NCBI RefSeq assembly: GCF_025403485.1
Contig: NZ_CP099966.1
Span: 1,054,001-1,118,000, forward strand
Length of the DNA stretch: 64,000 nucleotides
From: Chryseobacterium paludis
GTDB taxonomy: Bacteria; Bacteroidota; Bacteroidia; Flavobacteriales; Weeksellaceae
Reading direction: 5' to 3'
Below, piece after piece: positions 1 through 64,000 of this stretch (positions within the stretch are counted from its first letter, which is position 1; each line of letters begins with the position of its first letter). Made by a program: the position numbers and the translations under genes. Under the pieces are notes generated by a model, which saw only the letters and a program-made list of their open reading frames with translations, searched no databases and was not told where the DNA came from.

Positions 1-1
1 A

Positions 2-313
2 TGGGGTAGATACTGGAGCTGGGATCCAAAAGAAACGTGGGCTTTCATCTCTATCATGGTGTATGCTTTTGTACTGCACATGAGATTGGTTCCTGGATTG
101 AGAAGTAAATGGGCTTTCCATGTAGCTACGATGTTTGCTTTCTGCTCGATGGTAATGACCTATTTTGGAGTTAATTACTATTTAACAGGTCTTCACTCTT
201 ACGCAGCAGGAGATCCGGTTCCGGTTCCGGCTTGGGTATATATCGGATTATCTGTTATGCTCTTATTATCCGCTGCTTCTTACTTTAAATTTAAAGCATT
301 AAATAAAAAATAA
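2..313 (+). CDS. ccsA: Cytochrome c biogenesis protein CcsA (C-terminal end, 5' truncated)
   Basis: The reading frame is open from the window edge and ends at a TAA, giving about 103 residues. It contains the tryptophan-rich WWD signature of haem-handling proteins (WGRYWSWDPKETWAF, first 15 residues) and the family ending GVNYYLTGLHSYAAG, followed by a last transmembrane helix and a lysine-rich tail. CcsA/ResC proteins bring haem across the membrane for attachment to c-type cytochromes in system II maturation. In Bacteroidetes it is often fused to CcsB/ResB, but the N-terminal part lies outside the window, so fusion cannot be judged. The gene is followed by a strong terminator. Confidence 0.88.
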   Translation, partial: WGRYWSWDPKETWAFISIMVYAFVLHMRLVPGLRSKWAFHVATMFAFCSMVMTYFGVNYYLTGLHSYAAGDPVPVPAWVYIGLSVMLLLSAASYFKFKALNKK

Positions 314-332
314 GGTTTGCAATTAAAATAAC

Positions 333-368
333 AAAATCCCGGAAATATATTTTCCGGGATTTTTTGTT
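333..368 (+). terminator. Rho-independent terminator of ccsA
   Basis: An AAATCCCGGAAA / TTTCCGGGATTT hairpin with a four-base TATA loop is followed by a run of T, 20 bases after the ccsA stop. Confidence 0.85.
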
Positions 369-447
369 GTGATCTGCAAAGGAATTTTTCTAATGGTTTA
401 AAAACTTGAAACTTATCTGTTATATTTTAAAACTAATTTATATCTTT

Positions 448-468
448 ATGATATCAAAATAATATCAT
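448..468. promoter_or_regulatory. Inverted repeat upstream of SPFH gene, candidate operator
   Basis: A perfect ATGATAT-N7-ATATCAT repeat starts where a weak -7-like box (TATCTTTA, 441-448) ends, 19 bp before the SPFH start. The second gene of the pair encodes a ribbon-helix-helix protein, so autoregulation at this site is plausible. That is inference from position and symmetry. Confidence 0.4.
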
Positions 469-486
469 TTTAAAATTTATATTTAT

Positions 487-1353
487 ATGGAAAAAATCCT
501 AAAACCTATGTCCGGCTATATAACACTGGTAATTTGCCTTGTTTTATTTATAGCTGCTGTTTACTTATTTATAAGTGGAGTAGATCAAAGTATTACTTAT
601 GTTGTTTTAGCAATGGTATGTTTTCTAACTTCTTGTTTCTTTTTGAAAGGCTTAATGATCATTCAGCCTAATCATTCAAGAGTATTGAACTTCTTTGGAA
701 AATATGTTGGAACAGTAAAAGATAACGGACTGTTCTTTATTAACCCATTGTATTCCTCACAAAAAATATCACTCCGTTCTGAAAATTTACAGGGACAGAC
801 TTTAAAAGTGAATGATAAGATGGGAAATCCAATTGAAATTGCTGTCGTTATTGTATGGAAAGTGGGCGATACTTATAGAGCAGCTTTTGATGTTGAGCGT
901 TATTCTGATTTTGTAAAAATGCAAAGTGAAGCTGCTGTGCGTCATTTGGCTATGAGTTTTCCTTATGATAATTTAGAGGATGATCATGCTCCGATTACCT
1001 TGAGAGAGGGTGGTGACAAGATCAATTCTATCCTGGAACAGGAACTTACAGATCGTCTCTCAAAGGCAGGAATTGTGATTCAGGAAGCTAGGATATCACA
1101 TCTGGCATATGCATCAGAAATCGCGGGAGCAATGCTTCAGAGACAGCAGGCCACTGCTATTGTTGCGGCAAGGACAAAAATTGTAGAAGGGGCCGTTGGA
1201 ATGGTTGATCTGGCATTAAAAAAACTTTCTGCAGAGAATATCGTAGAATTAGATGATGAAAGAAAGGCTGCCATGGTTAGTAATCTTATGGTGGTTCTTT
1301 GTGGTGAAAAAGCGGCACAGCCTATTTTAAATGCAGGAACTTTATATAATTAA
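487..1353 (+). CDS. SPFH/Band 7 domain membrane protein
   Basis: This is a 288-residue protein with two N-terminal hydrophobic segments (about residues 11-31 and 36-57). An SPFH/Band 7 domain follows, recognisable from IIQPNHSRVLNFFGKYVGT, the NPLYSSQKISLR segment and the alanine-rich ERQQ-type helix near LQRQQATAIVAAR. SPFH proteins are stomatin/flotillin-like scaffolds that oligomerise at the inner membrane; the client of this one is unknown. The ATG at 487 is the first start, 19 bp behind an inverted repeat. A ribbon-helix-helix gene follows 73 bp downstream on the same strand, with no clear terminator between them. Confidence 0.85.
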   Translation: MEKILKPMSGYITLVICLVLFIAAVYLFISGVDQSITYVVLAMVCFLTSCFFLKGLMIIQPNHSRVLNFFGKYVGTVKDNGLFFINPLYSSQKISLRSENLQGQTLKVNDKMGNPIEIAVVIVWKVGDTYRAAFDVERYSDFVKMQSEAAVRHLAMSFPYDNLEDDHAPITLREGGDKINSILEQELTDRLSKAGIVIQEARISHLAYASEIAGAMLQRQQATAIVAARTKIVEGAVGMVDLALKKLSAENIVELDDERKAAMVSNLMVVLCGEKAAQPILNAGTLYN

Positions 1354-1426
1354 AATTCCTGCCAACTTAAAAGCAAGAAGACTTGAAATTTAAAAAAGTC
1401 TTTGTTTGAAATTTTAAAAATAAAAA

Positions 1427-1621
1427 ATGAAACCTCAAAAATCTCAAAATTCTTCCGAAAGCACTCAAAAAGGCAAAAAATCCTTTGTGATAAGGATCGA
1501 AGAATCTACTTACAAACTTCTGGAAAAATGGGCAAATGATGAATTCAGAAGTGTAAATGGACAAATTGAGTATTTGCTTCATCAAAATCTTGTTGAGTCC
1601 GGAAGAAAGAAAAAGGAATAG
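1427..1621 (+). CDS. Arc-like ribbon-helix-helix DNA-binding protein
   Basis: This 64-residue basic protein has a disordered K/S-rich start. Next comes a beta-strand (KSFVIRIEE, residues 19-27) and two predicted helices (TYKLLEKWANDEF and VNGQIEYLLHQNL), the fold of Arc/MetJ-type repressors. It probably binds DNA as a dimer. It sits behind the SPFH gene, so it is a candidate regulator of that pair rather than a toxin-antitoxin antitoxin, since no toxin gene is adjacent. Assignment rests on fold pattern, not on a diagnostic motif. Confidence 0.7.
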   Translation: MKPQKSQNSSESTQKGKKSFVIRIEESTYKLLEKWANDEFRSVNGQIEYLLHQNLVESGRKKKE

Positions 1622-1726
1622 TTAAAAGTGAAAACTCAAATCGTAAAGTTGCAGAAGTGATATAGAAAATTATTGATTTTTATCCGCTTTGTGATTAATA
1701 AAAGAAAACTTAACTAAAGCATAGTA

Positions 1727-1760
1727 AAAAAGCAGGGAAATTTTCTCTGCTTTTTTATTT
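1727..1760 (+). terminator. Terminator after the SPFH/RHH pair
   Basis: An AAAAAGCAGGGAAA / TTTCTCTGCTTTTTT hairpin is followed by T-rich sequence. It lies between convergent genes and could serve both strands. Confidence 0.75.
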
Positions 1761-1774
1761 TATGAATAACCTTA

Positions 1775-1969
1775 TTAATCAAATAAAGTAGTAAAATACG
1801 TGCTAATAATAGTCCAGAAATTCTTTCCCAGGAAATAGATCAGTGTAGAAGTTATAATCCCTTTTACAGTAAAAAATATAATCCCTCCGATCCCAAAACG
1901 CTTAACCCATTGTTTCCATTTTGAAGTATCCTCTTTTTCGGGTTCGTTTATTGGTTTCTTATTTTCCAT
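1775..1969 (-). CDS. Small single-pass membrane protein, function unknown
   Basis: This is a 64-residue protein with a hydrophilic, acidic start (ENKKPINEPEKEDTSKW), a basic patch (KQWVKRFG) and one hydrophobic helix (about residues 27-47). The ATG at 1969 was chosen over upstream in-frame starts because a canonical promoter (TTTG-N19-TATCTTTG) ends 26 bp upstream, which would put the longer starts before the transcript. It is divergent from the lysine-catabolism genes. No function can be assigned. Confidence 0.7.
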   Translation of the reverse strand: MENKKPINEPEKEDTSKWKQWVKRFGIGGIIFFTVKGIITSTLIYFLGKNFWTIISTYFTTLFD

Positions 1970-1994
1970 TTCTGAAATTAAAATATTGGTATTA

Positions 1995-2025
1995 CAAAGA
2001 TAAGCATGTTTATAATTAGTCCAAA
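1995..2025 (-). promoter_or_regulatory. Bacteroidetes-type promoter for the small membrane protein
   Basis: On the minus strand, TTTG (2025-2022), 19 bp, then TATCTTTG (2002-1995) match the -33/-7 consensus of the phylum's primary sigma factor. Confidence 0.7.
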
Positions 2026-2102
2026 TAAAAACGCAACGAAAATTAAAATTTTGGGTTTCGCATAATATTTTTATCTTTAGAGAAAACGAAAAGGAATATT
2101 TT

Positions 2103-3653
2103 ATGTCTAAAAAAGTCAAGGATTTCGGTATCGAGAAATCGCTTAAAAATCTAGGTATTAAAGATGATAACAAAGGAACTTCCGTAGGTGGAAAGTACTT
2201 TGCATCAGGAAAAATAATAGAAAGTTATTCTCCTGTTGATGGAAAATTAATTGCTAAAGTAAAAACTTCAAATGAAGCTGATTATGAAAAGGTAATTCAA
2301 TCTGCTCAAAAAGCATTTCAGGAATTTAGAATGATCCCATCACCAAAAAGGGGAGAAATTGTAAGACAGTTAGGTCTAAAATTAAGAGAATATAAAGATG
2401 ATTTAGGGAAACTTGTTTCTTATGAAATGGGAAAATCTCTACAGGAGGGTCTTGGTGAAGTTCAGGAGATGATTGATATTTGTGATTTTGCTGTTGGTTT
2501 ATCAAGACAGCTTCACGGGTTTACCATGCATTCTGAAAGACCAGGTCACAGAATGTATGAACAATATCATCCACTGGGAATTGTAGGAATTATTACAGCA
2601 TTTAACTTCCCGGTAGCTGTTTGGGCTTGGAATACAGCATTATCTTGGATATGTGGAAACGTAACCATTTGGAAGCCTTCTGAAAAAACACCTTTCTGTG
2701 CAATTGCATGTCAAAATATTTTAGCTGAAGTTCTTAAAGAAAATAACCTTTCTGAAGGAATTTCAAGTGTGATGGTTTCTGATCACGAGATCGGACAAAA
2801 ACTAGTTGATGACAAGCGTGTTTCATTAATCTCTTTCACAGGTTCTACAAGAGTAGGAAGAATGGTTTCTTCTAAAGTTGCTGAAAGATTTGGTAAATCT
2901 ATCCTTGAGCTGGGAGGAAATAATGCCATTATTATCTCTAAAGATGCTGATATCGATATGTCGATCATTGGTGCTGTTTTCGGAGCTGTAGGAACTGCGG
3001 GTCAGAGATGTACATCTACGAGAAGACTGATTATTCATGAAGATGTTTATGATGAAGTAAAAAATAGATTGGTAAAAGCATACGGACAGTTAAAAATCGG
3101 AAATCCATTAGATGAGACTAATCATGTTGGACCACTAATTGATAAAGGTGCTGTTACTCAATATGAAGATTCAATCAAAAAATGTAAAAAAGAAGGTGGG
3201 AAGTTCATTGTTGAAGGAGGTGTTCTAAGCGGTAAAGACTATGAGTCTGGATGTTATGTAAAACCATGTATCGCTGAAGTAAAAAACTCTTACGAAATTG
3301 TACAACATGAAACTTTTGCTCCCATTTTATATTTAATAAAATACAAAACTCTTGAAGAAGCAATTGCTATTCAAAATGATGTTCCTCAGGGATTATCTTC
3401 TGCAATTATGACTCAAAATTTAAGAGAAGCAGAATTATTCCTTTCTCAAGCGGGTTCAGACTGTGGAATTGCGAATGTAAATATTGGAACTTCTGGTGCT
3501 GAGATTGGAGGTGCTTTCGGTGGTGAAAAAGAAACAGGAGGCGGTAGAGAATCGGGTTCAGATGCTTGGAAATATTACATGAGAAGACAAACGAATACGA
3601 TCAACTATACGACAAGTCTTCCTTTAGCACAAGGAATTAAGTTTGATATTTAA
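2103..3653 (+). CDS. amaB: Aldehyde dehydrogenase, ALDH7/antiquitin type (L-piperideine-6-carboxylate dehydrogenase)
   Basis: This 516-residue NAD(P)-dependent aldehyde dehydrogenase most resembles the antiquitin family. It has ITAFNFPVAVWAWNTA near the cofactor site, FTGSTRVGR, the catalytic glutamate E269 in ELGGNNA, and the nucleophile C303 in GTAGQRCTSTRR. Family members oxidise 2-aminoadipate 6-semialdehyde (in equilibrium with piperideine-6-carboxylate) to 2-aminoadipate. The next gene is a lysine 6-aminotransferase, which makes exactly this substrate, so the pair forms a two-step lysine degradation route. The same lat/pcd partnership was described in Flavobacterium lutescens. An 88-bp gap with an inverted repeat separates the two genes. 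Confidence 0.88.
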   Translation: MSKKVKDFGIEKSLKNLGIKDDNKGTSVGGKYFASGKIIESYSPVDGKLIAKVKTSNEADYEKVIQSAQKAFQEFRMIPSPKRGEIVRQLGLKLREYKDDLGKLVSYEMGKSLQEGLGEVQEMIDICDFAVGLSRQLHGFTMHSERPGHRMYEQYHPLGIVGIITAFNFPVAVWAWNTALSWICGNVTIWKPSEKTPFCAIACQNILAEVLKENNLSEGISSVMVSDHEIGQKLVDDKRVSLISFTGSTRVGRMVSSKVAERFGKSILELGGNNAIIISKDADIDMSIIGAVFGAVGTAGQRCTSTRRLIIHEDVYDEVKNRLVKAYGQLKIGNPLDETNHVGPLIDKGAVTQYEDSIKKCKKEGGKFIVEGGVLSGKDYESGCYVKPCIAEVKNSYEIVQHETFAPILYLIKYKTLEEAIAIQNDVPQGLSSAIMTQNLREAELFLSQAGSDCGIANVNIGTSGAEIGGAFGGEKETGGGRESGSDAWKYYMRRQTNTINYTTSLPLAQGIKFDI

Positions 3654-3674
3654 TTAAAACATTTAAAATCATTT

Positions 3675-3721
3675 AAAGATTGAAAAATGTATATATTTTA
3701 ATTAAATTTTTTTCAATCTTT
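3675..3721. repeat. Intra-operon inverted repeat between the two lysine genes
   Basis: AAAGATTGAAAAA (3675-3687) is mirrored by TTTTTCAATCTTT (3709-3721) around an AT-rich loop. It could act as an mRNA processing or partial termination site; there is no strong T-tract after it. Confidence 0.5.
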
Positions 3722-3741
3722 AATCTTTCAATCACAACAAT

Positions 3742-5067
3742 ATGGAACAGACAATTGATATAAAAGCAAATAAAGTTAAAGAGACTGTAGGAAAACACGT
3801 ACTGGCAGACGGTTTTGATTTCGTAATGGATATCGAAAAATCTCATGGTTCATGGCTGTATGACAGACTTACAGATAAAAAATTTCTAGATATGTTTTCG
3901 ATGTTCGGTTCAGCATCTATCGGATACAATCACCCTTACCTTGTAGGGAAATCAGAATGGCTAGGAAAAATGGCGGTTAATAAACCAACGCTGGCAGACG
4001 TATATTCAGAGGAATATGCTCATTTTTTAGAGGTTTTTGAAAGAGTAGTTATCCCCGAAGAATTACAATTAGCTTTCTTTATTGAAGGTGGTTCTTTAGG
4101 CGTTGAAAATGCAATGAAAGCATGTTTTGACTGGAAAACACGTAAGAATTTTGAAAAAGGACTTCAAACTGAAGCTGGAATTTGTATTCACTTCAGACAG
4201 GCATTCCATGGAAGAAGTGGTTATACATTAAGTTTAACAAATACTTCTGATCCTAGGAAATATCAATATTTCCCAATGTTTGAATGGCCAAGAATCCTTA
4301 ATCCAAAATTGAGCTTTCCAATCACTGAAGAGAATTTAGAGGAAACGATCAAAAATGAAAGATTAGCGCTATTGCATATCGAAGAAGCTATTATTTCCAA
4401 TCCTGACAAAGTAGCTTGTATCATTATTGAACCTATTCAGGCTGAAGGTGGAGATAACCATTTTAGAGATGAGTTTTTTGTTGAATTAAGAAAACTGTGT
4501 GATCAGAATGAAATTCTTTTAATCTTTGACGAAGTACAAACCGGTATTGGAATTACGGGAGAAATGTGGGCTTTCCAACATTTTACTGCAAAACCAGATA
4601 TTATTTCTTTTGGTAAAAAAGCACAGGTATGTGGAGTTTTAGCGAATAAAGAGAAATTTGACCAGATTCCTAATAATGTGTTCAGAGAAAGTTCAAGAAT
4701 TAATTCCACTTTTGGAGGGAATTTTATCGATATGCTTCGTTTCCAATTGGTAATGGAAGTTATTGAAAAAGAAAATCTTGTGGAGAATGCTAAGCTGGTA
4801 GGTGAGTACTTATTAGAAGGCTTACAGAATTTAGCTCAGAAGTATCCTGAAAAAATTTCCAATGCAAGAGGAAGAGGATTAATGTGTGCTATAGACCTTC
4901 CTTCGGGAGAGCAGAGAAACCATTTAATTAATGAACTTTTCAATGATGGTTTAATTATTTTATCGTGTGGAGATCAATCGATTCGTTTTAGACCACATCT
5001 GAATGTTTCCAGAGAAGAAATTCAGCTTGCTTTGGATAAAATAGAAAATAATATTAACAAAATTTAA
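3742..5067 (+). CDS. lat: L-lysine 6-transaminase (lysine epsilon-aminotransferase)
   Basis: This 441-residue class III PLP-dependent aminotransferase transfers the epsilon-amino group of lysine to 2-oxoglutarate, giving 2-aminoadipate semialdehyde. Diagnostic segments are SMFGSASIGYNHP, FFIEGGSLGVENAMKACFDWK, the PLP-contact aspartate in LIFDEVQTGIG, and the Schiff-base lysine in SFGKKAQVCG (K292/K293). The last motif is specific to the LAT family rather than to ornithine or acetylornithine aminotransferases. A late segment, INSTFGGNF, also fits. The downstream small DUF2007 gene is probably co-transcribed. Induction by lysine is plausible, but no operator is visible. Confidence 0.9.
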   Translation: MEQTIDIKANKVKETVGKHVLADGFDFVMDIEKSHGSWLYDRLTDKKFLDMFSMFGSASIGYNHPYLVGKSEWLGKMAVNKPTLADVYSEEYAHFLEVFERVVIPEELQLAFFIEGGSLGVENAMKACFDWKTRKNFEKGLQTEAGICIHFRQAFHGRSGYTLSLTNTSDPRKYQYFPMFEWPRILNPKLSFPITEENLEETIKNERLALLHIEEAIISNPDKVACIIIEPIQAEGGDNHFRDEFFVELRKLCDQNEILLIFDEVQTGIGITGEMWAFQHFTAKPDIISFGKKAQVCGVLANKEKFDQIPNNVFRESSRINSTFGGNFIDMLRFQLVMEVIEKENLVENAKLVGEYLLEGLQNLAQKYPEKISNARGRGLMCAIDLPSGEQRNHLINELFNDGLIILSCGDQSIRFRPHLNVSREEIQLALDKIENNINKI

Positions 5068-5128
5068 AACCACAGATTTGTAATTTTGGAAAAATCTTAC
5101 TATATTTAGATTTCAAAAAGGATAAAAT

Positions 5129-5359
5129 ATGGAAAGAAGTACGCGAGTATCAGTTTTTGAAAGTGATAATCCTTCAGAAATTCAATTGATCAAATCTAAA
5201 TTAGATGACGCCCAAATCACAAACACTGTTGAAAATAATTATTTAACTTTTACGACAACGCCAACAGCGACATCACTAAAAGTTATGGTGGATTTAGAGG
5301 ATGAGAAAAAAGCATTCGAAATTATTGACACTTATATACAACAAAGTGCAAACCAATAA
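5129..5359 (+). CDS. DUF2007 putative signal-transducing protein
   Basis: A 76-residue protein with the GlnB-like half-fold pattern of DUF2007 proteins: VFESDNPSEIQLIKSKLDDAQI, then a beta segment and LKVMVDLEDEKKAFEII near the end. Such proteins are small cytoplasmic domains of unknown role, often encoded beside metabolic genes. It begins 61 bp after lat on the same strand and ends before a strong terminator, so it is likely the last gene of the lysine unit. Confidence 0.75.
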   Translation: MERSTRVSVFESDNPSEIQLIKSKLDDAQITNTVENNYLTFTTTPTATSLKVMVDLEDEKKAFEIIDTYIQQSANQ

Positions 5360-5392
5360 AAGAATTTCATAATTTTAAATTTTACTACTTCG

Positions 5393-5428
5393 AACCGAAA
5401 ATTAATTTAATTAGTTTTCGGTTTTTTT
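5393..5428 (+). terminator. Terminator of the lysine-catabolism unit
   Basis: AACCGAAAA (5393-5401) pairs with TTTTCGGTT (5415-5423), followed by a T run. Confidence 0.85.
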
Positions 5429-5512
5429 ATTTAAATTTAATGCTAAGGAAATATAAATGATTTAAAATAATCCTATTTTTGTCTTTTAAATTTTTTCAAC
5501 AATTAAAAATAT

Positions 5513-6025
5513 ATGACGCAGCAAGTTAAATTCAGGAAGGCAGAAATTAAAGACAGAAATATCATTTGGGAAATTATCCAGCAAGCTATACAAAGGAGGA
5601 AGGCGGATGGGAGTACCCAATGGCAGAATGGATATCCTAATGCTGATACTGTAGAAAGTGATATTGCCAAAGGTTTTGGATTTGTACTTACAGTAGATGA
5701 AGCTGTTGCAGTATATGTTGCTTTAATATTCAATGATGAACCTGCTTACAGCACGATTGAAGGAGCCTGGCTAAGCAATGGTGAATTTGTGGTTGTACAC
5801 AGAGTAGCCGTTTCCGAAGAATTTGCAGGACAAGGTTTAGTTAAGAAACTTTTTGAACACATAGAAGATTACACAAAATCCCAAGGGGTTCAAAGTGTAA
5901 AAGTAGATACCAATTACGATAATATTGCCATGCTGAAGATTCTTGAGAAACAGGGATACTCCTATTGTGGTGAAGTCGTTTTAGCAGGCGGCGTAAGAAA
6001 AGCATTTGAGAAGATTATAATTTGA
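5513..6025 (+). CDS. GNAT family N-acetyltransferase
   Basis: This 170-residue protein has the GNAT layout: an N-terminal FRKAEIKDRNIIWEIIQQAIQRRK helix pair, the central strand VVVHRVAVSEEFAGQGLVKKLFEHIEDY with an acetyl-CoA-binding QGLVKKL turn, and the C-terminal VDTNYDNIAMLKILEKQGYSYCGE. The substrate is unknown. A TATTTTTG -7-like box lies at 5474-5481, about 30 bp before the ATG, so the gene is likely monocistronic. Confidence 0.85.
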   Translation: MTQQVKFRKAEIKDRNIIWEIIQQAIQRRKADGSTQWQNGYPNADTVESDIAKGFGFVLTVDEAVAVYVALIFNDEPAYSTIEGAWLSNGEFVVVHRVAVSEEFAGQGLVKKLFEHIEDYTKSQGVQSVKVDTNYDNIAMLKILEKQGYSYCGEVVLAGGVRKAFEKIII

Positions 6026-6089
6026 GTAAAAAGTTAAATCAACTTCCATTGAATTTTTAAAACGCTATGTATTTATAAACTCTATTGAG

Positions 6090-6125
6090 TTTGTTCGTTT
6101 AGTTCTGAACTAATTTATACTTTTG
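6090..6125 (+). promoter_or_regulatory. Promoter with palindromic operator for the efflux operon
   Basis: The 15-bp perfect palindrome TTAGTTCTGAACTAA (6099-6113) lies between a TTTG (6090-6093) and a TACTTTTG -7 box (6118-6125). The 24-bp spacing is slightly long. Repressor bound here would block the promoter of the MarR-like gene that starts at 6140, which points to autoregulation. Confidence 0.65.
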
Positions 6126-6139
6126 TTCAAATTTAAATT

Positions 6140-6595
6140 ATGCATCAAAGTATAGAAGTTGATGAAAAAGTTTTTCAAGATGCTGTGAAATTTTATGGCA
6201 GCTCTTTGAATATACCACCATTAGCTTCAAAAATCTATTCCTACCTCATTTTCGATTTTGAGAAAGTAGGAATTACTTTTGACGAATTTGTAGAGGTACT
6301 CTCTGCCAGTAAAAGTTCCGTTTCCACCAGTATTTCATTGTTGCTAAACTCACAGCTTATTATAGATCTTAATAAGATGGATGAGAGGAAAAGGTATTTT
6401 TTTATTAATGATGAACATATGAAGATAAGATTTGAAAAAATAGTACAAAGATTACAAGACGAATTAAAATTATTAAATGATTTAAACAACTTAAGAAAAG
6501 TAAAAGATGAAGACTACAATGAAAAACTTACAATTTATAAGGCGCTATTAAACAAAAATATTTCAAATATTCAGGAATCTATTAATAAACTATAA
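6140..6595 (+). CDS. GbsR/MarR-type transcriptional regulator of the efflux operon
   Basis: A 151-residue winged-helix regulator. PPLASKIYSYLIFDFEKVGITFDEFVEVLSASKSSVSTSISLLLNSQLI (about residues 27-76) gives the helix-turn-helix, and the wing is DLNKMDERKRYFFIND. The C-terminal helices are long and probably dimerise. It lies directly upstream of the RND adaptor (one base between stop and start), so it is co-transcribed with the pump it probably controls. A 15-bp palindrome sits in its own promoter. The inducing ligand is unknown. Confidence 0.85.
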   Translation: MHQSIEVDEKVFQDAVKFYGSSLNIPPLASKIYSYLIFDFEKVGITFDEFVEVLSASKSSVSTSISLLLNSQLIIDLNKMDERKRYFFINDEHMKIRFEKIVQRLQDELKLLNDLNNLRKVKDEDYNEKLTIYKALLNKNISNIQESINKL

Positions 6596-6596
6596 A

Positions 6597-7781
6597 ATGA
6601 CAAATAAACTAATTATACTTTCTGTTGCAGCTATTTCTTTGACGGCCTGCAAAAAAGAAGCTCCGAAACAGGATGGTGCCAAGCCTTATCCTGTAATTTC
6701 GGTTGAACAAAAAAATATCATTGGATATCAAACGTTCCCTGCGAGTATACAAGGTAGAGTAAACAATGATGTAAGAGCTAAAATTCAGGGATATATTACA
6801 CAGCTTTTAGTTGATGAAGGACAATACGTAACGAAAGGACAGCCTTTATTCCGTTTGGAAACAAATATATTAACTGAAAATGCAGCTGCAGCAAAAGCAG
6901 GAATTGGCGCTGCCGAATCTACAATTGCAGCGGCACAGGCTTCAGTAAATGCAGCTCAGGTAGAAGTAAATAAGCTAAAACCTTTGGTTGCGAAGAATAT
7001 CATCAGTAACGTTCAATTACAAACAGCACAAGCTAATTTAGCACAAGCTCAGGCGCAATTACAGCAGGCTATTGCTTCAAAACGTCAGGCAAGTGCTAAT
7101 TATAAAGGAGTAGAAGCGAATATCGAATATTCTATTATCCGTGCCCCTATTTCAGGAGTTATCGGAAAGCTGCCTTTGAAAGTAGGTAGTTTGGTAGGTC
7201 CGACAGATCAGACTCCGCTAACAACGATTTCTGATACTTCTCAGGTTTTCGCTTACTTCTCAATGAATGAGAAGGAATATTTTGACTTTCTGGAGAAATC
7301 TGTAGGTGCAACTATGCCGGAAAAAATCAAAAATCTTCCCATGGTTGATTTACAGTTGGCTAATGGAAGTCTTTATCCTGAAAAAGGAAAGATCGAGGCC
7401 ATTACCGGGCAAATTGATCCAACTACAGGAACTATTCAGTTCAGAGTGGCATTTTCAAATGCTCAAAAATTACTAAGTAATGGAAATAGTGGAACAATTA
7501 GATTACCTAAAGCTTACGATAATGTTTTGGTAGTTCCTGAAAGTGCTACCTATGAACAACAGGGAATTGTTTACGTTTATAAAGTAGAAAAAGACACTGC
7601 TAAGAATGTAGTTGTCAGTGTAATTGACAGAATTGATAACATGGCGTTATTAAAATCAGGAATAAATAAAGGAGAAGTAGTAGTTGCAGCAGGTATCGGT
7701 GGATTGAAATCAGGAACTGCTGTAAAACCAAAACCTGTAAAAATGGATAGCCTGGTTCAATCTATAAAACCGAAATTCTAA
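6597..7781 (+). CDS. RND efflux periplasmic adaptor (HlyD/AcrA family) lipoprotein
   Basis: A 394-residue membrane fusion protein. It starts with a lipoprotein signal (lipobox LTAC, Cys18). The biotinyl-lipoyl halves follow (GYITQLLVDEGQYVTKGQPLFRLE and IRAPISGVIGKLPLKVGSLVG), flanking an alanine/glutamine-rich coiled-coil hairpin (about residues 95-170). It would connect the inner-membrane pump to the outer-membrane channel. Its stop overlaps the pump's start codon by one base. Confidence 0.93.
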   Translation: MTNKLIILSVAAISLTACKKEAPKQDGAKPYPVISVEQKNIIGYQTFPASIQGRVNNDVRAKIQGYITQLLVDEGQYVTKGQPLFRLETNILTENAAAAKAGIGAAESTIAAAQASVNAAQVEVNKLKPLVAKNIISNVQLQTAQANLAQAQAQLQQAIASKRQASANYKGVEANIEYSIIRAPISGVIGKLPLKVGSLVGPTDQTPLTTISDTSQVFAYFSMNEKEYFDFLEKSVGATMPEKIKNLPMVDLQLANGSLYPEKGKIEAITGQIDPTTGTIQFRVAFSNAQKLLSNGNSGTIRLPKAYDNVLVVPESATYEQQGIVYVYKVEKDTAKNVVVSVIDRIDNMALLKSGINKGEVVVAAGIGGLKSGTAVKPKPVKMDSLVQSIKPKF

Positions 7782-10700
7782 TGATAAAAAACTTTATTAA
7801 CAGACCGGTTTTATCCACTGTTATATCAATATTAATTGTTATACTCGGTGTTTTAGGCCTTATTTCATTGCCTGTCACCCAATATCCGGATATTGCACCT
7901 CCTACAGTAAGTGTTACAGCGAACTATACGGGAGCCAATGCGGAGACTGTAATGAAAAGTGTAGTAGTTCCTTTGGAAGAACAGATCAACGGGGTAGAAG
8001 GAATGGATTATATTACTTCTTCAGCTGGTAACGATGGTTCTGCAAATATCCAGGTTTTCTTCAAACAAGGAGTTGATCCGGATATTGCAGCGGTAAACGT
8101 ACAGAACCGTGTAACAAGAGCAACACCATTGCTTCCGAGTGAGGTAACGCGTTCAGGGGTTGTTACTCAGAAACAGCAGACCAGTGCCTTGATGTATATG
8201 TCCTTCTATTCTGAAAATAAGGATCTTGATGATGTATACCTTCAAAATTTCCTGAATATTAATATTATTCCTAATATTAAAAGGATTAATGGTGTAGGGG
8301 ATGCCACTGTTTTTGGTGGGAAAAACTATTCTATGAGAGTGTGGTTGGATCCTGCAAAAATGGCAGCGTACGGAGTAACACCGGATGACGTTACAGGAGC
8401 TATTAATGAACAAAGTAGAGAAGCAGCAGCTGGGTCCATCGGACAAAACAGCGGTAGCTCTTTTGAGTACATCATTAAATATGTTGGTAAATTCAACGAA
8501 AAATCTCAATATGACAACATCATTATCAAGTCTCTAGGAGACGGACAGAATTTGATGCTTAAGGATGTTGCAAAAGTTGAATTAGCCGGGCAATCTTATA
8601 CAGGAATTGGGGAAAACGGAAACAGTCCCTCTATTAGTATGGGATTCTTTCAGACACCGGGTTCTAATGCTCAGGAGATCATTAAAAATATTAAAATCTA
8701 TTTAAAATCAGCTGAAGGAACTTTTCCTAAAGGGATAAAATATACCTTTAACTTTGATACCAATGAATTCTTAGATGCGTCTATTGAAAAGGTTGTTCAT
8801 ACCTTAATTGAAGCGTTTATTCTGGTATTCATTGTGGTATATATTTTCTTACAGGATTTCAGATCCACTTTGATTCCGGCCATTGCAGTTCCGGTATCTA
8901 TTGTAGGAGCATTTTTCTTCCTGAATTTATTTGGATATTCATTAAACCTTTTAACCTTATTTGCACTAGTACTAGCAATTGGTATTGTGGTGGATGACGC
9001 GATTGTCGTCGTCGAGGCCGTTCATGCCAAGATGGAACATGGTATTTCTGATGCTAAAAAGGCAACTGTAGAAGCAATGGATGAGATTACAGGAGCTATT
9101 ATTTCAATTACATTGGTAATGGCATCCGTATTTATTCCGGTAACCTTTATTACAGGTCCTACAGGGGTATTCTACCAGCAGTTTGGTATTACGCTTATTG
9201 TTGCGATTATCATTTCTGCTGTTAATGCATTAACGTTAAGTCCGGTTTTATGCTCATTATTCCTGAAACCTCACTCTGAACATCATAAAGAATACAAGGA
9301 ACTGAATTTCCTTCAGAAGTTTTTCTATAAATTCAATATTGCTTTCAGAACAACTACTGAACGTTACGGAAGAGGATTCGTTTTCTTGTTAAGACATAAG
9401 TGGGTTACTCTGATCATTTTTGCTGTTACAGGAGGAATCTTATTCTGGGCAAGCTCAACAATGAAAAAGGGTTTTGTACCTACCGAAGACCGTGGAATTA
9501 TCTTTACCGATGTACAGCTGCCTCCGGGAGCTTCTATGGAAAGAACATATAACGCATTGAAAACACTACAGGCCAGTGCAATGAAAATTCCGGGAGTGCA
9601 GAATGTCACTATTTCAACAGGTAGAGGATTTTTATCAGGAAACGGAAGTAACAATGGTCTTGCATTCATCAAATTGAAACCTTTCGATGAAAGGAAAAAA
9701 GATAATCTGACTTCTGAAGATATCACGAAAAAGTTATTTGGAATTTCTGGAAATGTACCGGATGCTAAAATCGTATTCTTCCAACCACCAAGTGTACCTG
9801 GTTTTGGTAACAGTGCTGGGTTTGAGATGGTATTACTTGATAAGTCGGGTGGTGAATATGCAGCTCTTGATGATAAGACCAATGAATTCATTGGTAAGCT
9901 TGTAGAAAGACCCGAAATCGAATTTGCACAAACCTCTTTTAATACAAAATATCCGCAGTATCAAATGGAAATTAATGTTCCATTGTCTAAGCAATTAGGA
10001 GTTTCTGTAAGTGATATCCTAAGTACAATGCAAGGGTATATCGGAGGGATTTATACGGCTGACTTTACGAAATACGGGAAACAGTTTAGAGTAATGGTTC
10101 AGGCACTTCCTGAGAACAGAAAAAATATAGATAATCTTAATGAACTATATGTAAAAACAGGTTCAGGAGTAATGTCGCCAATTTCACAGTTTGTAACGTT
10201 AAAAAAGGCATACGGGCCACAATCTGTTAGCCGTTATAACTTGTTTACATCCGTGAAAATCACTGGTGGTAACTCTCAGGGATTCAGTTCAGGGGATGCT
10301 ATTACTGCAGTACAGCAAGTAGCAAAAGAAACCCTGAATCAGAATTATGATGTAGAATTTACTGGATTAACGAGAGAGGAATTGAACTCAGGATCTCAAA
10401 CATTACTAATTTTCGGATTAAGTTTGATCTTCGTTTACTTTATCCTTTCTGCTCAGTACGAAAGTTATATTCTTCCATTAATTGTTGTGATCTCACTTCC
10501 TTTAGGGGTAATGGGGGCTTACTTTGGACAAAAGATCATGGGCTTGGAAAATAATATTTATTTCCAGATCGCCTTGATCATGTTGGTTGGATTGCTGGCG
10601 AAGAATGCCATCTTGATTGTCGAATTTGCTGTTCAGAGAAGACACCATGGTGAAACCATTGTAATGTCTGCGATCAATGCTGCGAAAGCGAGATTAAGAC

Positions 10701-10927
10701 CAATTTTGATGACCTCTTTTGCTTTCATCTTTGGATTATTGCCACTGGTATTAGCAAGTGGTATCGGAGCGGTAGGTAACAGATCTATTGCAACCGGTGC
10801 AGCAATCGGGTTATTGATAGGAACAGTATTAGGACTTATTGTGATTCCTGTGTTGTATGTGATTTTCGAAACACTGCAAGAAAAGATCAAGCCTATTAAA
10901 AGAGAAGACATCAATTTAGCAGAATAA
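7781..10927 (+). CDS. RND multidrug efflux permease (AcrB/HAE1 family)
   Basis: This 1048-residue protein is full length for the hydrophobe/amphiphile efflux-1 family. Features are the start FINRPVLSTVISILIVILGVLGLISLPVTQYPDIAPPTV, the transmembrane motif ALVLAIGIVVDDAIVVVEAV with the paired aspartates of the proton relay, and the second half LIMLVGLLAKNAILIVEFA. Twelve helices with two large periplasmic loops are expected. It exports drugs or detergents using proton-motive force. Substrates cannot be read from the sequence. It forms an operon with adaptor, channel and MarR-like regulator. Confidence 0.95.
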   Translation: MIKNFINRPVLSTVISILIVILGVLGLISLPVTQYPDIAPPTVSVTANYTGANAETVMKSVVVPLEEQINGVEGMDYITSSAGNDGSANIQVFFKQGVDPDIAAVNVQNRVTRATPLLPSEVTRSGVVTQKQQTSALMYMSFYSENKDLDDVYLQNFLNINIIPNIKRINGVGDATVFGGKNYSMRVWLDPAKMAAYGVTPDDVTGAINEQSREAAAGSIGQNSGSSFEYIIKYVGKFNEKSQYDNIIIKSLGDGQNLMLKDVAKVELAGQSYTGIGENGNSPSISMGFFQTPGSNAQEIIKNIKIYLKSAEGTFPKGIKYTFNFDTNEFLDASIEKVVHTLIEAFILVFIVVYIFLQDFRSTLIPAIAVPVSIVGAFFFLNLFGYSLNLLTLFALVLAIGIVVDDAIVVVEAVHAKMEHGISDAKKATVEAMDEITGAIISITLVMASVFIPVTFITGPTGVFYQQFGITLIVAIIISAVNALTLSPVLCSLFLKPHSEHHKEYKELNFLQKFFYKFNIAFRTTTERYGRGFVFLLRHKWVTLIIFAVTGGILFWASSTMKKGFVPTEDRGIIFTDVQLPPGASMERTYNALKTLQASAMKIPGVQNVTISTGRGFLSGNGSNNGLAFIKLKPFDERKKDNLTSEDITKKLFGISGNVPDAKIVFFQPPSVPGFGNSAGFEMVLLDKSGGEYAALDDKTNEFIGKLVERPEIEFAQTSFNTKYPQYQMEINVPLSKQLGVSVSDILSTMQGYIGGIYTADFTKYGKQFRVMVQALPENRKNIDNLNELYVKTGSGVMSPISQFVTLKKAYGPQSVSRYNLFTSVKITGGNSQGFSSGDAITAVQQVAKETLNQNYDVEFTGLTREELNSGSQTLLIFGLSLIFVYFILSAQYESYILPLIVVISLPLGVMGAYFGQKIMGLENNIYFQIALIMLVGLLAKNAILIVEFAVQRRHHGETIVMSAINAAKARLRPILMTSFAFIFGLLPLVLASGIGAVGNRSIATGAAIGLLIGTVLGLIVIPVLYVIFETLQEKIKPIKREDINLAE

Positions 10928-10944
10928 AATATAGATTAGAAAGG

Positions 10945-10995
10945 TTAGAGGTTAGATATTAGTCTAAAATCTTAAATCTAGCTTCTAACCTCTAA
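10945..10995. repeat. Intra-operon inverted repeat before the outer-membrane channel gene
   Basis: TTAGAGGTTAGA (10945-10956) pairs perfectly with TCTAACCTCTAA (10984-10995), and the match extends imperfectly outward. A related TCTAACTTCTAAT unit occurs before purF, so this may belong to a dispersed intergenic family. Confidence 0.5.
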
Positions 10996-11018
10996 TTTCT
11001 AACTTCCAATTTTTAAAA

Positions 11019-12434
11019 ATGAAAAGTTTATTAAACATCATAAAAGGAATAACTTTTTCAGCTTTCGTACTGGCTGCCATCTCATCTTGTATGGCAAGAA
11101 AAGACTATGAAAGACCGAAAAATGTTGTGGACGAAAAGCTTTTCCGTACGGATATGCTTCCTAAAGACAGTGCATCTATCGCAGATATTTCATGGAAAGA
11201 AATTTTCACAGATCCAATATTGCAGGGACATATTTCAAAAGCTTTAGAAAATAATTTAGATATTAGAATTGCTTTGCAAAGTATTGCATCTGCAGAAGCT
11301 TATTTAAAGCAGAGTAAAGCAGCATATCAACCCACTGTTTCAGTTGGACCTAACTACACATTTCAGACCCAGTCTATTAATACACAGTTTGGTCAGATCA
11401 TTGGAGAAAGAAGGTATGTCAACCAATTTGATATTACAGCAAGTATTGGCTGGGAAGCTGATATCTGGGGTAAATTGAAAGCACAGGAAAAAGCTCAGCT
11501 AGCAAGTTATTTAGGAACTGTTGCTGCCCATAAAGCAGTAAAGAGCAGTCTCGTAGCATCTGTGGCATCTGCATATTACCAATTGCTGACTTTTGATTCA
11601 CAAAAGAAAATTATTCAGGAAACGATTGACGTTCGTGAAAAAAATCTGGAAACAACAAAAGCTTTAAAAGAGTCAGGAACGGTAACTGAAGTTGCAGTTC
11701 AGCAAAGTGAGGCACTTGTTTTTAATGCCCAATCATTACTGATTGATATTGATACACAAATTCAGTCATTGGAAAATACAATGAGCTTATTAATGGGAGA
11801 GCCTTCTCATGCAATCGAAAGATCGACTTTAGAAAACCAAAGCCTTCCAAATGATATAAAATTAGGATACCCGGCTCAATTATTAGCCAACCGACCTGAT
11901 GTTATGAAAGCAGAGTACAACCTGATGAATGCTTTTGAACTGACAAATTCAGCAAAAGCACAGTTTTATCCTACTTTAAAACTAACAGGAACAGGGGGAG
12001 TTCAATCAGTAGATATTGATCACTTATTTAGTGTCAATTCATTGTTTGCTAACGTTGTTACAGGACTGGCACAGCCGATCTTAAACAGAAGAACGATCAA
12101 AACCAATTACGACGTTAGTTTAGCGAATCAGGAAACAGCTTATTTAAACTTTAGAAAAACAGTTCTTACAGCAGGGAAAGAAGTTTCTGATGCAATCCGT
12201 GTTTATTCCGTTCAGGATTCTTTCATTGATTTGAAAAGAAAAGAACTGAATGCTTATAAGAAATCAGTTGACTTCTCTCAGGAATTGGTTAACTATGGTA
12301 TGGCCAACTATCTTGAAGTGTTGAATGCGAGTGTGAATTCATTAAACGCTGAATTGAATATTTCAAATGCTCAATATAACAAAATGAAAGCTAGTGTTGA
12401 CTTATATCAGGCTCTTGGAGGAGGCTGGAAATAA
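11019..12434 (+). CDS. Outer-membrane efflux channel, NodT/OprM-type lipoprotein
   Basis: This 471-residue TolC-superfamily protein has a lipoprotein signal (SSC, about residue 24). Two repeats of the channel fold are visible, with SWKEIFTDPILQGHISKALENNLDIRIALQSIASAEA in the first half and GYPAQLLANRPDVMKAEYNLMNAFELTNSAKAQFYPTLKLTG in the second. It closes the tripartite pump begun by the adaptor and permease upstream. The gap of 91 bp before it contains a hairpin, which may lower its expression relative to the pump. Confidence 0.93.
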   Translation: MKSLLNIIKGITFSAFVLAAISSCMARKDYERPKNVVDEKLFRTDMLPKDSASIADISWKEIFTDPILQGHISKALENNLDIRIALQSIASAEAYLKQSKAAYQPTVSVGPNYTFQTQSINTQFGQIIGERRYVNQFDITASIGWEADIWGKLKAQEKAQLASYLGTVAAHKAVKSSLVASVASAYYQLLTFDSQKKIIQETIDVREKNLETTKALKESGTVTEVAVQQSEALVFNAQSLLIDIDTQIQSLENTMSLLMGEPSHAIERSTLENQSLPNDIKLGYPAQLLANRPDVMKAEYNLMNAFELTNSAKAQFYPTLKLTGTGGVQSVDIDHLFSVNSLFANVVTGLAQPILNRRTIKTNYDVSLANQETAYLNFRKTVLTAGKEVSDAIRVYSVQDSFIDLKRKELNAYKKSVDFSQELVNYGMANYLEVLNASVNSLNAELNISNAQYNKMKASVDLYQALGGGWK

Positions 12435-12453
12435 TAAAACGATGAGTCAGAAT

Positions 12454-12488
12454 AAAAGACGTATGCAGAATTGCATGCGTCTTTTTTA
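12454..12488 (+). terminator. Terminator of the efflux operon
   Basis: An AAGACGTATGCA / TGCATGCGTCTT hairpin (one G-T pair) with a GAAT-type loop is followed by TTTTTTA. Confidence 0.85.
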
Positions 12489-12528
12489 TTTCATAGATAG
12501 AATAATTAATCAATATTATACAATTTAA

Positions 12529-12560
12529 TTTGCATATATGTAGTTAACTACGTAGTTTTG
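12529..12560 (+). promoter_or_regulatory. Promoter with overlapping palindromes for the GNAT-MarR operon
   Basis: TTTG (12529-12532), 20 bp, then TAGTTTTG (12553-12560) form a canonical promoter. It overlaps GTAGTTAACTACGTAGTT (12540-12557), which is three alternating half-sites giving two overlapping 12-bp palindromes. This is the kind of site a MarR dimer, or two dimers, would occupy. Confidence 0.7.
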
Positions 12561-12578
12561 TACATTAAAGAAAAAGTG

Positions 12579-13073
12579 ATGACATTAGAAATTCAACCCA
12601 TCGGCAATACATATTCTGAGCAGGTCATAGATTTGATTCTGAATATTCAGCAAAAAGAATTTAATATTCCCATTACCATTGAAGACCAACCGGATCTTCT
12701 AAAGATAGAAAGCTTTTACAGAGAAAGAGGGGGGAACTTTTGGGGAGCCTTCATAGATGGAGAGCTTGTGGGAACTATAGCTTTAGTTAAATTTGACGAC
12801 AATGCCGGAGCCATCAGAAAAATGTTCGTTAAGAAAGAATTCAGAGGCAAAGAACATCAGATTGCACAGAAATTACTGGATATTTTGATCTCTTATTGTC
12901 TTGAAAATAAGATCGATAAGATCATGCTGGGTACTGTTTCAGTATTGAATGCTGCAATGCGTTTTTATGAGCGTAACCAATTTACAGTAATAGCTAAAGA
13001 AGATCTTCCAGCTAAATTTCCTCTGATGAATGCAGATAATATTTTTTATATACGTAATCTAAATGAAGTCTAA
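12579..13073 (+). CDS. GNAT family N-acetyltransferase in a MarR-controlled operon
   Basis: This 164-residue acetyltransferase has a central AGAIRKMFVKKEFRGKEHQIAQKLLDILISYC segment and a C-terminal TVSVLNAAMRFYERNQFTVI, the usual GNAT order. The ATG at 12579 was preferred over a TTG at 12558, because that TTG lies inside the -7 promoter box and cannot be in the transcript. The stop overlaps the start of the following MarR gene (TAATG), so the two are translationally coupled. The substrate is unknown. Confidence 0.85.
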   Translation: MTLEIQPIGNTYSEQVIDLILNIQQKEFNIPITIEDQPDLLKIESFYRERGGNFWGAFIDGELVGTIALVKFDDNAGAIRKMFVKKEFRGKEHQIAQKLLDILISYCLENKIDKIMLGTVSVLNAAMRFYERNQFTVIAKEDLPAKFPLMNADNIFYIRNLNEV

Positions 13074-13552
13074 TGAATGTTATTAACGAATCAGGTATTC
13101 TTGCTATATCCACGAGATTACAAAGGCTTAGTGAGCAGTTGCGGAAGGATGGGGCTTTAATTTATAAAGCTTTCGGTATTGACTTTGAACCTAAGTGGTT
13201 TCCAGTCATCTTTACATTGCATCATAAAAAATTACTCAGTGTTGTAGAAATAGCAAATGAGATAGGATATACTCACCCGTCCACTATTAGCTTATTGAAA
13301 GAGCTTGAAAAACAAAAAATGATCATCTCAAAAAAAGATAAACATGATGAACGGAAACGAATGATTGAACTTGCTCCTAAAGGTCTTGAACTTATAGAGA
13401 AAATGAAACCTGTATGGGAGTTGATTTCAACGGTATTGGCGGAGATAGCAGATAACGAAAATCATTTGTTGAAAGCAATTGATGAAGCTGAGGAAAAAAT
13501 TGCCAATCAATCATTCTTACAGCGCACATTGCAACTTAAAAATAACAAATAG
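13073..13552 (+). CDS. MarR family transcriptional regulator
   Basis: A 159-residue MarR-like protein with the winged helix in KKLLSVVEIANEIGYTHPSTISLLKELEKQKMI and the wing SKKDKHDERKRMIELAPKGLELI (residues about 60-110). It probably represses its own operon through the palindromes in the promoter of the upstream GNAT gene. A weak hairpin with a T/G-rich tail (13601-13632) follows. Confidence 0.88.
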   Translation: MNVINESGILAISTRLQRLSEQLRKDGALIYKAFGIDFEPKWFPVIFTLHHKKLLSVVEIANEIGYTHPSTISLLKELEKQKMIISKKDKHDERKRMIELAPKGLELIEKMKPVWELISTVLAEIADNENHLLKAIDEAEEKIANQSFLQRTLQLKNNK

Positions 13553-13600
13553 TATTACAAGATTGTAAGAATTAAAATCTGATTATTTTGAATCTATTGT

Positions 13601-13632
13601 AAACCCCGTTTATTCTGGGTTTGTTTGTTATT
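13601..13632 (+). terminator. Weak terminator after the GNAT-MarR operon
   Basis: AAACCC (13601-13606) pairs with GGGTTT (13617-13622), followed by TGTTTGTTATT. The stem is short. Confidence 0.5.
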
Positions 13633-13902
13633 TCATGGTAATTTTCGATTTTGTCTTTCAATTTTTGTTTTTATTTATATTTTAACCTGAAGAGAGTATA
13701 AAATTAATGTGTTGATACTGCATCAGTTGAAAAAAAACTTAAAATTTTATTAAAATAATTACGACATAGGGTATAGTATTTGCAAGTAACAAAAACGCAA
13801 ATGCAAACTATGCTTTAAGACGCATCAATATTGAAGTTTTCTTTACAATTGATTTTAATAAAAGCAGCACACCACATCATTTTTTTATATATTATTTAAG
13901 AT
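13633..13902 (+). other. Gene-poor stretch with a candidate orphan short transcript
   Basis: No conventional gene is visible between the MarR gene and the tRNA (13553-14130). Within it, a 22-codon hydrophobic frame starting at TTG (13831-13899) ends three bases before a strong terminator. It is rich in Ile/Leu and contains KAAHHII in its second half. A TAGTATTTG -7-like box is near 13776. This may be a small RNA, an attenuator remnant or a short membrane peptide. Bases 13929-14067 show only AT-rich sequence. Confidence 0.3.
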
Positions 13903-13932
13903 AAATCTCTAGTTTTCACTAGAGATTTTTTG
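13903..13932 (+). terminator. Strong terminator of an orphan transcript
   Basis: AAATCTCTAGT (13903-13913) and ACTAGAGATTT (13918-13928) form an 11-bp perfect stem with a TTTC loop and a T run. No annotated gene precedes it within 350 bp. Confidence 0.8.
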
Positions 13933-14067
13933 TTTTAAAATAACACGGTAAAATATGATGGTTCTAAAATATTTCCAATTTGAATTATTTATCGTATAAA
14001 AATTCACAAAATTTGTAACTATTATCCAGTTAATTGCTAATCTTGTTAAATAAAATCTAACAAACTA

Positions 14068-14098
14068 TTTGTATATGTGCTATAAATACTTACTTTTG
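14068..14098 (+). promoter_or_regulatory. Promoter of tRNA-Ala
   Basis: TTTG (14068-14071), 19 bp, then TACTTTTG (14091-14098), a match to the Bacteroidetes consensus. Confidence 0.75.
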
Positions 14099-14130
14099 TA
14101 CCGCTTCAGAAATTAGAAGTGAAAAACATT

Positions 14131-14204
14131 GGGGAATTAGCTCATCTGGCTAGAGCGTTAGACTGGCAGTCTAAAGGTGACGGGTTCGATCCCCGTATTC
14201 TCCA
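14131..14204 (+). tRNA. tRNA-Ala (anticodon GGC)
   Basis: A 74-base cloverleaf can be folded. The acceptor GGGGAAT / ATTCTCC carries the G3-U70 wobble pair that marks alanine tRNAs. The D arm is GCTC/GAGC, and the anticodon stem TTAGA/TCTAA holds the loop CTGGCAG with anticodon GGC. The T arm is ACGGG/CCCGT with TTCGATC. The discriminator is A, and the CCA end is not encoded. Confidence 0.95.
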
Positions 14205-14230
14205 CATATATTGGTAAAACTTATTAAACT

Positions 14231-14608
14231 ATGAAGAAACTTTTTTTTCTTTTGTTAGCGACTTTTGCACTAATAGGATGTAGTTCAGATGATGATACGA
14301 TCTATGACTACATTGGAACCTGGTCCGGAACTTATGACGGGAGTGACAAAGGAATTTGGAACATCGTGGTAGGGAGTGACGGAACTGTAAATGGAACAAT
14401 GCATTCTGATACGAATAATGAGAACTACAAAATTAGTGGTCACCTTAACGATTCAGGAGAATTAAATGCTTCAGTAGGTTTACCAGCAGATGGTGATTTC
14501 AGAGGGAATTTAGGAACTGATAAAAAAGGAAGCGGAAGCTGGACAAATGAAGTTCCAACTCCTACAAGATCTGGATCATGGTCTGGAGGAAAAGATAAGC
14601 AGGAATAA
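14231..14608 (+). CDS. Small secreted lipoprotein, function unknown
   Basis: A 125-residue protein with a clear lipoprotein signal (KKLFFLLLATFALIGC, Cys17) followed by an acidic SSDDDT linker. The mature part is glycine/aspartate-rich with repeated GTWSGTYDG, GSDGTVNGTMHSD and GSGSWTNE motifs, suggesting a small beta-sandwich or lipocalin-like barrel. The acidic residues after the lipid-anchored cysteine fit the Bacteroidetes surface-export signal. It is 26 bp after the tRNA and may be read from the same promoter or its own. Confidence 0.75.
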   Translation: MKKLFFLLLATFALIGCSSDDDTIYDYIGTWSGTYDGSDKGIWNIVVGSDGTVNGTMHSDTNNENYKISGHLNDSGELNASVGLPADGDFRGNLGTDKKGSGSWTNEVPTPTRSGSWSGGKDKQE

Positions 14609-14626
14609 TATGGCATTATAATATTG

Positions 14627-14656
14627 AAAAAGGCTACCCAATTGGTAGCCTTTTTT
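14627..14656. terminator. Bidirectional terminator between convergent genes
   Basis: AAAAAGGCTACC (14627-14638) pairs with GGTAGCCTTTTTT (14644-14656); the A and T flanks let it work on both strands. Confidence 0.85.
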
Positions 14657-14679
14657 ATTTTAATTTTTTATAGTCATTT

Positions 14680-15330
14680 TTAAACAAATCCCATATTTAC
14701 GATTTCCCCGATATTCTTTAAAACAATAAAATAAAGAATAAGATCATCATCAGAAAAATGCTTTTCAAATTTTATACTTTCAGATTGTTGTTTCAGAGAG
14801 ATGATTTCTTCAAACTTTTCGATCGAATATAAATCAAAATCCATTTTTAAAGTAACAATAATAACTTCATCAGCTTCAAATCTTTTATTTATTTGAAGGT
14901 TATTTTCCCATAGGTCAAATGAAATTGAAGCAATTGCTTCTAAATTAGGAAGTTTTCCAAATTGAAACTTCCTGAGCAAGTCTTTTCCTTCCTGTAAAGA
15001 AATACCGTTTTTTACACTACGCTTTCCTCTTCCCGATACAATATCCAAATCTTTTATTTCCGTCATCAGCTTAGCAAAGCTCTGATAGAGTAGAGGATCT
15101 TCCCCTGCCTTAATGAAAGAATCAAGTGCCTGGCGAATTGTTTTTCCCACTTTAGAACAATGCCCAAACTCAGAACTGTTTTGTCTTACTTTTTCATACG
15201 AAGGACTCTTTTTGAAAGCGTTCTTATTAAAACCACTTTTTTTCCGAACAATATTTTTTCCGTTCAGTGTATAAAAGACAAGATCTCCAACAGATCCTGT
15301 TATTTTTATTAAGCTCTCATATGTGGCCAT
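14680..15330 (-). CDS. Conserved hypothetical protein with GSVGDLVFYTLNGK start
   Basis: A 216-residue protein without signal peptide or membrane helix. The start (ITGSVGDLVFYTLNGKNIVRKK) and the following NAFKKSPSYEKVRQNSSEFG are reminiscent of the DUF6266-like Bacteroidetes proteins that begin with a 'G.vG.vv....g..~vR' pattern; this is a tentative comparison. The C-terminal half is predicted beta-rich. A promoter (TTG, 18 bp, TATATTTG at 15354-15347) precedes the start. Function is unknown. Confidence 0.6.
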   Translation of the reverse strand: MATYESLIKITGSVGDLVFYTLNGKNIVRKKSGFNKNAFKKSPSYEKVRQNSSEFGHCSKVGKTIRQALDSFIKAGEDPLLYQSFAKLMTEIKDLDIVSGRGKRSVKNGISLQEGKDLLRKFQFGKLPNLEAIASISFDLWENNLQINKRFEADEVIIVTLKMDFDLYSIEKFEEIISLKQQSESIKFEKHFSDDDLILYFIVLKNIGEIVNMGFV

Positions 15331-15346
15331 TTTCCAAAATTTGATT

Positions 15347-15375
15347 CAAATATAATGATAATTAATTAAATACAA
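15347..15375 (-). promoter_or_regulatory. Promoter for the hypothetical protein at 14680-15330
   Basis: On the minus strand, TTG (15375-15373), 18 bp, and TATATTTG (15354-15347) lie 17 bp before the ATG. Confidence 0.6.
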
Positions 15376-15482
15376 TATTTTAACATATATTTATGATATA
15401 GTTGTAGTATAGAATATATATAATTAAAATATAAAATGTATATTTGTCAATAATTACGTACATAGGTAAAAATCAGACAGAT

Positions 15483-16052
15483 ATGACAGCAGGATTATTT
15501 ATTGAAAAAAAGGGAATAAAGCAGTTAGCTGCTTTGCTGATTGCAACTTCGTTAGTGATTTCATGTGGAAGCAGTAAAAATGTTTCCTCAAAAAAGAATA
15601 CAACAAAAACGGTTGCAAAATCTGAGAACTTAAGAAAATTAGATTCTAATTTTAGTGGAAAAGTCCCAAGTTCTATCAATAGTATTTTGAAAGATGCCGA
15701 AAAATATATTGGAACACCCTATAAGTTTGGTGGTAATACTTCATCAGGATTTGATTGTTCCGGTTTTACAGTGAAAGTATTTGAAGAAAATGACCAGAAA
15801 TTACCAAGAAGATCTTCTGATCAGGCTGATGCCGGTAAAAAAATTGATATCAGTGAAGTGAAGCCTGGTGATCTGTTATTTTTTGCTACAGCAGGAGGTA
15901 GCAGAGTGTCACATGTTGGTATTGTCCATGATATCGGAAGTGATGGTGAGATCAAATTTATCCATGCCTCAACTTCAAAAGGGGTAATGATATCTTCGTT
16001 AAATGAAAAGTACTGGAACAAAGCTTATCTACACGCGCAGAGAGTTCTGTGA
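15483..16052 (+). CDS. NlpC/P60 (C40) family cell-wall hydrolase, lipoprotein
   Basis: This 189-residue protein has a hydrophobic signal ending in a lipobox (VISC, followed by GSSKN). A C-terminal NlpC/P60 domain carries the catalytic Cys in FDCSGFT, the His in SHVGIV, and the polar third residue in FIHAS. Such enzymes cut peptide bonds in peptidoglycan stems, here from the outer membrane's inner face. The ATG at 15483 was preferred over a TTG at 15444, because TATATTTG at 15439-15446 looks like a -7 box overlapping that TTG. Confidence 0.85.
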   Translation: MTAGLFIEKKGIKQLAALLIATSLVISCGSSKNVSSKKNTTKTVAKSENLRKLDSNFSGKVPSSINSILKDAEKYIGTPYKFGGNTSSGFDCSGFTVKVFEENDQKLPRRSSDQADAGKKIDISEVKPGDLLFFATAGGSRVSHVGIVHDIGSDGEIKFIHASTSKGVMISSLNEKYWNKAYLHAQRVL

Positions 16053-16093
16053 AAAAAAGCTGTATTAAAAAGTAAATGATTTAAGTAAGATAG

Positions 16094-16420
16094 ATGAAAA
16101 ACAAAACGTTTGCTTTTATTAAAACAGATAAAAGACTGATTAAGCTTTTCTTTAACGATATTATCATGATAAAAGGCCTTGGAAATTACGTTGAGATTTT
16201 CACTACCTATGATAAGAAATACATTTATTATAAAACACTTAAAGATTTAATTGAAAGTTTGCCAGATGAATTTATGCGTATTCATAATTCATATATAGTG
16301 AATCTGACAAACATAGAATCTTTCGAAAACAACCAAATCATTTCTAAAGATCTAAAAATTGCTGTTGCAAAAAGTTACAGGGATTGTTTGGTGAAAGCTT
16401 TAGACAAAATGATGTTATAA
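16094..16420 (+). CDS. Stand-alone LytTR DNA-binding protein
   Basis: A 108-residue protein made almost only of a LytTR domain: FIKTDKRLIKLFFNDIIMIKGLGNYVEIFT, the KTLKDLIESLPDEFMRIHNSYIVNL core, and a C-terminal helix. Most LytTR domains are fused to a receiver domain or to membrane segments; none is present here. It begins 41 bp after the NlpC/P60 gene on the same strand and may be co-transcribed. The target genes are unknown. Confidence 0.85.
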   Translation: MKNKTFAFIKTDKRLIKLFFNDIIMIKGLGNYVEIFTTYDKKYIYYKTLKDLIESLPDEFMRIHNSYIVNLTNIESFENNQIISKDLKIAVAKSYRDCLVKALDKMML

Positions 16421-16529
16421 ATCAATCCACATCCATATATTATCTAATAGAATAATATTTTCCACCAACTGAATAATAATATTTCATTGTATTTCCATTC
16501 ATTTTAGTTTTGTGAAAAATTAAAAGATA

Positions 16530-16892
16530 ATGAATAAGAAAAAAGCTTTACAATACATCTGTGAAAACGATATTAGTGGAATAAAAGCAGGTTTAGAACG
16601 TGAAACATTTTTAGACATCTGGATGGTGGTTGTAAATGGTAGAATTTTTGCCCGCTCCTGGGGATTTGCAGAAAATAGTTGGTACAACAGCTTCTTAAAA
16701 GATTCCCGTGGACAAATAAAATGTGGAGATATCATATTGAATATTAATGCACATATTCCCGATGATTTTGTGGACATTACTCCTTCTATTAATCAGGTCT
16801 ATTTAACAAAGTATAGTACAAAGCAATATGCAAAACCAATAACTGAAGGAAAGCATGTTGAAAAAACAATGGAATTTATTGTTTGTGAATAG
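16530..16892 (+). CDS. DUF2255 family protein
   Basis: A 120-residue cytoplasmic protein with the DUF2255 pattern FLDIWMVVVNGRIFARSWGFAENSWYNSFLKD (residues about 27-58), which resembles flavin-reductase-like split-barrel proteins. A C-terminal PSINQVYLTKYSTKQYAKPI also fits. A role in metabolism of small molecules is suspected in the family, but none is established. It appears monocistronic. Confidence 0.75.
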   Translation: MNKKKALQYICENDISGIKAGLERETFLDIWMVVVNGRIFARSWGFAENSWYNSFLKDSRGQIKCGDIILNINAHIPDDFVDITPSINQVYLTKYSTKQYAKPITEGKHVEKTMEFIVCE

Positions 16893-17065
16893 AGAAATTA
16901 AGTACCGGATCCTGATTATATTAAATGACTAATATTGTTAATTTCTTAATATTTGTCATTTTTTCAAACTTGTATACTACGACAAACTTTTGTACTTTTA
17001 TCGCCTGAAATGACGTACCTACAGGGTCGTTACTTATATTCGAAAAAATAATTTAAATTAGAAGC

Positions 17066-17878
17066 ATGTCGTTACAACAAACTATTGAAAACATCTGGGA
17101 TAATAGAGATTTATTACAAAATGAAGAGAGCAAGAAGACCATAAGAGAGGTTATAGCTTTATTAGATTCCGGAGAACTTCGTGTTGCTGAGCCTACAGAT
17201 AATGGATGGCAGGTTAATGAATGGGTGAAAAAAGCTGTAGTAATGTATTTTCCAATTCAGAAAATGGAAACTATAGAAGTAGGTCCTTTTGAATTTCATG
17301 ACAAAATGCCTTTAAAGAGAAATTACGCTGAAAAAGGAGTGCGGGTTGTACCTCATGCTGTTGCCAGAGAAGGTGCATTTATTGCTTCCGGAGTAATTTT
17401 AATGCCATCATATGTAAACATCGGAGCTTATATAGATTCAGGAACAATGGTAGATACCTGGGCGACTGTAGGAAGTTGTGCACAGATTGGTAAAAATGTT
17501 CACTTAAGTGGTGGTGTTGGTATCGGTGGTGTTTTAGAACCTTTACAGGCTGCACCTGTAATTATTGAAGACGATTGTTTCATTGGTTCAAGATGTATCG
17601 TGGTAGAAGGAGTTCACGTAGAAAAAGAAGCGGTATTAGGAGCTAATGTAGTATTAACAGCTTCTACTAAAATTATAGATGTAACCGGAGATCAACCTAT
17701 CGAAATCAAAGGAAGAGTGCCTGCACGTTCAGTAGTAATCCCAGGAAGTTATACAAAGCAGTATCCTGCTGGAGAATATCAGGTTCCATGTGCACTGATT
17801 ATTGGTACAAGAAAGGAATCTACAGATAAGAAGACTTCTCTTAACGATGCTTTAAGGGAGAACAACGTAGCTGTTTAA
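17066..17878 (+). CDS. dapD: 2,3,4,5-tetrahydropyridine-2,6-dicarboxylate N-succinyltransferase
   Basis: This 270-residue, full-length left-handed beta-helix acyltransferase has hexapeptide repeats in the middle (GAFIASGVILMPSYVNIGAYIDSGTMVDTWATVGSCAQIGKNVHLSGGVGIGG). The family ending GRVPARSVVIPGSYTKQYPAGEYQVPCALIIG is also present. It transfers succinate from succinyl-CoA in the diaminopimelate branch that makes lysine and peptidoglycan precursors. The organism therefore both makes lysine and can degrade it (lat, amaB). The glycosyltransferase cluster starts 27 bp downstream with no terminator, so read-through is likely. Confidence 0.95.
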   Translation: MSLQQTIENIWDNRDLLQNEESKKTIREVIALLDSGELRVAEPTDNGWQVNEWVKKAVVMYFPIQKMETIEVGPFEFHDKMPLKRNYAEKGVRVVPHAVAREGAFIASGVILMPSYVNIGAYIDSGTMVDTWATVGSCAQIGKNVHLSGGVGIGGVLEPLQAAPVIIEDDCFIGSRCIVVEGVHVEKEAVLGANVVLTASTKIIDVTGDQPIEIKGRVPARSVVIPGSYTKQYPAGEYQVPCALIIGTRKESTDKKTSLNDALRENNVAV

Positions 17879-17905
17879 GCCTTAACTTACCTAATACGCA
17901 CAATT

Positions 17906-19075
17906 TTGAAAGAAAAAGTTTTAAAATTCATATTAAACCCTAAATATATATTTGGGGTTTATCTTATTATATCAGTGGTTACTGCAATTTCCAAATATTT
18001 AAGAGGAGATTATGCGATCAATAATTATCTGATTTTTAAAAATGTATTCTTTAATACCATTAATCAGAAGAATTTATTTATTCATTATCCTGACCTCTAT
18101 TTTGATCTAAATCATTATGGAGTTTTTTTTAGCCTCCTGATTGCTCCATTTGCAGGAATGCCCGATTGGCTTGGAATTTCTCTCTGGAATCTGATTAATA
18201 CTTTTGTGTTTGTATTTGCAATTTATAAATTACCATTTTCAGATTCTAAAAAAGCAATCTTCGGATTGTTATGCCTTCAGGAATATATTACAGCCGCTTT
18301 AAGTTTACAGTTTAATGTAGCTCTAACCGGTCTTTTAATATTGTCAGCGGTCTATATTTATGAACGAAAAGAAGTGCAGTCAGCTACGGCAATATTAATT
18401 GGTGTTTTTGTGAAAATATATGGTATCGTTGGATTAACCCAGTTTTTCTTTATTAAAAATAAAACAAAATTTATTCTTTCAGGATTGGTAATTGCAGCAC
18501 TATTCTTTGTCATTCCTATGATCTATTCCAGCCCGCAGTTTGTAATACAAAGCTATGCCGACTGGTTCCATTCTATTGTAGAAAAAAACAATGAAAATCA
18601 GGTATTGGGAAATATGCAGGATATTTCATTAATGGGTTTTGTTAGAAGGATTCTTGGAGATGCTTCAATTTCTAATCTTGTGTTTTTAGCTTTTGGCTTA
18701 CCCCTATTTGCTTTACCTTATATTAGAATTAAACAATATAAACATTATGCCTTTCAGTTGATGATTTTAGCTTCTACTTTACTGTTTTTGGTATTGTTCA
18801 GTTCCAGTTCAGAATCTCCAACTTATATTATTGCTGTAGTGGGTGTAATGATCTGGTTTTTCCTTCAGAAAGAGAGAACACCTCTTATTACAGGACTATT
18901 GATTTTCGTGATTATTTTCACTTGTTTTTCAACTTCTGATCTATTTCCGAAATCGGTTAAAAATGATTACATCATCAAATATTCATTAAAAGCTGTACCT
19001 TGTATCGTAGTTTGGTTGAGAGTTGTTTATGAGCTTTTAACTAAAGATTTTGAAAAAAATTACAGCCTGAATTGA
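17906..19075 (+). CDS. GT87-like polytopic membrane glycosyltransferase
   Basis: A 389-residue membrane protein with about nine hydrophobic segments. Its composition and motifs (HYPDLYFDLNHYGVFFSLLIAPFAGMPDWLG, the NxLF...YPxL...FxYxP pattern of this class) resemble DUF2029/GT87 polyprenyl-phosphate sugar-dependent mannosyltransferases. The start is a TTG at 17906; the next in-frame ATG is over 90 codons inside, so a non-ATG start is required. It opens the envelope-sugar operon with the GT2, deacetylase and GT4 genes. Confidence 0.7.
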   Translation: MKEKVLKFILNPKYIFGVYLIISVVTAISKYLRGDYAINNYLIFKNVFFNTINQKNLFIHYPDLYFDLNHYGVFFSLLIAPFAGMPDWLGISLWNLINTFVFVFAIYKLPFSDSKKAIFGLLCLQEYITAALSLQFNVALTGLLILSAVYIYERKEVQSATAILIGVFVKIYGIVGLTQFFFIKNKTKFILSGLVIAALFFVIPMIYSSPQFVIQSYADWFHSIVEKNNENQVLGNMQDISLMGFVRRILGDASISNLVFLAFGLPLFALPYIRIKQYKHYAFQLMILASTLLFLVLFSSSSESPTYIIAVVGVMIWFFLQKERTPLITGLLIFVIIFTCFSTSDLFPKSVKNDYIIKYSLKAVPCIVVWLRVVYELLTKDFEKNYSLN

Positions 19076-19079
19076 TCAT

Positions 19080-20009
19080 ATGAAAAAAATTTCTATTGTA
19101 ATTCCTGCCTATAATGAAGAGGGAAATGTGGCTATGATCCATCAAAAGATCAAAGAGGTTTTTTCTGGACTAAGCAACTATGATTTTGAAATTATATTTG
19201 TAAATGATGGCAGCAGAGACGCTACACAACAAAAACTTGAAGAATTATCCCAACAATATGATGAAGTAAAATTTATTGAATTTTCAAGGAATTTTGGACA
19301 TCAGCCAGCCGTAAAAGCAGGAATGGACCTTGCCCATGGAAATGCAGTAATTTCTATGGACGGAGACCTTCAGCATCCACCAGAATTGATTACTAAAATG
19401 ATCGAAAAATGGGAAGAAGGATATGATGTCGTATTAACGGTGAGAACCTATCCTAAGGAAATTTCTTTCTTTAAAAGAAAAACGTCCGATTTTTTCTATA
19501 AATTATTATCCAGCCTATCAGATGTAAATCTTACTAAAGGAGGTGGATCTGATTTTAGATTATTAGATGCCAGTGCTGTGGAAGTGATGAGACAGTTCAA
19601 TGAAGATGATTTGTTTTTAAGAGGCTTAACAAGCTGGATGGGATTTAAGCAAACAGCAATTGATTTTACAGCAAACGAAAGGGTTGCAGGTGAGAGTAGT
19701 TACAATCTGAAAAAGATGGTCACCTTTGCATTTACTGGTATAACGGCTTTCAGTGTAAAACCTCTATATATAGCAGCTTATTTAGGCTTTTTATTCTCCG
19801 CAATCTCAGTATTGGGGTATGGGATTTATGTTATTCATTCTTTTGTCACCCATACTGAAATCTCTGGTTGGGCATCCCTGATTATGACGATTGTATTCTT
19901 TGGTGGCTTACAATTAATTATCCTTGGAATCATAGGGATTTATTTAGGGAAGATCTTTAAACAGGTCAAAGAAAGACCTAATTATATTATTAAAAATAAA
20001 AATTTATAA
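19080..20009 (+). CDS. GT2 family polyprenyl-phosphate glycosyltransferase (DPM1/GtrB type)
   Basis: A 309-residue protein with an N-terminal GT-A domain: VIPAYNEEGNV, FVNDGSRDAT, the metal-binding DGDLQHPPE, and the SDFRLLD and LTSWMGF motifs. Two C-terminal transmembrane helices follow (about residues 235-258 and 269-292). Such enzymes load a sugar from a nucleotide donor onto undecaprenyl phosphate. The upstream GT87-like protein could use the lipid-linked sugar product. Four bases separate the two genes. Confidence 0.88.
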   Translation: MKKISIVIPAYNEEGNVAMIHQKIKEVFSGLSNYDFEIIFVNDGSRDATQQKLEELSQQYDEVKFIEFSRNFGHQPAVKAGMDLAHGNAVISMDGDLQHPPELITKMIEKWEEGYDVVLTVRTYPKEISFFKRKTSDFFYKLLSSLSDVNLTKGGGSDFRLLDASAVEVMRQFNEDDLFLRGLTSWMGFKQTAIDFTANERVAGESSYNLKKMVTFAFTGITAFSVKPLYIAAYLGFLFSAISVLGYGIYVIHSFVTHTEISGWASLIMTIVFFGGLQLIILGIIGIYLGKIFKQVKERPNYIIKNKNL

Positions 20010-20786
20010 ATGGTTTTATTGAGTTTTGATATTGAAGAATTTGATATGCCATTAGAATATAAAGGAGAAATTCCTTTTGAAAGGCAGATTTCGATTTCAC
20101 AAACAGGATTGGAAAGAATTCTTGATCTTCTTAAAAAGCATCAGGTAAAAGCTACTTTTTTTTCTACAGTAGTTTTTGCGGAAAATAGTAAACATTTAAT
20201 TGAAAGATTATTGCAGGAAGGGCATGAGTTAGCTTCTCACACCTGGTTTCATTCTGAATTTGAAGAAAAGCATTTAAAGGAATCCAGAGAAAAGTTAGAA
20301 GAATTATTTTCAACAAAAGTTACCGGGCTTAGAATGCCTAGAATGATGCCTGTCAATGAAACTTCCGTTGAGCGCGCAGGATATTCTTATAATTCTTCCA
20401 TTAATCCAACTTTTTTACCGGGTAGATACAATAATTTAAAAGTATCAAGAACCTATTTTAAAGAAGGTAATGTCACTCAGATCCCAGCATCTGTTTCACC
20501 CAATTTCAGAATCCCTTTGTTCTGGTTGAGCTTTCATAATTTTCCATTGTCGATCTATAAAAAAATAGCTTCAGATAGCCTGAAAAAAGATAATTACCTT
20601 AATATATACTTTCACCCCTGGGAATTTGCAGAAATTAAAGATGAAGCATTTAAACTTCCTGGGTTTACGGTGAAAAATTCCGGAAAGGATATGGTGGAGA
20701 GATTTGATCAATTTATTGGCTGGCTTAAGGATAAAAAGTATAGCTTTGGAACGTTCCAGGAATTTCAAAAAAAGATAGAATCATGA
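20010..20786 (+). CDS. Polysaccharide deacetylase (NodB homology, CE4) family protein
   Basis: A 258-residue protein with the NodB-type pattern: SFDIEEFD (metal-binding aspartates), KATFFSTVVFAE, the GHELASHTWFH metal-ligand histidines, and LRMPRMMP. The last has MPRM where the classic motif has R(F/Y)RPPY, so substrate specificity may differ. A late FHPWEF histidine also fits. It would remove N-acetyl groups from an envelope glycan. It starts immediately after the GT2 stop and overlaps the next gene by four bases (ATGA). Confidence 0.85.
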   Translation: MVLLSFDIEEFDMPLEYKGEIPFERQISISQTGLERILDLLKKHQVKATFFSTVVFAENSKHLIERLLQEGHELASHTWFHSEFEEKHLKESREKLEELFSTKVTGLRMPRMMPVNETSVERAGYSYNSSINPTFLPGRYNNLKVSRTYFKEGNVTQIPASVSPNFRIPLFWLSFHNFPLSIYKKIASDSLKKDNYLNIYFHPWEFAEIKDEAFKLPGFTVKNSGKDMVERFDQFIGWLKDKKYSFGTFQEFQKKIES

Positions 20787-21880
20787 AGATTGCTTTTGAT
20801 GCAAAACGTTTTTTCCATAATACATCAGGATTGGGGAATTACTCGAGAGATCTTGTAAGAATTCTTTCTCAATATTTTCCTGATAACGAATATCTTTTAA
20901 TCAATAAAAATAGATCCGACCGAGGAGCAGATATTCTGCAGAATACGAATGTTCATTTTGTTGAAACTTCAAAAGGGAATATGTCGCGCCAGTTTAAAAT
21001 GGGCAAAGAAGCTCAAAAAGCTAATGCCGATATTTTTCATGGTTTATCAGGGGAATTACCTTTAAAATGGGACAAAAAACCAATACAAAAAATCGTAACG
21101 ATCCATGATCTTATTTTTGTAAGATATCCTCAATATTACTCGTTTTTTGATCGTAAAATTCATTTGTGGAAATTTAAAAAAGCGGCTCAGAATGCTGATA
21201 AAATAATTGCTATTTCCGAGCAGACGAAATCTGATATTGTTCAGTATTTAAAAGTCCCGGAACATAAAATAAAAGTAATCTACCAGGGATGTCATAAGGC
21301 TTTTAAAGAACAGCAATCCGAAGGACTGATTCAGATCACAAAAGAAAAATTTAAGCTTCCTGAAAGGTTTATTTTAAATGTGGGTACGATTGAAGAGCGG
21401 AAAAACCTTTTAAATATTGTGAAGGCAGTCAGTGGAACCGGAATTCCCTTGGTTGTGGTTGGAAGAAAAACGGGTTATTATAAAAAAGTAGAAGCTTTCA
21501 TTAAAAAAAACAAGCTGGAAGAGCAGGTTCATTTCTTAGAAGGAGTTTCTATGGATGAATTAGCCGTTATTTATAAACTTGCAGATATTTTTATTTACCC
21601 AAGTTTGTTTGAGGGATTTGGAATTCCCATTATTGAAGCGCTTTTTTCAAAAACAGTCACCATAACGAGTAACACAAGCAGTCTGCCTGAAGCAGGTGGA
21701 AAAGATTCTGTATACATCAATCCGGAAAATCACTTGGATATTCAATCCAAAATACAATTTCTGTGGGACAATGAGTCTGAAAGAAAACGTCGTGCTGATA
21801 AGGGTTTTGAGTTTGTTCAGAAGTTTAATGATGAGCCTATTGCCAACGAACTGATGAATTTATATCTGGAAATTATTTAA
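20783..21880 (+). CDS. GT4 family glycosyltransferase
   Basis: A 365-residue GT-B enzyme: FHNTSGLGNYSRDLVRIL near the start, TIHDLIFVRYP and the KIIAISEQTKSDI linker. The nucleotide-sugar region is ILNVGTIEERKNLLNIVKA...FIYPSLFEGFGIPIIEALF, with the EX7E glutamates. It probably adds a sugar to a lipid-linked or surface glycan. It is the last gene of the operon; its stop is followed directly by the histidine promoter. Confidence 0.88.
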   Translation: MKIAFDAKRFFHNTSGLGNYSRDLVRILSQYFPDNEYLLINKNRSDRGADILQNTNVHFVETSKGNMSRQFKMGKEAQKANADIFHGLSGELPLKWDKKPIQKIVTIHDLIFVRYPQYYSFFDRKIHLWKFKKAAQNADKIIAISEQTKSDIVQYLKVPEHKIKVIYQGCHKAFKEQQSEGLIQITKEKFKLPERFILNVGTIEERKNLLNIVKAVSGTGIPLVVVGRKTGYYKKVEAFIKKNKLEEQVHFLEGVSMDELAVIYKLADIFIYPSLFEGFGIPIIEALFSKTVTITSNTSSLPEAGGKDSVYINPENHLDIQSKIQFLWDNESERKRRADKGFEFVQKFNDEPIANELMNLYLEII

Positions 21881-21887
21881 AAAAAAC

Positions 21888-21917
21888 TTTGATATTTAAA
21901 AATAAGTCCTACATTTG
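21888..21917 (+). promoter_or_regulatory. Promoter of the histidine operon
   Basis: TTTG (21888-21891), 18 bp, TACATTTG (21910-21917). The predicted transcript starts about 12 bases before the hisL start codon. Confidence 0.7.
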
Positions 21918-21935
21918 TATCACAATTTTCAACAA

Positions 21936-21986
21936 ATGAAACCGAATTTTTTAACACTACATCATTATTATCATCATCTCTGCTAA
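21936..21986 (+). CDS. hisL: Histidine operon leader peptide
   Basis: This 16-codon frame, MKPNFLTLHHYYHHLC, contains four histidine codons in a six-codon stretch flanking two tyrosines. It lies between the promoter and a terminator preceding hisG. It is too short to be an enzyme, and its composition is what a ribosome-stalling sensor of charged tRNA-His needs. The stop codon overlaps the start of a segment (AGACGG) able to form an antiterminator. Confidence 0.85.
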   Translation: MKPNFLTLHHYYHHLC

Positions 21987-22062
21987 GACGGAATTGATTG
22001 ATAATAACATGTGTTAAAATCAAAAATAATTAAAAACCGTCTGAGTAACAGACGGTTTTTTT
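21949..22062 (+). promoter_or_regulatory. His attenuator with alternative RNA folds
   Basis: Three pairings are visible. A pause-type fold pairs TTTTAACAC (21949-21957) with GTGTTAAAA (22011-22019) and TTATTATC (21965-21972) with GATAATAA (22000-22007). An antiterminator pairs AGACGG (21986-21991) with CCGTCT (22037-22042). A terminator pairs AAAAACCGTCTG (22032-22043) with CAGACGGTTTTT (22049-22060), followed by T. Ribosome stalling at the His codons should leave AGACGG free and open the operon. Confidence 0.8.
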
Positions 22063-22130
22063 GTTTCTAAATTCTTCGCGGAAATTTTTCAAAAATACTT
22101 TTTATTTACTCAGACACAATAAGTGCAACA

Positions 22131-22988
22131 ATGAGTAAATTAAAAATTGCCATTCAGAAAAGCGGCAGACTTTATGAAGATTCTTTACAGCTTTTGAAAG
22201 ACTGCGGAATTTTCATTAACAACGGAAAAGACCAACTAAAAGTTTCGGTTGATAACTTTCCCTTTGAGATTATGTATCTCAGAAATTCTGATATACCCCA
22301 ATATCTGGAAGATGGAGTAGTTGATATTGCCATTGTTGGTGAGAACCTACTGATAGAAAAAGAAAAGCAAATTGAAATTGTTCAGAAACTTGGATTTTCA
22401 AAGTGTCGGGTTTCTCTTGCAGTTCCCAAAGAAATAGAAACGGATGAACTCAGTTATTTCCAGGGAAAGAAAATAGCTACTTCGTATCCAAATACCCTCA
22501 AGAAATTCTTAACAGAAAATTCCATTTCTGCAGATATCCATGTTATCTCAGGATCTGTAGAAATTGCTCCAAATATTGGTTTGGCCGATGGAATCTGTGA
22601 TATTGTCAGTTCCGGAAGTACCCTGTTCAAAAATGGGTTGAGAGAGACCATTACTTTACTTAGTTCCGAAGCTGTATTGGCAAAGAATCTACAACTGGAT
22701 ATAGAAAAAGAAAACATTCTGGAAAAGTTTCTATTTAGGATCAAAGCCGTTTTAAAAGCAAAAAAATCAAAATATATCCTGATGAATGTCCCCAATGAAA
22801 AGATTCAGGATATCTCTAATGTTTTGCCAGTTCTAAAAAGTCCCACAGTACTTCCTTTGGCTGAAAAAGGATGGAGTAGCATCCATTCAGTTATAGACGA
22901 AGAAAGATTCTGGGAAGTCATTGATGAGCTCAAAGAAAATGGAGCTCAGGATATTCTAATAATTCCAATCGATAAAATGGTGATTTAA
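22131..22988 (+). CDS. hisG: ATP phosphoribosyltransferase, long form
   Basis: This 285-residue first enzyme of histidine synthesis joins ATP and PRPP. It starts with LKIAIQKSGRLYEDSLQLLKDCGI and carries the DIAIVGENLL and PNIGLADGICDIVSSGSTL (PRPP-binding) segments. A C-terminal regulatory ACT-like domain (KAKKSKYILMNVPNEKIQDISNVLP) makes it the long, hexameric, histidine-inhibited form that needs no HisZ. It is the first structural gene behind the attenuator; one base separates it from hisD. Confidence 0.95.
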   Translation: MSKLKIAIQKSGRLYEDSLQLLKDCGIFINNGKDQLKVSVDNFPFEIMYLRNSDIPQYLEDGVVDIAIVGENLLIEKEKQIEIVQKLGFSKCRVSLAVPKEIETDELSYFQGKKIATSYPNTLKKFLTENSISADIHVISGSVEIAPNIGLADGICDIVSSGSTLFKNGLRETITLLSSEAVLAKNLQLDIEKENILEKFLFRIKAVLKAKKSKYILMNVPNEKIQDISNVLPVLKSPTVLPLAEKGWSSIHSVIDEERFWEVIDELKENGAQDILIIPIDKMVI

Positions 22989-22989
22989 T

Positions 22990-24273
22990 ATGTTTATAAA
23001 TAGATATCCTCAAAGAGAAACATGGGCAGGACTCATAAAACGACCTGTTCTCAAAAAAGAAGAAGTTTCAGGAATAGTTTCCGAAATTTTCAAAAAAGTA
23101 GAACAAAATGGTGATGAAGCTTTGCTGGAGTTCACTAAAAAATTTGATTCTACAGAAATTGAAAGTATTACAGTTTCAAAGGAAGAAATTGATAGATCGG
23201 GCTCTTTAATAAGTGATGAACTGAAAGAAGCTATTCAGGTAGCAATGCAAAACATTACGAAGTTTCACACTTCACAACAGGTTGAGATTGAAAAGATTGA
23301 AACCACAAAAGGGGTAATATGCTGGCGGGAAAACCGTGCTGTTGAAAAAGTGGGAATTTATATACCCGGAGGAACGGCACCCTTATTTTCTACGGTTCTT
23401 ATGTTGGCTATTCCTGCTCAATTAGCTGGATGTAACGAAATTATTTTATGTACGCCTCCAGATAAAAATGGAAATGTAAATCCCGCTATTATTTATACAG
23501 CAGTGCTTTGTGGAGTAACCAGAATATTTAAGATCGGTGGAGCACAGGCAATTGCAGCAATGACTTTAGGAACTGAAAGTATACCTAATGTATACAAAAT
23601 TTTTGGACCTGGAAATCAGTTTGTTGTTGCCGCAAAGGAATATGCTCAAAATTATGGTGTTGCGATCGATATGCCTGCAGGACCAAGTGAGGTTTTAGTG
23701 ATTGCTGACCAACAGGCTATTCCGGCATTTTGTGCTGCAGATCTACTTTCTCAGGCTGAACATGGCAGTGATAGCCAGGTTGTTTTTATTTCAACGGATT
23801 TAAAAGTTTTTAATGAAACCATTGAAGAAGTACATGAACAGGTTAAAAAGCTTCCAAGAAATAAATTAGCAGAAGAATCATTGAATAACAGTCATTTTAT
23901 TCTGCTGAATACTGCCCAAGAAGCCATCCAATTTAGTAATTCATACGCTCCGGAACACCTTATACTGGCCTTAAATGATTTTGAAAAACATATTCCATCT
24001 ATTCAAAATGCCGGTTCTGTGTTTCTTGGAAATTATTCCTGTGAGAGTGCTGGAGATTATGCCAGCGGTACTAACCATACACTTCCCACCAACGGGTTTG
24101 CAAAAAATTATAGTGGAGTTTCAATAGACAGCTTTGTAAAGAAAATTACTTTTCAGGAGCTCTCAGTAAAAGGGTTACAGAATTTAGGAAAAACAATAGA
24201 GATAATGGCAGAAGCAGAAGGATTATTTGCCCATAAAAATGCCGTTTCAATTCGATTAAAATATAAAAAATAA
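22990..24273 (+). CDS. hisD: Histidinol dehydrogenase
   Basis: This 427-residue enzyme catalyses the last two oxidations (histidinol to histidine) with NAD and zinc. Motifs include VGIYIPGGTAPLFSTVLML, KIGGAQAIAAMTLGTESIPNVYKIFGPGN, DMPAGPSEVLVIAD, the zinc-site SQAEHGSDSQ, the catalytic YAPEHL and SAGDYASGTNHTLPT. Its stop and the hisC start share one base. Confidence 0.95.
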   Translation: MFINRYPQRETWAGLIKRPVLKKEEVSGIVSEIFKKVEQNGDEALLEFTKKFDSTEIESITVSKEEIDRSGSLISDELKEAIQVAMQNITKFHTSQQVEIEKIETTKGVICWRENRAVEKVGIYIPGGTAPLFSTVLMLAIPAQLAGCNEIILCTPPDKNGNVNPAIIYTAVLCGVTRIFKIGGAQAIAAMTLGTESIPNVYKIFGPGNQFVVAAKEYAQNYGVAIDMPAGPSEVLVIADQQAIPAFCAADLLSQAEHGSDSQVVFISTDLKVFNETIEEVHEQVKKLPRNKLAEESLNNSHFILLNTAQEAIQFSNSYAPEHLILALNDFEKHIPSIQNAGSVFLGNYSCESAGDYASGTNHTLPTNGFAKNYSGVSIDSFVKKITFQELSVKGLQNLGKTIEIMAEAEGLFAHKNAVSIRLKYKK

Positions 24274-25304
24274 TGAAGCAATTAACAATCAGTCAGTTTG
24301 TACGAAAGAACATTTTAGAATTACAGCCTTATATAAGTTTTAGAGATCATAATGAGTTTGAAACTCCAGTTTTAATGGATGCTAATGAAAGTCCTTTTGG
24401 AGAATTTAACCGTTATCCTGATTCGACTCAAAAAGAGCTTAAGAGAAAAATAGCAGATTTTAAAAATCTAAGTCCTCAGCAGATTGCAGTAGGAAATGGA
24501 AGTGATGAACTTATTGACTTAATCATCAAGATCTTTTGTGAACCTAAAAAAGATGCTATTTTGATGATGGACCCATCTTTTGCAATGTATGCCTTTTATG
24601 CGGCAATTAATGAAAATAAGGTTTTTAAGGTAAATCTTGATGAAAATTTTGAGATTCTAAAGGAAGATTTCCTGAAAGTATCTAAAGAAGCCCAACCAAA
24701 GATATTTTTCCTTTGTTCACCAAATAATCCCACGGGAAACAGTGTAGATGATATTGAATTTTATCTTCAGAATTTTGAAGGAATTGTGGTTGTAGATGAA
24801 GCATATATTGAATTTTCAGATAAACAATCTAGTCTCAAACTTCTTGAAAAATACCCGAACCTTATCGTTCTTCAGACTTTTTCTAAAGCCTGGGGAAAAG
24901 CTGGAGCAAGGGTAGGAATAGCCTGTGCTACAGAAGAGATCATCCGTTTGATCAATACGGTAAAAGCTCCTTATAATTTAAATTCTTTAAGTCAGGAATT
25001 GATTTTAAAAAGTATCGATAATGCAGATGAATTTCAAAAAAATGTAGAAAATATTTTAATGGAAAGAGCATGGTTAGAAAGTGAATTCAGAAATATCAAA
25101 TCTGTTACTAAAGTATTTCCTACTGATGCCAATTTCTTTTTAGTAGAGTTTAATGATGTTGACAATGTATATCAAAAGCTACTACAAAGTGAAGTATTGA
25201 CGAATAAAAGGGCACCAGCCATTCCGAATTGTATTCGGATTAATATTGGGACGAGAGATGAAAATATTCGTTTAATCACTATTTTAAAAAAGCTTGAATC
25301 ATGA
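24273..25304 (+). CDS. hisC: Histidinol-phosphate aminotransferase
   Basis: This 343-residue class I/II PLP enzyme has [15 protein letters not shown] at the start, the substrate-side [18 protein letters not shown] (PLP-pyridine aspartate) and the Schiff-base lysine in [13 protein letters not shown]. It converts imidazole-acetol phosphate to histidinol phosphate. Its last codons overlap the hisB start by four bases (ATGA), implying translational coupling. Confidence 0.95.
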
Positions 25305-26395
25305 AAAAAGTATTATTTATAGATCGCGATGGCACTTTGATCATAGAACCGCCAACTGATTTTCAGGTTGATTCTCTTGAAAAGCTAGAGTTCTATCCCG
25401 GAGTTTTTCAAAATCTTTCCAAAATTGTTAAGGAACTAGATTATGAGCTGGTGATGGTTACCAATCAGGATGGATTAGGTACAGAGAGTTTTCCGTTTGA
25501 AGATTTTATAATACCTCATGAAAAAATGCTGAATGCTTTAAAAAATGAAGGTATTATTTTCAGTGATATTTTAATTGATAAAAGCTTTGAAAGCGAAAAT
25601 TTACCTGGCAGAAAACCAGGAGTGGGAATGCTTGGAAAATATATATATGGAAATTATGATCTTAAGAATTCATATGTAATAGGAGATCGTATAACAGATG
25701 TTCAGTTGGCAGAAAATTTGGGATCAAAAGCCATTTATATGGGTGAAACGTTCAATGTAAAAGCAGATCTCTCTACAAAAGACTGGTCAGAGATCTATCA
25801 GTTTCTAAAAAAGATTCCAAGACAGGCTAAGGTATCCCGAAAAACAAATGAAACGGATATTGAAATTGAAGTCAATCTTGATGGCAAAGGAAATTCTAAA
25901 ATTTCAACCGGCTTACATTTCTTTGACCACATGTTGGAGCAAATCTCGAAACATGGAAATTTAGATCTTATCATTAAGGTAAATGGAGACCTGCAGGTAG
26001 ATGAGCACCATACAATTGAAGATACTGCTATTGTTTTAGGCAAGGCAATTCTTAAAGCTTTGGGGAATAAAAAAGGAATCGAAAGATATGGGTTTTTACT
26101 TCCAATGGACGATTGTCTGGCGCAGGTTGCTCTTGATTTTGGGGGTAGACCATGGTTGGTTTGGGATGCTGAATTTAACAGAGAAAAAATTGGTGATGTT
26201 CCGACCGAATTATTTTCACATTTCTTCAAATCATTTACTGATTCTTCTCAATCCAATTTAAATATTAAAGTGGAGGGTAGTAATGAACATCATAAGATTG
26301 AATCTATTTTTAAGGCTTTTGCTAAAGCTTTAAAAATGGCCGTGAATCAGACCGATAAGAATTTTAATTTACCATCAACTAAAGGAAGTTTATAG
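25301..26395 (+). CDS. hisB: Bifunctional histidinol-phosphatase / imidazoleglycerol-phosphate dehydratase
   Basis: This 364-residue fusion carries an N-terminal HAD phosphatase (DRDGTL, nucleophile D8, acid D10; [15 protein letters not shown]). The C-terminal dehydratase (about residues 175-364) has the metal-binding HHFDHMLEQ-like [16 protein letters not shown] and [11 protein letters not shown] motifs. It catalyses steps 6 and 8 of the pathway. The fusion is the same order as in enterobacteria. Confidence 0.95.
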
Positions 26396-26396
26396 G

Positions 26397-26975
26397 ATGA
26401 TTGCAATTATAAAATACAATGGCGGGAATGTTCAGTCTGTTCAGAATTCTTTAAGCAGATTAAATAAAGAATCTGTTATTACGGATGATTTTGAATTGAT
26501 TGAAAAAGCGGATAAAGTCATTTTTCCAGGAGTGGGTGAAGCTTCTTCAACGATGAAACTTCTCAAAGGTAAAGGGTTGGATACATTTATTCCAACTTTA
26601 AAACAGCCTGTTTTAGGAATTTGTTTGGGAATGCAGTTGATGTGTAAAAATAATGAGGAAGGAGATACAGTTGGAATGGGAATTTTTGATATTAATGTAA
26701 AGAAATTTCCACCAAGAGAAATTGTACCTCACATGGGATGGAATGGTATTACAGATTTGAGATCTGCTGTTTTTTCAGATTTTGAAAAAGAGAAGGATGT
26801 CTATTTTGTTCATAGCTATTACTGTGAGCTATCCGAATATACCACTTCGAGATGTAACTATATTTTACCTTTCAGTGCATCACTGCAAAAGGATAACTTC
26901 TTTGCTATGCAGTTTCACCCTGAAAAGTCTGGGAGAACAGGTGCTCAATTGCTTGAAAACTTTTTAAAACTGTAA
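26397..26975 (+). CDS. hisH: Imidazole glycerol phosphate synthase, glutaminase subunit
   Basis: This 192-residue class I glutamine amidotransferase has the nucleophile Cys in GICLGMQLM and the His-Glu pair in QFHPEKSG. An oxyanion/interface segment PHMGWNGI is also present. It supplies ammonia to HisF. It lies between hisB and hisA, one and two bases from its neighbours. Confidence 0.95.
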
Positions 26976-26977
26976 GT

Positions 26978-27700
26978 ATGAGAATAATTCCTGCTATAGA
27001 TATTATTGATGGAAAATGTGTGCGACTTTCCAAGGGAGATTATAGCACTAAAAAGATTTATAATGAAAACCCTGTGGAAATGGCTAAAGAATTTGAAGAT
27101 TTTGGAATTCAATTTCTTCATTTAGTCGATCTCGATGGTGCTAAATCCAAACATATAGTGAACCACAAAGTATTAGAATCAATTTCCAGAGAAACATCAT
27201 TGCAGATCGATTTTGGAGGTGGGCTAAAAACTCTGAAAGATATTGAAACAGCTTTCGATGCCGGTGCCAATCAAATAACAATTGGAAGTATTGCCGTTCA
27301 GGATCCTGAATTTTGTTATGATTTAATTAAAAAATATGGAATTGGAAAAATTATCCTTGGAGCTGATTGTGAAAATAGGAAAATAAAAACCTCAGGATGG
27401 TTGACAGAAAGTAATAAAGATGTTATTGATTTTATACTTCAGTACAGGAAGAAGGGGATTGAGCAGGTAATTTGTACAGACATTTCCAAAGATGGAATGT
27501 TGGAAGGGCCTTCAATGGATTTATATAAAGAGATTTTAGATAATGTTTCAATTCAGCTTGTGGCAAGTGGTGGGATTTCCGGAATGATGGATGTTTATAA
27601 CATGAGAGAAATCGGTTGTTCGGGAACGATCATTGGAAAGGCTATTTATGAAGGAAAAATAACATTAAAAGAACTTCAAAATTTTATTGAAAATGCTTAA
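26978..27700 (+). CDS. hisA: ProFAR isomerase
   Basis: This 240-residue (beta/alpha)8 barrel starts with [20 protein letters not shown] (catalytic Asp8). The [10 protein letters not shown] and [11 protein letters not shown] phosphate-binding loops follow, with catalytic D in [13 protein letters not shown]. It isomerises the 5'-ProFAR intermediate to PRFAR. Its final codons overlap the hisF start. Confidence 0.95.
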
Positions 27701-28448
27701 AAAAAGAATTATTCCATGTTTGGATATTAAGGATGGAACTACGGTAAAGGGAGTTAATTTTGAAGGGCTCCGAAATGCAGGGAATCCCATAAGCCTCGCA
27801 AAAAAATATGAGGATGAGGGTGCTGACGAATTGGTTTTTCTTGATATTACGGCAACTATTGAAAAAAGGAAAACCTTTGTGGAGCTTGTCAGGGAAATTG
27901 CAACGGAATTAAGTATTCCTTTTACAGTTGGTGGCGGAATTTCCTCTGTAGATGATGTTAGAAAATTACTGGAAGCAGGAGCTGATAAGATCAGTATCAA
28001 TTCATCGGCTGTCAATGATCCAGATATTATTTCTGATTTGGCTAAAGAATTTGGGAGTCAGTGTATTGTGGTTGCAATTGACACCAGATTTGAGAATGGT
28101 GAAGATAAGGTATATATAAAAGGTGGTCGGGAGGTTACAGAACTAAAAACTGTAGAATGGGCAAAAAAAGCTGAATTACTTGGAGCGGGTGAAATTCTAT
28201 TAACCTCTATGGATGGAGATGGAACTAAAAAAGGTTTTGATCTACGAATTACAAAATCAGTGTCTGAGGCAATTAATATTCCTGTCATTGCTTCAGGAGG
28301 TGCTGGAACAATAAAAGACTTTCAGGAAGTATTTCAAGAGACAAAAGCTACCGGCGCATTGGCAGCAAGTATTTTTCACTTTGGAGAAGTTCATATTAAG
28401 GATTTAAAGGAAGAATTATTAATTCAAAAAATACAAATAAGACGATGA
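27693..28448 (+). CDS. hisF: Imidazole glycerol phosphate synthase, cyclase subunit
   Basis: This 251-residue (beta/alpha)8 barrel starts [22 protein letters not shown], with catalytic D11. It has [29 protein letters not shown] and the second catalytic Asp in [15 protein letters not shown]. The ATG at 27693 was chosen over a TTG two codons earlier because it gives the family's usual N-terminus. It overlaps hisA by eight bases. Confidence 0.95.
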
Positions 28449-29035
28449 TTGATTTTAATAAAAATAGTCTTGTTCCGGTAATCATCCAGGACAATAGGAC
28501 ATTACAGGTTTTGATGCTGGGCTATATGAATGAAGAGGCATTTAATAAAACAAAAAAAGAAAGAATTGTCACTTTTTTCAGTCGATCAAAAAACAGGCTC
28601 TGGACTAAAGGTGAAGAATCGGGTAATTTTTTAATGGTAATAAGTATTGATATCGATTGTGACCAGGACACAATCCTTATTAAAGTTATTCCTAAAAATA
28701 TAGTTTGCCACACCGGAAGTTTCAGTTGTTTCGGAGAAAAAGATTCTAAAGGATTTTTATATGAATTGGAAGAGAAAATCGGTCATAGAATCGATGGAAA
28801 AGTAGAGGATTCTTATACCTATTCATTATACAGACGAGGAATTAATAAAGTAGCTCAAAAAGTAGGAGAGGAGGCTGTAGAATTAGTTATAGAAGCTAAA
28901 GATGATAATGACGATTTATTTAAAAATGAAGCCGCTGATCTAATGTATCATTTTTTAATCTTGTTGAAGGCAAAAGATATCGCTTTAGAGGATGTTGAGA
29001 AGATTTTACAGTTGAGAAATCAGCGGATTGTATAA
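28445..29035 (+). CDS. hisIE: Bifunctional phosphoribosyl-AMP cyclohydrolase / phosphoribosyl-ATP pyrophosphatase
   Basis: A 196-residue fusion. The N-terminal cyclohydrolase half has [20 protein letters not shown], the metal-site IDCDQD and CHTGSFSCF. The C-terminal pyrophosphatase half has [23 protein letters not shown] and [13 protein letters not shown]. It carries out steps 2 and 3. It is the last gene of the operon; its start overlaps hisF by four bases, and a terminator follows after about 100 bp. Confidence 0.95.
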
Positions 29036-29141
29036 ATAATAAACTCAATCTCAAAAACCTCAATACAAGAAAACAGAGTAAAGGTGTTGGAAGTGATACT
29101 TTCTGGAATGACACTGAATATATATGAATCATTATAAAAAC

Positions 29142-29178
29142 AAATCCCTTTCCAGTATTAGAAAGGGGTTTATTTTTA
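29142..29178 (+). terminator. Terminator of the histidine operon
   Basis: AAATCCCTTTC (29142-29152) pairs with GAAAGGGGTTT (29161-29171) with one G-T pair; T-rich sequence follows. Confidence 0.75.
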
Positions 29179-29199
29179 TAGATTTGTTTGTATGATTCA

Positions 29200-30378
29200 T
29201 TATTCGATCATAATTTTTCTAACTACTGTATGATCATCAGCTTTAAGGTTTCCCAGATAAACACCTTTTTTTAAGCCTGAAACGTTAATCTTCGTTTGAT
29301 TTTCCTGTTTAAGCAGTGAACGTCCCAACAGATCTGTAATCTCAAAACTGAAATCCTTCACTGTACCTGGTACTTCCAAAGAAAGGTAATCCTTTGCGGG
29401 ATTGGGATATATTTTTATAGATTCTAATGTATTTATAGCTGTTTCTTTAGTATCTAAAACTATTGATGATGCTGTAGTTGCTACGGCAAAATGCTGAAGA
29501 GCCCCAACAGTTGCTTTCCCTACATTGAAGATGTATACAGGATCAGTATTGGCAAAGGTATCACTAGAAGAATGTGGGTAATTACTTCTTTTATATTCAA
29601 AATAACCAGTAATCACTTCTCCTTTTTCTTCAAATGGAATATAGTCTGTGTCTTCAGCAGGATCAATACCCGTTTGAAGTGATGAATATAAAGTTGTACA
29701 TGTTACTAATTGCTGAGTAATTGCGGCAGATGCAGCATTATTACTACTTAGTCCACCCTGATCCTGGTCGCAGTAAATTTTGTTATTAACGTTACCCATT
29801 TTACCACCTACCTGATCCAGATTGAAGACCAATTTTATATCCAATTTACGAACACCATTTTGATAAGCTACATTATCAGCATAATGGTAACTTCCATATA
29901 ATCCTTGTTCTTCCCCAGAAAAATGAATAAACTTGATTGAATATTCAGTAGGAACATTTTTCATAATTCTGGCCGCTTCTAATATAATAGAAGTTCCACT
30001 TCCATTATCATTAGTCCCTGGGCCATAAATGCTATCAAAATGTCCACAAATAATAACATATTTATTTGGGTATACCGTTCCTGTTTTTGTGATAACAAGA
30101 TTTTTAGAACTGGTACTTCCAAAGGAAAAAGGGTCTTCTACGATCTGGCTTGCCGTATAACCGTATGAAAGGTATTTATTCTTAATCCAGGTAAGGGCAT
30201 TGGCATTATTAGCAGAGCCCGTAGTTTTTACACCAAGATTTTGAAACTGCTGTAAATTCGTTGTAATATTCGTTTGGGTAACCTGGTTAGCTCTATTTTG
30301 ATAGGCTTGGATAAAAGTTTGAGATTGTAATTGCTGGCTTAGAAAACCAAGAAAAAGAAAAGTAATTATATTTTTCAT
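29200..30378 (-). CDS. Secreted M28 zinc peptidase with T9SS sorting domain (copy 1)
   Basis: This 392-residue protein has a signal peptide (KNIITFLFLGFLSQQLQSQ) and an M28 aminopeptidase domain. Metal ligands are visible in CGHFDS, TNDNGSGTS, HFSGEEQGLYGS and NLDQVGGK. A C-terminal type A T9SS sorting domain begins near KIYPNPAKDYLSLEVPG and ends KKGVYLGNLKADDHTVVRKIMIE. The ATG at 30378 was chosen because the longer open frame adds 34 residues ahead of a good signal peptide. The next upstream gene is a close paralogue in the same orientation. Confidence 0.88.
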   Translation of the reverse strand: MKNIITFLFLGFLSQQLQSQTFIQAYQNRANQVTQTNITTNLQQFQNLGVKTTGSANNANALTWIKNKYLSYGYTASQIVEDPFSFGSTSSKNLVITKTGTVYPNKYVIICGHFDSIYGPGTNDNGSGTSIILEAARIMKNVPTEYSIKFIHFSGEEQGLYGSYHYADNVAYQNGVRKLDIKLVFNLDQVGGKMGNVNNKIYCDQDQGGLSSNNAASAAITQQLVTCTTLYSSLQTGIDPAEDTDYIPFEEKGEVITGYFEYKRSNYPHSSSDTFANTDPVYIFNVGKATVGALQHFAVATTASSIVLDTKETAINTLESIKIYPNPAKDYLSLEVPGTVKDFSFEITDLLGRSLLKQENQTKINVSGLKKGVYLGNLKADDHTVVRKIMIE

Positions 30379-30447
30379 TGTTAGGTGATTTTTTGTAAAA
30401 GTAATAATAAAATCATAACAAATAAAGATAAACTTTATGTTATAAAT

Positions 30448-30486
30448 AAAAAATGCTTCTATTGACAGTAATAAAAGCATTTTTTA
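30448..30486. terminator. Terminator between the two M28 peptidase genes
   Basis: AAAAAATGCTTcTATT and AATAaAAGCATTTTTT form a hairpin with A and T flanks on either side, so it can end the upstream (minus-strand) paralogue. Confidence 0.65.
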
Positions 30487-30521
30487 AGTTTTATATATTT
30501 TACTTTTTAAGAGTGATCGGA

Positions 30522-31697
30522 TTATTTTTCAATCATAACTTTTCTTACGGCAGTATGATCTCCGGTTTTTATAATCGCTAAATAAGCTCCTTTTACTAAA
30601 GATGAAACATTAATTGTCTTTTGATTTTGCTGCTTAATTAATGATCGTCCTACAAGGTCTGTTAATTCAAAATTAAAATCTTTAATAGTATCAGGTAGAT
30701 CAATAGTTAATACATCTTTTGCAGGATTAGGATAAATTTTGACAGATTCTATAGATCTTTGACCTTCTGTTTCATTGGTTCCCAAATTCAATGTAGTTGC
30801 TACCGCAAAATGTTGAAGAGCTCCAACCGCTGCTTTACCAACATTGAAAACATAGGTGGGATCTATATTAGCAAAAGTATCATTCACTGTATGTTCGTTA
30901 TTACTTTTAATATTCTCATAGAAACCTGTAATAATATCTCCGTTTTGTTCAAAAGGGATATAATCGGAGGCATAAGCATTCGTAATCGCTGTCTGAAGAG
31001 GAGAGTATAGTTCTGTACAATTAGCCAGTTGCTGAGTGAAAGCACTTGAAGTAGCATTATTAGAAGAACTTCCATTTACCCCTTTCTCACACTTTATGGT
31101 GTTGTTATTATTTCCCAATTGTCCACCTACCTGATCAATATTAAATACCACTCTTACATTCATCTGGCGTACATCATTTTGAAATACCACATTATCTGCA
31201 TAATGGTAGCTTCCTATCAATCCCTGTTCTTCGCCAGAAAAATGAATAAACTTAATTGAATATTCAGTAGGAATATCTTTTAAAATTCTTGCAGCTTCAA
31301 GTATAATAGAAGTGCCACTTCCATTGTCGCTAACACCAGTCCCTACTATTGTATCATAATGTCCACAGATAATAACATAAGTATTGGGATAAACAGTTCC
31401 GGTTTTTGTAATAATTAGATTTTTAGAACTTGTATTTCCGAACGTAAAAGGATCTTCGGTCATCTGACTTGCTGTATATCCATAAGCTAAATATTTATTC
31501 TTGATCCAGTTTAAAGCATTGGTATTATTAACAGAACCTGTGGTTTTTACACCCAGATTGTCAAATTCGTGCAGGTTAGCTGTAATATTGGTTTGCGAAA
31601 CCTGGGTTGCTCTGCTTTGATAAGCCTGAATAAAACTTTGTGCCTGTATGCTGTAAGCAGCAATAGAAAAGAGGAGTAGAGTAGTTAATTTTTTCAC
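30522..31697 (-). CDS. Secreted M28 zinc peptidase with T9SS sorting domain (copy 2)
   Basis: This 391-residue paralogue of its downstream neighbour can be aligned along its full length. It has signal peptide KKLTTLLLFSIAAYSIQAQ, zinc-site motifs CGHYDT, VSDNGSGTS, HFSGEEQGLIGS and NIDQVGGQ, then KIYPNPAKDVLTIDLPD and a T9SS ending. Both copies keep all recognisable metal ligands, so both are probably active. The largest differences are around the second cysteine-containing loop and the linker before the sorting domain. Confidence 0.88.
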   Translation of the reverse strand: MKKLTTLLLFSIAAYSIQAQSFIQAYQSRATQVSQTNITANLHEFDNLGVKTTGSVNNTNALNWIKNKYLAYGYTASQMTEDPFTFGNTSSKNLIITKTGTVYPNTYVIICGHYDTIVGTGVSDNGSGTSIILEAARILKDIPTEYSIKFIHFSGEEQGLIGSYHYADNVVFQNDVRQMNVRVVFNIDQVGGQLGNNNNTIKCEKGVNGSSSNNATSSAFTQQLANCTELYSPLQTAITNAYASDYIPFEQNGDIITGFYENIKSNNEHTVNDTFANIDPTYVFNVGKAAVGALQHFAVATTLNLGTNETEGQRSIESVKIYPNPAKDVLTIDLPDTIKDFNFELTDLVGRSLIKQQNQKTINVSSLVKGAYLAIIKTGDHTAVRKVMIEK

Positions 31698-31750
31698 TTT
31701 ATAATAAGATTACAGAATTATTATATATTTAATAAACAAATGTAAATAAT

Positions 31751-31784
31751 AAAAAAATCCTGAGCAAAAAACTCAGGATTTATA
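31751..31784 (-). terminator. Terminator of rpmI-rplT
   Basis: AAATCCTGAG / CTCAGGATTT hairpin; on the minus strand it is followed by a T run (complement of 31751-31757). Confidence 0.8.
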
Positions 31785-31805
31785 TTGATAACAAAAAATT
31801 TTACA

Positions 31806-32150
31806 TTATTTTACTTGATCTACAACTGCTTTGAAAGCTTCAGGGTGATTCATTGCTAAATCTGCTAAAACCTTTCTGTTAAGTTCTACATCGTTCTTTT
31901 TAAGAGCTCCCATAAACTGAGAGTAAGACATTCCATGTTCTCTAGCTCCCGCGTTGATACGAGTGATCCAAAGTGATCTGAAATTTCTCTTTTTCTCTTT
32001 TCTTCCACGGTAAGCATATTGCATTGCTTTGTGTACCGCGTTTTTAGCTACAGTCCAAACGTTCTTTCTTCTACCGAAAAAACCTTTAGCTTGTTTCATG
32101 ATTTTTTTTCTGCGAGCTCTTGAAGCTACTGCATTTACTGATCTAGGCAT
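31806..32150 (-). CDS. rplT: 50S ribosomal protein L20
   Basis: This 114-residue, strongly basic protein of standard length starts [30 protein letters not shown] central [31 protein letters not shown] is characteristic of L20. It binds 23S rRNA early in 50S assembly and follows rpmI, as in most bacteria. Confidence 0.97.
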
Positions 32151-32271
32151 AATTTAAATTGTTTTTTTGAAAAGGGCGGTAAACTGTTTCATTACACTTA
32201 TTTGCTCCGTTTCAGGGTTAAAAATTCTGAATTGTTTTAATTCCTATAAACCGAATATAGATTTATAAAAA

Positions 32272-32469
32272 CTACTTAATTGCTAATTGACGTTTAACAC
32301 TTTTTACGTCCACTGCAGCAACATAAGAAGTTTGCGTAAGATTTCTCTTTTGCTTAGTTTCTTTTTTAGTTAAGATGTGGCTTTTGTAAGCGTTTTTTCT
32401 TTTGATCTTACCTGTTCCAGTAAGGGCAAAACGTTTCTTAGCACCTGATTTCGTTTTTAATTTTGGCAT
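32272..32469 (-). CDS. rpmI: 50S ribosomal protein L35
   Basis: This 65-residue protein has the L35 signature [30 protein letters not shown]. It is separated from rplT by about 120 bp. Upstream, where infC is normally found, there is a strong terminator and a lectin gene instead. It has a promoter-like TATCTTTG, so rpmI-rplT is probably an independent unit here. Confidence 0.97.
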
Positions 32470-32543
32470 TGTCTTGCTTTTTTATTATTTTGTTATCAAT
32501 ATCTCTGTCTTCTTTCCTAGTAATATTTAGGAATAATAGGGTG

Positions 32544-32551
32544 CAAAGATA
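32544..32551 (-). promoter_or_regulatory. -7 promoter box of rpmI-rplT
   Basis: TATCTTTG on the minus strand, followed by a C as in many strong promoters of the phylum. A matching -33 is only approximate (TTTG at 15 bp or TTG at 25 bp). It leaves a leader of about 70 bases before rpmI. Confidence 0.6.
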
Positions 32552-32599
32552 CAAAAAATATCAATTCAAATTTTAACAACCTATGATTTTCTATGACTT

Positions 32600-32626
32600 C
32601 AAAAAAACACCTCTTTATAAGAGGGG
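32600..32626 (-). terminator. Terminator of the lectin lipoprotein gene
   Basis: On the minus strand, CCTCTT (complement of 32619-32624) and AAGAGG form a short stem followed by TGTTTTTTT. Confidence 0.65.
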
Positions 32627-32642
32627 CTGTAATTTAATTACC

Positions 32643-33209
32643 TTAGTCGAAATCTCTAACAACTATTTCTCTTCTTTCTTCATTATTTCCACCCAAAATA
32701 ACTTTAATTCTAAGGCCGTTACCAATGAAATAACCACCTCTTGAATAAAGTTGAAGCTTAATATGTGGATTAGAAACGTTACCTGTAACTGCACTATTGG
32801 AATCCCAAAGAGGATTATTGTTATTATAAATAACAAGGTTACCATCATTTTGTGCAATAAGTTTAGGAGTGCCCTGGTTCCTTACCGTATTAGATGCCCA
32901 TAAAACCGTGTAACTACCTGGTTTTTCACGATATAATACAAGGTTACTATCTCCTTGCATGACAAGTCGGTAGATACTGCCATTATTCTCTAAACTAATT
33001 GACTCCTCAGCATTTAATATTTGCGGATGATTGGTTGTTTCCGAAATAAGTGTTAAAGTTGTAAGACCGCCACCAGGAATAGATTTATTCGCATTCGCAG
33101 TTGTTTGTACTTTTCCATTTTCGACTGTTACATTGTCAAGACTGTCATCCTGACCACAAGATGCTAAGAGCATCGAAAGACTTACGAAAGTCAATAATTT
33201 TATTTTCAT
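32643..33209 (-). CDS. B-lectin (monocot mannose-binding type) lipoprotein
   Basis: This 188-residue protein has a lipoprotein signal (LTFVSLSMLLASC, Cys18). A bulb-lectin-like domain (about residues 60-175) carries two good QxDxNxVxY-type sites: MQGDSNLVLY, with LWASNT before the next strand, and AQNDGNLVIY, with LWDSNS. A third repeat (LQLYSRGGYFIGNG) has lost the motif. B-lectin domains bind mannose-containing glycans and also occur in lectin-like bacteriocins. It has its own promoter and terminator and interrupts the usual infC-rpmI order. Confidence 0.8.
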   Translation of the reverse strand: MKIKLLTFVSLSMLLASCGQDDSLDNVTVENGKVQTTANANKSIPGGGLTTLTLISETTNHPQILNAEESISLENNGSIYRLVMQGDSNLVLYREKPGSYTVLWASNTVRNQGTPKLIAQNDGNLVIYNNNNPLWDSNSAVTGNVSNPHIKLQLYSRGGYFIGNGLRIKVILGGNNEERREIVVRDFD

Positions 33210-33226
33210 AAATAATTTTTACGCCG

Positions 33227-33257
33227 CAAATATAAATAATTCAGTATTAAGTCACAA
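33227..33257 (-). promoter_or_regulatory. Promoter of the lectin gene
   Basis: On the minus strand, TTG (33257-33255), 20 bp, TATATTTG (33234-33227), 18 bp before the ATG. Confidence 0.65.
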
Positions 33258-33342
33258 TTTAAAGACTTAATAAATTCAAATAAATGCTTTATTTATCGTA
33301 TTTTCAAGTAATTAAATTTACACACTTAAGTGATTTTAATAT

Positions 33343-33373
33343 AAAAACCCCGATTTTTTTAATCGGGGTTTTA
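33343..33373. terminator. Terminator of the alpha/beta hydrolase gene
   Basis: AAAACCCCGATT and AATCGGGGTTTT form a strong hairpin between the two genes; it can act on the minus strand and is symmetrical. Confidence 0.85.
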
Positions 33374-33398
33374 CAATTTATAATAATGTACTTTCTGA

Positions 33399-34220
33399 TT
33401 AAGATTGAAAGAATTCCAGCAGATCCTTATTAATAGTTTCTGCTTCTGTAGTAGGCATACCGTGAGGAAAGCCAGGATAGGTAATTAGTTTTCCATTTTT
33501 TACCAGCTTGGCAGCTACAACACCTGTAATTTCGTAAGGTACAATTTGATCATCTTCTCCATGTAATACCAATACGGGAACATCTACGCTTTTAAGATCT
33601 TCTGTGAAGTCAGTTTCAGAAAACGCTTTTATACAGTCATAATGAGCTTTAATGGATCCCATCATTCCCTGTCTCCACCAGTTATCACGAATACCCTGAG
33701 ATATTTTTGCGCCTTCTCTGTTATATCCATAAAAAGCCAATGAAAAATCTACAAAATATTGTTGTCTCTGTGTTGCCGTATTGTGACGGATCTCATCAAA
33801 AACAGACATTGGAATTCCGTTCGGATTATTATCCGTTTTTACCATAATCGGCGTTACTGCACTTATTAAAACTGCTTTTGCAGCTCTGCCTTTACTATGT
33901 TGGGCTACGTATCGGATCACTTCGCCACCTCCAGTAGAATGACCAACATGAATAACATCTTTTAAGTCTAATGCAGTTACAATTTCTGCCACATCGGATG
34001 CATAAGTATCCATATCATGTCCTTCCGAAGTTTGCGTAGATCTTCCATGACCCCTTCTGTCATGAGCAATCACTCTATATCCTTTTTCTAAAAAAAATAA
34101 CATTTGTGCATCCCAATCATCGCTGGATAACGGCCATCCATGGTGAAAGAATATTGGTTGACCTTTTCCCCAATCTTTGTAATAAATTTCTGTTCCGTCT
34201 TTTAATTGAATAGTACTCAT
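33399..34220 (-). CDS. Alpha/beta hydrolase, cofactor-free haloperoxidase/arylesterase type
   Basis: This 273-residue protein has the motifs FFHHGWPLSSDDWDAQM (oxyanion region), RVIAHDRRGHGRS, the nucleophile elbow GHSTGGGEV, HGEDDQIVP (acid) and the late histidine in FPHGMPTT. This set is typical of non-haem chloroperoxidase/perhydrolase-like esterases. The physiological substrate is unknown. It lies between infC and the lectin gene with its own terminator. Confidence 0.9.
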   Translation of the reverse strand: MSTIQLKDGTEIYYKDWGKGQPIFFHHGWPLSSDDWDAQMLFFLEKGYRVIAHDRRGHGRSTQTSEGHDMDTYASDVAEIVTALDLKDVIHVGHSTGGGEVIRYVAQHSKGRAAKAVLISAVTPIMVKTDNNPNGIPMSVFDEIRHNTATQRQQYFVDFSLAFYGYNREGAKISQGIRDNWWRQGMMGSIKAHYDCIKAFSETDFTEDLKSVDVPVLVLHGEDDQIVPYEITGVVAAKLVKNGKLITYPGFPHGMPTTEAETINKDLLEFFQS

Positions 34221-34351
34221 TGTTTTATATTTTATGATTAATAATTATTATTGCCTTGTAGATTATTTATCTATTATTTCTAAAACAAATTTAAATCTAT
34301 TCTCAATTGTAAACCTTAACATAGGATATTTTCGTCAAAATCTGATAAAAT

Positions 34352-34380
34352 AAAAAACCTCAAAGAAATTTGAGGTTTTA
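34352..34380 (-). terminator. Terminator of thrS-infC
   Basis: AAAACCTCAAA / TTTGAGGTTTT hairpin; on the minus strand it is followed by T-rich sequence. It separates infC from the downstream hydrolase. Confidence 0.8.
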
Positions 34381-34412
34381 TATTGGCGAATTAAATACAA
34401 GATTTAATTAAA

Positions 34413-34943
34413 TTATTTTGCTGGTTTTTTAGGACTCATCATCATAATCATTCTTTTACCTTCTAATTTAGGTAATTGATCTACCTTACCTACATGCTCA
34501 AGTTCTTGCGCAAGTTTTAAAAGTAGGATCTCTCCCTGATCTTTAAAGATAATTGAACGTCCTTTAAAAAATACGTAGGTTTTAAGTTTTGAACCTTCTT
34601 CCAGGAATTTTTCAGCGTGCTTCTTCTTAAATTCATAATCGTGGTCGTCAGTCTGAGGTCCAAAACGGATCTCTTTTACAACTACTTTTATTTGCTTCGC
34701 TTTAAGTTCCTTTTGTTTTTTCTTTTGCTCGTATAAAAACTTTTTATAGTCTAATATTCTTGCAATAAAAGGTTCCGCTTTGTCGGAAATCACAACCAAG
34801 TCTAATTCTTGTTCCTTGGCTATCTGCAAAGCCTTATCTAATGGGTAAACTCCGGGTTCAACATTGTCACCTACCAAACGAACCTCACGGGCTCTGATTT
34901 TACCATTAATTTGATGCAAATCCTCCTGTACTGGACGACGCAT
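34413..34943 (-). CDS. infC: Translation initiation factor IF-3
   Basis: This 176-residue protein (from the first ATG) has the N-domain [28 protein letters not shown], the lysine-rich linker [28 protein letters not shown] and the C-domain ending EGKRMIMMM. It prevents premature subunit joining and checks the start codon. Upstream in-frame codons reach a stop at 34994-34992 without another ATG. An AUA at 34973 would give AQRFNNRGP before MRRP, and rare start codons are known for autoregulated infC, so the true start may be there. Confidence 0.95.
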
Positions 34944-35015
34944 TGGGCCTCTGTTGTTAAATCTTTGTGCTATTGTTTTAAATTTTATTGGTTAACTTTC
35001 TATTTAACAGCTTTC

Positions 35016-36935
35016 TTATATTGCTGCTTCTTTTTTAAAATAATTGACGAAATCTTCCATCTTCATTACGCCGAGATCTCCTTCTCCACGTCTTCTTACA
35101 GAAATTGTACCGTCTTTTTCTTCATTCTCACCGACAACCAGCATGAAAGGGATCTTTTTCATTTCCGCATCACGGATCTTTCTTCCTGTCTTCTCATTTC
35201 TGTCATCAATCAGACCGCTAATATCGTGATTTTCCAAAAATTGTGAAACTTTTTTTGAATAATCTACATATTTTTCACTTATCGGTAGAATTATAAACTG
35301 ATCAGGGCTTAACCATAATGGAAAATCACCTGCAGTATTTTCTAATAATATGGCAATAAAACGTTCCATAGAACCAAATGGTGCTCTGTGAATCATTACC
35401 GGTCTATGCTTTTCATTATCGTTTCCTATATAATGAAGATCAAATCTTTCCGGAAGATTATAATCTACCTGGATTGTTCCCAGCTGCCATTTTCTTCCTA
35501 AAGCATCTTTCACCATGAAATCCAGTTTAGGGCCATAAAATGCCGCTTCACCATATTCGATAACTGTCTTTAATCCTTTTTTCTGTGCCGCATTGATAAT
35601 CGCATTTTCTGCTTTCTCCCAATTCTCATCAGAACCGATATATTTTTCTTTGTTTTCAGGATCTCTTAAAGAAACCTGAGTTACAAAATCCTCAAATCCT
35701 AAAGATTTAAAAACATAAAGTGTTAAATCTATTACTTTTTCGAATTCTTCTGAAAGCTGATCCGGAGTACAGAATAAATGGGCATCATCCTGAGTAAATC
35801 CACGAACTCTTGTTAAACCGTGAAGCTCTCCACTTTGCTCATATCGGTAAACTGTTCCGAATTCTGCATATCTTTTTGGAAGATCTCTATAGCTCCATTG
35901 TGAAGTTTTATAGATTTCACAGTGGTGAGGACAGTTCATTGGTTTTAGTAAAAACTCTTCTCCTTCATTAGGCGTTTTAATAGGCTGAAAGCTATCTGCT
36001 CCATATTTATCCCAATGTCCTGAAGTTACATAAAGTTCTTTTGAACCAATATGTGGAGACATTACAAACTCATAACCGCCTTTTTTCTGAGCATCACTAA
36101 GGAAGTTTTCTAATTTTCTTCTTAAAGCAGTCCCTTTTGGAAGCCATAACGGAAGTCCGGCACCTACTTTTTCAGAGAATGCAAAAATTCCTAATTCTTT
36201 TCCTAGCTTTCTGTGGTCTCTTCTTTTTGCTTCCTCTAATTTTTCAAGATACTCAGTAAGTTCCTTCTGTTTAGGGAAAGAAATACCATATACTCTTGTC
36301 AACTGAGGGTTTTTCTCATTTCCTCTCCAGTAAGCTCCGGCTGCATTTAATATTTTTACAGCTTTTACAATTCCTGTATTTGGAATATGGCCGCCACGAC
36401 ATAAGTCTGTGAAATTATCATGGGTTACAAAAGTAATTTCCCCATCATTAAGATTAGAGATCAATTCTACTTTATACGGATTGTCTGCATATGTTTTTAA
36501 TGCTTCTTCTTTAGAAACAGGATATAATGAGAAGGTAGAACCTTTTTTAGCATTTTCCAATACTTTCTTTTCAATTTTCTCAAAATCCTTTTCAGATAAA
36601 CTTTCGTCACCGAAATCTACATCATAATAAAAACCGCTTTCAATAGCAGGTCCGATAGTCAACTTAGCATTTGGATAAAATTCCAGGATTGCCTGCGCCA
36701 AAAGGTGGGCAGAAGAATGCCAAAAAGCTTTCTTTCCAAGATCATCATTCCATGTCAATAGCTGTACCGTAGAATCCGTCGTTATAGGTGTGGTAATCTC
36801 TACTTGTTTGCCGTTAACAATTGCGGAAATGGTATTTCTAGCCAATCCCTCGCTTATAGATTTTGCCACATCTAGAGAAGTAACTTCTCCGTCGAATTCT
36901 TTGACACTATTGTCTGGAAGTGTAATTTTTATCAT
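35016..36935 (-). CDS. thrS: Threonyl-tRNA synthetase
   Basis: A 639-residue class II synthetase with an N-terminal TGS domain (about residues 1-60) and the editing domain with zinc-type [11 protein letters not shown] and [10 protein letters not shown]. The catalytic core has [13 protein letters not shown], motif 2 [35 protein letters not shown] and motif 3 [15 protein letters not shown], with anticodon-binding C-terminus. It charges tRNA-Thr. infC follows 72 bp downstream. A -7-like TATTTTTG box (36967-36960) lies upstream. Confidence 0.97.
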
Positions 36936-37128
36936 TGTTTACTATGAAATTTTAAGATGCAAAAATACGCATTTTTTATTTAAAATAGTATATTAACGTA
37001 TATTTGAATGAAGAAATATGAAAAACATTTACTGATTTTTGTCGTTTTATTTTTCATGATCTCTTTTTTTCAAAAAAAGACATTAAAATTTTTAAATATA
37101 TTTATAAAAAAACATAGAGATTTTACTC

Positions 37129-38097
37129 ATGAGCACATTCAATATAGATCTACACTGCGATTTACTTTATTATTTATTAGATCCAAAATCTGATATCCAT
37201 GACAAACAGTTAGGCTGTTCATTACCCTATTTAAAAGAAGGGAATGTAAAGCTACAGGTAATGGCAATTTATTCTGCTACAGGAAAGAACAGTATAACAG
37301 AAGGGATCAGGCAAAGTGAAGTGTTTGCTGATTTACTGAATACGGATGATTTCTTTCTATTTAACACTCAGAATTACAGCAATAGTGAAAATTCGAATCG
37401 GGTAGGAGTTCTTGCTTCTATTGAAAATGCATCATCATTTTGTGAAGAAGATTCTAGTTTGGAGGAAGGTTTTAAAAATTTGGAAACTATTATTAACAAT
37501 ACTCAGAAGGTTTTATATATAGGAATTACTCATCATTCTGAAAACCGTTTTGGAGGTGGAAATAATTCTGAAGCCGGACTAAAAGAAGATGGTAAAATAT
37601 TGATCGATTATATAGCAGATAAAAAGATTGCTATTGATTTAGCCCATACAAGTGATCAGTTAGCCTATGACATTCTTAATTATACAGATCAGAAAAATTA
37701 CAAAATTTCTATTCTGGCAAGCCATTCTAATTATAGAAGTGTATATAAAAATAATAGAAATCTTCCCGATGAATTAGTGAATGAAGTGATCAAAAGAAAG
37801 GGTTTGATCGGGCTTAATTTTATTAAAGATTATATTGACCATCATCATCCTGAAAGACTTTATGAACATATTCAATATGCACTGTCCCTAGGCGCTGAAG
37901 ATTGTATTGCATACGGAGGTGATTTTTTCTTCGATAAAGAGCATCCGGATAAGTCAAGATATCCCTTTTTCTTTGACGAATTTCAAGATGCTACAACTTA
38001 TAATTCGATCAATAAAAAGTTATCTGAAGACTTTTCTCCAGGGCTTATGGAGAAAATCAGTCATAAAAATGCACTGGAATTTATAAAAAGATTATAG
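37129..38097 (+). CDS. Membrane dipeptidase (peptidase M19) family protein
   Basis: This 322-residue protein starts with the M19 metal-binding FNIDLHCDLLYYLLD. It continues with SIENASSFCEEDSSLEEGFKNLETIINN, the second-shell HHSENRFGGG and DLAHTSDQLAYDIL, and the late ASHSNYRSVYKNNRNLPDEL. It is the usual length, without a signal peptide, so it is probably cytoplasmic. It hydrolyses dipeptides, possibly D-containing ones. A TATATTTG -7 box is at 36999-37006. A hairpin shared with the convergent gene follows. Confidence 0.88.
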   Translation: MSTFNIDLHCDLLYYLLDPKSDIHDKQLGCSLPYLKEGNVKLQVMAIYSATGKNSITEGIRQSEVFADLLNTDDFFLFNTQNYSNSENSNRVGVLASIENASSFCEEDSSLEEGFKNLETIINNTQKVLYIGITHHSENRFGGGNNSEAGLKEDGKILIDYIADKKIAIDLAHTSDQLAYDILNYTDQKNYKISILASHSNYRSVYKNNRNLPDELVNEVIKRKGLIGLNFIKDYIDHHHPERLYEHIQYALSLGAEDCIAYGGDFFFDKEHPDKSRYPFFFDEFQDATTYNSINKKLSEDFSPGLMEKISHKNALEFIKRL

Positions 38098-38112
38098 ATA
38101 ATTTGGGGTATT

Positions 38113-38145
38113 AAAAGGTGGCTTCGAGAGCCTCAGCCACCTTTT
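38113..38145. terminator. Bidirectional terminator between convergent genes
   Basis: AAAAGGTGGCT (38113-38123) pairs with AGCCACCTTTT (38135-38145) over a TC-rich loop, between stops at 38097 and 38150. Confidence 0.85.
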
Positions 38146-38149
38146 ATAT

Positions 38150-39694
38150 TTATTTTTTCCTTTTATACCGGACCTTTTGTTTTATAATTTCAATAACATC
38201 TACATGTTGAACTTTGGATTTTATCCAACCATGGATATCAATATAAAATAAAGATCTTCTATAATACTCATTGGTTGAATATTCTTCAAGTTTTTGATCA
38301 AATGCTTCGAAAGCTTTTTGCCTGTCATCCGGAACTAAATTATTCAGATTTTTGAAAAAATTGATACTTTCAAAGTGAAACTCTTCAGGCTTTTTCATTT
38401 TTAAGGCAAACTTGAGAGTCGCTTTTATAAACTCATCATAATCTTCATCATTTCCCGATTCGTGTTTTGACATTAAGATCAGAATTCTGGTATGAAACAA
38501 AAGATCTTCCTGCACATTCCCTTTAGATTCAATGATCTTCATAGAGTAACGCATGGATTCATTATATTTCTTACTTCCGAAAAGCATAGCTGCCATCTTA
38601 AGATATAAAATCATGAAATGGTGCTCATCGATCTTATCCCTAAGCTTATCCATCTTCATTTCAATTTCAGGGATAAGTTTTGTTCCGCTAAAAAATTCGC
38701 CTTTTACAAAATGGATATTCATTAAAGTATTAGAATAGGTAAGAAAGGTAAGTGCCTGTAAGTTTTCATTTTGAGCAAAGCTTGGTGAATAAACTGTTTT
38801 ATTAAAAATTTCAAACTGTTTCTCTAAAATATCAATATTACCATATAGGAAAAGGATCTTTAGTAAATAGGTATTCCCTTTAATATACCAAACCGGATGG
38901 CTGAGGATCATTTCAGGTTTCTGATGGAACAATTCCACCCATTGATAGGCATATTTCAATGTATATTTATAATCCTGTAACAGTTGGTTTTTCCAGACAT
39001 GAGCTTTGTAATACCATAGCTTTTCTGTGAAATTAAGCTTAGAAGGTTTTATATTTTTTATCTGTGCATTAAAGATTTCTAATACTTCCTGTCGGTCTGC
39101 ATCATTTTTTACATAGCCATGTGTTAACATCTCACTATATAATTTCAATGAAAGATTGGAAAGTTCTGTAGTATACTGATTTTGTTTACTGATCGCTTTT
39201 GATTCTTTTATCAATTCTTCGGCTCTACCATTTATACTTCGCGTAATGAATTGGGATTCGATTACTTTTTCAAGATCTATGATTTCTGATGCAATACTCT
39301 TTTCGTCTAATTCTAATGCCGACTGCTTTGTTTTATCTAATATTTTCAGAGCCTGCTTATAGAGTCCTTTCTGATAAAGTATATTAGCGAAATCTAGCTG
39401 TTCGCGGAGCTGAATCCTATAGTTTTGGTGACTGGGGTTCATACGGAGGCTTACCAAAATCTGTTTATAGAGGTGCGCTTTAAGATTAGAAAGCTGTTGC
39501 TTCGTTGAAATTTTTTTCTCTATTATAACAGACTCAGTGTACTCACTCATCTTGTCCAGTTCTGAAAAAAGCAAAAGGAATTTAGCATCCACGTTAATTC
39601 CTAAACGGTTAACATAAAGCTTGAACTGTCGCTTTTCGGAAGTTGTTAATGATTTAATAAGTACAAATAAGAAGTCTTTCTGCAATTCTGCCAT
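38150..39694 (-). CDS. Conserved helical hypothetical protein, TPR-like
   Basis: This 514-residue protein is predicted almost entirely alpha-helical. It has no signal peptide and a basic lysine-rich end (KQKVRYKRKK). The start ELQKDFLFVLIKSLTTSEKRQFKLYVNRLG recurs in flavobacterial hypothetical proteins from memory. The repeated helix pairs (for example ANILYQKGLYKQALKILDKTKQSALELDEKS) resemble TPR units. It is monocistronic, divergent from leuA. No enzymatic motif is seen. Confidence 0.7.
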   Translation of the reverse strand: MAELQKDFLFVLIKSLTTSEKRQFKLYVNRLGINVDAKFLLLFSELDKMSEYTESVIIEKKISTKQQLSNLKAHLYKQILVSLRMNPSHQNYRIQLREQLDFANILYQKGLYKQALKILDKTKQSALELDEKSIASEIIDLEKVIESQFITRSINGRAEELIKESKAISKQNQYTTELSNLSLKLYSEMLTHGYVKNDADRQEVLEIFNAQIKNIKPSKLNFTEKLWYYKAHVWKNQLLQDYKYTLKYAYQWVELFHQKPEMILSHPVWYIKGNTYLLKILFLYGNIDILEKQFEIFNKTVYSPSFAQNENLQALTFLTYSNTLMNIHFVKGEFFSGTKLIPEIEMKMDKLRDKIDEHHFMILYLKMAAMLFGSKKYNESMRYSMKIIESKGNVQEDLLFHTRILILMSKHESGNDEDYDEFIKATLKFALKMKKPEEFHFESINFFKNLNNLVPDDRQKAFEAFDQKLEEYSTNEYYRRSLFYIDIHGWIKSKVQHVDVIEIIKQKVRYKRKK

Positions 39695-39796
39695 TGTAAA
39701 ATTTGCTAATTTAAATGTTTGGATATCATATTATTACATTTAGTTTTTCATTATTTGAATATTGTAATTTTCATTAAAATTGAAAATATAAAAAAT

Positions 39797-39826
39797 ATGC
39801 AAGCCTTAGTTTTGAATCAAAATTAA
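39797..39826 (+). CDS. Possible leuA leader peptide
   Basis: A nine-codon frame (MQALVLNQN) ends 15 bases before the leuA ATG. It contains the Leu-Val-Leu run expected of a branched-chain leader. No terminator hairpin follows, so if real it would act by translational coupling or stalling. This is a weak call from length and composition only. Confidence 0.3.
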   Translation: MQALVLNQN

Positions 39827-39841
39827 GTAAAAAACTTCATT

Positions 39842-41005
39842 ATGAATTCCGAAAAGATTGAAATTTTTGATACCACATTGCGTGATGGGGAACAGGTTCC
39901 GGGATGTAAGCTGAATACAGAACAAAAATTAATTATAGCCGAAAGGCTTGATAAACTAGGGATTGACGTAATTGAAGCCGGATTTCCGGTATCAAGTCCG
40001 GGAGATTTTCATTCTGTTTCTGAAATTTCAAAACTGGTTAGAAATGCAAAAGTATGCGGATTGACCAGAGCCAATAAAAAAGATATAGAAATTGCTGCTG
40101 AAGCATTACAGCATGCCAAAAGACCGCGAATCCATACCGGTATTGGAACCTCAGATTCTCATATAAGATATAAGTTCAATTCTACAAGAGAGGATATTCT
40201 AGAAAGGGCGGTAGATGCTGTAAAGTATGCTAAAAGTTTTGTAGAAGATGTCGAGTTTTATGCTGAAGATGCCGGAAGAACAGACAATGAATTTTTAGCA
40301 AGAGTTTGCGAAGCTGTTATTAAGGCTGGAGCAACAGTTTTAAATATTCCTGATACAACAGGATATTGCTTACCCGAAGAATATGGACAAAAAATTAAGT
40401 ATTTAAAAGAAAATGTAAGTGGAATAGACAAAGCCGTTTTATCATGTCATTGTCATAATGATCTAGGACTGGCAACTGCAAATTCTATTGCCGGAGTGAT
40501 CAATGGAGCAAGACAAATCGAATGTACGATCAACGGTTTGGGAGAAAGAGCCGGAAATACAGCATTGGAAGAAGTCGTCATGATTCTGAAGCAACACAAG
40601 AATCTAAACCTGCATACCGATGTCAATTCTAAAATGCTTAATGAGATGAGTTTTTTAGTTTCAGATCTTATGGGAATGCCTGTGCAGCCGAATAAAGCAA
40701 TCATTGGAGCTAATGCTTTCGCTCACAGTTCTGGTATCCATCAGGACGGGGTCATCAAAAATAGAGAAACTTATGAGATTATGAATCCTGAGGATGTGGG
40801 GGTAAGTGAGTCTTCCATTATTCTTACTGCCAGAAGTGGTAGATCGGCTTTAGCTTATCGTTTTAAACATATCGGGTTTGATGTTACTAAAAATGAACTC
40901 GACTTTTTATACAAAGAATTTTTAAAAGTAGCAGATATGAAAAAAGAAATAGATAACGAAGATCTTAATCTGATGATGACAGCATTGACCAGAAAAATCA
41001 GTTAA
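39842..41005 (+). CDS. leuA: 2-isopropylmalate synthase, short form
   Basis: This 387-residue DRE-TIM metallolyase has the motifs [29 protein letters not shown], the metal-site [15 protein letters not shown] and [15 protein letters not shown], and [10 protein letters not shown]. It condenses acetyl-CoA with 2-oxoisovalerate. The protein ends soon after the catalytic lid region and has no C-terminal leucine-binding LeuA dimer domain, so feedback inhibition by the usual route is unlikely. It heads the leuA-C-D-B cluster; homocitrate synthase is a distant alternative but does not fit the neighbours. Confidence 0.9.
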
Positions 41006-41043
41006 AAGATCTCTATTTCTTTTCTAATCAAATCAAACTAAAA

Positions 41044-42429
41044 ATGAACAATAATAAAACGCTTTTTGATAAGGTCTGGGACGCTCATGTTGTAGAAACC
41101 GTTCCGGATGGACCACAGATTATATATATCGATAAACATCTGATTCATGAAGTAACAAGCCCACAGGCTTTTGCAGAGCTTGAATCCAGAAACCTCGAAG
41201 TCTTCAGACCGGAACAGATTGTGGCTACAGCGGACCATAATGTTCCTACACTCAGCCAGGAGTTACCGATCCGTGATGAATCATCAAGGAATCAAGTGGA
41301 ACAGCTGACAGAAAACTGTAAGAAAAACAATATTGAATTGTATGGGCTTGGACATCATTATCAGGGGATTGTACATATCATTGCTCCGGAATTAGGAATT
41401 ACCCAACCAGGAATGAGTATTGTTTGCGGAGATAGTCACACCTCTACACATGGTGCTTTCGGAGCAATCGCTTTTGGGATCGGAACAAGTCAGGTAGCGC
41501 AGGTTTTTGCCAGTCAGTGTCTGTTGCTTAACAAACCGAAATCAATGAGAATAACGGTAAATGGAAAGCTTCAGGATCATGTTCAGCCAAAAGATGTTAT
41601 TCTCTATATCATTTCTAAAGTAGGAACCAATGGCGGGACAGGATATTTTTGTGAATATGCAGGATCTGTTTTTGAAGAAATGTCGATGGAAGGAAGAATG
41701 ACAGTCTGTAATATGAGTATTGAAATGGGAGCCAGAGGAGGAATGATAGCACCGGATGAGATCACATTTGAATATGTAAAAGGAAAACCCTTTGCACCAA
41801 AAGGGGAAGAATGGAAAGAAAAACTTACCTATTGGAAAAGCCTTAGAACGGAGGAAGATGCTGTTTTTGATGCCGAATTTACATTTGATGCTTCAGAAAT
41901 AAGACCTATGATCACCTATGGAACCAATCCGGGAATGGGAATTTCATTGTATGATGTAATTCCTGTACCACAAAATGAATCAGAAGAAAAAGCATTACAG
42001 TATATGGGATTAAAGGCTGGGCAATCTCCATCTGATATTGAAGTGAATTACGTATTCATTGGAAGTTGTACAAATGCTAGAATCGAAGATTTCCGTTCAG
42101 CAGCCGAATATATTAAAGGGAAAAGTAAATCTGAACATGTTAATGCTTTAATTGTTCCAGGATCTCAGCTTGTTGTAAAACAGATTTATGAGGAAGGACT
42201 CGATAAGATTTTCAGTGAAGCCGGATTTCAGATCAGGCAGCCGGGATGCTCAGCTTGCCTTGCTATGAATGATGATAAGATACCGGAAGGTGAATATTGC
42301 GTTTCAACATCAAATAGGAATTTTGAAGGCAGACAGGGACAAGGCGCCAGAACTATTCTGGCAAGTCCATTAACGGCTGCTAAAGTAGCTATAGAAGGCA
42401 AAATTACTGCCTTTGAAAATTTAAATTAA
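41044..42429 (+). CDS. leuC: 3-isopropylmalate dehydratase large subunit
   Basis: This 461-residue aconitase-family subunit has the 4Fe-4S cysteines in [13 protein letters not shown] and [10 protein letters not shown]. The [25 protein letters not shown] and [19 protein letters not shown] motifs are also present. It isomerises 2- to 3-isopropylmalate with LeuD. It lies 38 bp after leuA. A 140-bp gap with a hairpin separates it from leuD, an unusual break inside the cluster. Confidence 0.96.
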
Positions 42430-42469
42430 TCAATAAGACATAAAATACATATAGAGGATGTTAAAGATT

Positions 42470-42516
42470 GCTGCTTTTGTAAGAATTGAATAATTATTTT
42501 CTCAAAAGCAGCTTTT
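42470..42516. repeat. Hairpin between leuC and leuD
   Basis: GCTGCTTTTG (42470-42479) is perfectly inverted as CAAAAGCAGC (42503-42512), followed by TTTT. It could attenuate leuD-leuB or serve as an mRNA-stability element. Confidence 0.6.
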
Positions 42517-42570
42517 AAAAATGTACATAAAAAGAATTGTCTTTCATTTAGAATATTTTAAACCAAACAA

Positions 42571-43170
42571 ATGCAAAAGCTAACTATTATAAAATCCAGT
42601 GCAATTCCATTGCCTGTAGAAAATATAGATACTGATCAGATCATTCCTGCAAGATTTCTGAAAAGTATAGACAAAAAAGGATTCGGAGATAATTTGTTCA
42701 GGGATTGGAGATATGATGTTCATACCAATGAACCGAATGCTAATTTCATTTTAAATAAACCTCAGTACAAAGGAGAAATTCTAGTCGCAGGTAATAATTT
42801 TGGTTGTGGAAGCAGTCGTGAACATGCAGCCTGGTCTTTAACTGATTTTGGTTTCAAGGTGATTGTATCAAGTTATTTTGCCGATATTTTTAAAGGAAAT
42901 GCTTTAAATAACGGATTATTGCCCGTAAAAGTTTCGGAGGATTTTTTAAAAGATATTCTAAAAGATATTACAGAGAATCCTGAAGAGGAAGTAATTATTG
43001 ATGTGGAGCAGCAAACGATTAGTTTTAAAAATAAAACTGAATGCTTTGAACTTGATTCTTACAAAAAGATCTGCCTTCTGAATGGATATGATGATATTGA
43101 TTTTTTAATCAGTAAAAAAAACACAATAAAAGAATTCGAATTAAAAACACAAAAAGTTTATGAGCAATAA
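42571..43170 (+). CDS. leuD: 3-isopropylmalate dehydratase small subunit
   Basis: This 199-residue swivel-domain subunit has [16 protein letters not shown], the substrate-binding [14 protein letters not shown] and [19 protein letters not shown]. It partners LeuC. Its last 11 bases overlap the leuB start, implying coupled translation. Confidence 0.96.
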
Positions 43171-44284
43171 TTATTTCAAAATAGCGGTTCTTCCCGGAGA
43201 CGGGATTGGTCCGGAGGTGGTTAATGAAAGTGTGAAAATCTTAAAAGTAATCGGAGAAGTTTTCCAGTGCAACTTTCAGTTCAAATATGGAGTGGTAGGA
43301 GCCGAAGCTATTTATCAGACTGGTGATCCGCTACCGGAGAAAACACTGGAGCTCTGTAAAGATTCAGATGCAGTTCTTTTCGGAGCTATCGGAGATCCTT
43401 CATTCGACAATAACCCTGATGCTAAGGTTAGACCTGAGCAAGGCCTGCTAAAACTTCGTAAAGAGCTGGGGCTTTTTGCTAACATCAGACCTTTAAAAAC
43501 ATATTCCTCACTGATTGAGAAAAGTCCTTTGAAAAAAGAGATCATTGAAGGGACAGATATTCAGATTTTCAGGGAATTGGTAAGTGGGATTTATTTTGGG
43601 GAGAAATTTACCGAAGAAAAAGGAGCTTACGCATATGATGTATGCAAATACAGCAGAGAAGATATTATTCCAATTGTTCATATGGCTTTTCAGGAGGCAC
43701 AAAAGCGGAAAAACAAAGTAACACTTATTGATAAAGCTAACGTGTTGGATACCTCAAGATTGTGGAGAAAGATCTGTAAAGAGGTTGCTCAGGATTATCC
43801 TGGGGTTCAATTGGATTTTATGTTTGTTGATAATGCTGCAATGCAGTTAATTCTTAATCCGAAACAATTTGATGTTATCGTAACAGAGAATATGTTTGGT
43901 GATATTATTTCCGACGAAGCCAGTGTAATAGGAGGCTCGATCGGATTGTTGCCTTCAGCTTCTATAGGTGATTCTAATGCGATGTTTGAACCTATACACG
44001 GTTCATATCCGCAGGCAAAAGGAAAGGGAATTGCCAATCCTATCGCATCGATATTGAGTACAGCCATGATGCTTGATTATCTGCAATTGGAACAGGCGGC
44101 AAATAAATTAAGGGAATCTGTGGAACATGCTATTGAGAATAAATATGTAACCGTTGATCTTAATGCCAAGCAGCCTTATTCTACAAGTGAAGTAGGGGAT
44201 TTTATTGCTGATTATATTAAGTTTTCTGAGAAATCTTATTATAATTTTGAGAATATTAAGATCGGAAAATCTACAATTGTATAA
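43160..44284 (+). CDS. leuB: 3-isopropylmalate dehydrogenase
   Basis: This 374-residue NAD-dependent beta-hydroxyacid decarboxylating dehydrogenase has [13 protein letters not shown] and [21 protein letters not shown] (substrate arginines). [30 protein letters not shown] and [19 protein letters not shown] follow. It oxidises and decarboxylates 3-isopropylmalate to the leucine keto acid precursor. It is the last leu gene. Confidence 0.96.
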
Positions 44285-44316
44285 CGAGAAGTTTGATTTT
44301 ATTTTTTTTATATTGA

Positions 44317-44346
44317 AATAGTCTGCCTCTTTTGAAGCAGACTATT
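44317..44346. terminator. Hairpin between convergent leuB and minus-strand cluster
   Basis: AATAGTCTGC (44317-44326) pairs with GCAGACTATT (44337-44346). The flanking T runs are poor, so termination is likely but not sure. Confidence 0.55.
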
Positions 44347-44352
44347 CATATT

Positions 44353-44541
44353 TTACTGTTTAGTATTATCTGTTTTTCCGGTTTTATTTTTAGAAGATTT
44401 TTCAATATCTTCTTTATCAATATCCGGTGGATTAGTCTTCTTAGAGGACGCCGGGATATTGGGAAAATCCTCATTTTGTTTTTTCGACTCTGCAGCGTTT
44501 GTAGATTCTTTCTTTTTGTTATTGTCTTTTGAATTATTCAT
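44353..44541 (-). CDS. Small hydrophilic hypothetical protein
   Basis: A 62-residue K/N/S/D-rich protein with no hydrophobic segment, probably disordered. It starts 12 bp after the DUF4230 gene in the same direction, as the last member of a tight minus-strand cluster. This context is the main reason to prefer it over the hydrophobic frame on the other strand. No function is recognisable. Confidence 0.55.
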   Translation of the reverse strand: MNNSKDNNKKKESTNAAESKKQNEDFPNIPASSKKTNPPDIDKEDIEKSSKNKTGKTDNTKQ

Positions 44542-44552
44542 AGCTTTAAGTT

Positions 44553-45158
44553 TTAAAGTGCTAAAATACCTAGTTGACCTGTTTTATCTTCTATGGTATA
44601 ATTCAAAGCCTTTGCCAAAACGAAAATATTATTAAGATTTTCCATAAGCTGTTTACGGCCCTCATTTCTTAATCGATTTTCATCAATTGTTTTAATGGCT
44701 GTATCTTTTGCTTTCTGAGTGACATTCTTAATATCTTTCTCTGTAATTCTATTTAAAAAAGAATCATCCAAAGACTGTATTTCTACGCTTGGTGTAATTC
44801 TGACATCTGCATTTGGCAATTCAGTAATGATCAGTTTTTTATTGATAGAATCAACTTCCATTTTCATCTTATTAAGATCATAAGAAACCTGAGCATTGGT
44901 CTTGGTATAGGTAATGATGCTGTTACTTGAAACTTCATTTCCAAATACCTCATAACCCATTTTCGTTTTTTGCATGCTGGAAGTATTCTGCTCTAAAACC
45001 ACCATTTTATTCATTTTAGAAATCTGGTTGGTCAGAATATAATAATCTGATTTTTCCGTTTTTCCACCAAAATTAAAACACGATTTAAGACCAAAAAACA
45101 GGAATAACATGACAAGAATTCCTGCTGCAAATGATAGTATTAGTTTATTATTTTTCAA
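44553..45158 (-). CDS. DUF4230 family membrane-anchored protein
   Basis: This 201-residue protein has an N-terminal transmembrane helix (KLILSFAAGILVMLFLFFGL) and an exported domain of the DUF4230 type. The pattern YYILTNQISKMNKMVVLEQ, TKTNAQVSYDLNKMKMEVDSINKKLIITELPNADVRITP is followed by a C-terminal helix. The role in Bacteroidetes is unknown. It is three bases after the thioredoxin-like gene, so the two are co-transcribed. Confidence 0.78.
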   Translation of the reverse strand: MKNNKLILSFAAGILVMLFLFFGLKSCFNFGGKTEKSDYYILTNQISKMNKMVVLEQNTSSMQKTKMGYEVFGNEVSSNSIITYTKTNAQVSYDLNKMKMEVDSINKKLIITELPNADVRITPSVEIQSLDDSFLNRITEKDIKNVTQKAKDTAIKTIDENRLRNEGRKQLMENLNNIFVLAKALNYTIEDKTGQLGILAL

Positions 45159-45161
45159 TAT

Positions 45162-45728
45162 TTATTTTTTAAATATTTCCCGAATTACAGATTTGTCATC
45201 TTTTTTCAAAATGTCAACCAAATCTCTTTCAACATAACCTGTTTTAGGCATTTCTATAATTCTCCCAATCTCTTTTTCATATTTTTCTACAATGATCGTA
45301 GGAACTTTTTGAATGTTATAAAGACCTTCTTCGCCCGATGGAGACTCTTTCTTACGATTGACAGCAATAATAGTCAGCTTATTATCAGGAAATTTCACTT
45401 CTTCTAAAATCCTCATTAGCCTTGGGAAATCCCTATGGCTGTCTTCACACCAGGTTCCCATGAAAACAGTAATATTATAAGAGGTTATTTTGGCTTTCTT
45501 CAGCTCAGCGATGGCTTTCTGGTCAAGTGCATATTCATCATGCTCTTTCACATACCAATCGGCATAAGGCTCTTTTAGAAATTGTTCTTTTAGCTGGTTT
45601 CCCAAAAGCATTTTCCCGTCTTTTTGAGTTTCTACCTCACGGTTCATCACTACTTTTTGAGCATTGAACTGTTGGGCAGCCAAAACGAGACTTGAAATGG
45701 CAACAATATTTGTAATAAATTTTTTCAT
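45162..45728 (-). CDS. Periplasmic thioredoxin-like protein with CxxS site
   Basis: This 188-residue protein has a signal peptide (KKFITNIVAISSLVLAAQQFNAQ) and a thioredoxin fold: VFMGTWCEDSHRDFPRLMRILEEVKFPDNKLTIIAV, then the cis-proline-like KVPTIIV. The active site is WCEDS, a single cysteine followed by Ser in place of the second Cys. It therefore cannot cycle as a normal dithiol oxidoreductase and may act by a monothiol or isomerase mechanism. It is the middle gene of the cluster, with 3-base gaps on both sides. Confidence 0.8.
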   Translation of the reverse strand: MKKFITNIVAISSLVLAAQQFNAQKVVMNREVETQKDGKMLLGNQLKEQFLKEPYADWYVKEHDEYALDQKAIAELKKAKITSYNITVFMGTWCEDSHRDFPRLMRILEEVKFPDNKLTIIAVNRKKESPSGEEGLYNIQKVPTIIVEKYEKEIGRIIEMPKTGYVERDLVDILKKDDKSVIREIFKK

Positions 45729-45731
45729 ATT

Positions 45732-46199
45732 TTATTTGTCGATGATCGTTTTTAAATCAGCAGGAGAGTAGTATTTATTTTTTAATACCTTATGATCCGC
45801 CTGTCTGTAAACATTGAATTTTTCTCCTGACTTTTCATAAAAAGATTCTACTCCTTTTTCTTTATAAAACTCAACTGTTTCATTTGCCTGTTCTTCATTG
45901 TCGCAAGCTTTTGACATATTAGAGCGCTGAACTTCGTTGAATAGCTCTACAAATTTACTGCCAAGTCCAAATTCCAGAACAGCACCACTCAAAACATATT
46001 GCAGATCACACAAAGCATCAGCAATTTCTACGATATCATTATCTGCAATAGCTTGTTTTAATTCATTTAATTCCTCTTGTAAAAGTTCAACTCTAAGACT
46101 GCATCTTTCCTGAGAAGGGATTTGTGGGGTTTCTAAAATAGGGGCTTTAAAAGTAGTATGGAATTCTGCTACTTGGTTCAGACTATCAATTTTATCCAT
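45732..46199 (-). CDS. MazG-like / phosphoribosyl-ATP pyrophosphohydrolase-fold NTPase
   Basis: This 155-residue all-alpha NTP pyrophosphatase has the metal-binding pattern RVELLQEELNELKQAI (E..EE) and DIVEIADALCDLQYVLSGAV (E..D). QRSNMSKACDN and a YRQADHKVLKNKYYSPADL end are typical of the small stand-alone Bacteroidetes form. It may remove non-canonical nucleotides. It is the first gene of the four-gene minus-strand cluster. Confidence 0.85.
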   Translation of the reverse strand: MDKIDSLNQVAEFHTTFKAPILETPQIPSQERCSLRVELLQEELNELKQAIADNDIVEIADALCDLQYVLSGAVLEFGLGSKFVELFNEVQRSNMSKACDNEEQANETVEFYKEKGVESFYEKSGEKFNVYRQADHKVLKNKYYSPADLKTIIDK

Positions 46200-46350
46200 G
46201 AATTTTTTTATTTAAAGCAAAGATAGAAAAGGATTTTGAAAAATTAAAGTCAGATGCAAGATATTAAATACTGGATTTTAGTGGTGAGAGTAATAGATTA
46301 TGTTTATGTGGTTTTAATTTCTAAGATCTTAGCCTTCAACTTTTAATTAA

Positions 46351-46382
46351 ACAAAAAAGGCTGCCTATTATCAGACAGCCTC
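46351..46382 (-). terminator. Terminator of the TNT/zinc-ribbon pair
   Basis: On the minus strand, AGGCTGTCT and AGGCAGCCT-type arms form a hairpin with one mismatch, followed by TTTTTT. It isolates this pair from the MazG-like cluster. Confidence 0.7.
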
Positions 46383-46426
46383 TCTTATAGTATATAAAAA
46401 AGACTTTGTTGATCGTGTAGGATCGA

Positions 46427-46846
46427 CTATTCTAAATTCTCATATCTCCAGATTCCTGAAATGTTTAAGACCGTTAATCCAGGTTGCTTTTCTCCGTAAC
46501 TAAATACACAAAAATATTTTGAATGGCAAAATGAGCAGTCAGTTCCAAAATATAAAGTTGGTAAGTTATTTACCGTTAATGCTCCAAAATGCAACATGCC
46601 TTGTGAAGTTTCAGCAACAGCTCCATTCTTTAATAATTCATTTTTTGATAATACTTTATCTTCATTATAAATTTGAAGGATTGGAAAACCTGATTGATAT
46701 GGGACTATTTCAATGGTATTTTTATGGCCACATTCGCAACAGGTGAAATTGGTTACAGCTGCCGGAGTGATTTCATCATTTGTGAAAATATCCTTATCAA
46801 CAGGAACTTTTTCACCAATGTTTATTTTTTTTGATATTGAATACAT
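46427..46846 (-). CDS. Zinc-ribbon protein, candidate immunity protein for the TNT lipoprotein
   Basis: This 139-residue protein without signal peptide has two CxxC knuckles (TCCECGHKN near residue 35 and TDCSFCHSKY near residue 108), forming a probable zinc ribbon around a beta-rich middle. It begins 10 bp after the TNT-domain lipoprotein and the pair has its own terminator. A cytoplasmic protein encoded directly after a putative NAD-degrading toxin is the usual place for immunity. No sequence similarity to known immunity factors was recognised; a metabolic role is possible. Confidence 0.6.
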   Translation of the reverse strand: MYSISKKINIGEKVPVDKDIFTNDEITPAAVTNFTCCECGHKNTIEIVPYQSGFPILQIYNEDKVLSKNELLKNGAVAETSQGMLHFGALTVNNLPTLYFGTDCSFCHSKYFCVFSYGEKQPGLTVLNISGIWRYENLE

Positions 46847-46856
46847 TTGAGTTTAT

Positions 46857-47567
46857 TTATTGCTGAATAACCGTCCCTACTAAGTTATTATAGTGACCAC
46901 TTGGACTCTTTTTAATAGTGATTTTCACATATCCTTCTGCAGCTAATTTATTCCATGTTTTCTGATAACCGGTAGCAGGATCTATAGGAATTTTCCACAT
47001 CGTTTGCTTACCGCCACCTATTTGATTGAACCAAGGAATGACATCTGCTGTTTGAGATTTGAAAGGTAATGAATTATTTAAAACATCGATCTCATAATAA
47101 AAATCATAAGCATTTTCAGGTTGATTTAATGCTCTTTGTGAGAAGGTGTAAACATATCCATTTACTATGGGACTTGTAAAACTTCCCCCTAAAGTTGGAA
47201 TTCCAGTTCCGTTATAATTAATAGCTCCGCTGTATCTGTCAAATTTCTGTCCAGCCTGAAAAGAAACATCATCTACGATATTGTATCCTCCATTTGCAGG
47301 TGGCCATCCACCATTTAAATTATTGGCTTTAAATAATGCTTCCAGTTCGCTCCATTTACCTTGCTTGTATAAATCAAATGCCTGATTTCTAATCGTCTGA
47401 TTAACAAGCCCAGCTGTATCATATGTTAAAGCAAATTCATCAGCATTTTTGTAGAACACATGTGTGACTCCATTTGTGTTGTCGATTTCATCATCTCTGT
47501 CAGAACTACAGGCAATTGAAAAAAATGCAATAGCTAAGAAGAAGATGTACTTAAATAAATGTTTCAT
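46857..47567 (-). CDS. Lipoprotein with TNT-type NAD(+) glycohydrolase domain
   Basis: This 236-residue protein has a lipoprotein signal (YIFFLAIAFFSIAC, Cys18) and an acidic SSDRDDE linker typical of surface export. The C-terminal two-thirds match the TNT toxin pattern: GGWPPANGG, QKFDRYSGAI, VYTFSQRAL, YDFYYEIDVLNNSLPF and VIPWFNQIGGGKQTMWKIP. The two arginines and the glutamine correspond to TNT's NAD-contact residues. TNT of M. tuberculosis hydrolyses NAD(+). The ATG at 47567 was chosen for its signal peptide, although the frame stays open 78 codons further. Confidence 0.75.
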   Translation of the reverse strand: MKHLFKYIFFLAIAFFSIACSSDRDDEIDNTNGVTHVFYKNADEFALTYDTAGLVNQTIRNQAFDLYKQGKWSELEALFKANNLNGGWPPANGGYNIVDDVSFQAGQKFDRYSGAINYNGTGIPTLGGSFTSPIVNGYVYTFSQRALNQPENAYDFYYEIDVLNNSLPFKSQTADVIPWFNQIGGGKQTMWKIPIDPATGYQKTWNKLAAEGYVKITIKKSPSGHYNNLVGTVIQQ

Positions 47568-47611
47568 AGTTAATAGTTTTTTAAATGTAAAAATTGAGTG
47601 AGTATTATTTG

Positions 47612-47741
47612 AAGGGTTGCATGTAGCATCAATTTGAGAAGGTATTTCCTTGCCAACAAGGTTGTTGCACGTGTTTTTTAAAGCAGGATCAAAGAAATAG
47701 GCAAGGTGATTTACCGTCAAAAAAAGAGCTGATGCTCCCTT
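47612..47741. repeat. Large nested imperfect inverted repeat upstream of the TNT gene
   Basis: Nested arms: AAGGG (47612-47616)/CCCTT (47737-47741), AGCATCA (47625-47631)/TGATGCT (47730-47736), CCTTGCC (47648-47654)/GGCAAGG (47700-47706), and an inner AACAAGGTTGTT palindrome near 47655. The rest of the 406-bp gap (47568-47973) holds only AT-rich sequence and the terminator at 47921. It could be a structured RNA leader or a small mobile repeat. Confidence 0.55.
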
Positions 47742-47920
47742 AAATACAAGTTGGGTAAACGGTACAATAAAAGAATAATACTGAATGATAAATTTAATCA
47801 AAAAAACTTAAATATTAAATATTTTATTTAAATAAAATATTATTTATAAATTAAATTCATTAGTATCTGTAATTTATGATAATATTTTACATTTTAAAGA
47901 CTGGATTCTATAATTTGCAA

Positions 47921-47951
47921 TAAAAAAGGCCGTCTATTTCTAGACGGCCCT
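47921..47951 (-). terminator. Terminator of the T9SS metalloprotease gene
   Basis: GGCCGTCTA (47928-47936) pairs with TAGACGGCC (47941-47949); a T run follows on the minus strand. Confidence 0.85.
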
Positions 47952-47973
47952 CACAAGGTTTAATTATAAATAA

Positions 47974-50904
47974 TTAATTTTTAATAAATCTCTTAGCGAT
48001 TTCGCCAATCTGAATCATGTAAGCACCTTTTATAAGATGACTCACATTTACAGTACCTTTTTCAAGTTTTCCTGAATTGATTAGTTTTCCACCCATATCG
48101 AAGATCTTATATTCTTCTGATGTTGTATTTGAGATATTTAAAATATCTCTTACCGGATTAGGATATAATTTAACTTCAGTCAATAATTCCTGAGTATTAA
48201 GCTTATCTCCTCTTCCTGAAGAACCAATATTTAGAGTATAATCTTCAACCTGTCCATAGGTGTAAGTTCCACAAGATGATGATGGAATAGAGCTATATTG
48301 CATCATTACTCTCATTCTTGTTGCTCCTAAAGTTGCTGAAGCCGGAATTGTAATACTTCCTGTTACCGGCGTTGTAGTAGATCCTGATTTTGTCCAGGCT
48401 AGCTCTCCGCTATCAGTAAAGTCACCATCTTGATTATAGTCGATATACACCGCGTATGCTTCACTGTAAACTGTCGAAGTCCATACTGGAGTTATAGAAA
48501 CTGTATAAGCACTTCCTCTTGTTACATTGGTAGAAACAGAAGTGAAGTTTTCGTATCCTGCAGTTCCTGTAGAGCTGTTATTAATGGTTCCGAATTTTAC
48601 GTTTCCGATTCTTTCATCAGCCGTATTATTTGCAGATGCAGAGCAATAGGTTACAGTACCTCCTCCAAGAGTAGTTACACTTACAGAATTGCTAGATACA
48701 GAAGTGTTTCCTGCCGCATCTTTTGCTTTAACTGTAAAGCTGTAAGTAGTGGTTGGACTTAAACTTGTTACTGTATACGAAGTAGTAGCAGTAGAGCCAA
48801 TTAATGAGCCTCCCTGATATACATCATAACCTGTAACTCCTACATTATCTGTAGCTCCGCTCCATGAAAGATTGGTAGTTGTAGAAGTCGTTCCAGAAGC
48901 TGCAAGGGTAGGTGCTGTAGGAGCTATAACATCTGTTCCTCCAGATCCAGCGTTTACAGTAATGTTGGCATTATTTACATCAAAGAAGATGTGACCGGAA
49001 CCTTTAACCATAATTCTTCCAGTTGTTGTAGAAGCATTTGGTATAGTCACCGCTTGAGTACCATCATTTGGAGTTCCGGCTAATAGGGTAGTCCATGTAT
49101 TCCCACTATCAGTTGACCAAAGGATATCTACATTAGCAGCATTCACTCCATTGGCAGTAGTTCCTGCAACATTCCATGTTACCGTTTGAGAAGTTCCACC
49201 CGTATATGTTGTTGCTGAATTTTGTGAAGAAACACTGAATGGTCCTGCAGTAGCGTTTACTGTGATCACAGCGTCGTCAGAATTATTTCCTGAACCACCA
49301 GCTCTGTTATCACGAACCGTAAATCTGAAGTTCAGAGCTCTGGCTACATTAGATAATGCTTCAACTGTAATTTCTGATCCTGCCGTTGTGGTAGCACCAG
49401 TTAATACAGAAGCCATTCTAGGGAAATATCTTGTTGGCGAAGTAGTTGGAGTCCATGATCTGAATGTAGGACCTGAAGCTTTTGTTGCACTTGCTGCAGA
49501 GCTGGCTCCTGTTTGAGAGGAGGATGCATTATCCATTTGCTCCCAAACATACGTTAAAGAATCACCATTTGCATCAGTACCCGTTCCTGTCAGCATAAAT
49601 GGTGTGCCTTTAGGAATAGTATAGTCTGAACCTGCGTTTGCTGTTGGAATTGAATTTCCTGTTGCAGTACTTACCGGACAGGTTTTAGCTTTGATATTAT
49701 TGGTAATCTGTTGGATGCTTATCGCATGAAAAAAAGCATCGGAATGGGGTTGGATATCCTGGGCAGTAATTCCTGCATATCCCATAATAGTTGATCCTGA
49801 TCCAGGTTCCATATTGGCACCTGTTCCTTCATTACTCATAGAGAATGTATGGTTTCCTCCAAACTGATGCCCCATTTCGTGAGCTACATAATCAATATCG
49901 AAGTTGTCTCCAGAAGGGATTGCATCTGCAGGAGAGGTGTACCCACTTCCTTTAGATCCATTTGTACATACACAGCCAATACAGCCGGCATTTCCTCCAC
50001 CTCCGGTAGCACCGAATAAGTGGCCAATATCGTAATTAGCTTCACCAATCACGGAAGTTAAAGTACTTTGAAGTTGTGAGTTCCAGCTGCTCATTCCGGA
50101 TGCTGCAGAATATGGGTCAGTGGAAGCATTGGTATAAATTACAGCATCATTATTAGAGATAAGAACCATTCTTGCTGCAAAATCCTTCTCAAAGACACCG
50201 TTTACACGGGTCATTGTGTTATTCATTGCTGCTAAAGCATTGGCTTTTGTACCGCCGAAATAAGTGGTGTATTCTCCTGTACAGGAAAGAGCCAGTCTGA
50301 AGGTTCTTAATTTTGCATCATCCGCATTTGGTCTGGCTGCAAGATTGGTGTTGTCAATCCCTTTTTGAGCAACATCAATTACAGTACATTCAAATTTGTT
50401 GAGATCATCTTTTTTGTCTGATTTTTTGTAAACAACATAAGTGGATAGATCTTTTGTGTAGGGTTCAATGAAAACAGCTGATTTATCACCGTAGATTTCC
50501 ATAGAAGAAAGCCCTAATGAAGAAATACTGAAATAGACAGTGGAATTAGAATCTCCTAAACCTTCACCAACATACGATTTGATATCCGGGTATCTGGCTG
50601 CCAGTTGAGGATCAAAGTTTGAGTTTTCTCTTACTTTAAAGTTTTCCATCTTTCCTTCAGAATTAGGGAAGGAAACGATGATTTCTGATTTCTCTCCAAC
50701 TGACAGTCTTTTAGGAGCTCTTGAAAGTACATTCTTTAAGCCATTAATATCCAGAGTGTAAACTTTGGGATCACTAATGCTGGTTTTGTTCTCAAAAACA
50801 TTTGTAGATGCTTTTTGTGAGCTTTGAGACCAGAGACGATCAGTCTGCGCGAAAGAAATGCCCGTCATAAAAAGCACTCCGATCAGAGTTAATTGTTTTT
50901 TCAT
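47974..50904 (-). CDS. Large secreted reprolysin-like metalloprotease with T9SS sorting domain
   Basis: This 976-residue protein has a signal peptide (KKQLTLIGVLFMTGISFAQ) and a propeptide-like region. Its metalloprotease domain has the zinc motif HEMGHQFGGNHTF (near residue 340) and a downstream metzincin-type Met in STIMGYAG. Ig-like/FN3 domains follow (WSGATDNVGVTGYDVYQGG about 650-690), then a GEVED-like domain (YIDYNQDGDFTDSGELAW), then a T9SS type A ending (KLYPNPVRDILNIS ... GAYMIQIGEIAKRFIKN). It is probably an extracellular protease. The ATG at 50904 was chosen for its signal peptide over one 20 codons upstream. Confidence 0.9.
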   Translation of the reverse strand: MKKQLTLIGVLFMTGISFAQTDRLWSQSSQKASTNVFENKTSISDPKVYTLDINGLKNVLSRAPKRLSVGEKSEIIVSFPNSEGKMENFKVRENSNFDPQLAARYPDIKSYVGEGLGDSNSTVYFSISSLGLSSMEIYGDKSAVFIEPYTKDLSTYVVYKKSDKKDDLNKFECTVIDVAQKGIDNTNLAARPNADDAKLRTFRLALSCTGEYTTYFGGTKANALAAMNNTMTRVNGVFEKDFAARMVLISNNDAVIYTNASTDPYSAASGMSSWNSQLQSTLTSVIGEANYDIGHLFGATGGGGNAGCIGCVCTNGSKGSGYTSPADAIPSGDNFDIDYVAHEMGHQFGGNHTFSMSNEGTGANMEPGSGSTIMGYAGITAQDIQPHSDAFFHAISIQQITNNIKAKTCPVSTATGNSIPTANAGSDYTIPKGTPFMLTGTGTDANGDSLTYVWEQMDNASSSQTGASSAASATKASGPTFRSWTPTTSPTRYFPRMASVLTGATTTAGSEITVEALSNVARALNFRFTVRDNRAGGSGNNSDDAVITVNATAGPFSVSSQNSATTYTGGTSQTVTWNVAGTTANGVNAANVDILWSTDSGNTWTTLLAGTPNDGTQAVTIPNASTTTGRIMVKGSGHIFFDVNNANITVNAGSGGTDVIAPTAPTLAASGTTSTTTNLSWSGATDNVGVTGYDVYQGGSLIGSTATTSYTVTSLSPTTTYSFTVKAKDAAGNTSVSSNSVSVTTLGGGTVTYCSASANNTADERIGNVKFGTINNSSTGTAGYENFTSVSTNVTRGSAYTVSITPVWTSTVYSEAYAVYIDYNQDGDFTDSGELAWTKSGSTTTPVTGSITIPASATLGATRMRVMMQYSSIPSSSCGTYTYGQVEDYTLNIGSSGRGDKLNTQELLTEVKLYPNPVRDILNISNTTSEEYKIFDMGGKLINSGKLEKGTVNVSHLIKGAYMIQIGEIAKRFIKN

Positions 50905-51041
50905 AAAATATTTATTTTGATTGTGGAATATCAAAGCTAATAAAAAATTCATTACGAAAAACAAAATTTTTTAAGAAGATTTTTGAAAGTTGATTTAAAA
51001 TATTATTCGATACATTGAATATGCGGTAATTTGTATTGTAT

Positions 51042-51082
51042 CAAAAAAAGAAAATAGCACACATAAAATACGTGTGCTATTC
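51042..51082 (-). terminator. Terminator of the acyl-CoA dehydrogenase/DinB pair
   Basis: AATAGCACAC (51053-51062) pairs with GTGTGCTATT (51072-51081); T-rich on the minus strand (complement of 51042-51052). Confidence 0.75.
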
Positions 51083-51107
51083 ATTTATCGGTGAAATAAT
51101 TCTAAAA

Positions 51108-51605
51108 TTATATTCTATCGTCTGCTGTGGGTCCGTATATTCCGGGAATTTTATTTCCCGTTGATCTTAAATAGACAACCAATTCACCTCTATGATGGTA
51201 CAAATGATTAAACAGAAAACCTCTAATTACCTGAACTTTTGGAGTAGGCGGGAAGAATATTTTTCCGTGCATTTCCATTTTCCATTCATTAAGATAAGTC
51301 TTTTCATCCCAGTTTTCTAAAACTTGTTGAGCTTTGGCAACGTTGTCTTCAAACTTAGCGACAATATTTTCGGCTTTGGAAATATCTCCTTTATCATACT
51401 GATACACTCCCATGTCAAAAACGTCCTGATTGAATGTATATCCATACCAGTTGTATATTTCTGCTATATGGGACGCTAATTGGGCTGTGGTCCAGTTTTT
51501 TTCTGAAGGTTTCCAATCCAGAGCACTGTCAGGAATGGCTTTTAAAATTCTTCTGCTATTTTCTGCTTCATGTAAAAACTCACCTAAAAGGGCTTGTTTA
51601 ATCAT
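51108..51605 (-). CDS. DinB family protein
   Basis: This 165-residue four-helix-bundle protein has the DinB/YfiT metal-site histidines in LASHIAEIYNWY and LFNHLYHHRGELVVYLR. The family's WKPSEKNWTTAQLASHI segment is also present. Members include thiol-transferases and DNA-damage-inducible proteins; the reaction here is unknown. It starts 15 bp after the acyl-CoA dehydrogenase gene and is probably co-transcribed with it. Confidence 0.85.
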   Translation of the reverse strand: MIKQALLGEFLHEAENSRRILKAIPDSALDWKPSEKNWTTAQLASHIAEIYNWYGYTFNQDVFDMGVYQYDKGDISKAENIVAKFEDNVAKAQQVLENWDEKTYLNEWKMEMHGKIFFPPTPKVQVIRGFLFNHLYHHRGELVVYLRSTGNKIPGIYGPTADDRI

Positions 51606-51620
51606 GGTATTCGAATTAAA

Positions 51621-52760
51621 TTATTGGGTAATATCTCTTCCTATTACTAATCTCTGGATCTCAGAAGTTCCTTCTCCGATGGTACAAAGTTTAGAGTCTC
51701 TGTAATACTTTTCAGCTGGGAAGTCTTTCGTATATCCGTAACCTCCAAAGATCTGAACCGCATTATTAGCAATTCTCACACAAGCTTCAGATGCATATAG
51801 TTTTGCCATAGCACCTTCTTTTGTCATTTTTTGCTTTGCATTCTTCAATGTTGCAGCTCTTTGAATAAGAAGTTCTGCAGCATCAATTTCAGTTGCCATA
51901 TCAGCAAGCATAAAGTTGATAGCCTGGAAACTAGCAATTGATTTTCCAAACTGATGTCTTTCTTTAGCATATTTTAAAGCTGCTTTATAAGCACCTCTTG
52001 CAGTTCCTAAACTTAAAGCAGCGATAGAAATTCTTCCTCCATCAAGAATTTTCATAGCTTGCTTAAATCCTTCTCCAACTTCTCCTAAACGATGAGAATC
52101 CGGTACACGAACATTATCAAAGATTAGTTCTGCTGTTTCGGAAGCACGCATTCCCAGTTTGTTTTCTTTTTTTCCCGAAGTAAAACCTGGCATTCCTTTT
52201 TCTAAAACAAAAGCAGTAGAGTTATTCTTAGCTCCAATTTCTCCTGTTCTTGTCATTACTACGGCAATATCTCCTGAAATAGCATGAGTAATAAAGTTTT
52301 TAGCTCCATTAATGATCCATTCATCACCATCTTTCACAGCAGTTGTAGACATCCCTCCTGAATCTGAACCTGTATTATGTTCTGTTAATCCCCAAGCCCC
52401 AAGTACTTTTCCGCTTGCTAACTGAGGCAACCATCTATGTCTCTGCTCCTCATTCCCGAATTCATAAATATGATTGGTACAAAGAGAATTGTGTGCTGCT
52501 ACAGAAAGTCCGATAGAAGGATCTACTTGAGAAATCTCATCCAGGATAGCAACATATTCATGATAACCTAACCCAGAACCTCCGTACTGCTCAGGAACAA
52601 CAATTCCCATAAAGCCCATTTCTCCTAACTGATGAAATAAATCTTTTGGAAAAGTCTGGCTCTCATCCCACTCCATAATATTGGGTCTGATATTTTTTTC
52701 AGCAAATTCCTTCGCTGTTTCTGCTATCATTTTAATGTTCTCAATAATCTCTGTATTCAT
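51621..52760 (-). CDS. Acyl-CoA dehydrogenase
   Basis: This 379-residue flavoprotein has the signatures GLTEHNTGSDSGGMSTTA (FAD), WIINGAKNFITHA and the C-terminal CVRIANNAVQIFGGYGYTKDFPAEKYYRDSKLCTIGEGTSEIQRLVIGRDI. The catalytic glutamate is in GEGTSE. This arrangement fits the short/branched-chain or isovaleryl-type subfamily. It makes the first oxidation in fatty-acid or amino-acid breakdown. The adjacent DinB-like gene gives no hint of the chain length. Confidence 0.93.
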   Translation of the reverse strand: MNTEIIENIKMIAETAKEFAEKNIRPNIMEWDESQTFPKDLFHQLGEMGFMGIVVPEQYGGSGLGYHEYVAILDEISQVDPSIGLSVAAHNSLCTNHIYEFGNEEQRHRWLPQLASGKVLGAWGLTEHNTGSDSGGMSTTAVKDGDEWIINGAKNFITHAISGDIAVVMTRTGEIGAKNNSTAFVLEKGMPGFTSGKKENKLGMRASETAELIFDNVRVPDSHRLGEVGEGFKQAMKILDGGRISIAALSLGTARGAYKAALKYAKERHQFGKSIASFQAINFMLADMATEIDAAELLIQRAATLKNAKQKMTKEGAMAKLYASEACVRIANNAVQIFGGYGYTKDFPAEKYYRDSKLCTIGEGTSEIQRLVIGRDITQ

Positions 52761-52953
52761 ATAATAAGTAAATAGTTAGTGCTCAAAGATACTTAAATTG
52801 TGGAAATACTAAAAATAATTGTTCCGGCGACAATATTACATTTGCAATAATTTAATTATCAGTTTTTTACAACAGGAGATTTAATATTTTTTTAATAATC
52901 AGGAGACCTTTGTAAATGAATTATTTCTCTACTTTAAAGCTTTAATTTTAAAT

Positions 52954-54831
52954 ATGAAAAAACTTTTATTTCCTGTCATTTTATTTTCGTCTTTTATTTT
53001 CGCACAAGCTCCTGCTGGATATTATGACGGAACAACCGGGCTTACGGGTTACGCTCTAAAGTCGAAACTGCATGATATTATTTCAGCAAAGAATATCAGT
53101 TGGCATTATGGTGATCTTACCAATTATTATAATCAGACTGATCTGGATGTATATTATGATCATGACGCAAGCAATACCACTTTGTTATTGGATATGTACT
53201 CTGAAATCCCGACAGGCCCTGATGCTTACGAGTATACAACAGCTAATTTAATAGGAAGTTCATCTGCTGAAGGACTAGGGTGGAATCGGGAGCATATGAT
53301 GCCTCAAAGTACTTTTTACAGCAACTATCCAATGTATTCCGATCTGTTTTATGTTGTTCCTACTGATGCGAGAATCAATCAGTTAAGAAGTAATTATCCT
53401 TACGGGATTTCTATGACCACACCTTCTAATGTATTTTATACATTTACCAATTCCTCAAAGATTGGAAAAAGTGCCATTCCTAATTATGTATATACAGGTC
53501 GTGTTTATGAACCTATTGATGAGTTTAAAGGAGATGTAGCCAGAAGTCTATTGTATTTTGCTGTCCGATATGAAGGGAAATTAGGTGCTTTTAACTTTAA
53601 TAATAATTCAAATCCAGCCTCGGACACCAATCCTTTAAATGGTACTGAGGAAAAGGCTTTTGACGATGCTTATATTGCAATGTTGCTTCAATGGCATACA
53701 CAAGATCCTGTTTCCCAAAGAGAAATTGACAGAAATAATGCGGTGTATGCAATCCAGAAGAATAGAAATCCATTTATAGATCATCCACAATGGGTAAATG
53801 CTATTTGGAATCAAACCCCGGATAATGTTGCTCCTCAGGCTCCATCTGATTTTAACGCAACTCAGATAAGTACTTATTTTACAACGCTAAGTTGGCTGCC
53901 AAGTTCAAGCTCAGATGTTATTGGATATAAAATCTATCAAAATGGAACACTGGTCGCTTCTACAAAAAGTACTTCTATAAGCATTGATCATCTTTTACCT
54001 TCTACAAATTATTCTTTTACCGTAAAGGCATACGATAATGGGTACTTACTTTCGCCGGATAGTAATGTGATTTCTGTAAATACACTTGCCTCTGATGTCT
54101 ATGCAAAAGACCTTTTTATCTCTAAATATTTAGAAGGAACATCAGATAATAAAGCAATAGAAATTACAAACAGAACCGGACATCCGGTTAATTTAAGTGA
54201 TTATAGGTTGTCAATTCAGTTTTCGAGCACAAACAATTATTACTTTCCAGCACCTTACGAATTGGAAGGGATTATTCAAGATAATGAAGCCTTTGTCTTG
54301 TTAAATCCAAATGCTAATTTTTCATGCTATACAAATGACGAAGCTAAATTTGTTACAGCAGCTCCTCAAATGACCTATTCTGGAAGTCAATACCTTGAAT
54401 TGCGATATAAGTCAGCAACAGTTGATGCCATCGGAATAAAATCTCAATCTAATTTTTCAGTGCTGGGTAATGTCTCTTTATATAGAAAAGCAAGTATTAA
54501 TCAACCAACAAATTCTTTTAATATTAATGAATGGGATATTCATTCCAGTAATTATTGTGAGGATCTGGGAACTTTGTCTGCATCACCTGATATTCGTTTT
54601 GTTGAAAATGATACATTCAAAATCTATCCAAACCCTGTACAGGATCGTATTTTTGTAAGTGGAAAAACAGAAAATATAAAAATAGCTCAAATCATAGATT
54701 GGTCAGGAAGAAGCATTATTACTGAAAAGCTGCCATTTAAAAACAAGACCAATATTTCAGTACAAAATCTACAGCCAGGAATATATTTGTTGAAGTTAGA
54801 TGACAAAACATATAAGCTTATTAAGAAATAA
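52954..54831 (+). CDS. Secreted endonuclease I with FN3, lamin-tail-like and T9SS domains
   Basis: This 625-residue protein has a signal peptide (KKLLFPVILFSSFIFAQ). An endonuclease I domain (about residues 25-275) carries the active-site WNREHMMPQSTF and GDVARSLLYFAVRYEGK. An FN3 repeat (PQAPSDFNATQISTYFTTLSWLP ... NYSFTVKAYDN) and a lamin-tail-like domain (LFISKYLEGTSDNKAIEITNRTG) follow. A T9SS type A sorting domain ends it (KIYPNPVQDRIFVSG ... GIYLLKLDDKTYKLIKK). It is likely an extracellular DNase used for scavenging. Confidence 0.92.
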   Translation: MKKLLFPVILFSSFIFAQAPAGYYDGTTGLTGYALKSKLHDIISAKNISWHYGDLTNYYNQTDLDVYYDHDASNTTLLLDMYSEIPTGPDAYEYTTANLIGSSSAEGLGWNREHMMPQSTFYSNYPMYSDLFYVVPTDARINQLRSNYPYGISMTTPSNVFYTFTNSSKIGKSAIPNYVYTGRVYEPIDEFKGDVARSLLYFAVRYEGKLGAFNFNNNSNPASDTNPLNGTEEKAFDDAYIAMLLQWHTQDPVSQREIDRNNAVYAIQKNRNPFIDHPQWVNAIWNQTPDNVAPQAPSDFNATQISTYFTTLSWLPSSSSDVIGYKIYQNGTLVASTKSTSISIDHLLPSTNYSFTVKAYDNGYLLSPDSNVISVNTLASDVYAKDLFISKYLEGTSDNKAIEITNRTGHPVNLSDYRLSIQFSSTNNYYFPAPYELEGIIQDNEAFVLLNPNANFSCYTNDEAKFVTAAPQMTYSGSQYLELRYKSATVDAIGIKSQSNFSVLGNVSLYRKASINQPTNSFNINEWDIHSSNYCEDLGTLSASPDIRFVENDTFKIYPNPVQDRIFVSGKTENIKIAQIIDWSGRSIITEKLPFKNKTNISVQNLQPGIYLLKLDDKTYKLIKK

Positions 54832-54942
54832 TTTTAAAGAAGATACCTGTTTTAGGATAACAAAATATAATGAAAATAGATTTTACACGTTTATTTTATA
54901 ATCTCTAAATCCCGTAAAATCTTCTGTTTTAGAGATAATCGA

Positions 54943-55024
54943 TATAAGCAGATTCACTAATAATTAATATCTATAAGTGTTTCTGCTTATATCTTTTATT
55001 TATAAGTAATTATGCTTATATTTG
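54943..55024 (+). promoter_or_regulatory. Three phased operators and promoter of the SatD operon
   Basis: Sites of form TATAAG-N8-CTTATA start at 54943 (right arm CTAATA, one mismatch), 54972 and 55001, exactly 29 bp apart. The last overlaps the -7 box TATATTTG (55017-55024). The ATG is only five bases after that box, so the transcript is probably leaderless. A repressor at the third site would occlude the promoter. Confidence 0.75.
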
Positions 55025-55028
55025 CAAA

Positions 55029-55634
55029 ATGATAGCGGTCATTACCGGTGATATTATAAATTCGCAACATGCAGACACAGAAGTTTGGATCACCAAACTA
55101 AAGAATCTCCTGGAGAATTGGGGAAGCTCACCCCTAACATGGGAAATTTACAGAGGTGACGAATTCCAATTCAAATGTACTATCGATGAAGTTTTCTGGC
55201 GTTTTCTTGCCATAAAATCTATTATAAAAAGTCAGGAAAATTTAGATGTAAGAATGGCCATCGGTATCGGTGAAGAAAATTTTTCATCTGAAAAAATTAC
55301 GGAATCCAATGGAACGGCATATGTACATTCCGGAAGACTGCTTAATGGACTGAAGAGTGACGGAGATACTGTTGCTATTAAGACTTCTAATGAGGCGGTG
55401 GACAGAGATCTTAACATGCTCTTGAAGTGGTCATCCAAGGATTTTGATAACTGGACAATGGCTACAGCCGAAATTATTCATGAAATGATCATGAATCAAG
55501 ATATTACACAGGAAGATCTTGCCAAAAAATTTGCCATCTCACAATCCTCGGTAAGCCAGAGGTTAAAACGTGCAAATTATGACCTTATTATAGAAACTAA
55601 TCAATATTTTAGAAAGAAAATTTCAGAACTGTAA
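55029..55634 (+). CDS. SatD family protein with C-terminal HTH
   Basis: This 201-residue protein starts MIAVITGDIINS and has the central YRGDEFQFKCTIDEVFWRFLAIKSIIKS. These two acidic motifs recall the catalytic core of nucleotide cyclases. The C-terminal HTH (MNQDITQEDLAKKFAISQSSVSQRLKRANYDLI, residues about 157-190) is a DNA-binding helix-turn-helix. SatD takes its name from a Streptococcus mutans acid-tolerance locus. The next gene starts one base after its stop. Three phased palindromes in its promoter suggest it regulates itself; whether it binds or makes a nucleotide is unknown. Confidence 0.85.
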   Translation: MIAVITGDIINSQHADTEVWITKLKNLLENWGSSPLTWEIYRGDEFQFKCTIDEVFWRFLAIKSIIKSQENLDVRMAIGIGEENFSSEKITESNGTAYVHSGRLLNGLKSDGDTVAIKTSNEAVDRDLNMLLKWSSKDFDNWTMATAEIIHEMIMNQDITQEDLAKKFAISQSSVSQRLKRANYDLIIETNQYFRKKISEL

Positions 55635-55635
55635 A

Positions 55636-56331
55636 ATGATTTTCACTAAACTCATATTGGCACATTTACTCGGAGATTTTCTTCTTCAGCCAAATTCATG
55701 GGTTGCTGATAAAGAAAATCGTAAGCTGAAAAGCAAATATTTATACTTACATATTCTTATTCATACTGTTTTAACTTTCATTTTCCTTTGGGATCTGCAG
55801 CTTTGGTGGGTCGCTATTTTAGTGGGAGTTTCTCATTTTATTATTGATGTATGTAAGCTAAGTTTTCAAAATGTAAAAACAAAAAAAAGATGGTTTTTTA
55901 TTGATCAATTCCTTCATGTTTTGGTAATCGTTGGAGTTTCATTCTATTTTAAGGAATTCGACCTTAAAATTTTAGAAAATCAGGATTTTTTAAAAGTATT
56001 GATGGCTGTTTTATTTTTAACGACTCCATCATCTATTATCATTAAAATATTATTGTCTTCATGGACTCCGGTTGCTGAAGCACAAAACAATATACAAACC
56101 GAATCTCTTACGAGTGCCGGAAAATATATAGGGATCTTGGAACGTCTACTGGTATTCATTTTTATTTTAGTGAATCATTGGGAAGGCGTAGGTTTTATGG
56201 TTGCTGCAAAATCTGTTTTCAGATTCAGTGATCTTGCACAGGCCAAACAACGAAAGTTAACGGAGTATGTACTCGTCGGCACACTTTTAAGTTTTGGAAT
56301 GGCTGTTCTAACAGGAATTTTAATTAAATAA
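55636..56331 (+). CDS. DUF3307 family membrane protein
   Basis: This 231-residue polytopic protein starts with the family motif LILAHLLGDFLLQPNSWVADKE (residues 5-26), which carries His and Asp residues in the first helix. About five more helices follow, with HFIIDVCKLSFQNVKTKKRWFFIDQFLHV giving a second H/D-rich segment. These conserved residues hint at metal or nucleotide handling in the membrane, but no activity is known. It is co-transcribed with the SatD gene, a pairing also seen in other bacteria from memory. Confidence 0.85.
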   Translation: MIFTKLILAHLLGDFLLQPNSWVADKENRKLKSKYLYLHILIHTVLTFIFLWDLQLWWVAILVGVSHFIIDVCKLSFQNVKTKKRWFFIDQFLHVLVIVGVSFYFKEFDLKILENQDFLKVLMAVLFLTTPSSIIIKILLSSWTPVAEAQNNIQTESLTSAGKYIGILERLLVFIFILVNHWEGVGFMVAAKSVFRFSDLAQAKQRKLTEYVLVGTLLSFGMAVLTGILIK

Positions 56332-56364
56332 TTATAAATCTAACTATAAAAGACAATTTAGAAA

Positions 56365-57084
56365 ATGGAAAAGAAAGAAATGTTGTACGAAGGTAAGGCT
56401 AAACAAGTGTTTGCTACCGATAATCCTGATCAAGTAGTAGTGCGTTTTAAAGATGATGCTACCGCTTTTAATGCTCAGAAAAGAGGACAAGTTGATCTGA
56501 AAGGCGAAATGAACAACGCGATCACTACTTTGATTTTTGAGTATTTAAATGAAAAAGGGATTAAAACTCATTTCATTAAACAATTGGACGAAAGAGAACA
56601 ATTGGTAAAAAAAGTATCCATTATTCCTTTAGAAATGGTTGTAAGAAACTATTCTGCAGGAAGTATGGCTCAAAGATTAGGGGTAGAAGAAGGAATAAAA
56701 TCTCCGGTAACTATTTTTGACATCTGTTATAAGAAGGATGAATTAGGAGATCCACTAATCAATGATCACCATGCTGTTTTCTTAGGTGCAGCTACTTATG
56801 AAGAACTTGATGAGATGTATGAGTTAACTTCAGATATCAACGAAATTTTGATCGATCTATTTGATAAGATGAATATCATCCTTGTAGATTTCAAAATCGA
56901 GTTAGGTAAAACTTCAGATGGTGAGATCATCTTAGCCGATGAAATTTCTCCAGATACTTGTAGATTATGGGATAAGGACACTATGAAGAAATTGGATAAA
57001 GACCGTTTCCGTAGAGACTTAGGAGAAGTAACTGAAGCGTACGTTGAAATTTATAACAGATTGAAAACTTTACTAGGTAAATAA
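56365..57084 (+). CDS. purC: Phosphoribosylaminoimidazole-succinocarboxamide synthase
   Basis: This 239-residue, standard-length SAICAR synthase starts [39 protein letters not shown]. It has the [23 protein letters not shown] and [30 protein letters not shown] motifs. It ligates aspartate onto CAIR in purine synthesis. It starts 33 bp after the DUF3307 gene, close enough for read-through. purF follows after 127 bp. Confidence 0.96.
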
Positions 57085-57160
57085 TTTCAGTCAGTAGATC
57101 TCAGATGCTGTATAATAGCCTCTGATTTATTCATTACAGAAAAGTTTAAAATTATAATTT

Positions 57161-57200
57161 GAAGTTAACTTAGACTTAATTTTAAGATCTAACTTCTAAT
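57161..57200. repeat. Inverted repeat between purC and purF
   Basis: GAAGTTA (57161-57167) is mirrored by TAACTTC (57190-57196) within TCTAACTTCTAAT (57188-57200), similar in sequence to the repeat before the efflux channel gene. Confidence 0.4.
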
Positions 57201-57211
57201 ATTTAGAAAAA

Positions 57212-58705
57212 ATGGAAAGTTTAGACATTCATAAAAGTGAATATTTAAAACAGTTTAAAAACCAGGCCTACGGTAGGAATCTTTTCAGAACGAATGAAGA
57301 AGAAAGACTTGATGCTCCCAATGAGGAGTGTGGGATTTTCGGATTATATTCTGATAATGATCTGGATACGTTCTCTCTTTCTCAGTTCGGGCTTTTTGCA
57401 TTACAGCACAGAGGCCAGGAAGCTTGTGGTATTTCCGTTCTGAAAGACGGAAGGATCAACAATATGAAAGATGAGGGATTGGTTTTAGATGTTTATAAAG
57501 ATATTCAGAATCCTGAAGCTTTTATGGGAAATTCTGCAATAGGGCATACTCGTTATACCACTGCAGGAGACAAAAAGAAGTACAATTTTCAGCCATTTTT
57601 CGCGAAAAACGAATATGACCAGATTATACTTTCGATTGCACATAACGGTAACTTAACCAATGCGAAAGAATTAAAAGCTGAATTGGAAGCTGAAGGAGTT
57701 GTTTTCAGAGCAACTTCTGATTCTGAAGTAATATTGAGATTAATTCAAAAAAATCTTGATTTAGGATTAAGAGGAGCAATCAAAGCAACTATGGAAAAGA
57801 TCGAAGGAGCTTATTCTGTAGTAGGAATGACGAGAAATAAATTCTTTGCATTCAGAGATTTCAATGGGATCAGACCTTTAGTATTAGGAGCTATTGATGA
57901 GAAATCATATGTAGTAGCTTCTGAATCTGTAGCTCTTGATGCTGTTGGAGCACAATATGTCCGTGATATTTTACCTGGAGAGATCGTATATACGAATGAG
58001 AATGAAACTGGATTACATTCTTATATGGTTAATGATAAAGGAAGACAGAGAATCTGTTCTTTTGAATATATTTATTTTGCAAGACCCGACTCTACATTAG
58101 AAAATATTAATGTTTATGAGATCAGAGAAAAGTCTGGTGAGAAAATTTGGGAGCAAGCACCTGTAGATGCCGATTTAGTAATTGGAGTTCCAGATTCTGG
58201 AGTACCAGCTGCAATTGGTTTTTCTAAAGCATCAGGAATACCTTTCCGTCCAGTTTTGATCAAAAACAGATATATTGGTAGAAGTTTCATTGTTCCTACT
58301 CAGGAAATGAGAGAAAGGATTGTCAATTTAAAGTTGAATCCTATCATTTCTGAGATCAAAGGAAAAAGGGTAGTGATCATCGACGATTCTATCGTCCGTG
58401 GTACTACTTCCAAAAGATTGGTTAAGATCTTAAAAGACGCCGGTGTAAAAGAAATCCACTTTAGAAGTGTTTCACCACCTATCATCGCACCTTGTTATTT
58501 AGGAATTGATACACCGTCTAAAGATGATCTGATTTCTGCAAATATGACAACAGAACAGCTTAGAGATTATTTAGGAGTTGATTCTTTAGAGTTTTTAAGT
58601 ACCGACAATCTTAAGGAGATTTTAGGTTCTTCTAATCATTGCTTTGGATGTTTTACAGAAGAATATCCTGTAGCAAAAGGAGAGGAATTAGAACTGTTTA
58701 ATTAA
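57212..58705 (+). CDS. purF: Amidophosphoribosyltransferase, iron-sulfur type
   Basis: This 497-residue enzyme makes phosphoribosylamine, the committed step of purine synthesis. The glutaminase nucleophile is C40 in EECGIFGLYS; the 39 residues before it are a propeptide to be removed. LQHRGQEACGISV, the PRPP loop VVIIDDSIVRGTTS, and the C-terminal CFGCF with other cysteines (QRICSFEY, APCYLGID) fit the Bacillus-like form with a 4Fe-4S cluster. A terminator follows. Confidence 0.96.
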   Translation: MESLDIHKSEYLKQFKNQAYGRNLFRTNEEERLDAPNEECGIFGLYSDNDLDTFSLSQFGLFALQHRGQEACGISVLKDGRINNMKDEGLVLDVYKDIQNPEAFMGNSAIGHTRYTTAGDKKKYNFQPFFAKNEYDQIILSIAHNGNLTNAKELKAELEAEGVVFRATSDSEVILRLIQKNLDLGLRGAIKATMEKIEGAYSVVGMTRNKFFAFRDFNGIRPLVLGAIDEKSYVVASESVALDAVGAQYVRDILPGEIVYTNENETGLHSYMVNDKGRQRICSFEYIYFARPDSTLENINVYEIREKSGEKIWEQAPVDADLVIGVPDSGVPAAIGFSKASGIPFRPVLIKNRYIGRSFIVPTQEMRERIVNLKLNPIISEIKGKRVVIIDDSIVRGTTSKRLVKILKDAGVKEIHFRSVSPPIIAPCYLGIDTPSKDDLISANMTTEQLRDYLGVDSLEFLSTDNLKEILGSSNHCFGCFTEEYPVAKGEELELFN

Positions 58706-58726
58706 TTGTTTACATTAAATAAAAAA

Positions 58727-58756
58727 AAAGGTCAGATATAATTATCTGGCCTTTCT
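58727..58756 (+). terminator. Terminator of purF
   Basis: AAAGGTCAGATA pairs with TATCTGGCCTTT (one G-T pair) around a TAAT loop, then CTTATT. Confidence 0.75.
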
Positions 58757-58891
58757 TATTCTGTAAAACATAAATCCAAACTTGAGGGCTCAACTTTTTT
58801 GTTTTTTCATATAAATGTAGCAAAAGCTTAATATTCCTGTATTACATAGTGTACAAGTAAGTTTTAATTTTGTAAAATGAAAATTCAGGAT

Positions 58892-59839
58892 ATGAAACAC
58901 ACATTTTTCACAGCTATTTTTCTTGTATTTGTTCAATTGTATTCTGCTCAATCTTTCGATAAGCAGGCACACCGTGGAGGCAAATCTTTATACCCGGAAA
59001 ATACAATCCCGGCTATGAAGAATACATTAAAAATGGGTATTACCACACTTGAAATGGATTTAGCCATTACAAAGGATAAAAAAGTAATTCTTTCCCATGA
59101 TGCTTTTCTTTCACCTGAACTGGTAACAAAGCCTGATGGAACCTATATTCCCAAAGACTCTGGTTTTTACTATAAAATTTATGATATGTCTTATGCGAGA
59201 ATTCAAACATTTGATGTAGGCTTAAAAAAACTTGACAATTATCCTGATCAGAAGAAAATGAAGGTACAGAAACCTCTTTTTTCAGAGGTAATAGATGCAT
59301 GTGAGACTTATTCCCGAGAGTTGAAAAGACCTTTGCCCTTCTATAATATAGAAACTAAAACCCGTCCTTTCTCTGATAATATCTTTCACCCTGAACCAAA
59401 AGAATTTGTGGATCTGATGATGAAGGTTATCTTAGAAAAAAAGATTCAAGATCGCGTTATTATTCAATCTTTTGATCCAAGAACACTTGAAATTATCCAT
59501 AAAGAATATCCTAAAATAATGACGGCTTTACTGGTTGAAAAAGTTGATGATAAAAAGATCGCACAACAACAGTATTACTTTAAAAACATACCAGCAGAGA
59601 AATTCAAACTATACCCGAATCATCTTAATGGTGTATCCGGAGATATGAAGTTTCTAAGCTTTATTCCTACTATCTACAGTCCGGATCAGTCTCTTGTTAC
59701 TCCTGAATTGGTGAAGGAATGCCATACAATGGGGATGAAAGTTATACCATGGACCGTTAATACTAAAGAGAGATTAAAGGAACTAAAAGGTATGGGAATA
59801 GATGGATTGATTAGTGATGATCCACGAATATTTGAATAA
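58892..59839 (+). CDS. Secreted glycerophosphodiester phosphodiesterase
   Basis: A 315-residue protein with signal peptide (KHTFFTAIFLVFVQLYSAQS) and a GDPD domain. The catalytic HRGGKSLYPENTIPAMK carries His and Arg, TTLEMDLAITKDKKVILSHDAFL is the metal site, and FDPRTLEIIHKEYP and WTVNTKERLKELKGMGIDGLISDDP follow. It hydrolyses glycerophosphodiesters to glycerol-3-phosphate. The ATG at 58892 was preferred over 58877, because a TAATTTTG -7 box ends at 58872 and would leave the first ATG at or before the transcript start. Confidence 0.9.
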   Translation: MKHTFFTAIFLVFVQLYSAQSFDKQAHRGGKSLYPENTIPAMKNTLKMGITTLEMDLAITKDKKVILSHDAFLSPELVTKPDGTYIPKDSGFYYKIYDMSYARIQTFDVGLKKLDNYPDQKKMKVQKPLFSEVIDACETYSRELKRPLPFYNIETKTRPFSDNIFHPEPKEFVDLMMKVILEKKIQDRVIIQSFDPRTLEIIHKEYPKIMTALLVEKVDDKKIAQQQYYFKNIPAEKFKLYPNHLNGVSGDMKFLSFIPTIYSPDQSLVTPELVKECHTMGMKVIPWTVNTKERLKELKGMGIDGLISDDPRIFE

Positions 59840-59874
59840 ACTTTTACCTTATTTTTACTTTCTTGATTCAATAG

Positions 59875-59907
59875 AAATGGCTGGAAGAAGTTCTTCCAGC
59901 CATTTTA
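59875..59907. terminator. Bidirectional terminator between GDPD and barrel array
   Basis: AAATGGCTGGAAGAA and TTCTTCCAGCCATTT form a near-perfect 13-15 bp stem with a very short loop. Confidence 0.85.
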
Positions 59908-59953
59908 CAATGCAAAAAGCTGCATTTTATGGTTAAAAAATTGGTTGTGGTTA

Positions 59954-60661
59954 TTAAAACTTATAGTTCAAACCTAACTGAAATGCTCTGTTGTTGTTTT
60001 CAGCTGCAGGTCGGTTATTATCAATCTTAGTTAAACTGTTAACATATCTTGCGTTAATTCCTAAATTAGGAGTAAAGTAGTAACCAAGACCAATACCTAA
60101 ACCGAAATTGAATTTGTTGATGTTATCTTTATCAATGGTTTCAGAAGTAGATTCTCTCTGAGTAGTGGTTACACCTGCTGTAGTACTTGTAACAGTTGTT
60201 TCACCTTTGTTTTTTCCGTTGATGAAATAACTGAACTCAGGACCAGCTTCGAAATAAAAATTATCTACTGGTTTAAACTGTACCATTAATGGAACTGAAA
60301 TATAATTCAATGTAGTTTTAAAATCCGACTGTCTTTTTACAGTTGTAGCACCTGTTGTAACTTCAGAAGAAGAAAGAACACTCTTTGCCCCTAATTGGTT
60401 ATACAATACCTCCGGTTGTAAACTAATTTGTTTAGATAATGGGATATTTACGAAAGCACCTGCATTAAATCCTATTTTCTGATTGTTTGCACTTAATTTT
60501 TGCTGACTGAAATAAGCAGAAGTTGCCCCTGCTTTAATACCAAATCTAATAGGTTCCTTTTCCTTATTAACGGTGGTAATAGTAGTCGTTGTCGTTTGTG
60601 TTTCTTGAGCGAAAGCTAATGAGCCAGCAACTATTGCTAGTCCTAGAAATAACTTATTCAT
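59954..60661 (-). CDS. Outer-membrane beta-barrel protein (PorT-like), paralogue A
   Basis: This 235-residue protein has a signal peptide (KLFLGLAIVAGSLAFAQ) and an 8-strand barrel pattern: IRFGIKAGATSAYFS, the FNAGAFVNIPLSKQISLQPEVLYNQLG motif, LNYISVPLMVQFKP, FYFEAGPEFSYFI, FNFGLGIGLGYYFTPNLGINARYVNSLT and AFQLGLNYKF at the end. It belongs to the outer membrane beta-barrel (OMP_b-brl) family. It is the longest of the four paralogues, with an extra Thr-rich loop. A sigma-54-like promoter precedes it. Confidence 0.88.
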   Translation of the reverse strand: MNKLFLGLAIVAGSLAFAQETQTTTTTITTVNKEKEPIRFGIKAGATSAYFSQQKLSANNQKIGFNAGAFVNIPLSKQISLQPEVLYNQLGAKSVLSSSEVTTGATTVKRQSDFKTTLNYISVPLMVQFKPVDNFYFEAGPEFSYFINGKNKGETTVTSTTAGVTTTQRESTSETIDKDNINKFNFGLGIGLGYYFTPNLGINARYVNSLTKIDNNRPAAENNNRAFQLGLNYKF

Positions 60662-61200
60662 AATTTAATTTTTTAATTTTACTATTTCTTTTCGCCTGGA
60701 TTATTCATTCAGACTCGATGTATTTTGCAAAAGGCTTGCCATAATTATAATTTGATGATTTGCAGTAAGATATGTCAAGAAGCGCCTATTTAAAACAATC
60801 TTCAATATTACACTTGAGGGGGATTTTTTTAGTTAATTTCAATTGTTTGGTTAAATTTTTAAGTTAAATTCAATTGAAAAAAAATATGTGCATTTTTTGA
60901 AATATTTTTTAATATTATCTTTATTCATCGATCATTGCCATGCTTTTTCTTATAAATGTTATAGTTTAATGTTTAAATCTACGATGCCAAATACTTTATT
61001 TACTTATCATTTATGGTTACTTTATTACATTTTAATAAAACAAATAGCATTAAATAATATAAAGATTATCTGTTAATTCTTATAATAGAAGTATCAAATC
61101 ACAGATCTTCATGAAACAATGTACAGTGGTTTTAAAAGAATATGAGAGAATAGAAGAATAGAGTATTAATGAAAATAAAAAGAATGTCAACTTATAGAAT
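60662..61200. other. Long AT-rich intergenic region in the barrel array
   Basis: No gene is supported in this stretch. It holds the sigma-54-type promoter of paralogue A near its left end; the remainder is AT-rich with short runs of T and no clear motif. A 62-codon frame at 60888-61076 has no promoter or family pattern. Confidence 0.5.
60726..60742 (-). promoter_or_regulatory. Sigma-54-type promoter of paralogue A
   Basis: ATGGCAAGCCTTTTGCA on the minus strand has GG and GC exactly 10 bases apart, the -24/-12 geometry of RpoN promoters, 65 bp before the ATG. Confidence 0.6.
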
Positions 61201-61238
61201 AAAAAACCGGTTAGATTTAAGTAAATCTAACCGGTTAT
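61201..61238 (-). terminator. Terminator of paralogue B
   Basis: AACCGGTTAGATTTA (61205-61219) pairs with TAAATCTAACCGGTT (61222-61236), followed on the minus strand by a T run. The core GGTTAGATTTA is shared with the terminator at 62601. Confidence 0.85.
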
Positions 61239-61256
61239 ACCGTAATTAAAACAGTG

Positions 61257-61817
61257 TTATTTGTTGAATTTGTAAGTAAGACCTACTTGGAATACATTAT
61301 TTTTTCCATCAGCTTGAAAACCATTTACTTCTTTAGTAATATTAGTAACACCTGCTACATATCTTAAATTAACACCAATGTTTTTGGTAAAGAAATATCC
61401 TGCACCTAATCCTATACCAAAATCAAAACTTTTAAGAGCATCCTTAACATCTACTGATACGGATTGTCTTTTAAGAGTGGAATCGATCAGGAAACTGAAT
61501 TGCGGTCCTGCCTCGAGGTAAAGCTGTGGGGTAGCATTATATTGGAACATTACCGGAACTGAAATATAACTTAAATTCAACTTTCCATTACCATTTCCAT
61601 CTTCTTTTGTTCCTATCCCATTATATAATATTTCAGGCTGTACACTAAAACTTGAAGCAACAGGGACGTTCATTAAAACACCTCCGTAAAATCCAGCTTT
61701 TGCTTTAGTATCATCACCAGAAACCGTAGAAATGTTAAGACCGGCTTTAACTCCAAATGTTTGAGCAAATGTTAGCGAGCTTGCAACAACTGCTAATCCT
61801 AATAATAATTTTTTCAT
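61257..61817 (-). CDS. Outer-membrane beta-barrel protein (PorT-like), paralogue B
   Basis: This 186-residue barrel has signal peptide KKLLLGLAVVASSLTFAQ and repeats of FGVKAGLNISTVSG, KAGFYGGVLMNVPVASSFSVQPEILYNGIGT, LNLSYISVPVMFQYNATPQLYLEAGPQFSFLID and FDFGIGLGAGYFFTKNIGVNLRYVAGVTN. It is most similar to paralogue C next to it, nearly colinear throughout, so the two probably arose by recent duplication. A strong match to a sigma-54 promoter is upstream. Confidence 0.88.
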   Translation of the reverse strand: MKKLLLGLAVVASSLTFAQTFGVKAGLNISTVSGDDTKAKAGFYGGVLMNVPVASSFSVQPEILYNGIGTKEDGNGNGKLNLSYISVPVMFQYNATPQLYLEAGPQFSFLIDSTLKRQSVSVDVKDALKSFDFGIGLGAGYFFTKNIGVNLRYVAGVTNITKEVNGFQADGKNNVFQVGLTYKFNK

Positions 61818-61850
61818 AGTTTAATTTGTTTTTTAATCTTAGCTATTTTA

Positions 61851-61867
61851 TGCAAATTTCTTGCCAA
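61851..61867 (-). promoter_or_regulatory. Sigma-54-type promoter of paralogue B
   Basis: TTGGCAAGAAATTTGCA on the minus strand, GG-N10-GC, is an almost ideal RpoN consensus, 34 bp before the ATG. Confidence 0.7.
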
Positions 61868-61963
61868 AAAATGTTAAAATAGTTAAAATATACATGTAAT
61901 TTCTTAAAATTAATGATTGGAACCTAAGTTGTTTTATAAAAATTCAAAATTTAATTCTGAAGT

Positions 61964-62521
61964 TTATTTGAATTTATACACTAATCCTATCTGGAAAACA
62001 TTATTTTTTCCTTTAGGTTGCATACCTCCAATTTCTTTGATAACATCTCCAACACCAGCTATATATCTTGCTGTAAGACCAAGGCTTGGGATAAAAAAAT
62101 ATCCTGCGCCGATACCAATTCCAAAGTCAAAACTTTTAATATAATCCTTTCCGTCTACTGACGTTGAGCCATTTTTAAATTTAGAATCAATCAGAAAGCT
62201 AAATTGAGGACCCGCCTCAAGATAAAATTGTGGAGTAGGGTTGTATTGAAACATAACAGGAACTGAAATGTAATTCAAGTTGGTTTGAAGATCATTATCC
62301 CCTTTAACCTTAGTCCCTATACCGTTGTATAAGATTTCTGGCTGAACACTAAAATGGGATGCAACAGGAACGTTCATAAGGACGCCACCATAAAATCCTG
62401 CTTTTGCTTTAGAATCACTGGTATTGATCGTTGAAAGATTGAGACCTGCCTTTACTCCAAATTTCTGAGCAAAGAATAAAGAACTTGAAATGACAGCTAA
62501 ACCTAGTAATAATTTTTTCAT
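61964..62521 (-). CDS. Outer-membrane beta-barrel protein (PorT-like), paralogue C
   Basis: This 185-residue barrel has signal peptide KKLLLGLAVISSSLFFAQ. Its mature sequence follows paralogue B closely (KFGVKAGLNLSTINTSD, GGVLMNVPVASHFSVQPEILYNGIGTKV, ISVPVMFQYNPTPQFYLEAGPQFSFLID). The main differences are in loop residues, the parts exposed outside the cell. It has its own terminator and sigma-54-like promoter, so the array is not a simple operon. Confidence 0.88.
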   Translation of the reverse strand: MKKLLLGLAVISSSLFFAQKFGVKAGLNLSTINTSDSKAKAGFYGGVLMNVPVASHFSVQPEILYNGIGTKVKGDNDLQTNLNYISVPVMFQYNPTPQFYLEAGPQFSFLIDSKFKNGSTSVDGKDYIKSFDFGIGIGAGYFFIPSLGLTARYIAGVGDVIKEIGGMQPKGKNNVFQIGLVYKFK

Positions 62522-62554
62522 AGTTTAAATTTTTTTTAAAATTTAAACTATCGG

Positions 62555-62571
62555 AGCAAGTACCTTACCAA
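62555..62571 (-). promoter_or_regulatory. Sigma-54-type promoter of paralogue C
   Basis: TTGGTAAGGTACTTGCT on the minus strand keeps GG-N10-GC, 34 bp before the ATG. Confidence 0.55.
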
Positions 62572-62598
62572 TGGAGTAGAACTATTGAAAATATATGA

Positions 62599-62636
62599 AA
62601 AATGGTTAGATTTAACCAGTAAATCTAACCATTTTA
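62599..62636 (-). terminator. Terminator of paralogue D
   Basis: AATGGTTAGATTTA (62601-62614) pairs with TAAATCTAACCATT (62620-62633). On the minus strand a T-rich tail follows. Confidence 0.8.
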
Positions 62637-62675
62637 TTGAAATCAAAATTTGTTATCTGAATGTGTTTCTTAAGC

Positions 62676-63320
62676 TTATTTGAATTTGTAAGCTAAACCT
62701 ACCTGGAATACATTATTTCTTACTGCATCAGATCCACTAGGTCTGTTTTTAGCTACATCTGTTAATCCTGCTACATATCTTGCTGTAACACCAAAGTTTG
62801 GAGTAAAGTAATATCCTGCACCTAGACCAATACCAAAATTAAAGGTATTTAAATTATCTTTATAATTATCGGTCGTAGATGAGTTACCATTACTTTCATT
62901 TTTCACTTTATTTTTGGCACTAACCATTAATCCAAATTCAGGTCCTGCTTCTACATAAAGATTAGGAATAAAATTATACTGGAACATTACCGGTACAGTA
63001 ATATAATCTAATTTTGTTGAAGCTGAATATTTAGTACCTAATACAGTATAATCAGTTTTATTACCATACTGAGAATAAAGAACCTCAGGTTGGATACTGA
63101 AAGAACTTGCAATTGGGATATTTGCAAATACACCAGCATTAAAACCTATTTTAGATTTTTGATCATCCAAACCATTATCTTTAGAAAGAGATGAAACGTT
63201 CATACCTCCCTTAACACCAAATGTAACTGGGCTTGAAGATGAAGTAGAAGTTGATGTTGTTTGCTGAGCAAATGCGAATGAACTTGCAGTTACTGCTAAT
63301 CCTAAAATTAACTTTTTCAT
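62676..63320 (-). CDS. Outer-membrane beta-barrel protein (PorT-like), paralogue D
   Basis: This 214-residue barrel has signal peptide KKLILGLAVTASSFAFAQ followed by a Ser/Thr-rich linker (QQTTSTSTSSSS) and the family strands FGVKGGMNVSSLSKD, FNAGVFANIPIASSFSIQPEVLYSQYG, YITVPVMFQYNFIPNLYVEAGPEFGLMV and FGIGLGAGYYFTPNFGVTARYVAG. It is more like paralogue A than B or C. Its upstream element keeps the -24 half of a sigma-54 promoter but has GA instead of GC at -12. Confidence 0.88.
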   Translation of the reverse strand: MKKLILGLAVTASSFAFAQQTTSTSTSSSSPVTFGVKGGMNVSSLSKDNGLDDQKSKIGFNAGVFANIPIASSFSIQPEVLYSQYGNKTDYTVLGTKYSASTKLDYITVPVMFQYNFIPNLYVEAGPEFGLMVSAKNKVKNESNGNSSTTDNYKDNLNTFNFGIGLGAGYYFTPNFGVTARYVAGLTDVAKNRPSGSDAVRNNVFQVGLAYKFK

Positions 63321-63746
63321 AACTTTAATTTTTTAATATTTTACTTTCTTAATTTTAAATTTTACTACTGTCAATTTTCCGTTGACGGGGAGTATCTTTC
63401 AAATTGGATGCCAAAGAATGAAATATGACAAAAATCAGGTAGGCTAAAACAAAGGAAATGATCATGATCCAAACTCAAATCATTGATTATCAGATGATAA
63501 TTTACATTAAACAAATGTTTGTTTAACACAACTTAAAAATCACTTAAATTTAACTATACCTTAATTTTTGTAAAAAAAATACTAGTAATCGCGAAAATCA
63601 CTTGCTATTTTAATAAATCCTTTTAGACTTTACTTATTGTATGAAAGGTTAATGCTGATCTATGTGATATATGATAAATAGGGTTCAATGTCCGTTAGAA
63701 GTCCATGTATTGGTGTTATCTTTTCACTATGCTCAAATAAATTCTA
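63321..63746. other. Intergenic region upstream of paralogue D
   Basis: It holds TTGGCATCCAATTTGAA (63414-63398, minus strand), a degenerate -24/-12 element. Nothing else is recognisable before the aroB terminator. Confidence 0.5.
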
Positions 63747-63778
63747 TAAAAAAATCCCGATTTTTACAATCAGGATTC
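63747..63778 (-). terminator. Terminator of aroB
   Basis: AATCCCGATT (63753-63762) pairs with AATCAGGATT (63768-63777), one mismatch; T run on the minus strand. Confidence 0.7.
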
Positions 63779-63801
63779 TACTTTATATTCTCAAAAAGCT
63801 T

Positions 63802-64000
63802 TTAGGCATCATTTAGTTTTCTATAAAAATGAAGAGACTTTTCTATATTTTCCTGGCTGCATTCATGATCATAAACACATGACCCTATTCCTGAAAGCAG
63901 GGAGAAATTAATTTTCTTTTCGGTATTCTTTTTATCATTCAGTAATAATGCAGAAAGATCTTCATCTTTAAAGTCACTGATATCTAAATAAGGATAGTAT
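63802..64000 (-). CDS. aroB: 3-dehydroquinate synthase, C-terminal end (5' truncated by the window)
   Basis: The last 65 residues of a protein read to TAA at 63804-63802. LLLNDKKNTEKKINFSLLSGIGSCVYDHECSQENIEKSLHFYRKL fits the AroB ending (DKKN-x-x-x-KINF-x-LL-x-x-IG). AroB makes dehydroquinate from DAHP in the shikimate pathway. The N-terminal part lies outside the window, so the assignment rests on this segment alone. Confidence 0.75.
   Translation of the reverse strand, partial: YYPYLDISDFKDEDLSALLLNDKKNTEKKINFSLLSGIGSCVYDHECSQENIEKSLHFYRKLNDA

Follow-up and report, generated by a model that had tools for sequence, protein, structure and literature searches.

The window that we analyzed is a stretch of 64,000 nucleotides from Chryseobacterium paludis, and all features of the locus discussed here lie on its forward strand. 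The gene satD (55029–55634) encodes a protein of 201 amino acids with a predicted cyclase/GGDEF/palm-fold domain and a C-terminal HTH. It matches the Pfam family PF16264 with 53.9 bits (curated cut-off 29; profile positions 2–204 of 211) and is 93–96% identical to the SatD proteins of the nearest named Chryseobacterium relatives. A single base separates the satD stop codon from the start of the next gene (55636–56331), which encodes a DUF3307 membrane protein of 231 amino acids (PF11750, 101.3 bits against a cut-off of 23). Ahead of satD are three palindromes with a period of exactly 29 bp. Operator 1 (TATAAGCAGATTCACTAATA, 54943–54962) departs from TATAAG-N8-CTTATA by one mismatch and has a degenerate right arm; operator 2 (TATAAGTGTTTCTGCTTATA, 54972–54991) and operator 3 (TATAAGTAATTATGCTTATA, 55001–55020) fit the pattern exactly. 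The arm CTTATA of operator 3 (55015–55020) overlaps a −7 promoter element (TATATTTG, 55017–55024) of the F. johnsoniae consensus TAHHTTTG, and four bases separate this box from the ATG at 55029. The initial annotation had described just this arrangement of three evenly spaced palindromes, the last of them on a −7 box directly before the start codon. It had also named both proteins and pointed out the motifs GDIINS and RGDEF and the HTH at the C-terminus of SatD, as well as the His/Asp pattern in DUF3307. We recovered all of these features, and both proteins score above their Pfam cut-offs.

The upstream neighbor (52954–54831) encodes an endonuclease I, likely a secreted nuclease, whose further domains are fibronectin III, lamin-tail and a Por secretion C-terminal sorting domain. 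DUF3307 is followed on the same strand by a SAICAR synthetase (56365–57084), and the reading frame at 57212–58705 is one that we take to resemble a purine-synthesis amidotransferase.

Single sites of this kind are unremarkable. The genome has 35 of them if one mismatch is tolerated, and a reversed control pattern is even commoner, with 106. The exact 20-mer pattern occurs three times in the 5.05-Mb genome, and two of these occurrences belong to the array in the window. Dinucleotide shuffles of the window contain on average 0.42 sites with at most one mismatch, and two of 100 shuffles reach three such sites if spacing is ignored. When the 150 bp upstream of satD are scanned for an array, they score 42, compared to a mean of 34.5 and a maximum of 39 in 300 dinucleotide shuffles.

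SatD is matched in all 98 genomes of the genus, 97 times above the cut-off and once as a partial match in a genome that is 75% complete. In overlapping draws of more distant genomes, the Pfam profile detects it in 26 of 80 genomes of the family, 21 of 119 of the order and 38 of 198 of the phylum; with our own alignment it is found in 128 of 395 genomes of the phylum. Our sample consists of 261 SatD loci, including repeats of the same genomes, and in 242 of these a DUF3307 gene was detected in the fetched flank in the same orientation. The loci reduce to 224 distinct proteins, or 223 once a locus with too short an upstream region is set aside.

The array scan searches the 150 bp upstream of the gene for three palindromes, leaving the half-site free and allowing periods from 24 to 35 bp, with the second spacing within one of the first. 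In 180 of the 223 upstream regions the array outscores all 40 shuffles of the same region. The period of these 180 arrays is either 28 (62 arrays) or 29 bp (118 arrays) and takes none of the other permitted values. Among representatives less than 80% identical to each other, 97 of 120 score at least 36, compared to 4 of 118 control regions (regions upstream of further reading frames from these loci, taken as uncurated first-ATG frames of at least 120 or 150 amino acids in any frame), and a period of 28 or 29 is chosen in 103 of the 120. The initial annotation had named a lack of the array before homologous operons as something that would refute its proposal, and the array is indeed there before most homologous genes. 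The 43 upstream regions that fail to outscore all their shuffles include six of the 71 genus loci. Some of these misses have partial or more distant arrays, as in one locus (L229 in genome G545) where the array lies further upstream than the 150 bp scanned; in others none was seen.

The array appears to be tied to SatD rather than to DUF3307, because 16 of 19 Bacteroidota loci without a detected DUF3307 keep it. In another genus of our sample (g35; Flavobacterium would be our guess), pairs of TATTAC operators occur upstream of satD only, in 10 of 10 genomes. The number of operators can vary. One satD locus of that genus (L216, G174:C1:129115–129274) has about six at 28 bp, one of them degenerate, and others have three or four.

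The position of the −7 box suggests where transcription starts. In F. johnsoniae the element extends from a T at −12 through a G at −5, according to an excerpt of PMC6847099. Applied to the window, this spacing puts +1 at 55029, the A of the satD ATG. In each of the 71 distinct genus loci the box lies 4–5 nucleotides before the ATG, compared to 4 of 771 control reading frames, which again are uncurated. Hence, the proposal that satD and DUF3307 form a leaderless operon gains support from the F. johnsoniae geometry and from the placement of the box throughout the genus, and we consider it likely. Leaderless or very short leaders are uncommon. Excerpts of the respective papers report that 87% of the leaders predicted for F. 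johnsoniae are longer than 10 nucleotides (PMC6847099), that 5.5% of F. psychrophilum mRNAs are leaderless (PMC9723704) and that about 3.7% of B. thetaiotaomicron leaders are shorter than 10 nucleotides (PMC7366714).

Promoter overlap and leaderlessness are not universal among SatD genes. The third dyad is found 12–20 bp from the ATG in just 33 of 76 representatives, and arrays of other lineages often lie further upstream. A TAHHTTTG box 0–6 nucleotides before the start is present in 18 of 120 representatives, so this type of leaderlessness belongs to the group around Chryseobacterium and to some others. Within the genus the three operators are not equally conserved. Operator 1 has at least one mismatch in all 71 distinct loci and up to nine in a few, and operator 2 has at most one mismatch in 66 of 71. 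Operator 3 has at most one in 71 of 71, including the loci where operators 1 and 2 are eroded. Such constancy fits a repressor whose essential site would block the promoter.

We next compared the sequence of SatD with that of the half-sites. For this comparison we used the 151 arrays of the 180 that have TAT-type half-sites and an even dyad, thinned to 52 or 80 representatives. Among 52 representatives less than 70% identical, no SatD column covaries more strongly than residue 177 with half-site positions 4 (z 8.1), 5 (z 9.3) and 6 (z 5.6). This residue sits in the predicted recognition helix (residues 172–181) of the helical HTH region (residues 144–198, 55458–55622), and in the window it is a glutamine (codon 55557–55559). 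Q177 is combined with AAG or TAG in 17 of 21 cases, E177 with CGG, CTG or CGT in 10 of 12, D177 with CGN in 3 of 3, and R or K at this position with a C at half-site position 6 in 5 of 5; the other eleven representatives have other residues. The code is partial. At position 5 residues 186, 174 and 45 score high too (z 7.5, 7.0 and 6.7), and the top columns for positions 7 and 8 are residues 180 and 161 rather than 177.

Since every SatD column shares one tree, descent alone does not easily explain why residue 177 in particular should rank first. When pairs are matched on N-domain identity (80 representatives less than 90% identical), residue 177 is again the first column with an excess sharing of 0.61, followed by residues 103 (0.52) and 45 (0.44). 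Natural swaps with few helix changes point the same way. At 75% N-domain identity one pair (L076 and L089) combines TATTGC with SGR and TATTCC with SRR, and at 70% another pair (L084 and L207) combines TATCTG with SEG and TATTAG with SQG. In close pairs with unlike half-sites (N-domain identity 0.6–0.9), residue 177 is still identical in 87% of 55, so a half-site can change slightly, for instance from AAG to TAG, with 177 staying as it is. The initial annotation had proposed SatD as the binder of the array and as regulator of the satD-DUF3307 operon. The covariation and the arrays before most homologs speak for this proposal, and that SatD binds its own array seems to us very probable; that it represses rather than activates is a separate and less firm conclusion.

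Half-sites differ between lineages. TATAAG or TATTAG is found in Chryseobacterium and others and TATTAC in the genus mentioned above, and further lineages have TATCGG, TATCTG, TATCGT, TATTCC, TATTGC, TATATG or TATGCC. TGTTTCA occurs in a group without a detected DUF3307. We also examined a set of loci that are viral, plasmid-borne or from outside the Bacteroidota, and DUF3307 adjoins SatD in 10 of 10 of these. The pair on a Vibrio lentus plasmid is preceded by TTAGCC-N6-GGCTAA three times at exactly 28 bp, which none of 100 shuffles reaches. Two contigs from a viral collection (L328 and L330) have strong 29-bp arrays (0 of 60 shuffles each), and a third (L329) has no significant array (15 of 60 shuffles reach it). 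The array on a Segatella plasmid is weaker (reached by 0 of 100 shuffles if the ATG at 2492 is taken as the start, and by 1 of 60 with another start). This SatD gene (L306:2432–3130) is annotated from a start further upstream; as 2492 is the likely ATG, the annotated gene probably covers part of the array. Salinivibrio arrays are marginal (2 and 4 of 60 shuffles), and the Pseudoalteromonas regions (5 and 0 of 60) resemble two sites. For the SatD gene on a Sphingomonas plasmid the scan finds no array.

The initial annotation called the system self-contained, which looks too narrow in this genus. A pattern of two operators with at most three mismatches occurs exactly three times per genome in 55 of 60 genus genomes, and the reversed control occurs in 1 of 60. 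As a rule two of the three matches are the satD array and one is elsewhere (26 genomes with matches listed). In all 21 genomes that we read (20 of the 26 plus G000), this other pair of operators, again with a 29-bp period, starts within the stop codon of one and the same patatin gene (L046:5158–5206, which is G000:C1:3670157–3670205, and L285–L304). The patatin is 345 amino acids long; two copies were read as 352 and 356 amino acids from an earlier ATG. Over the 21 genomes the half-sites are 97% conserved, a figure that is favored by the choice of these genomes by half-site pattern, compared to 64% for the inner and spacer columns and 49% for the 60 bp behind them. The genes behind the array vary, and several genomes have a WYL regulator there. 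An element close to CGTCAAGTTTTGTCG, in some copies with one change, is found shortly downstream of the array in 12 of the 21 genomes (L285–L288, L292, L295 and L297–L302). The G000 patatin (PF01734) matches the PADLOC phospholipase effector profile PDLC00758 (E 3e-61), which we take to be that of a CBASS effector. If SatD acts at this 3' end, an antisense promoter or a roadblock would be our guesses.

The AlphaFold2 model of SatD has a pLDDT of 95, and its N-terminal domain (residues about 1–120, 55029–55388) is, in this model, of the cyclase/GGDEF/Cas10-palm fold. The cyclase likeness seen in the initial annotation is thus borne out by Foldseek structure comparison at the level of the predicted fold, with a best E of only 5e-3. 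Cyclases and GGDEF proteins hold metal with two acidic residues, one in strand 1 and one in a beta hairpin. In SatD, the candidates are D8 (codon 55050–55052) and D44 (55158–55160), which are present in 98% and 99% of 120 representatives, their equivalence to the cyclase acids being judged from sequence and secondary structure. R103 is variable (R in 40%, E in 32% of the 120 representatives) and we can only guess that it is near a catalytic position. We do not class SatD as a cyclase, because its Pfam hits up to an E of 1 include no cyclase or GGDEF family and hence no match to the Guanylate_cyc or GGDEF profiles. The domain keeps two acids of the kind that hold metal and nucleotide and is likely a sensor; that SatD may sense or make a nucleotide was a suggestion of the initial annotation.

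Several known systems resemble SatD in part. Unlike in class III nucleotidyl cyclases, GGDEF proteins, the Cas10/mCpol palm and GTP cyclohydrolase III, there is an HTH at the C-terminus of SatD. With PucR/CdaR-type regulators such as MabR and GabR, SatD shares the combination of a GGDEF-like and a DNA-binding effector domain within one transcription factor; this comparison follows the partial descriptions of MabR and GabR at hand, by which MabR has an extra N-terminal globin-like domain. In our Pfam search no family is common to SatD and these regulators, and we know of no fixed-pitch operator array for them. The Panoptes protein OptS, an mCpol and itself one of the Foldseek hits of SatD (9mnr, E 0.045), is like SatD a palm-fold protein encoded beside a membrane protein, which in Panoptes is the effector. 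To judge from the partial descriptions of Panoptes, SatD differs by its HTH and its own operators, and DUF3307 has no match to any solved structure.

The DUF3307 model is poor (pLDDT 73), and it is this model that finds no match among solved structures. Four motifs, H10xxxD14, H39xxxH43, H67xxxD71 and D90QxxH94, are 86–97% conserved in 208 distinct sequences, which also have a conserved C-terminal block, GxIGxLER...AAKS..RF...EYxLIGTLLS. Kinship to the YdjM membrane hydrolases (PF04307) is unsupported (hhalign probability 0.3%, E 0.24, with 12 YdjM sequences only). Open-licence literature offers no biochemical function for DUF3307 among the matches listed. The SatD family is named after the sat (secretion and acid tolerance) genes of Streptococcus mutans. 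For SatD, the matches listed, many of them on unrelated uses of SATD, contain no DNA target, operator or fold. The acid-tolerance label recurs in an excerpt of a paper on Fusobacterium annotation (PMC10326533). In S. pyogenes, whose SatD lies outside our comparison, an excerpt of PMC11323703 reports satD to be an essential gene that 178 of 249 genomes carry. A gene that is essential yet accessory would suit a role in restraining something harmful.

The array, its pitch, its covariation with SatD and its overlap with the promoter are observed by comparing sequences. Binding, repression and cooperativity are inferred, as are a nucleotide input and a role for DUF3307. We think it quite probable that SatD is a sequence-specific, autoregulatory transcription factor whose dimers on a fixed-pitch array repress its own leaderless satD-DUF3307 operon. 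Each subunit would combine a cyclase/GGDEF/palm-fold domain with an HTH, whose recognition helix, residue 177 foremost, would read the central bases of the half-site (TATAAG in the window). Dimers would occupy the 20-bp palindromes at a fixed pitch of 28–29 bp. DNA makes one helical turn every 10.5 bp, and as 28–29 bp is not a whole number of turns, a contact between the proteins probably sets the pitch. Its strictness also suggests cooperative binding, with neighboring dimers touching. The promoter-proximal dimer would cover the −7 box and shut down the operon, including DUF3307; the upstream operators would increase occupancy, and a ligand of the N-terminal domain may alter it.

One could also argue that another regulator binds the array and that SatD is merely encoded downstream. 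Bacterial genomes hold many HTH proteins, but no other SatD column matches the half-site bases as well as residue 177 does, and arrays accompany SatD on the Vibrio plasmid and at loci without a detected DUF3307. We regard this explanation as very unlikely. It is less likely still that the palindromes act as RNA hairpins, in a leader or terminator. They can fold, and a tandem pair follows the patatin gene. The predicted satD transcript, however, begins downstream of all three palindromes, a pitch of 28–29 bp argues against hairpins, and so does the difference in conservation between half-sites and inner and spacer columns at the patatin end, even though those 21 genomes were picked by half-site pattern. 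SatD could also bind but mainly activate, with operators 1 and 2 recruiting the polymerase to a promoter in which, by eye, there is no obvious −33 element. Operator 2 is indeed centered near −47 of the predicted start. That argument is weakened because F. johnsoniae promoters lack a clear −33 motif too, according to an excerpt of PMC6847099. In addition, it is operator 3, on the −7 box, that is kept in every genus locus, and the erosion seen in a few loci affects operators 1 and 2. Mainly activating SatD therefore seems unlikely to us.

A further explanation concerns what the operon is for. SatD and DUF3307 may be a toxin/repressor-like or defense module, in which a harmful membrane protein is held back and freed on a nucleotide signal. 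A likely autorepressor with a membrane partner would fit, as would the reported essential yet accessory S. pyogenes satD (178 of 249 genomes in an excerpt of PMC11323703), the second operator pair at a gene matching a PADLOC effector profile, and the occurrence of SatD-DUF3307 pairs on plasmids, one of them beside Pycsar and TIR genes. On that Sphingomonas insulae plasmid (L307:1–5564) the pair adjoins a Pycsar effector and a cyclase-domain protein, and a TIR-domain gene lies on the other side. Unlike patchy defense genes, satD is found in all 98 genus genomes, and PADLOC, which covers systems described by 2023, gives no match for DUF3307 and only weak matches in the HTH region for SatD. All in all, a defense module strikes us as doubtful.

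In 28-bp arrays the half-sites, alternating in orientation, are evenly spaced 14 bp apart. This leaves room for a different geometry, in which the array is a template that assembles cyclase-type dimers. Cyclase and GGDEF domains work as pairs. Because half-sites alternate in orientation every 14–15 bp, the HTHs could pair within palindromes and the cyclase-fold domains of adjacent dimers across the gap, and a nucleotide at the junction could gate both the hold on the array and the release of the membrane partner. We know of no precedent for such a nucleotide-gated, DNA-scaffolded switch, and we give it a small chance of being right. If it is, the released partner would be DUF3307 and, in Chryseobacterium, also the locus of the CBASS-effector-type phospholipase.

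SatD is a widespread family for which no molecular role was found in print among the matches listed, and the role that we propose for it is that of a sequence-specific autoregulator. The predicted cyclase/palm fold would be joined to DNA binding in the same protein, which makes the question of a nucleotide directly testable. Our comparison also yields likely operators for dozens of lineages and, at a single position, part of a code from residue to base. With a pitch that stays at 28–29 bp while the half-site sequence shifts, SatD and its arrays provide a clear natural series of regulator–operator coevolution.
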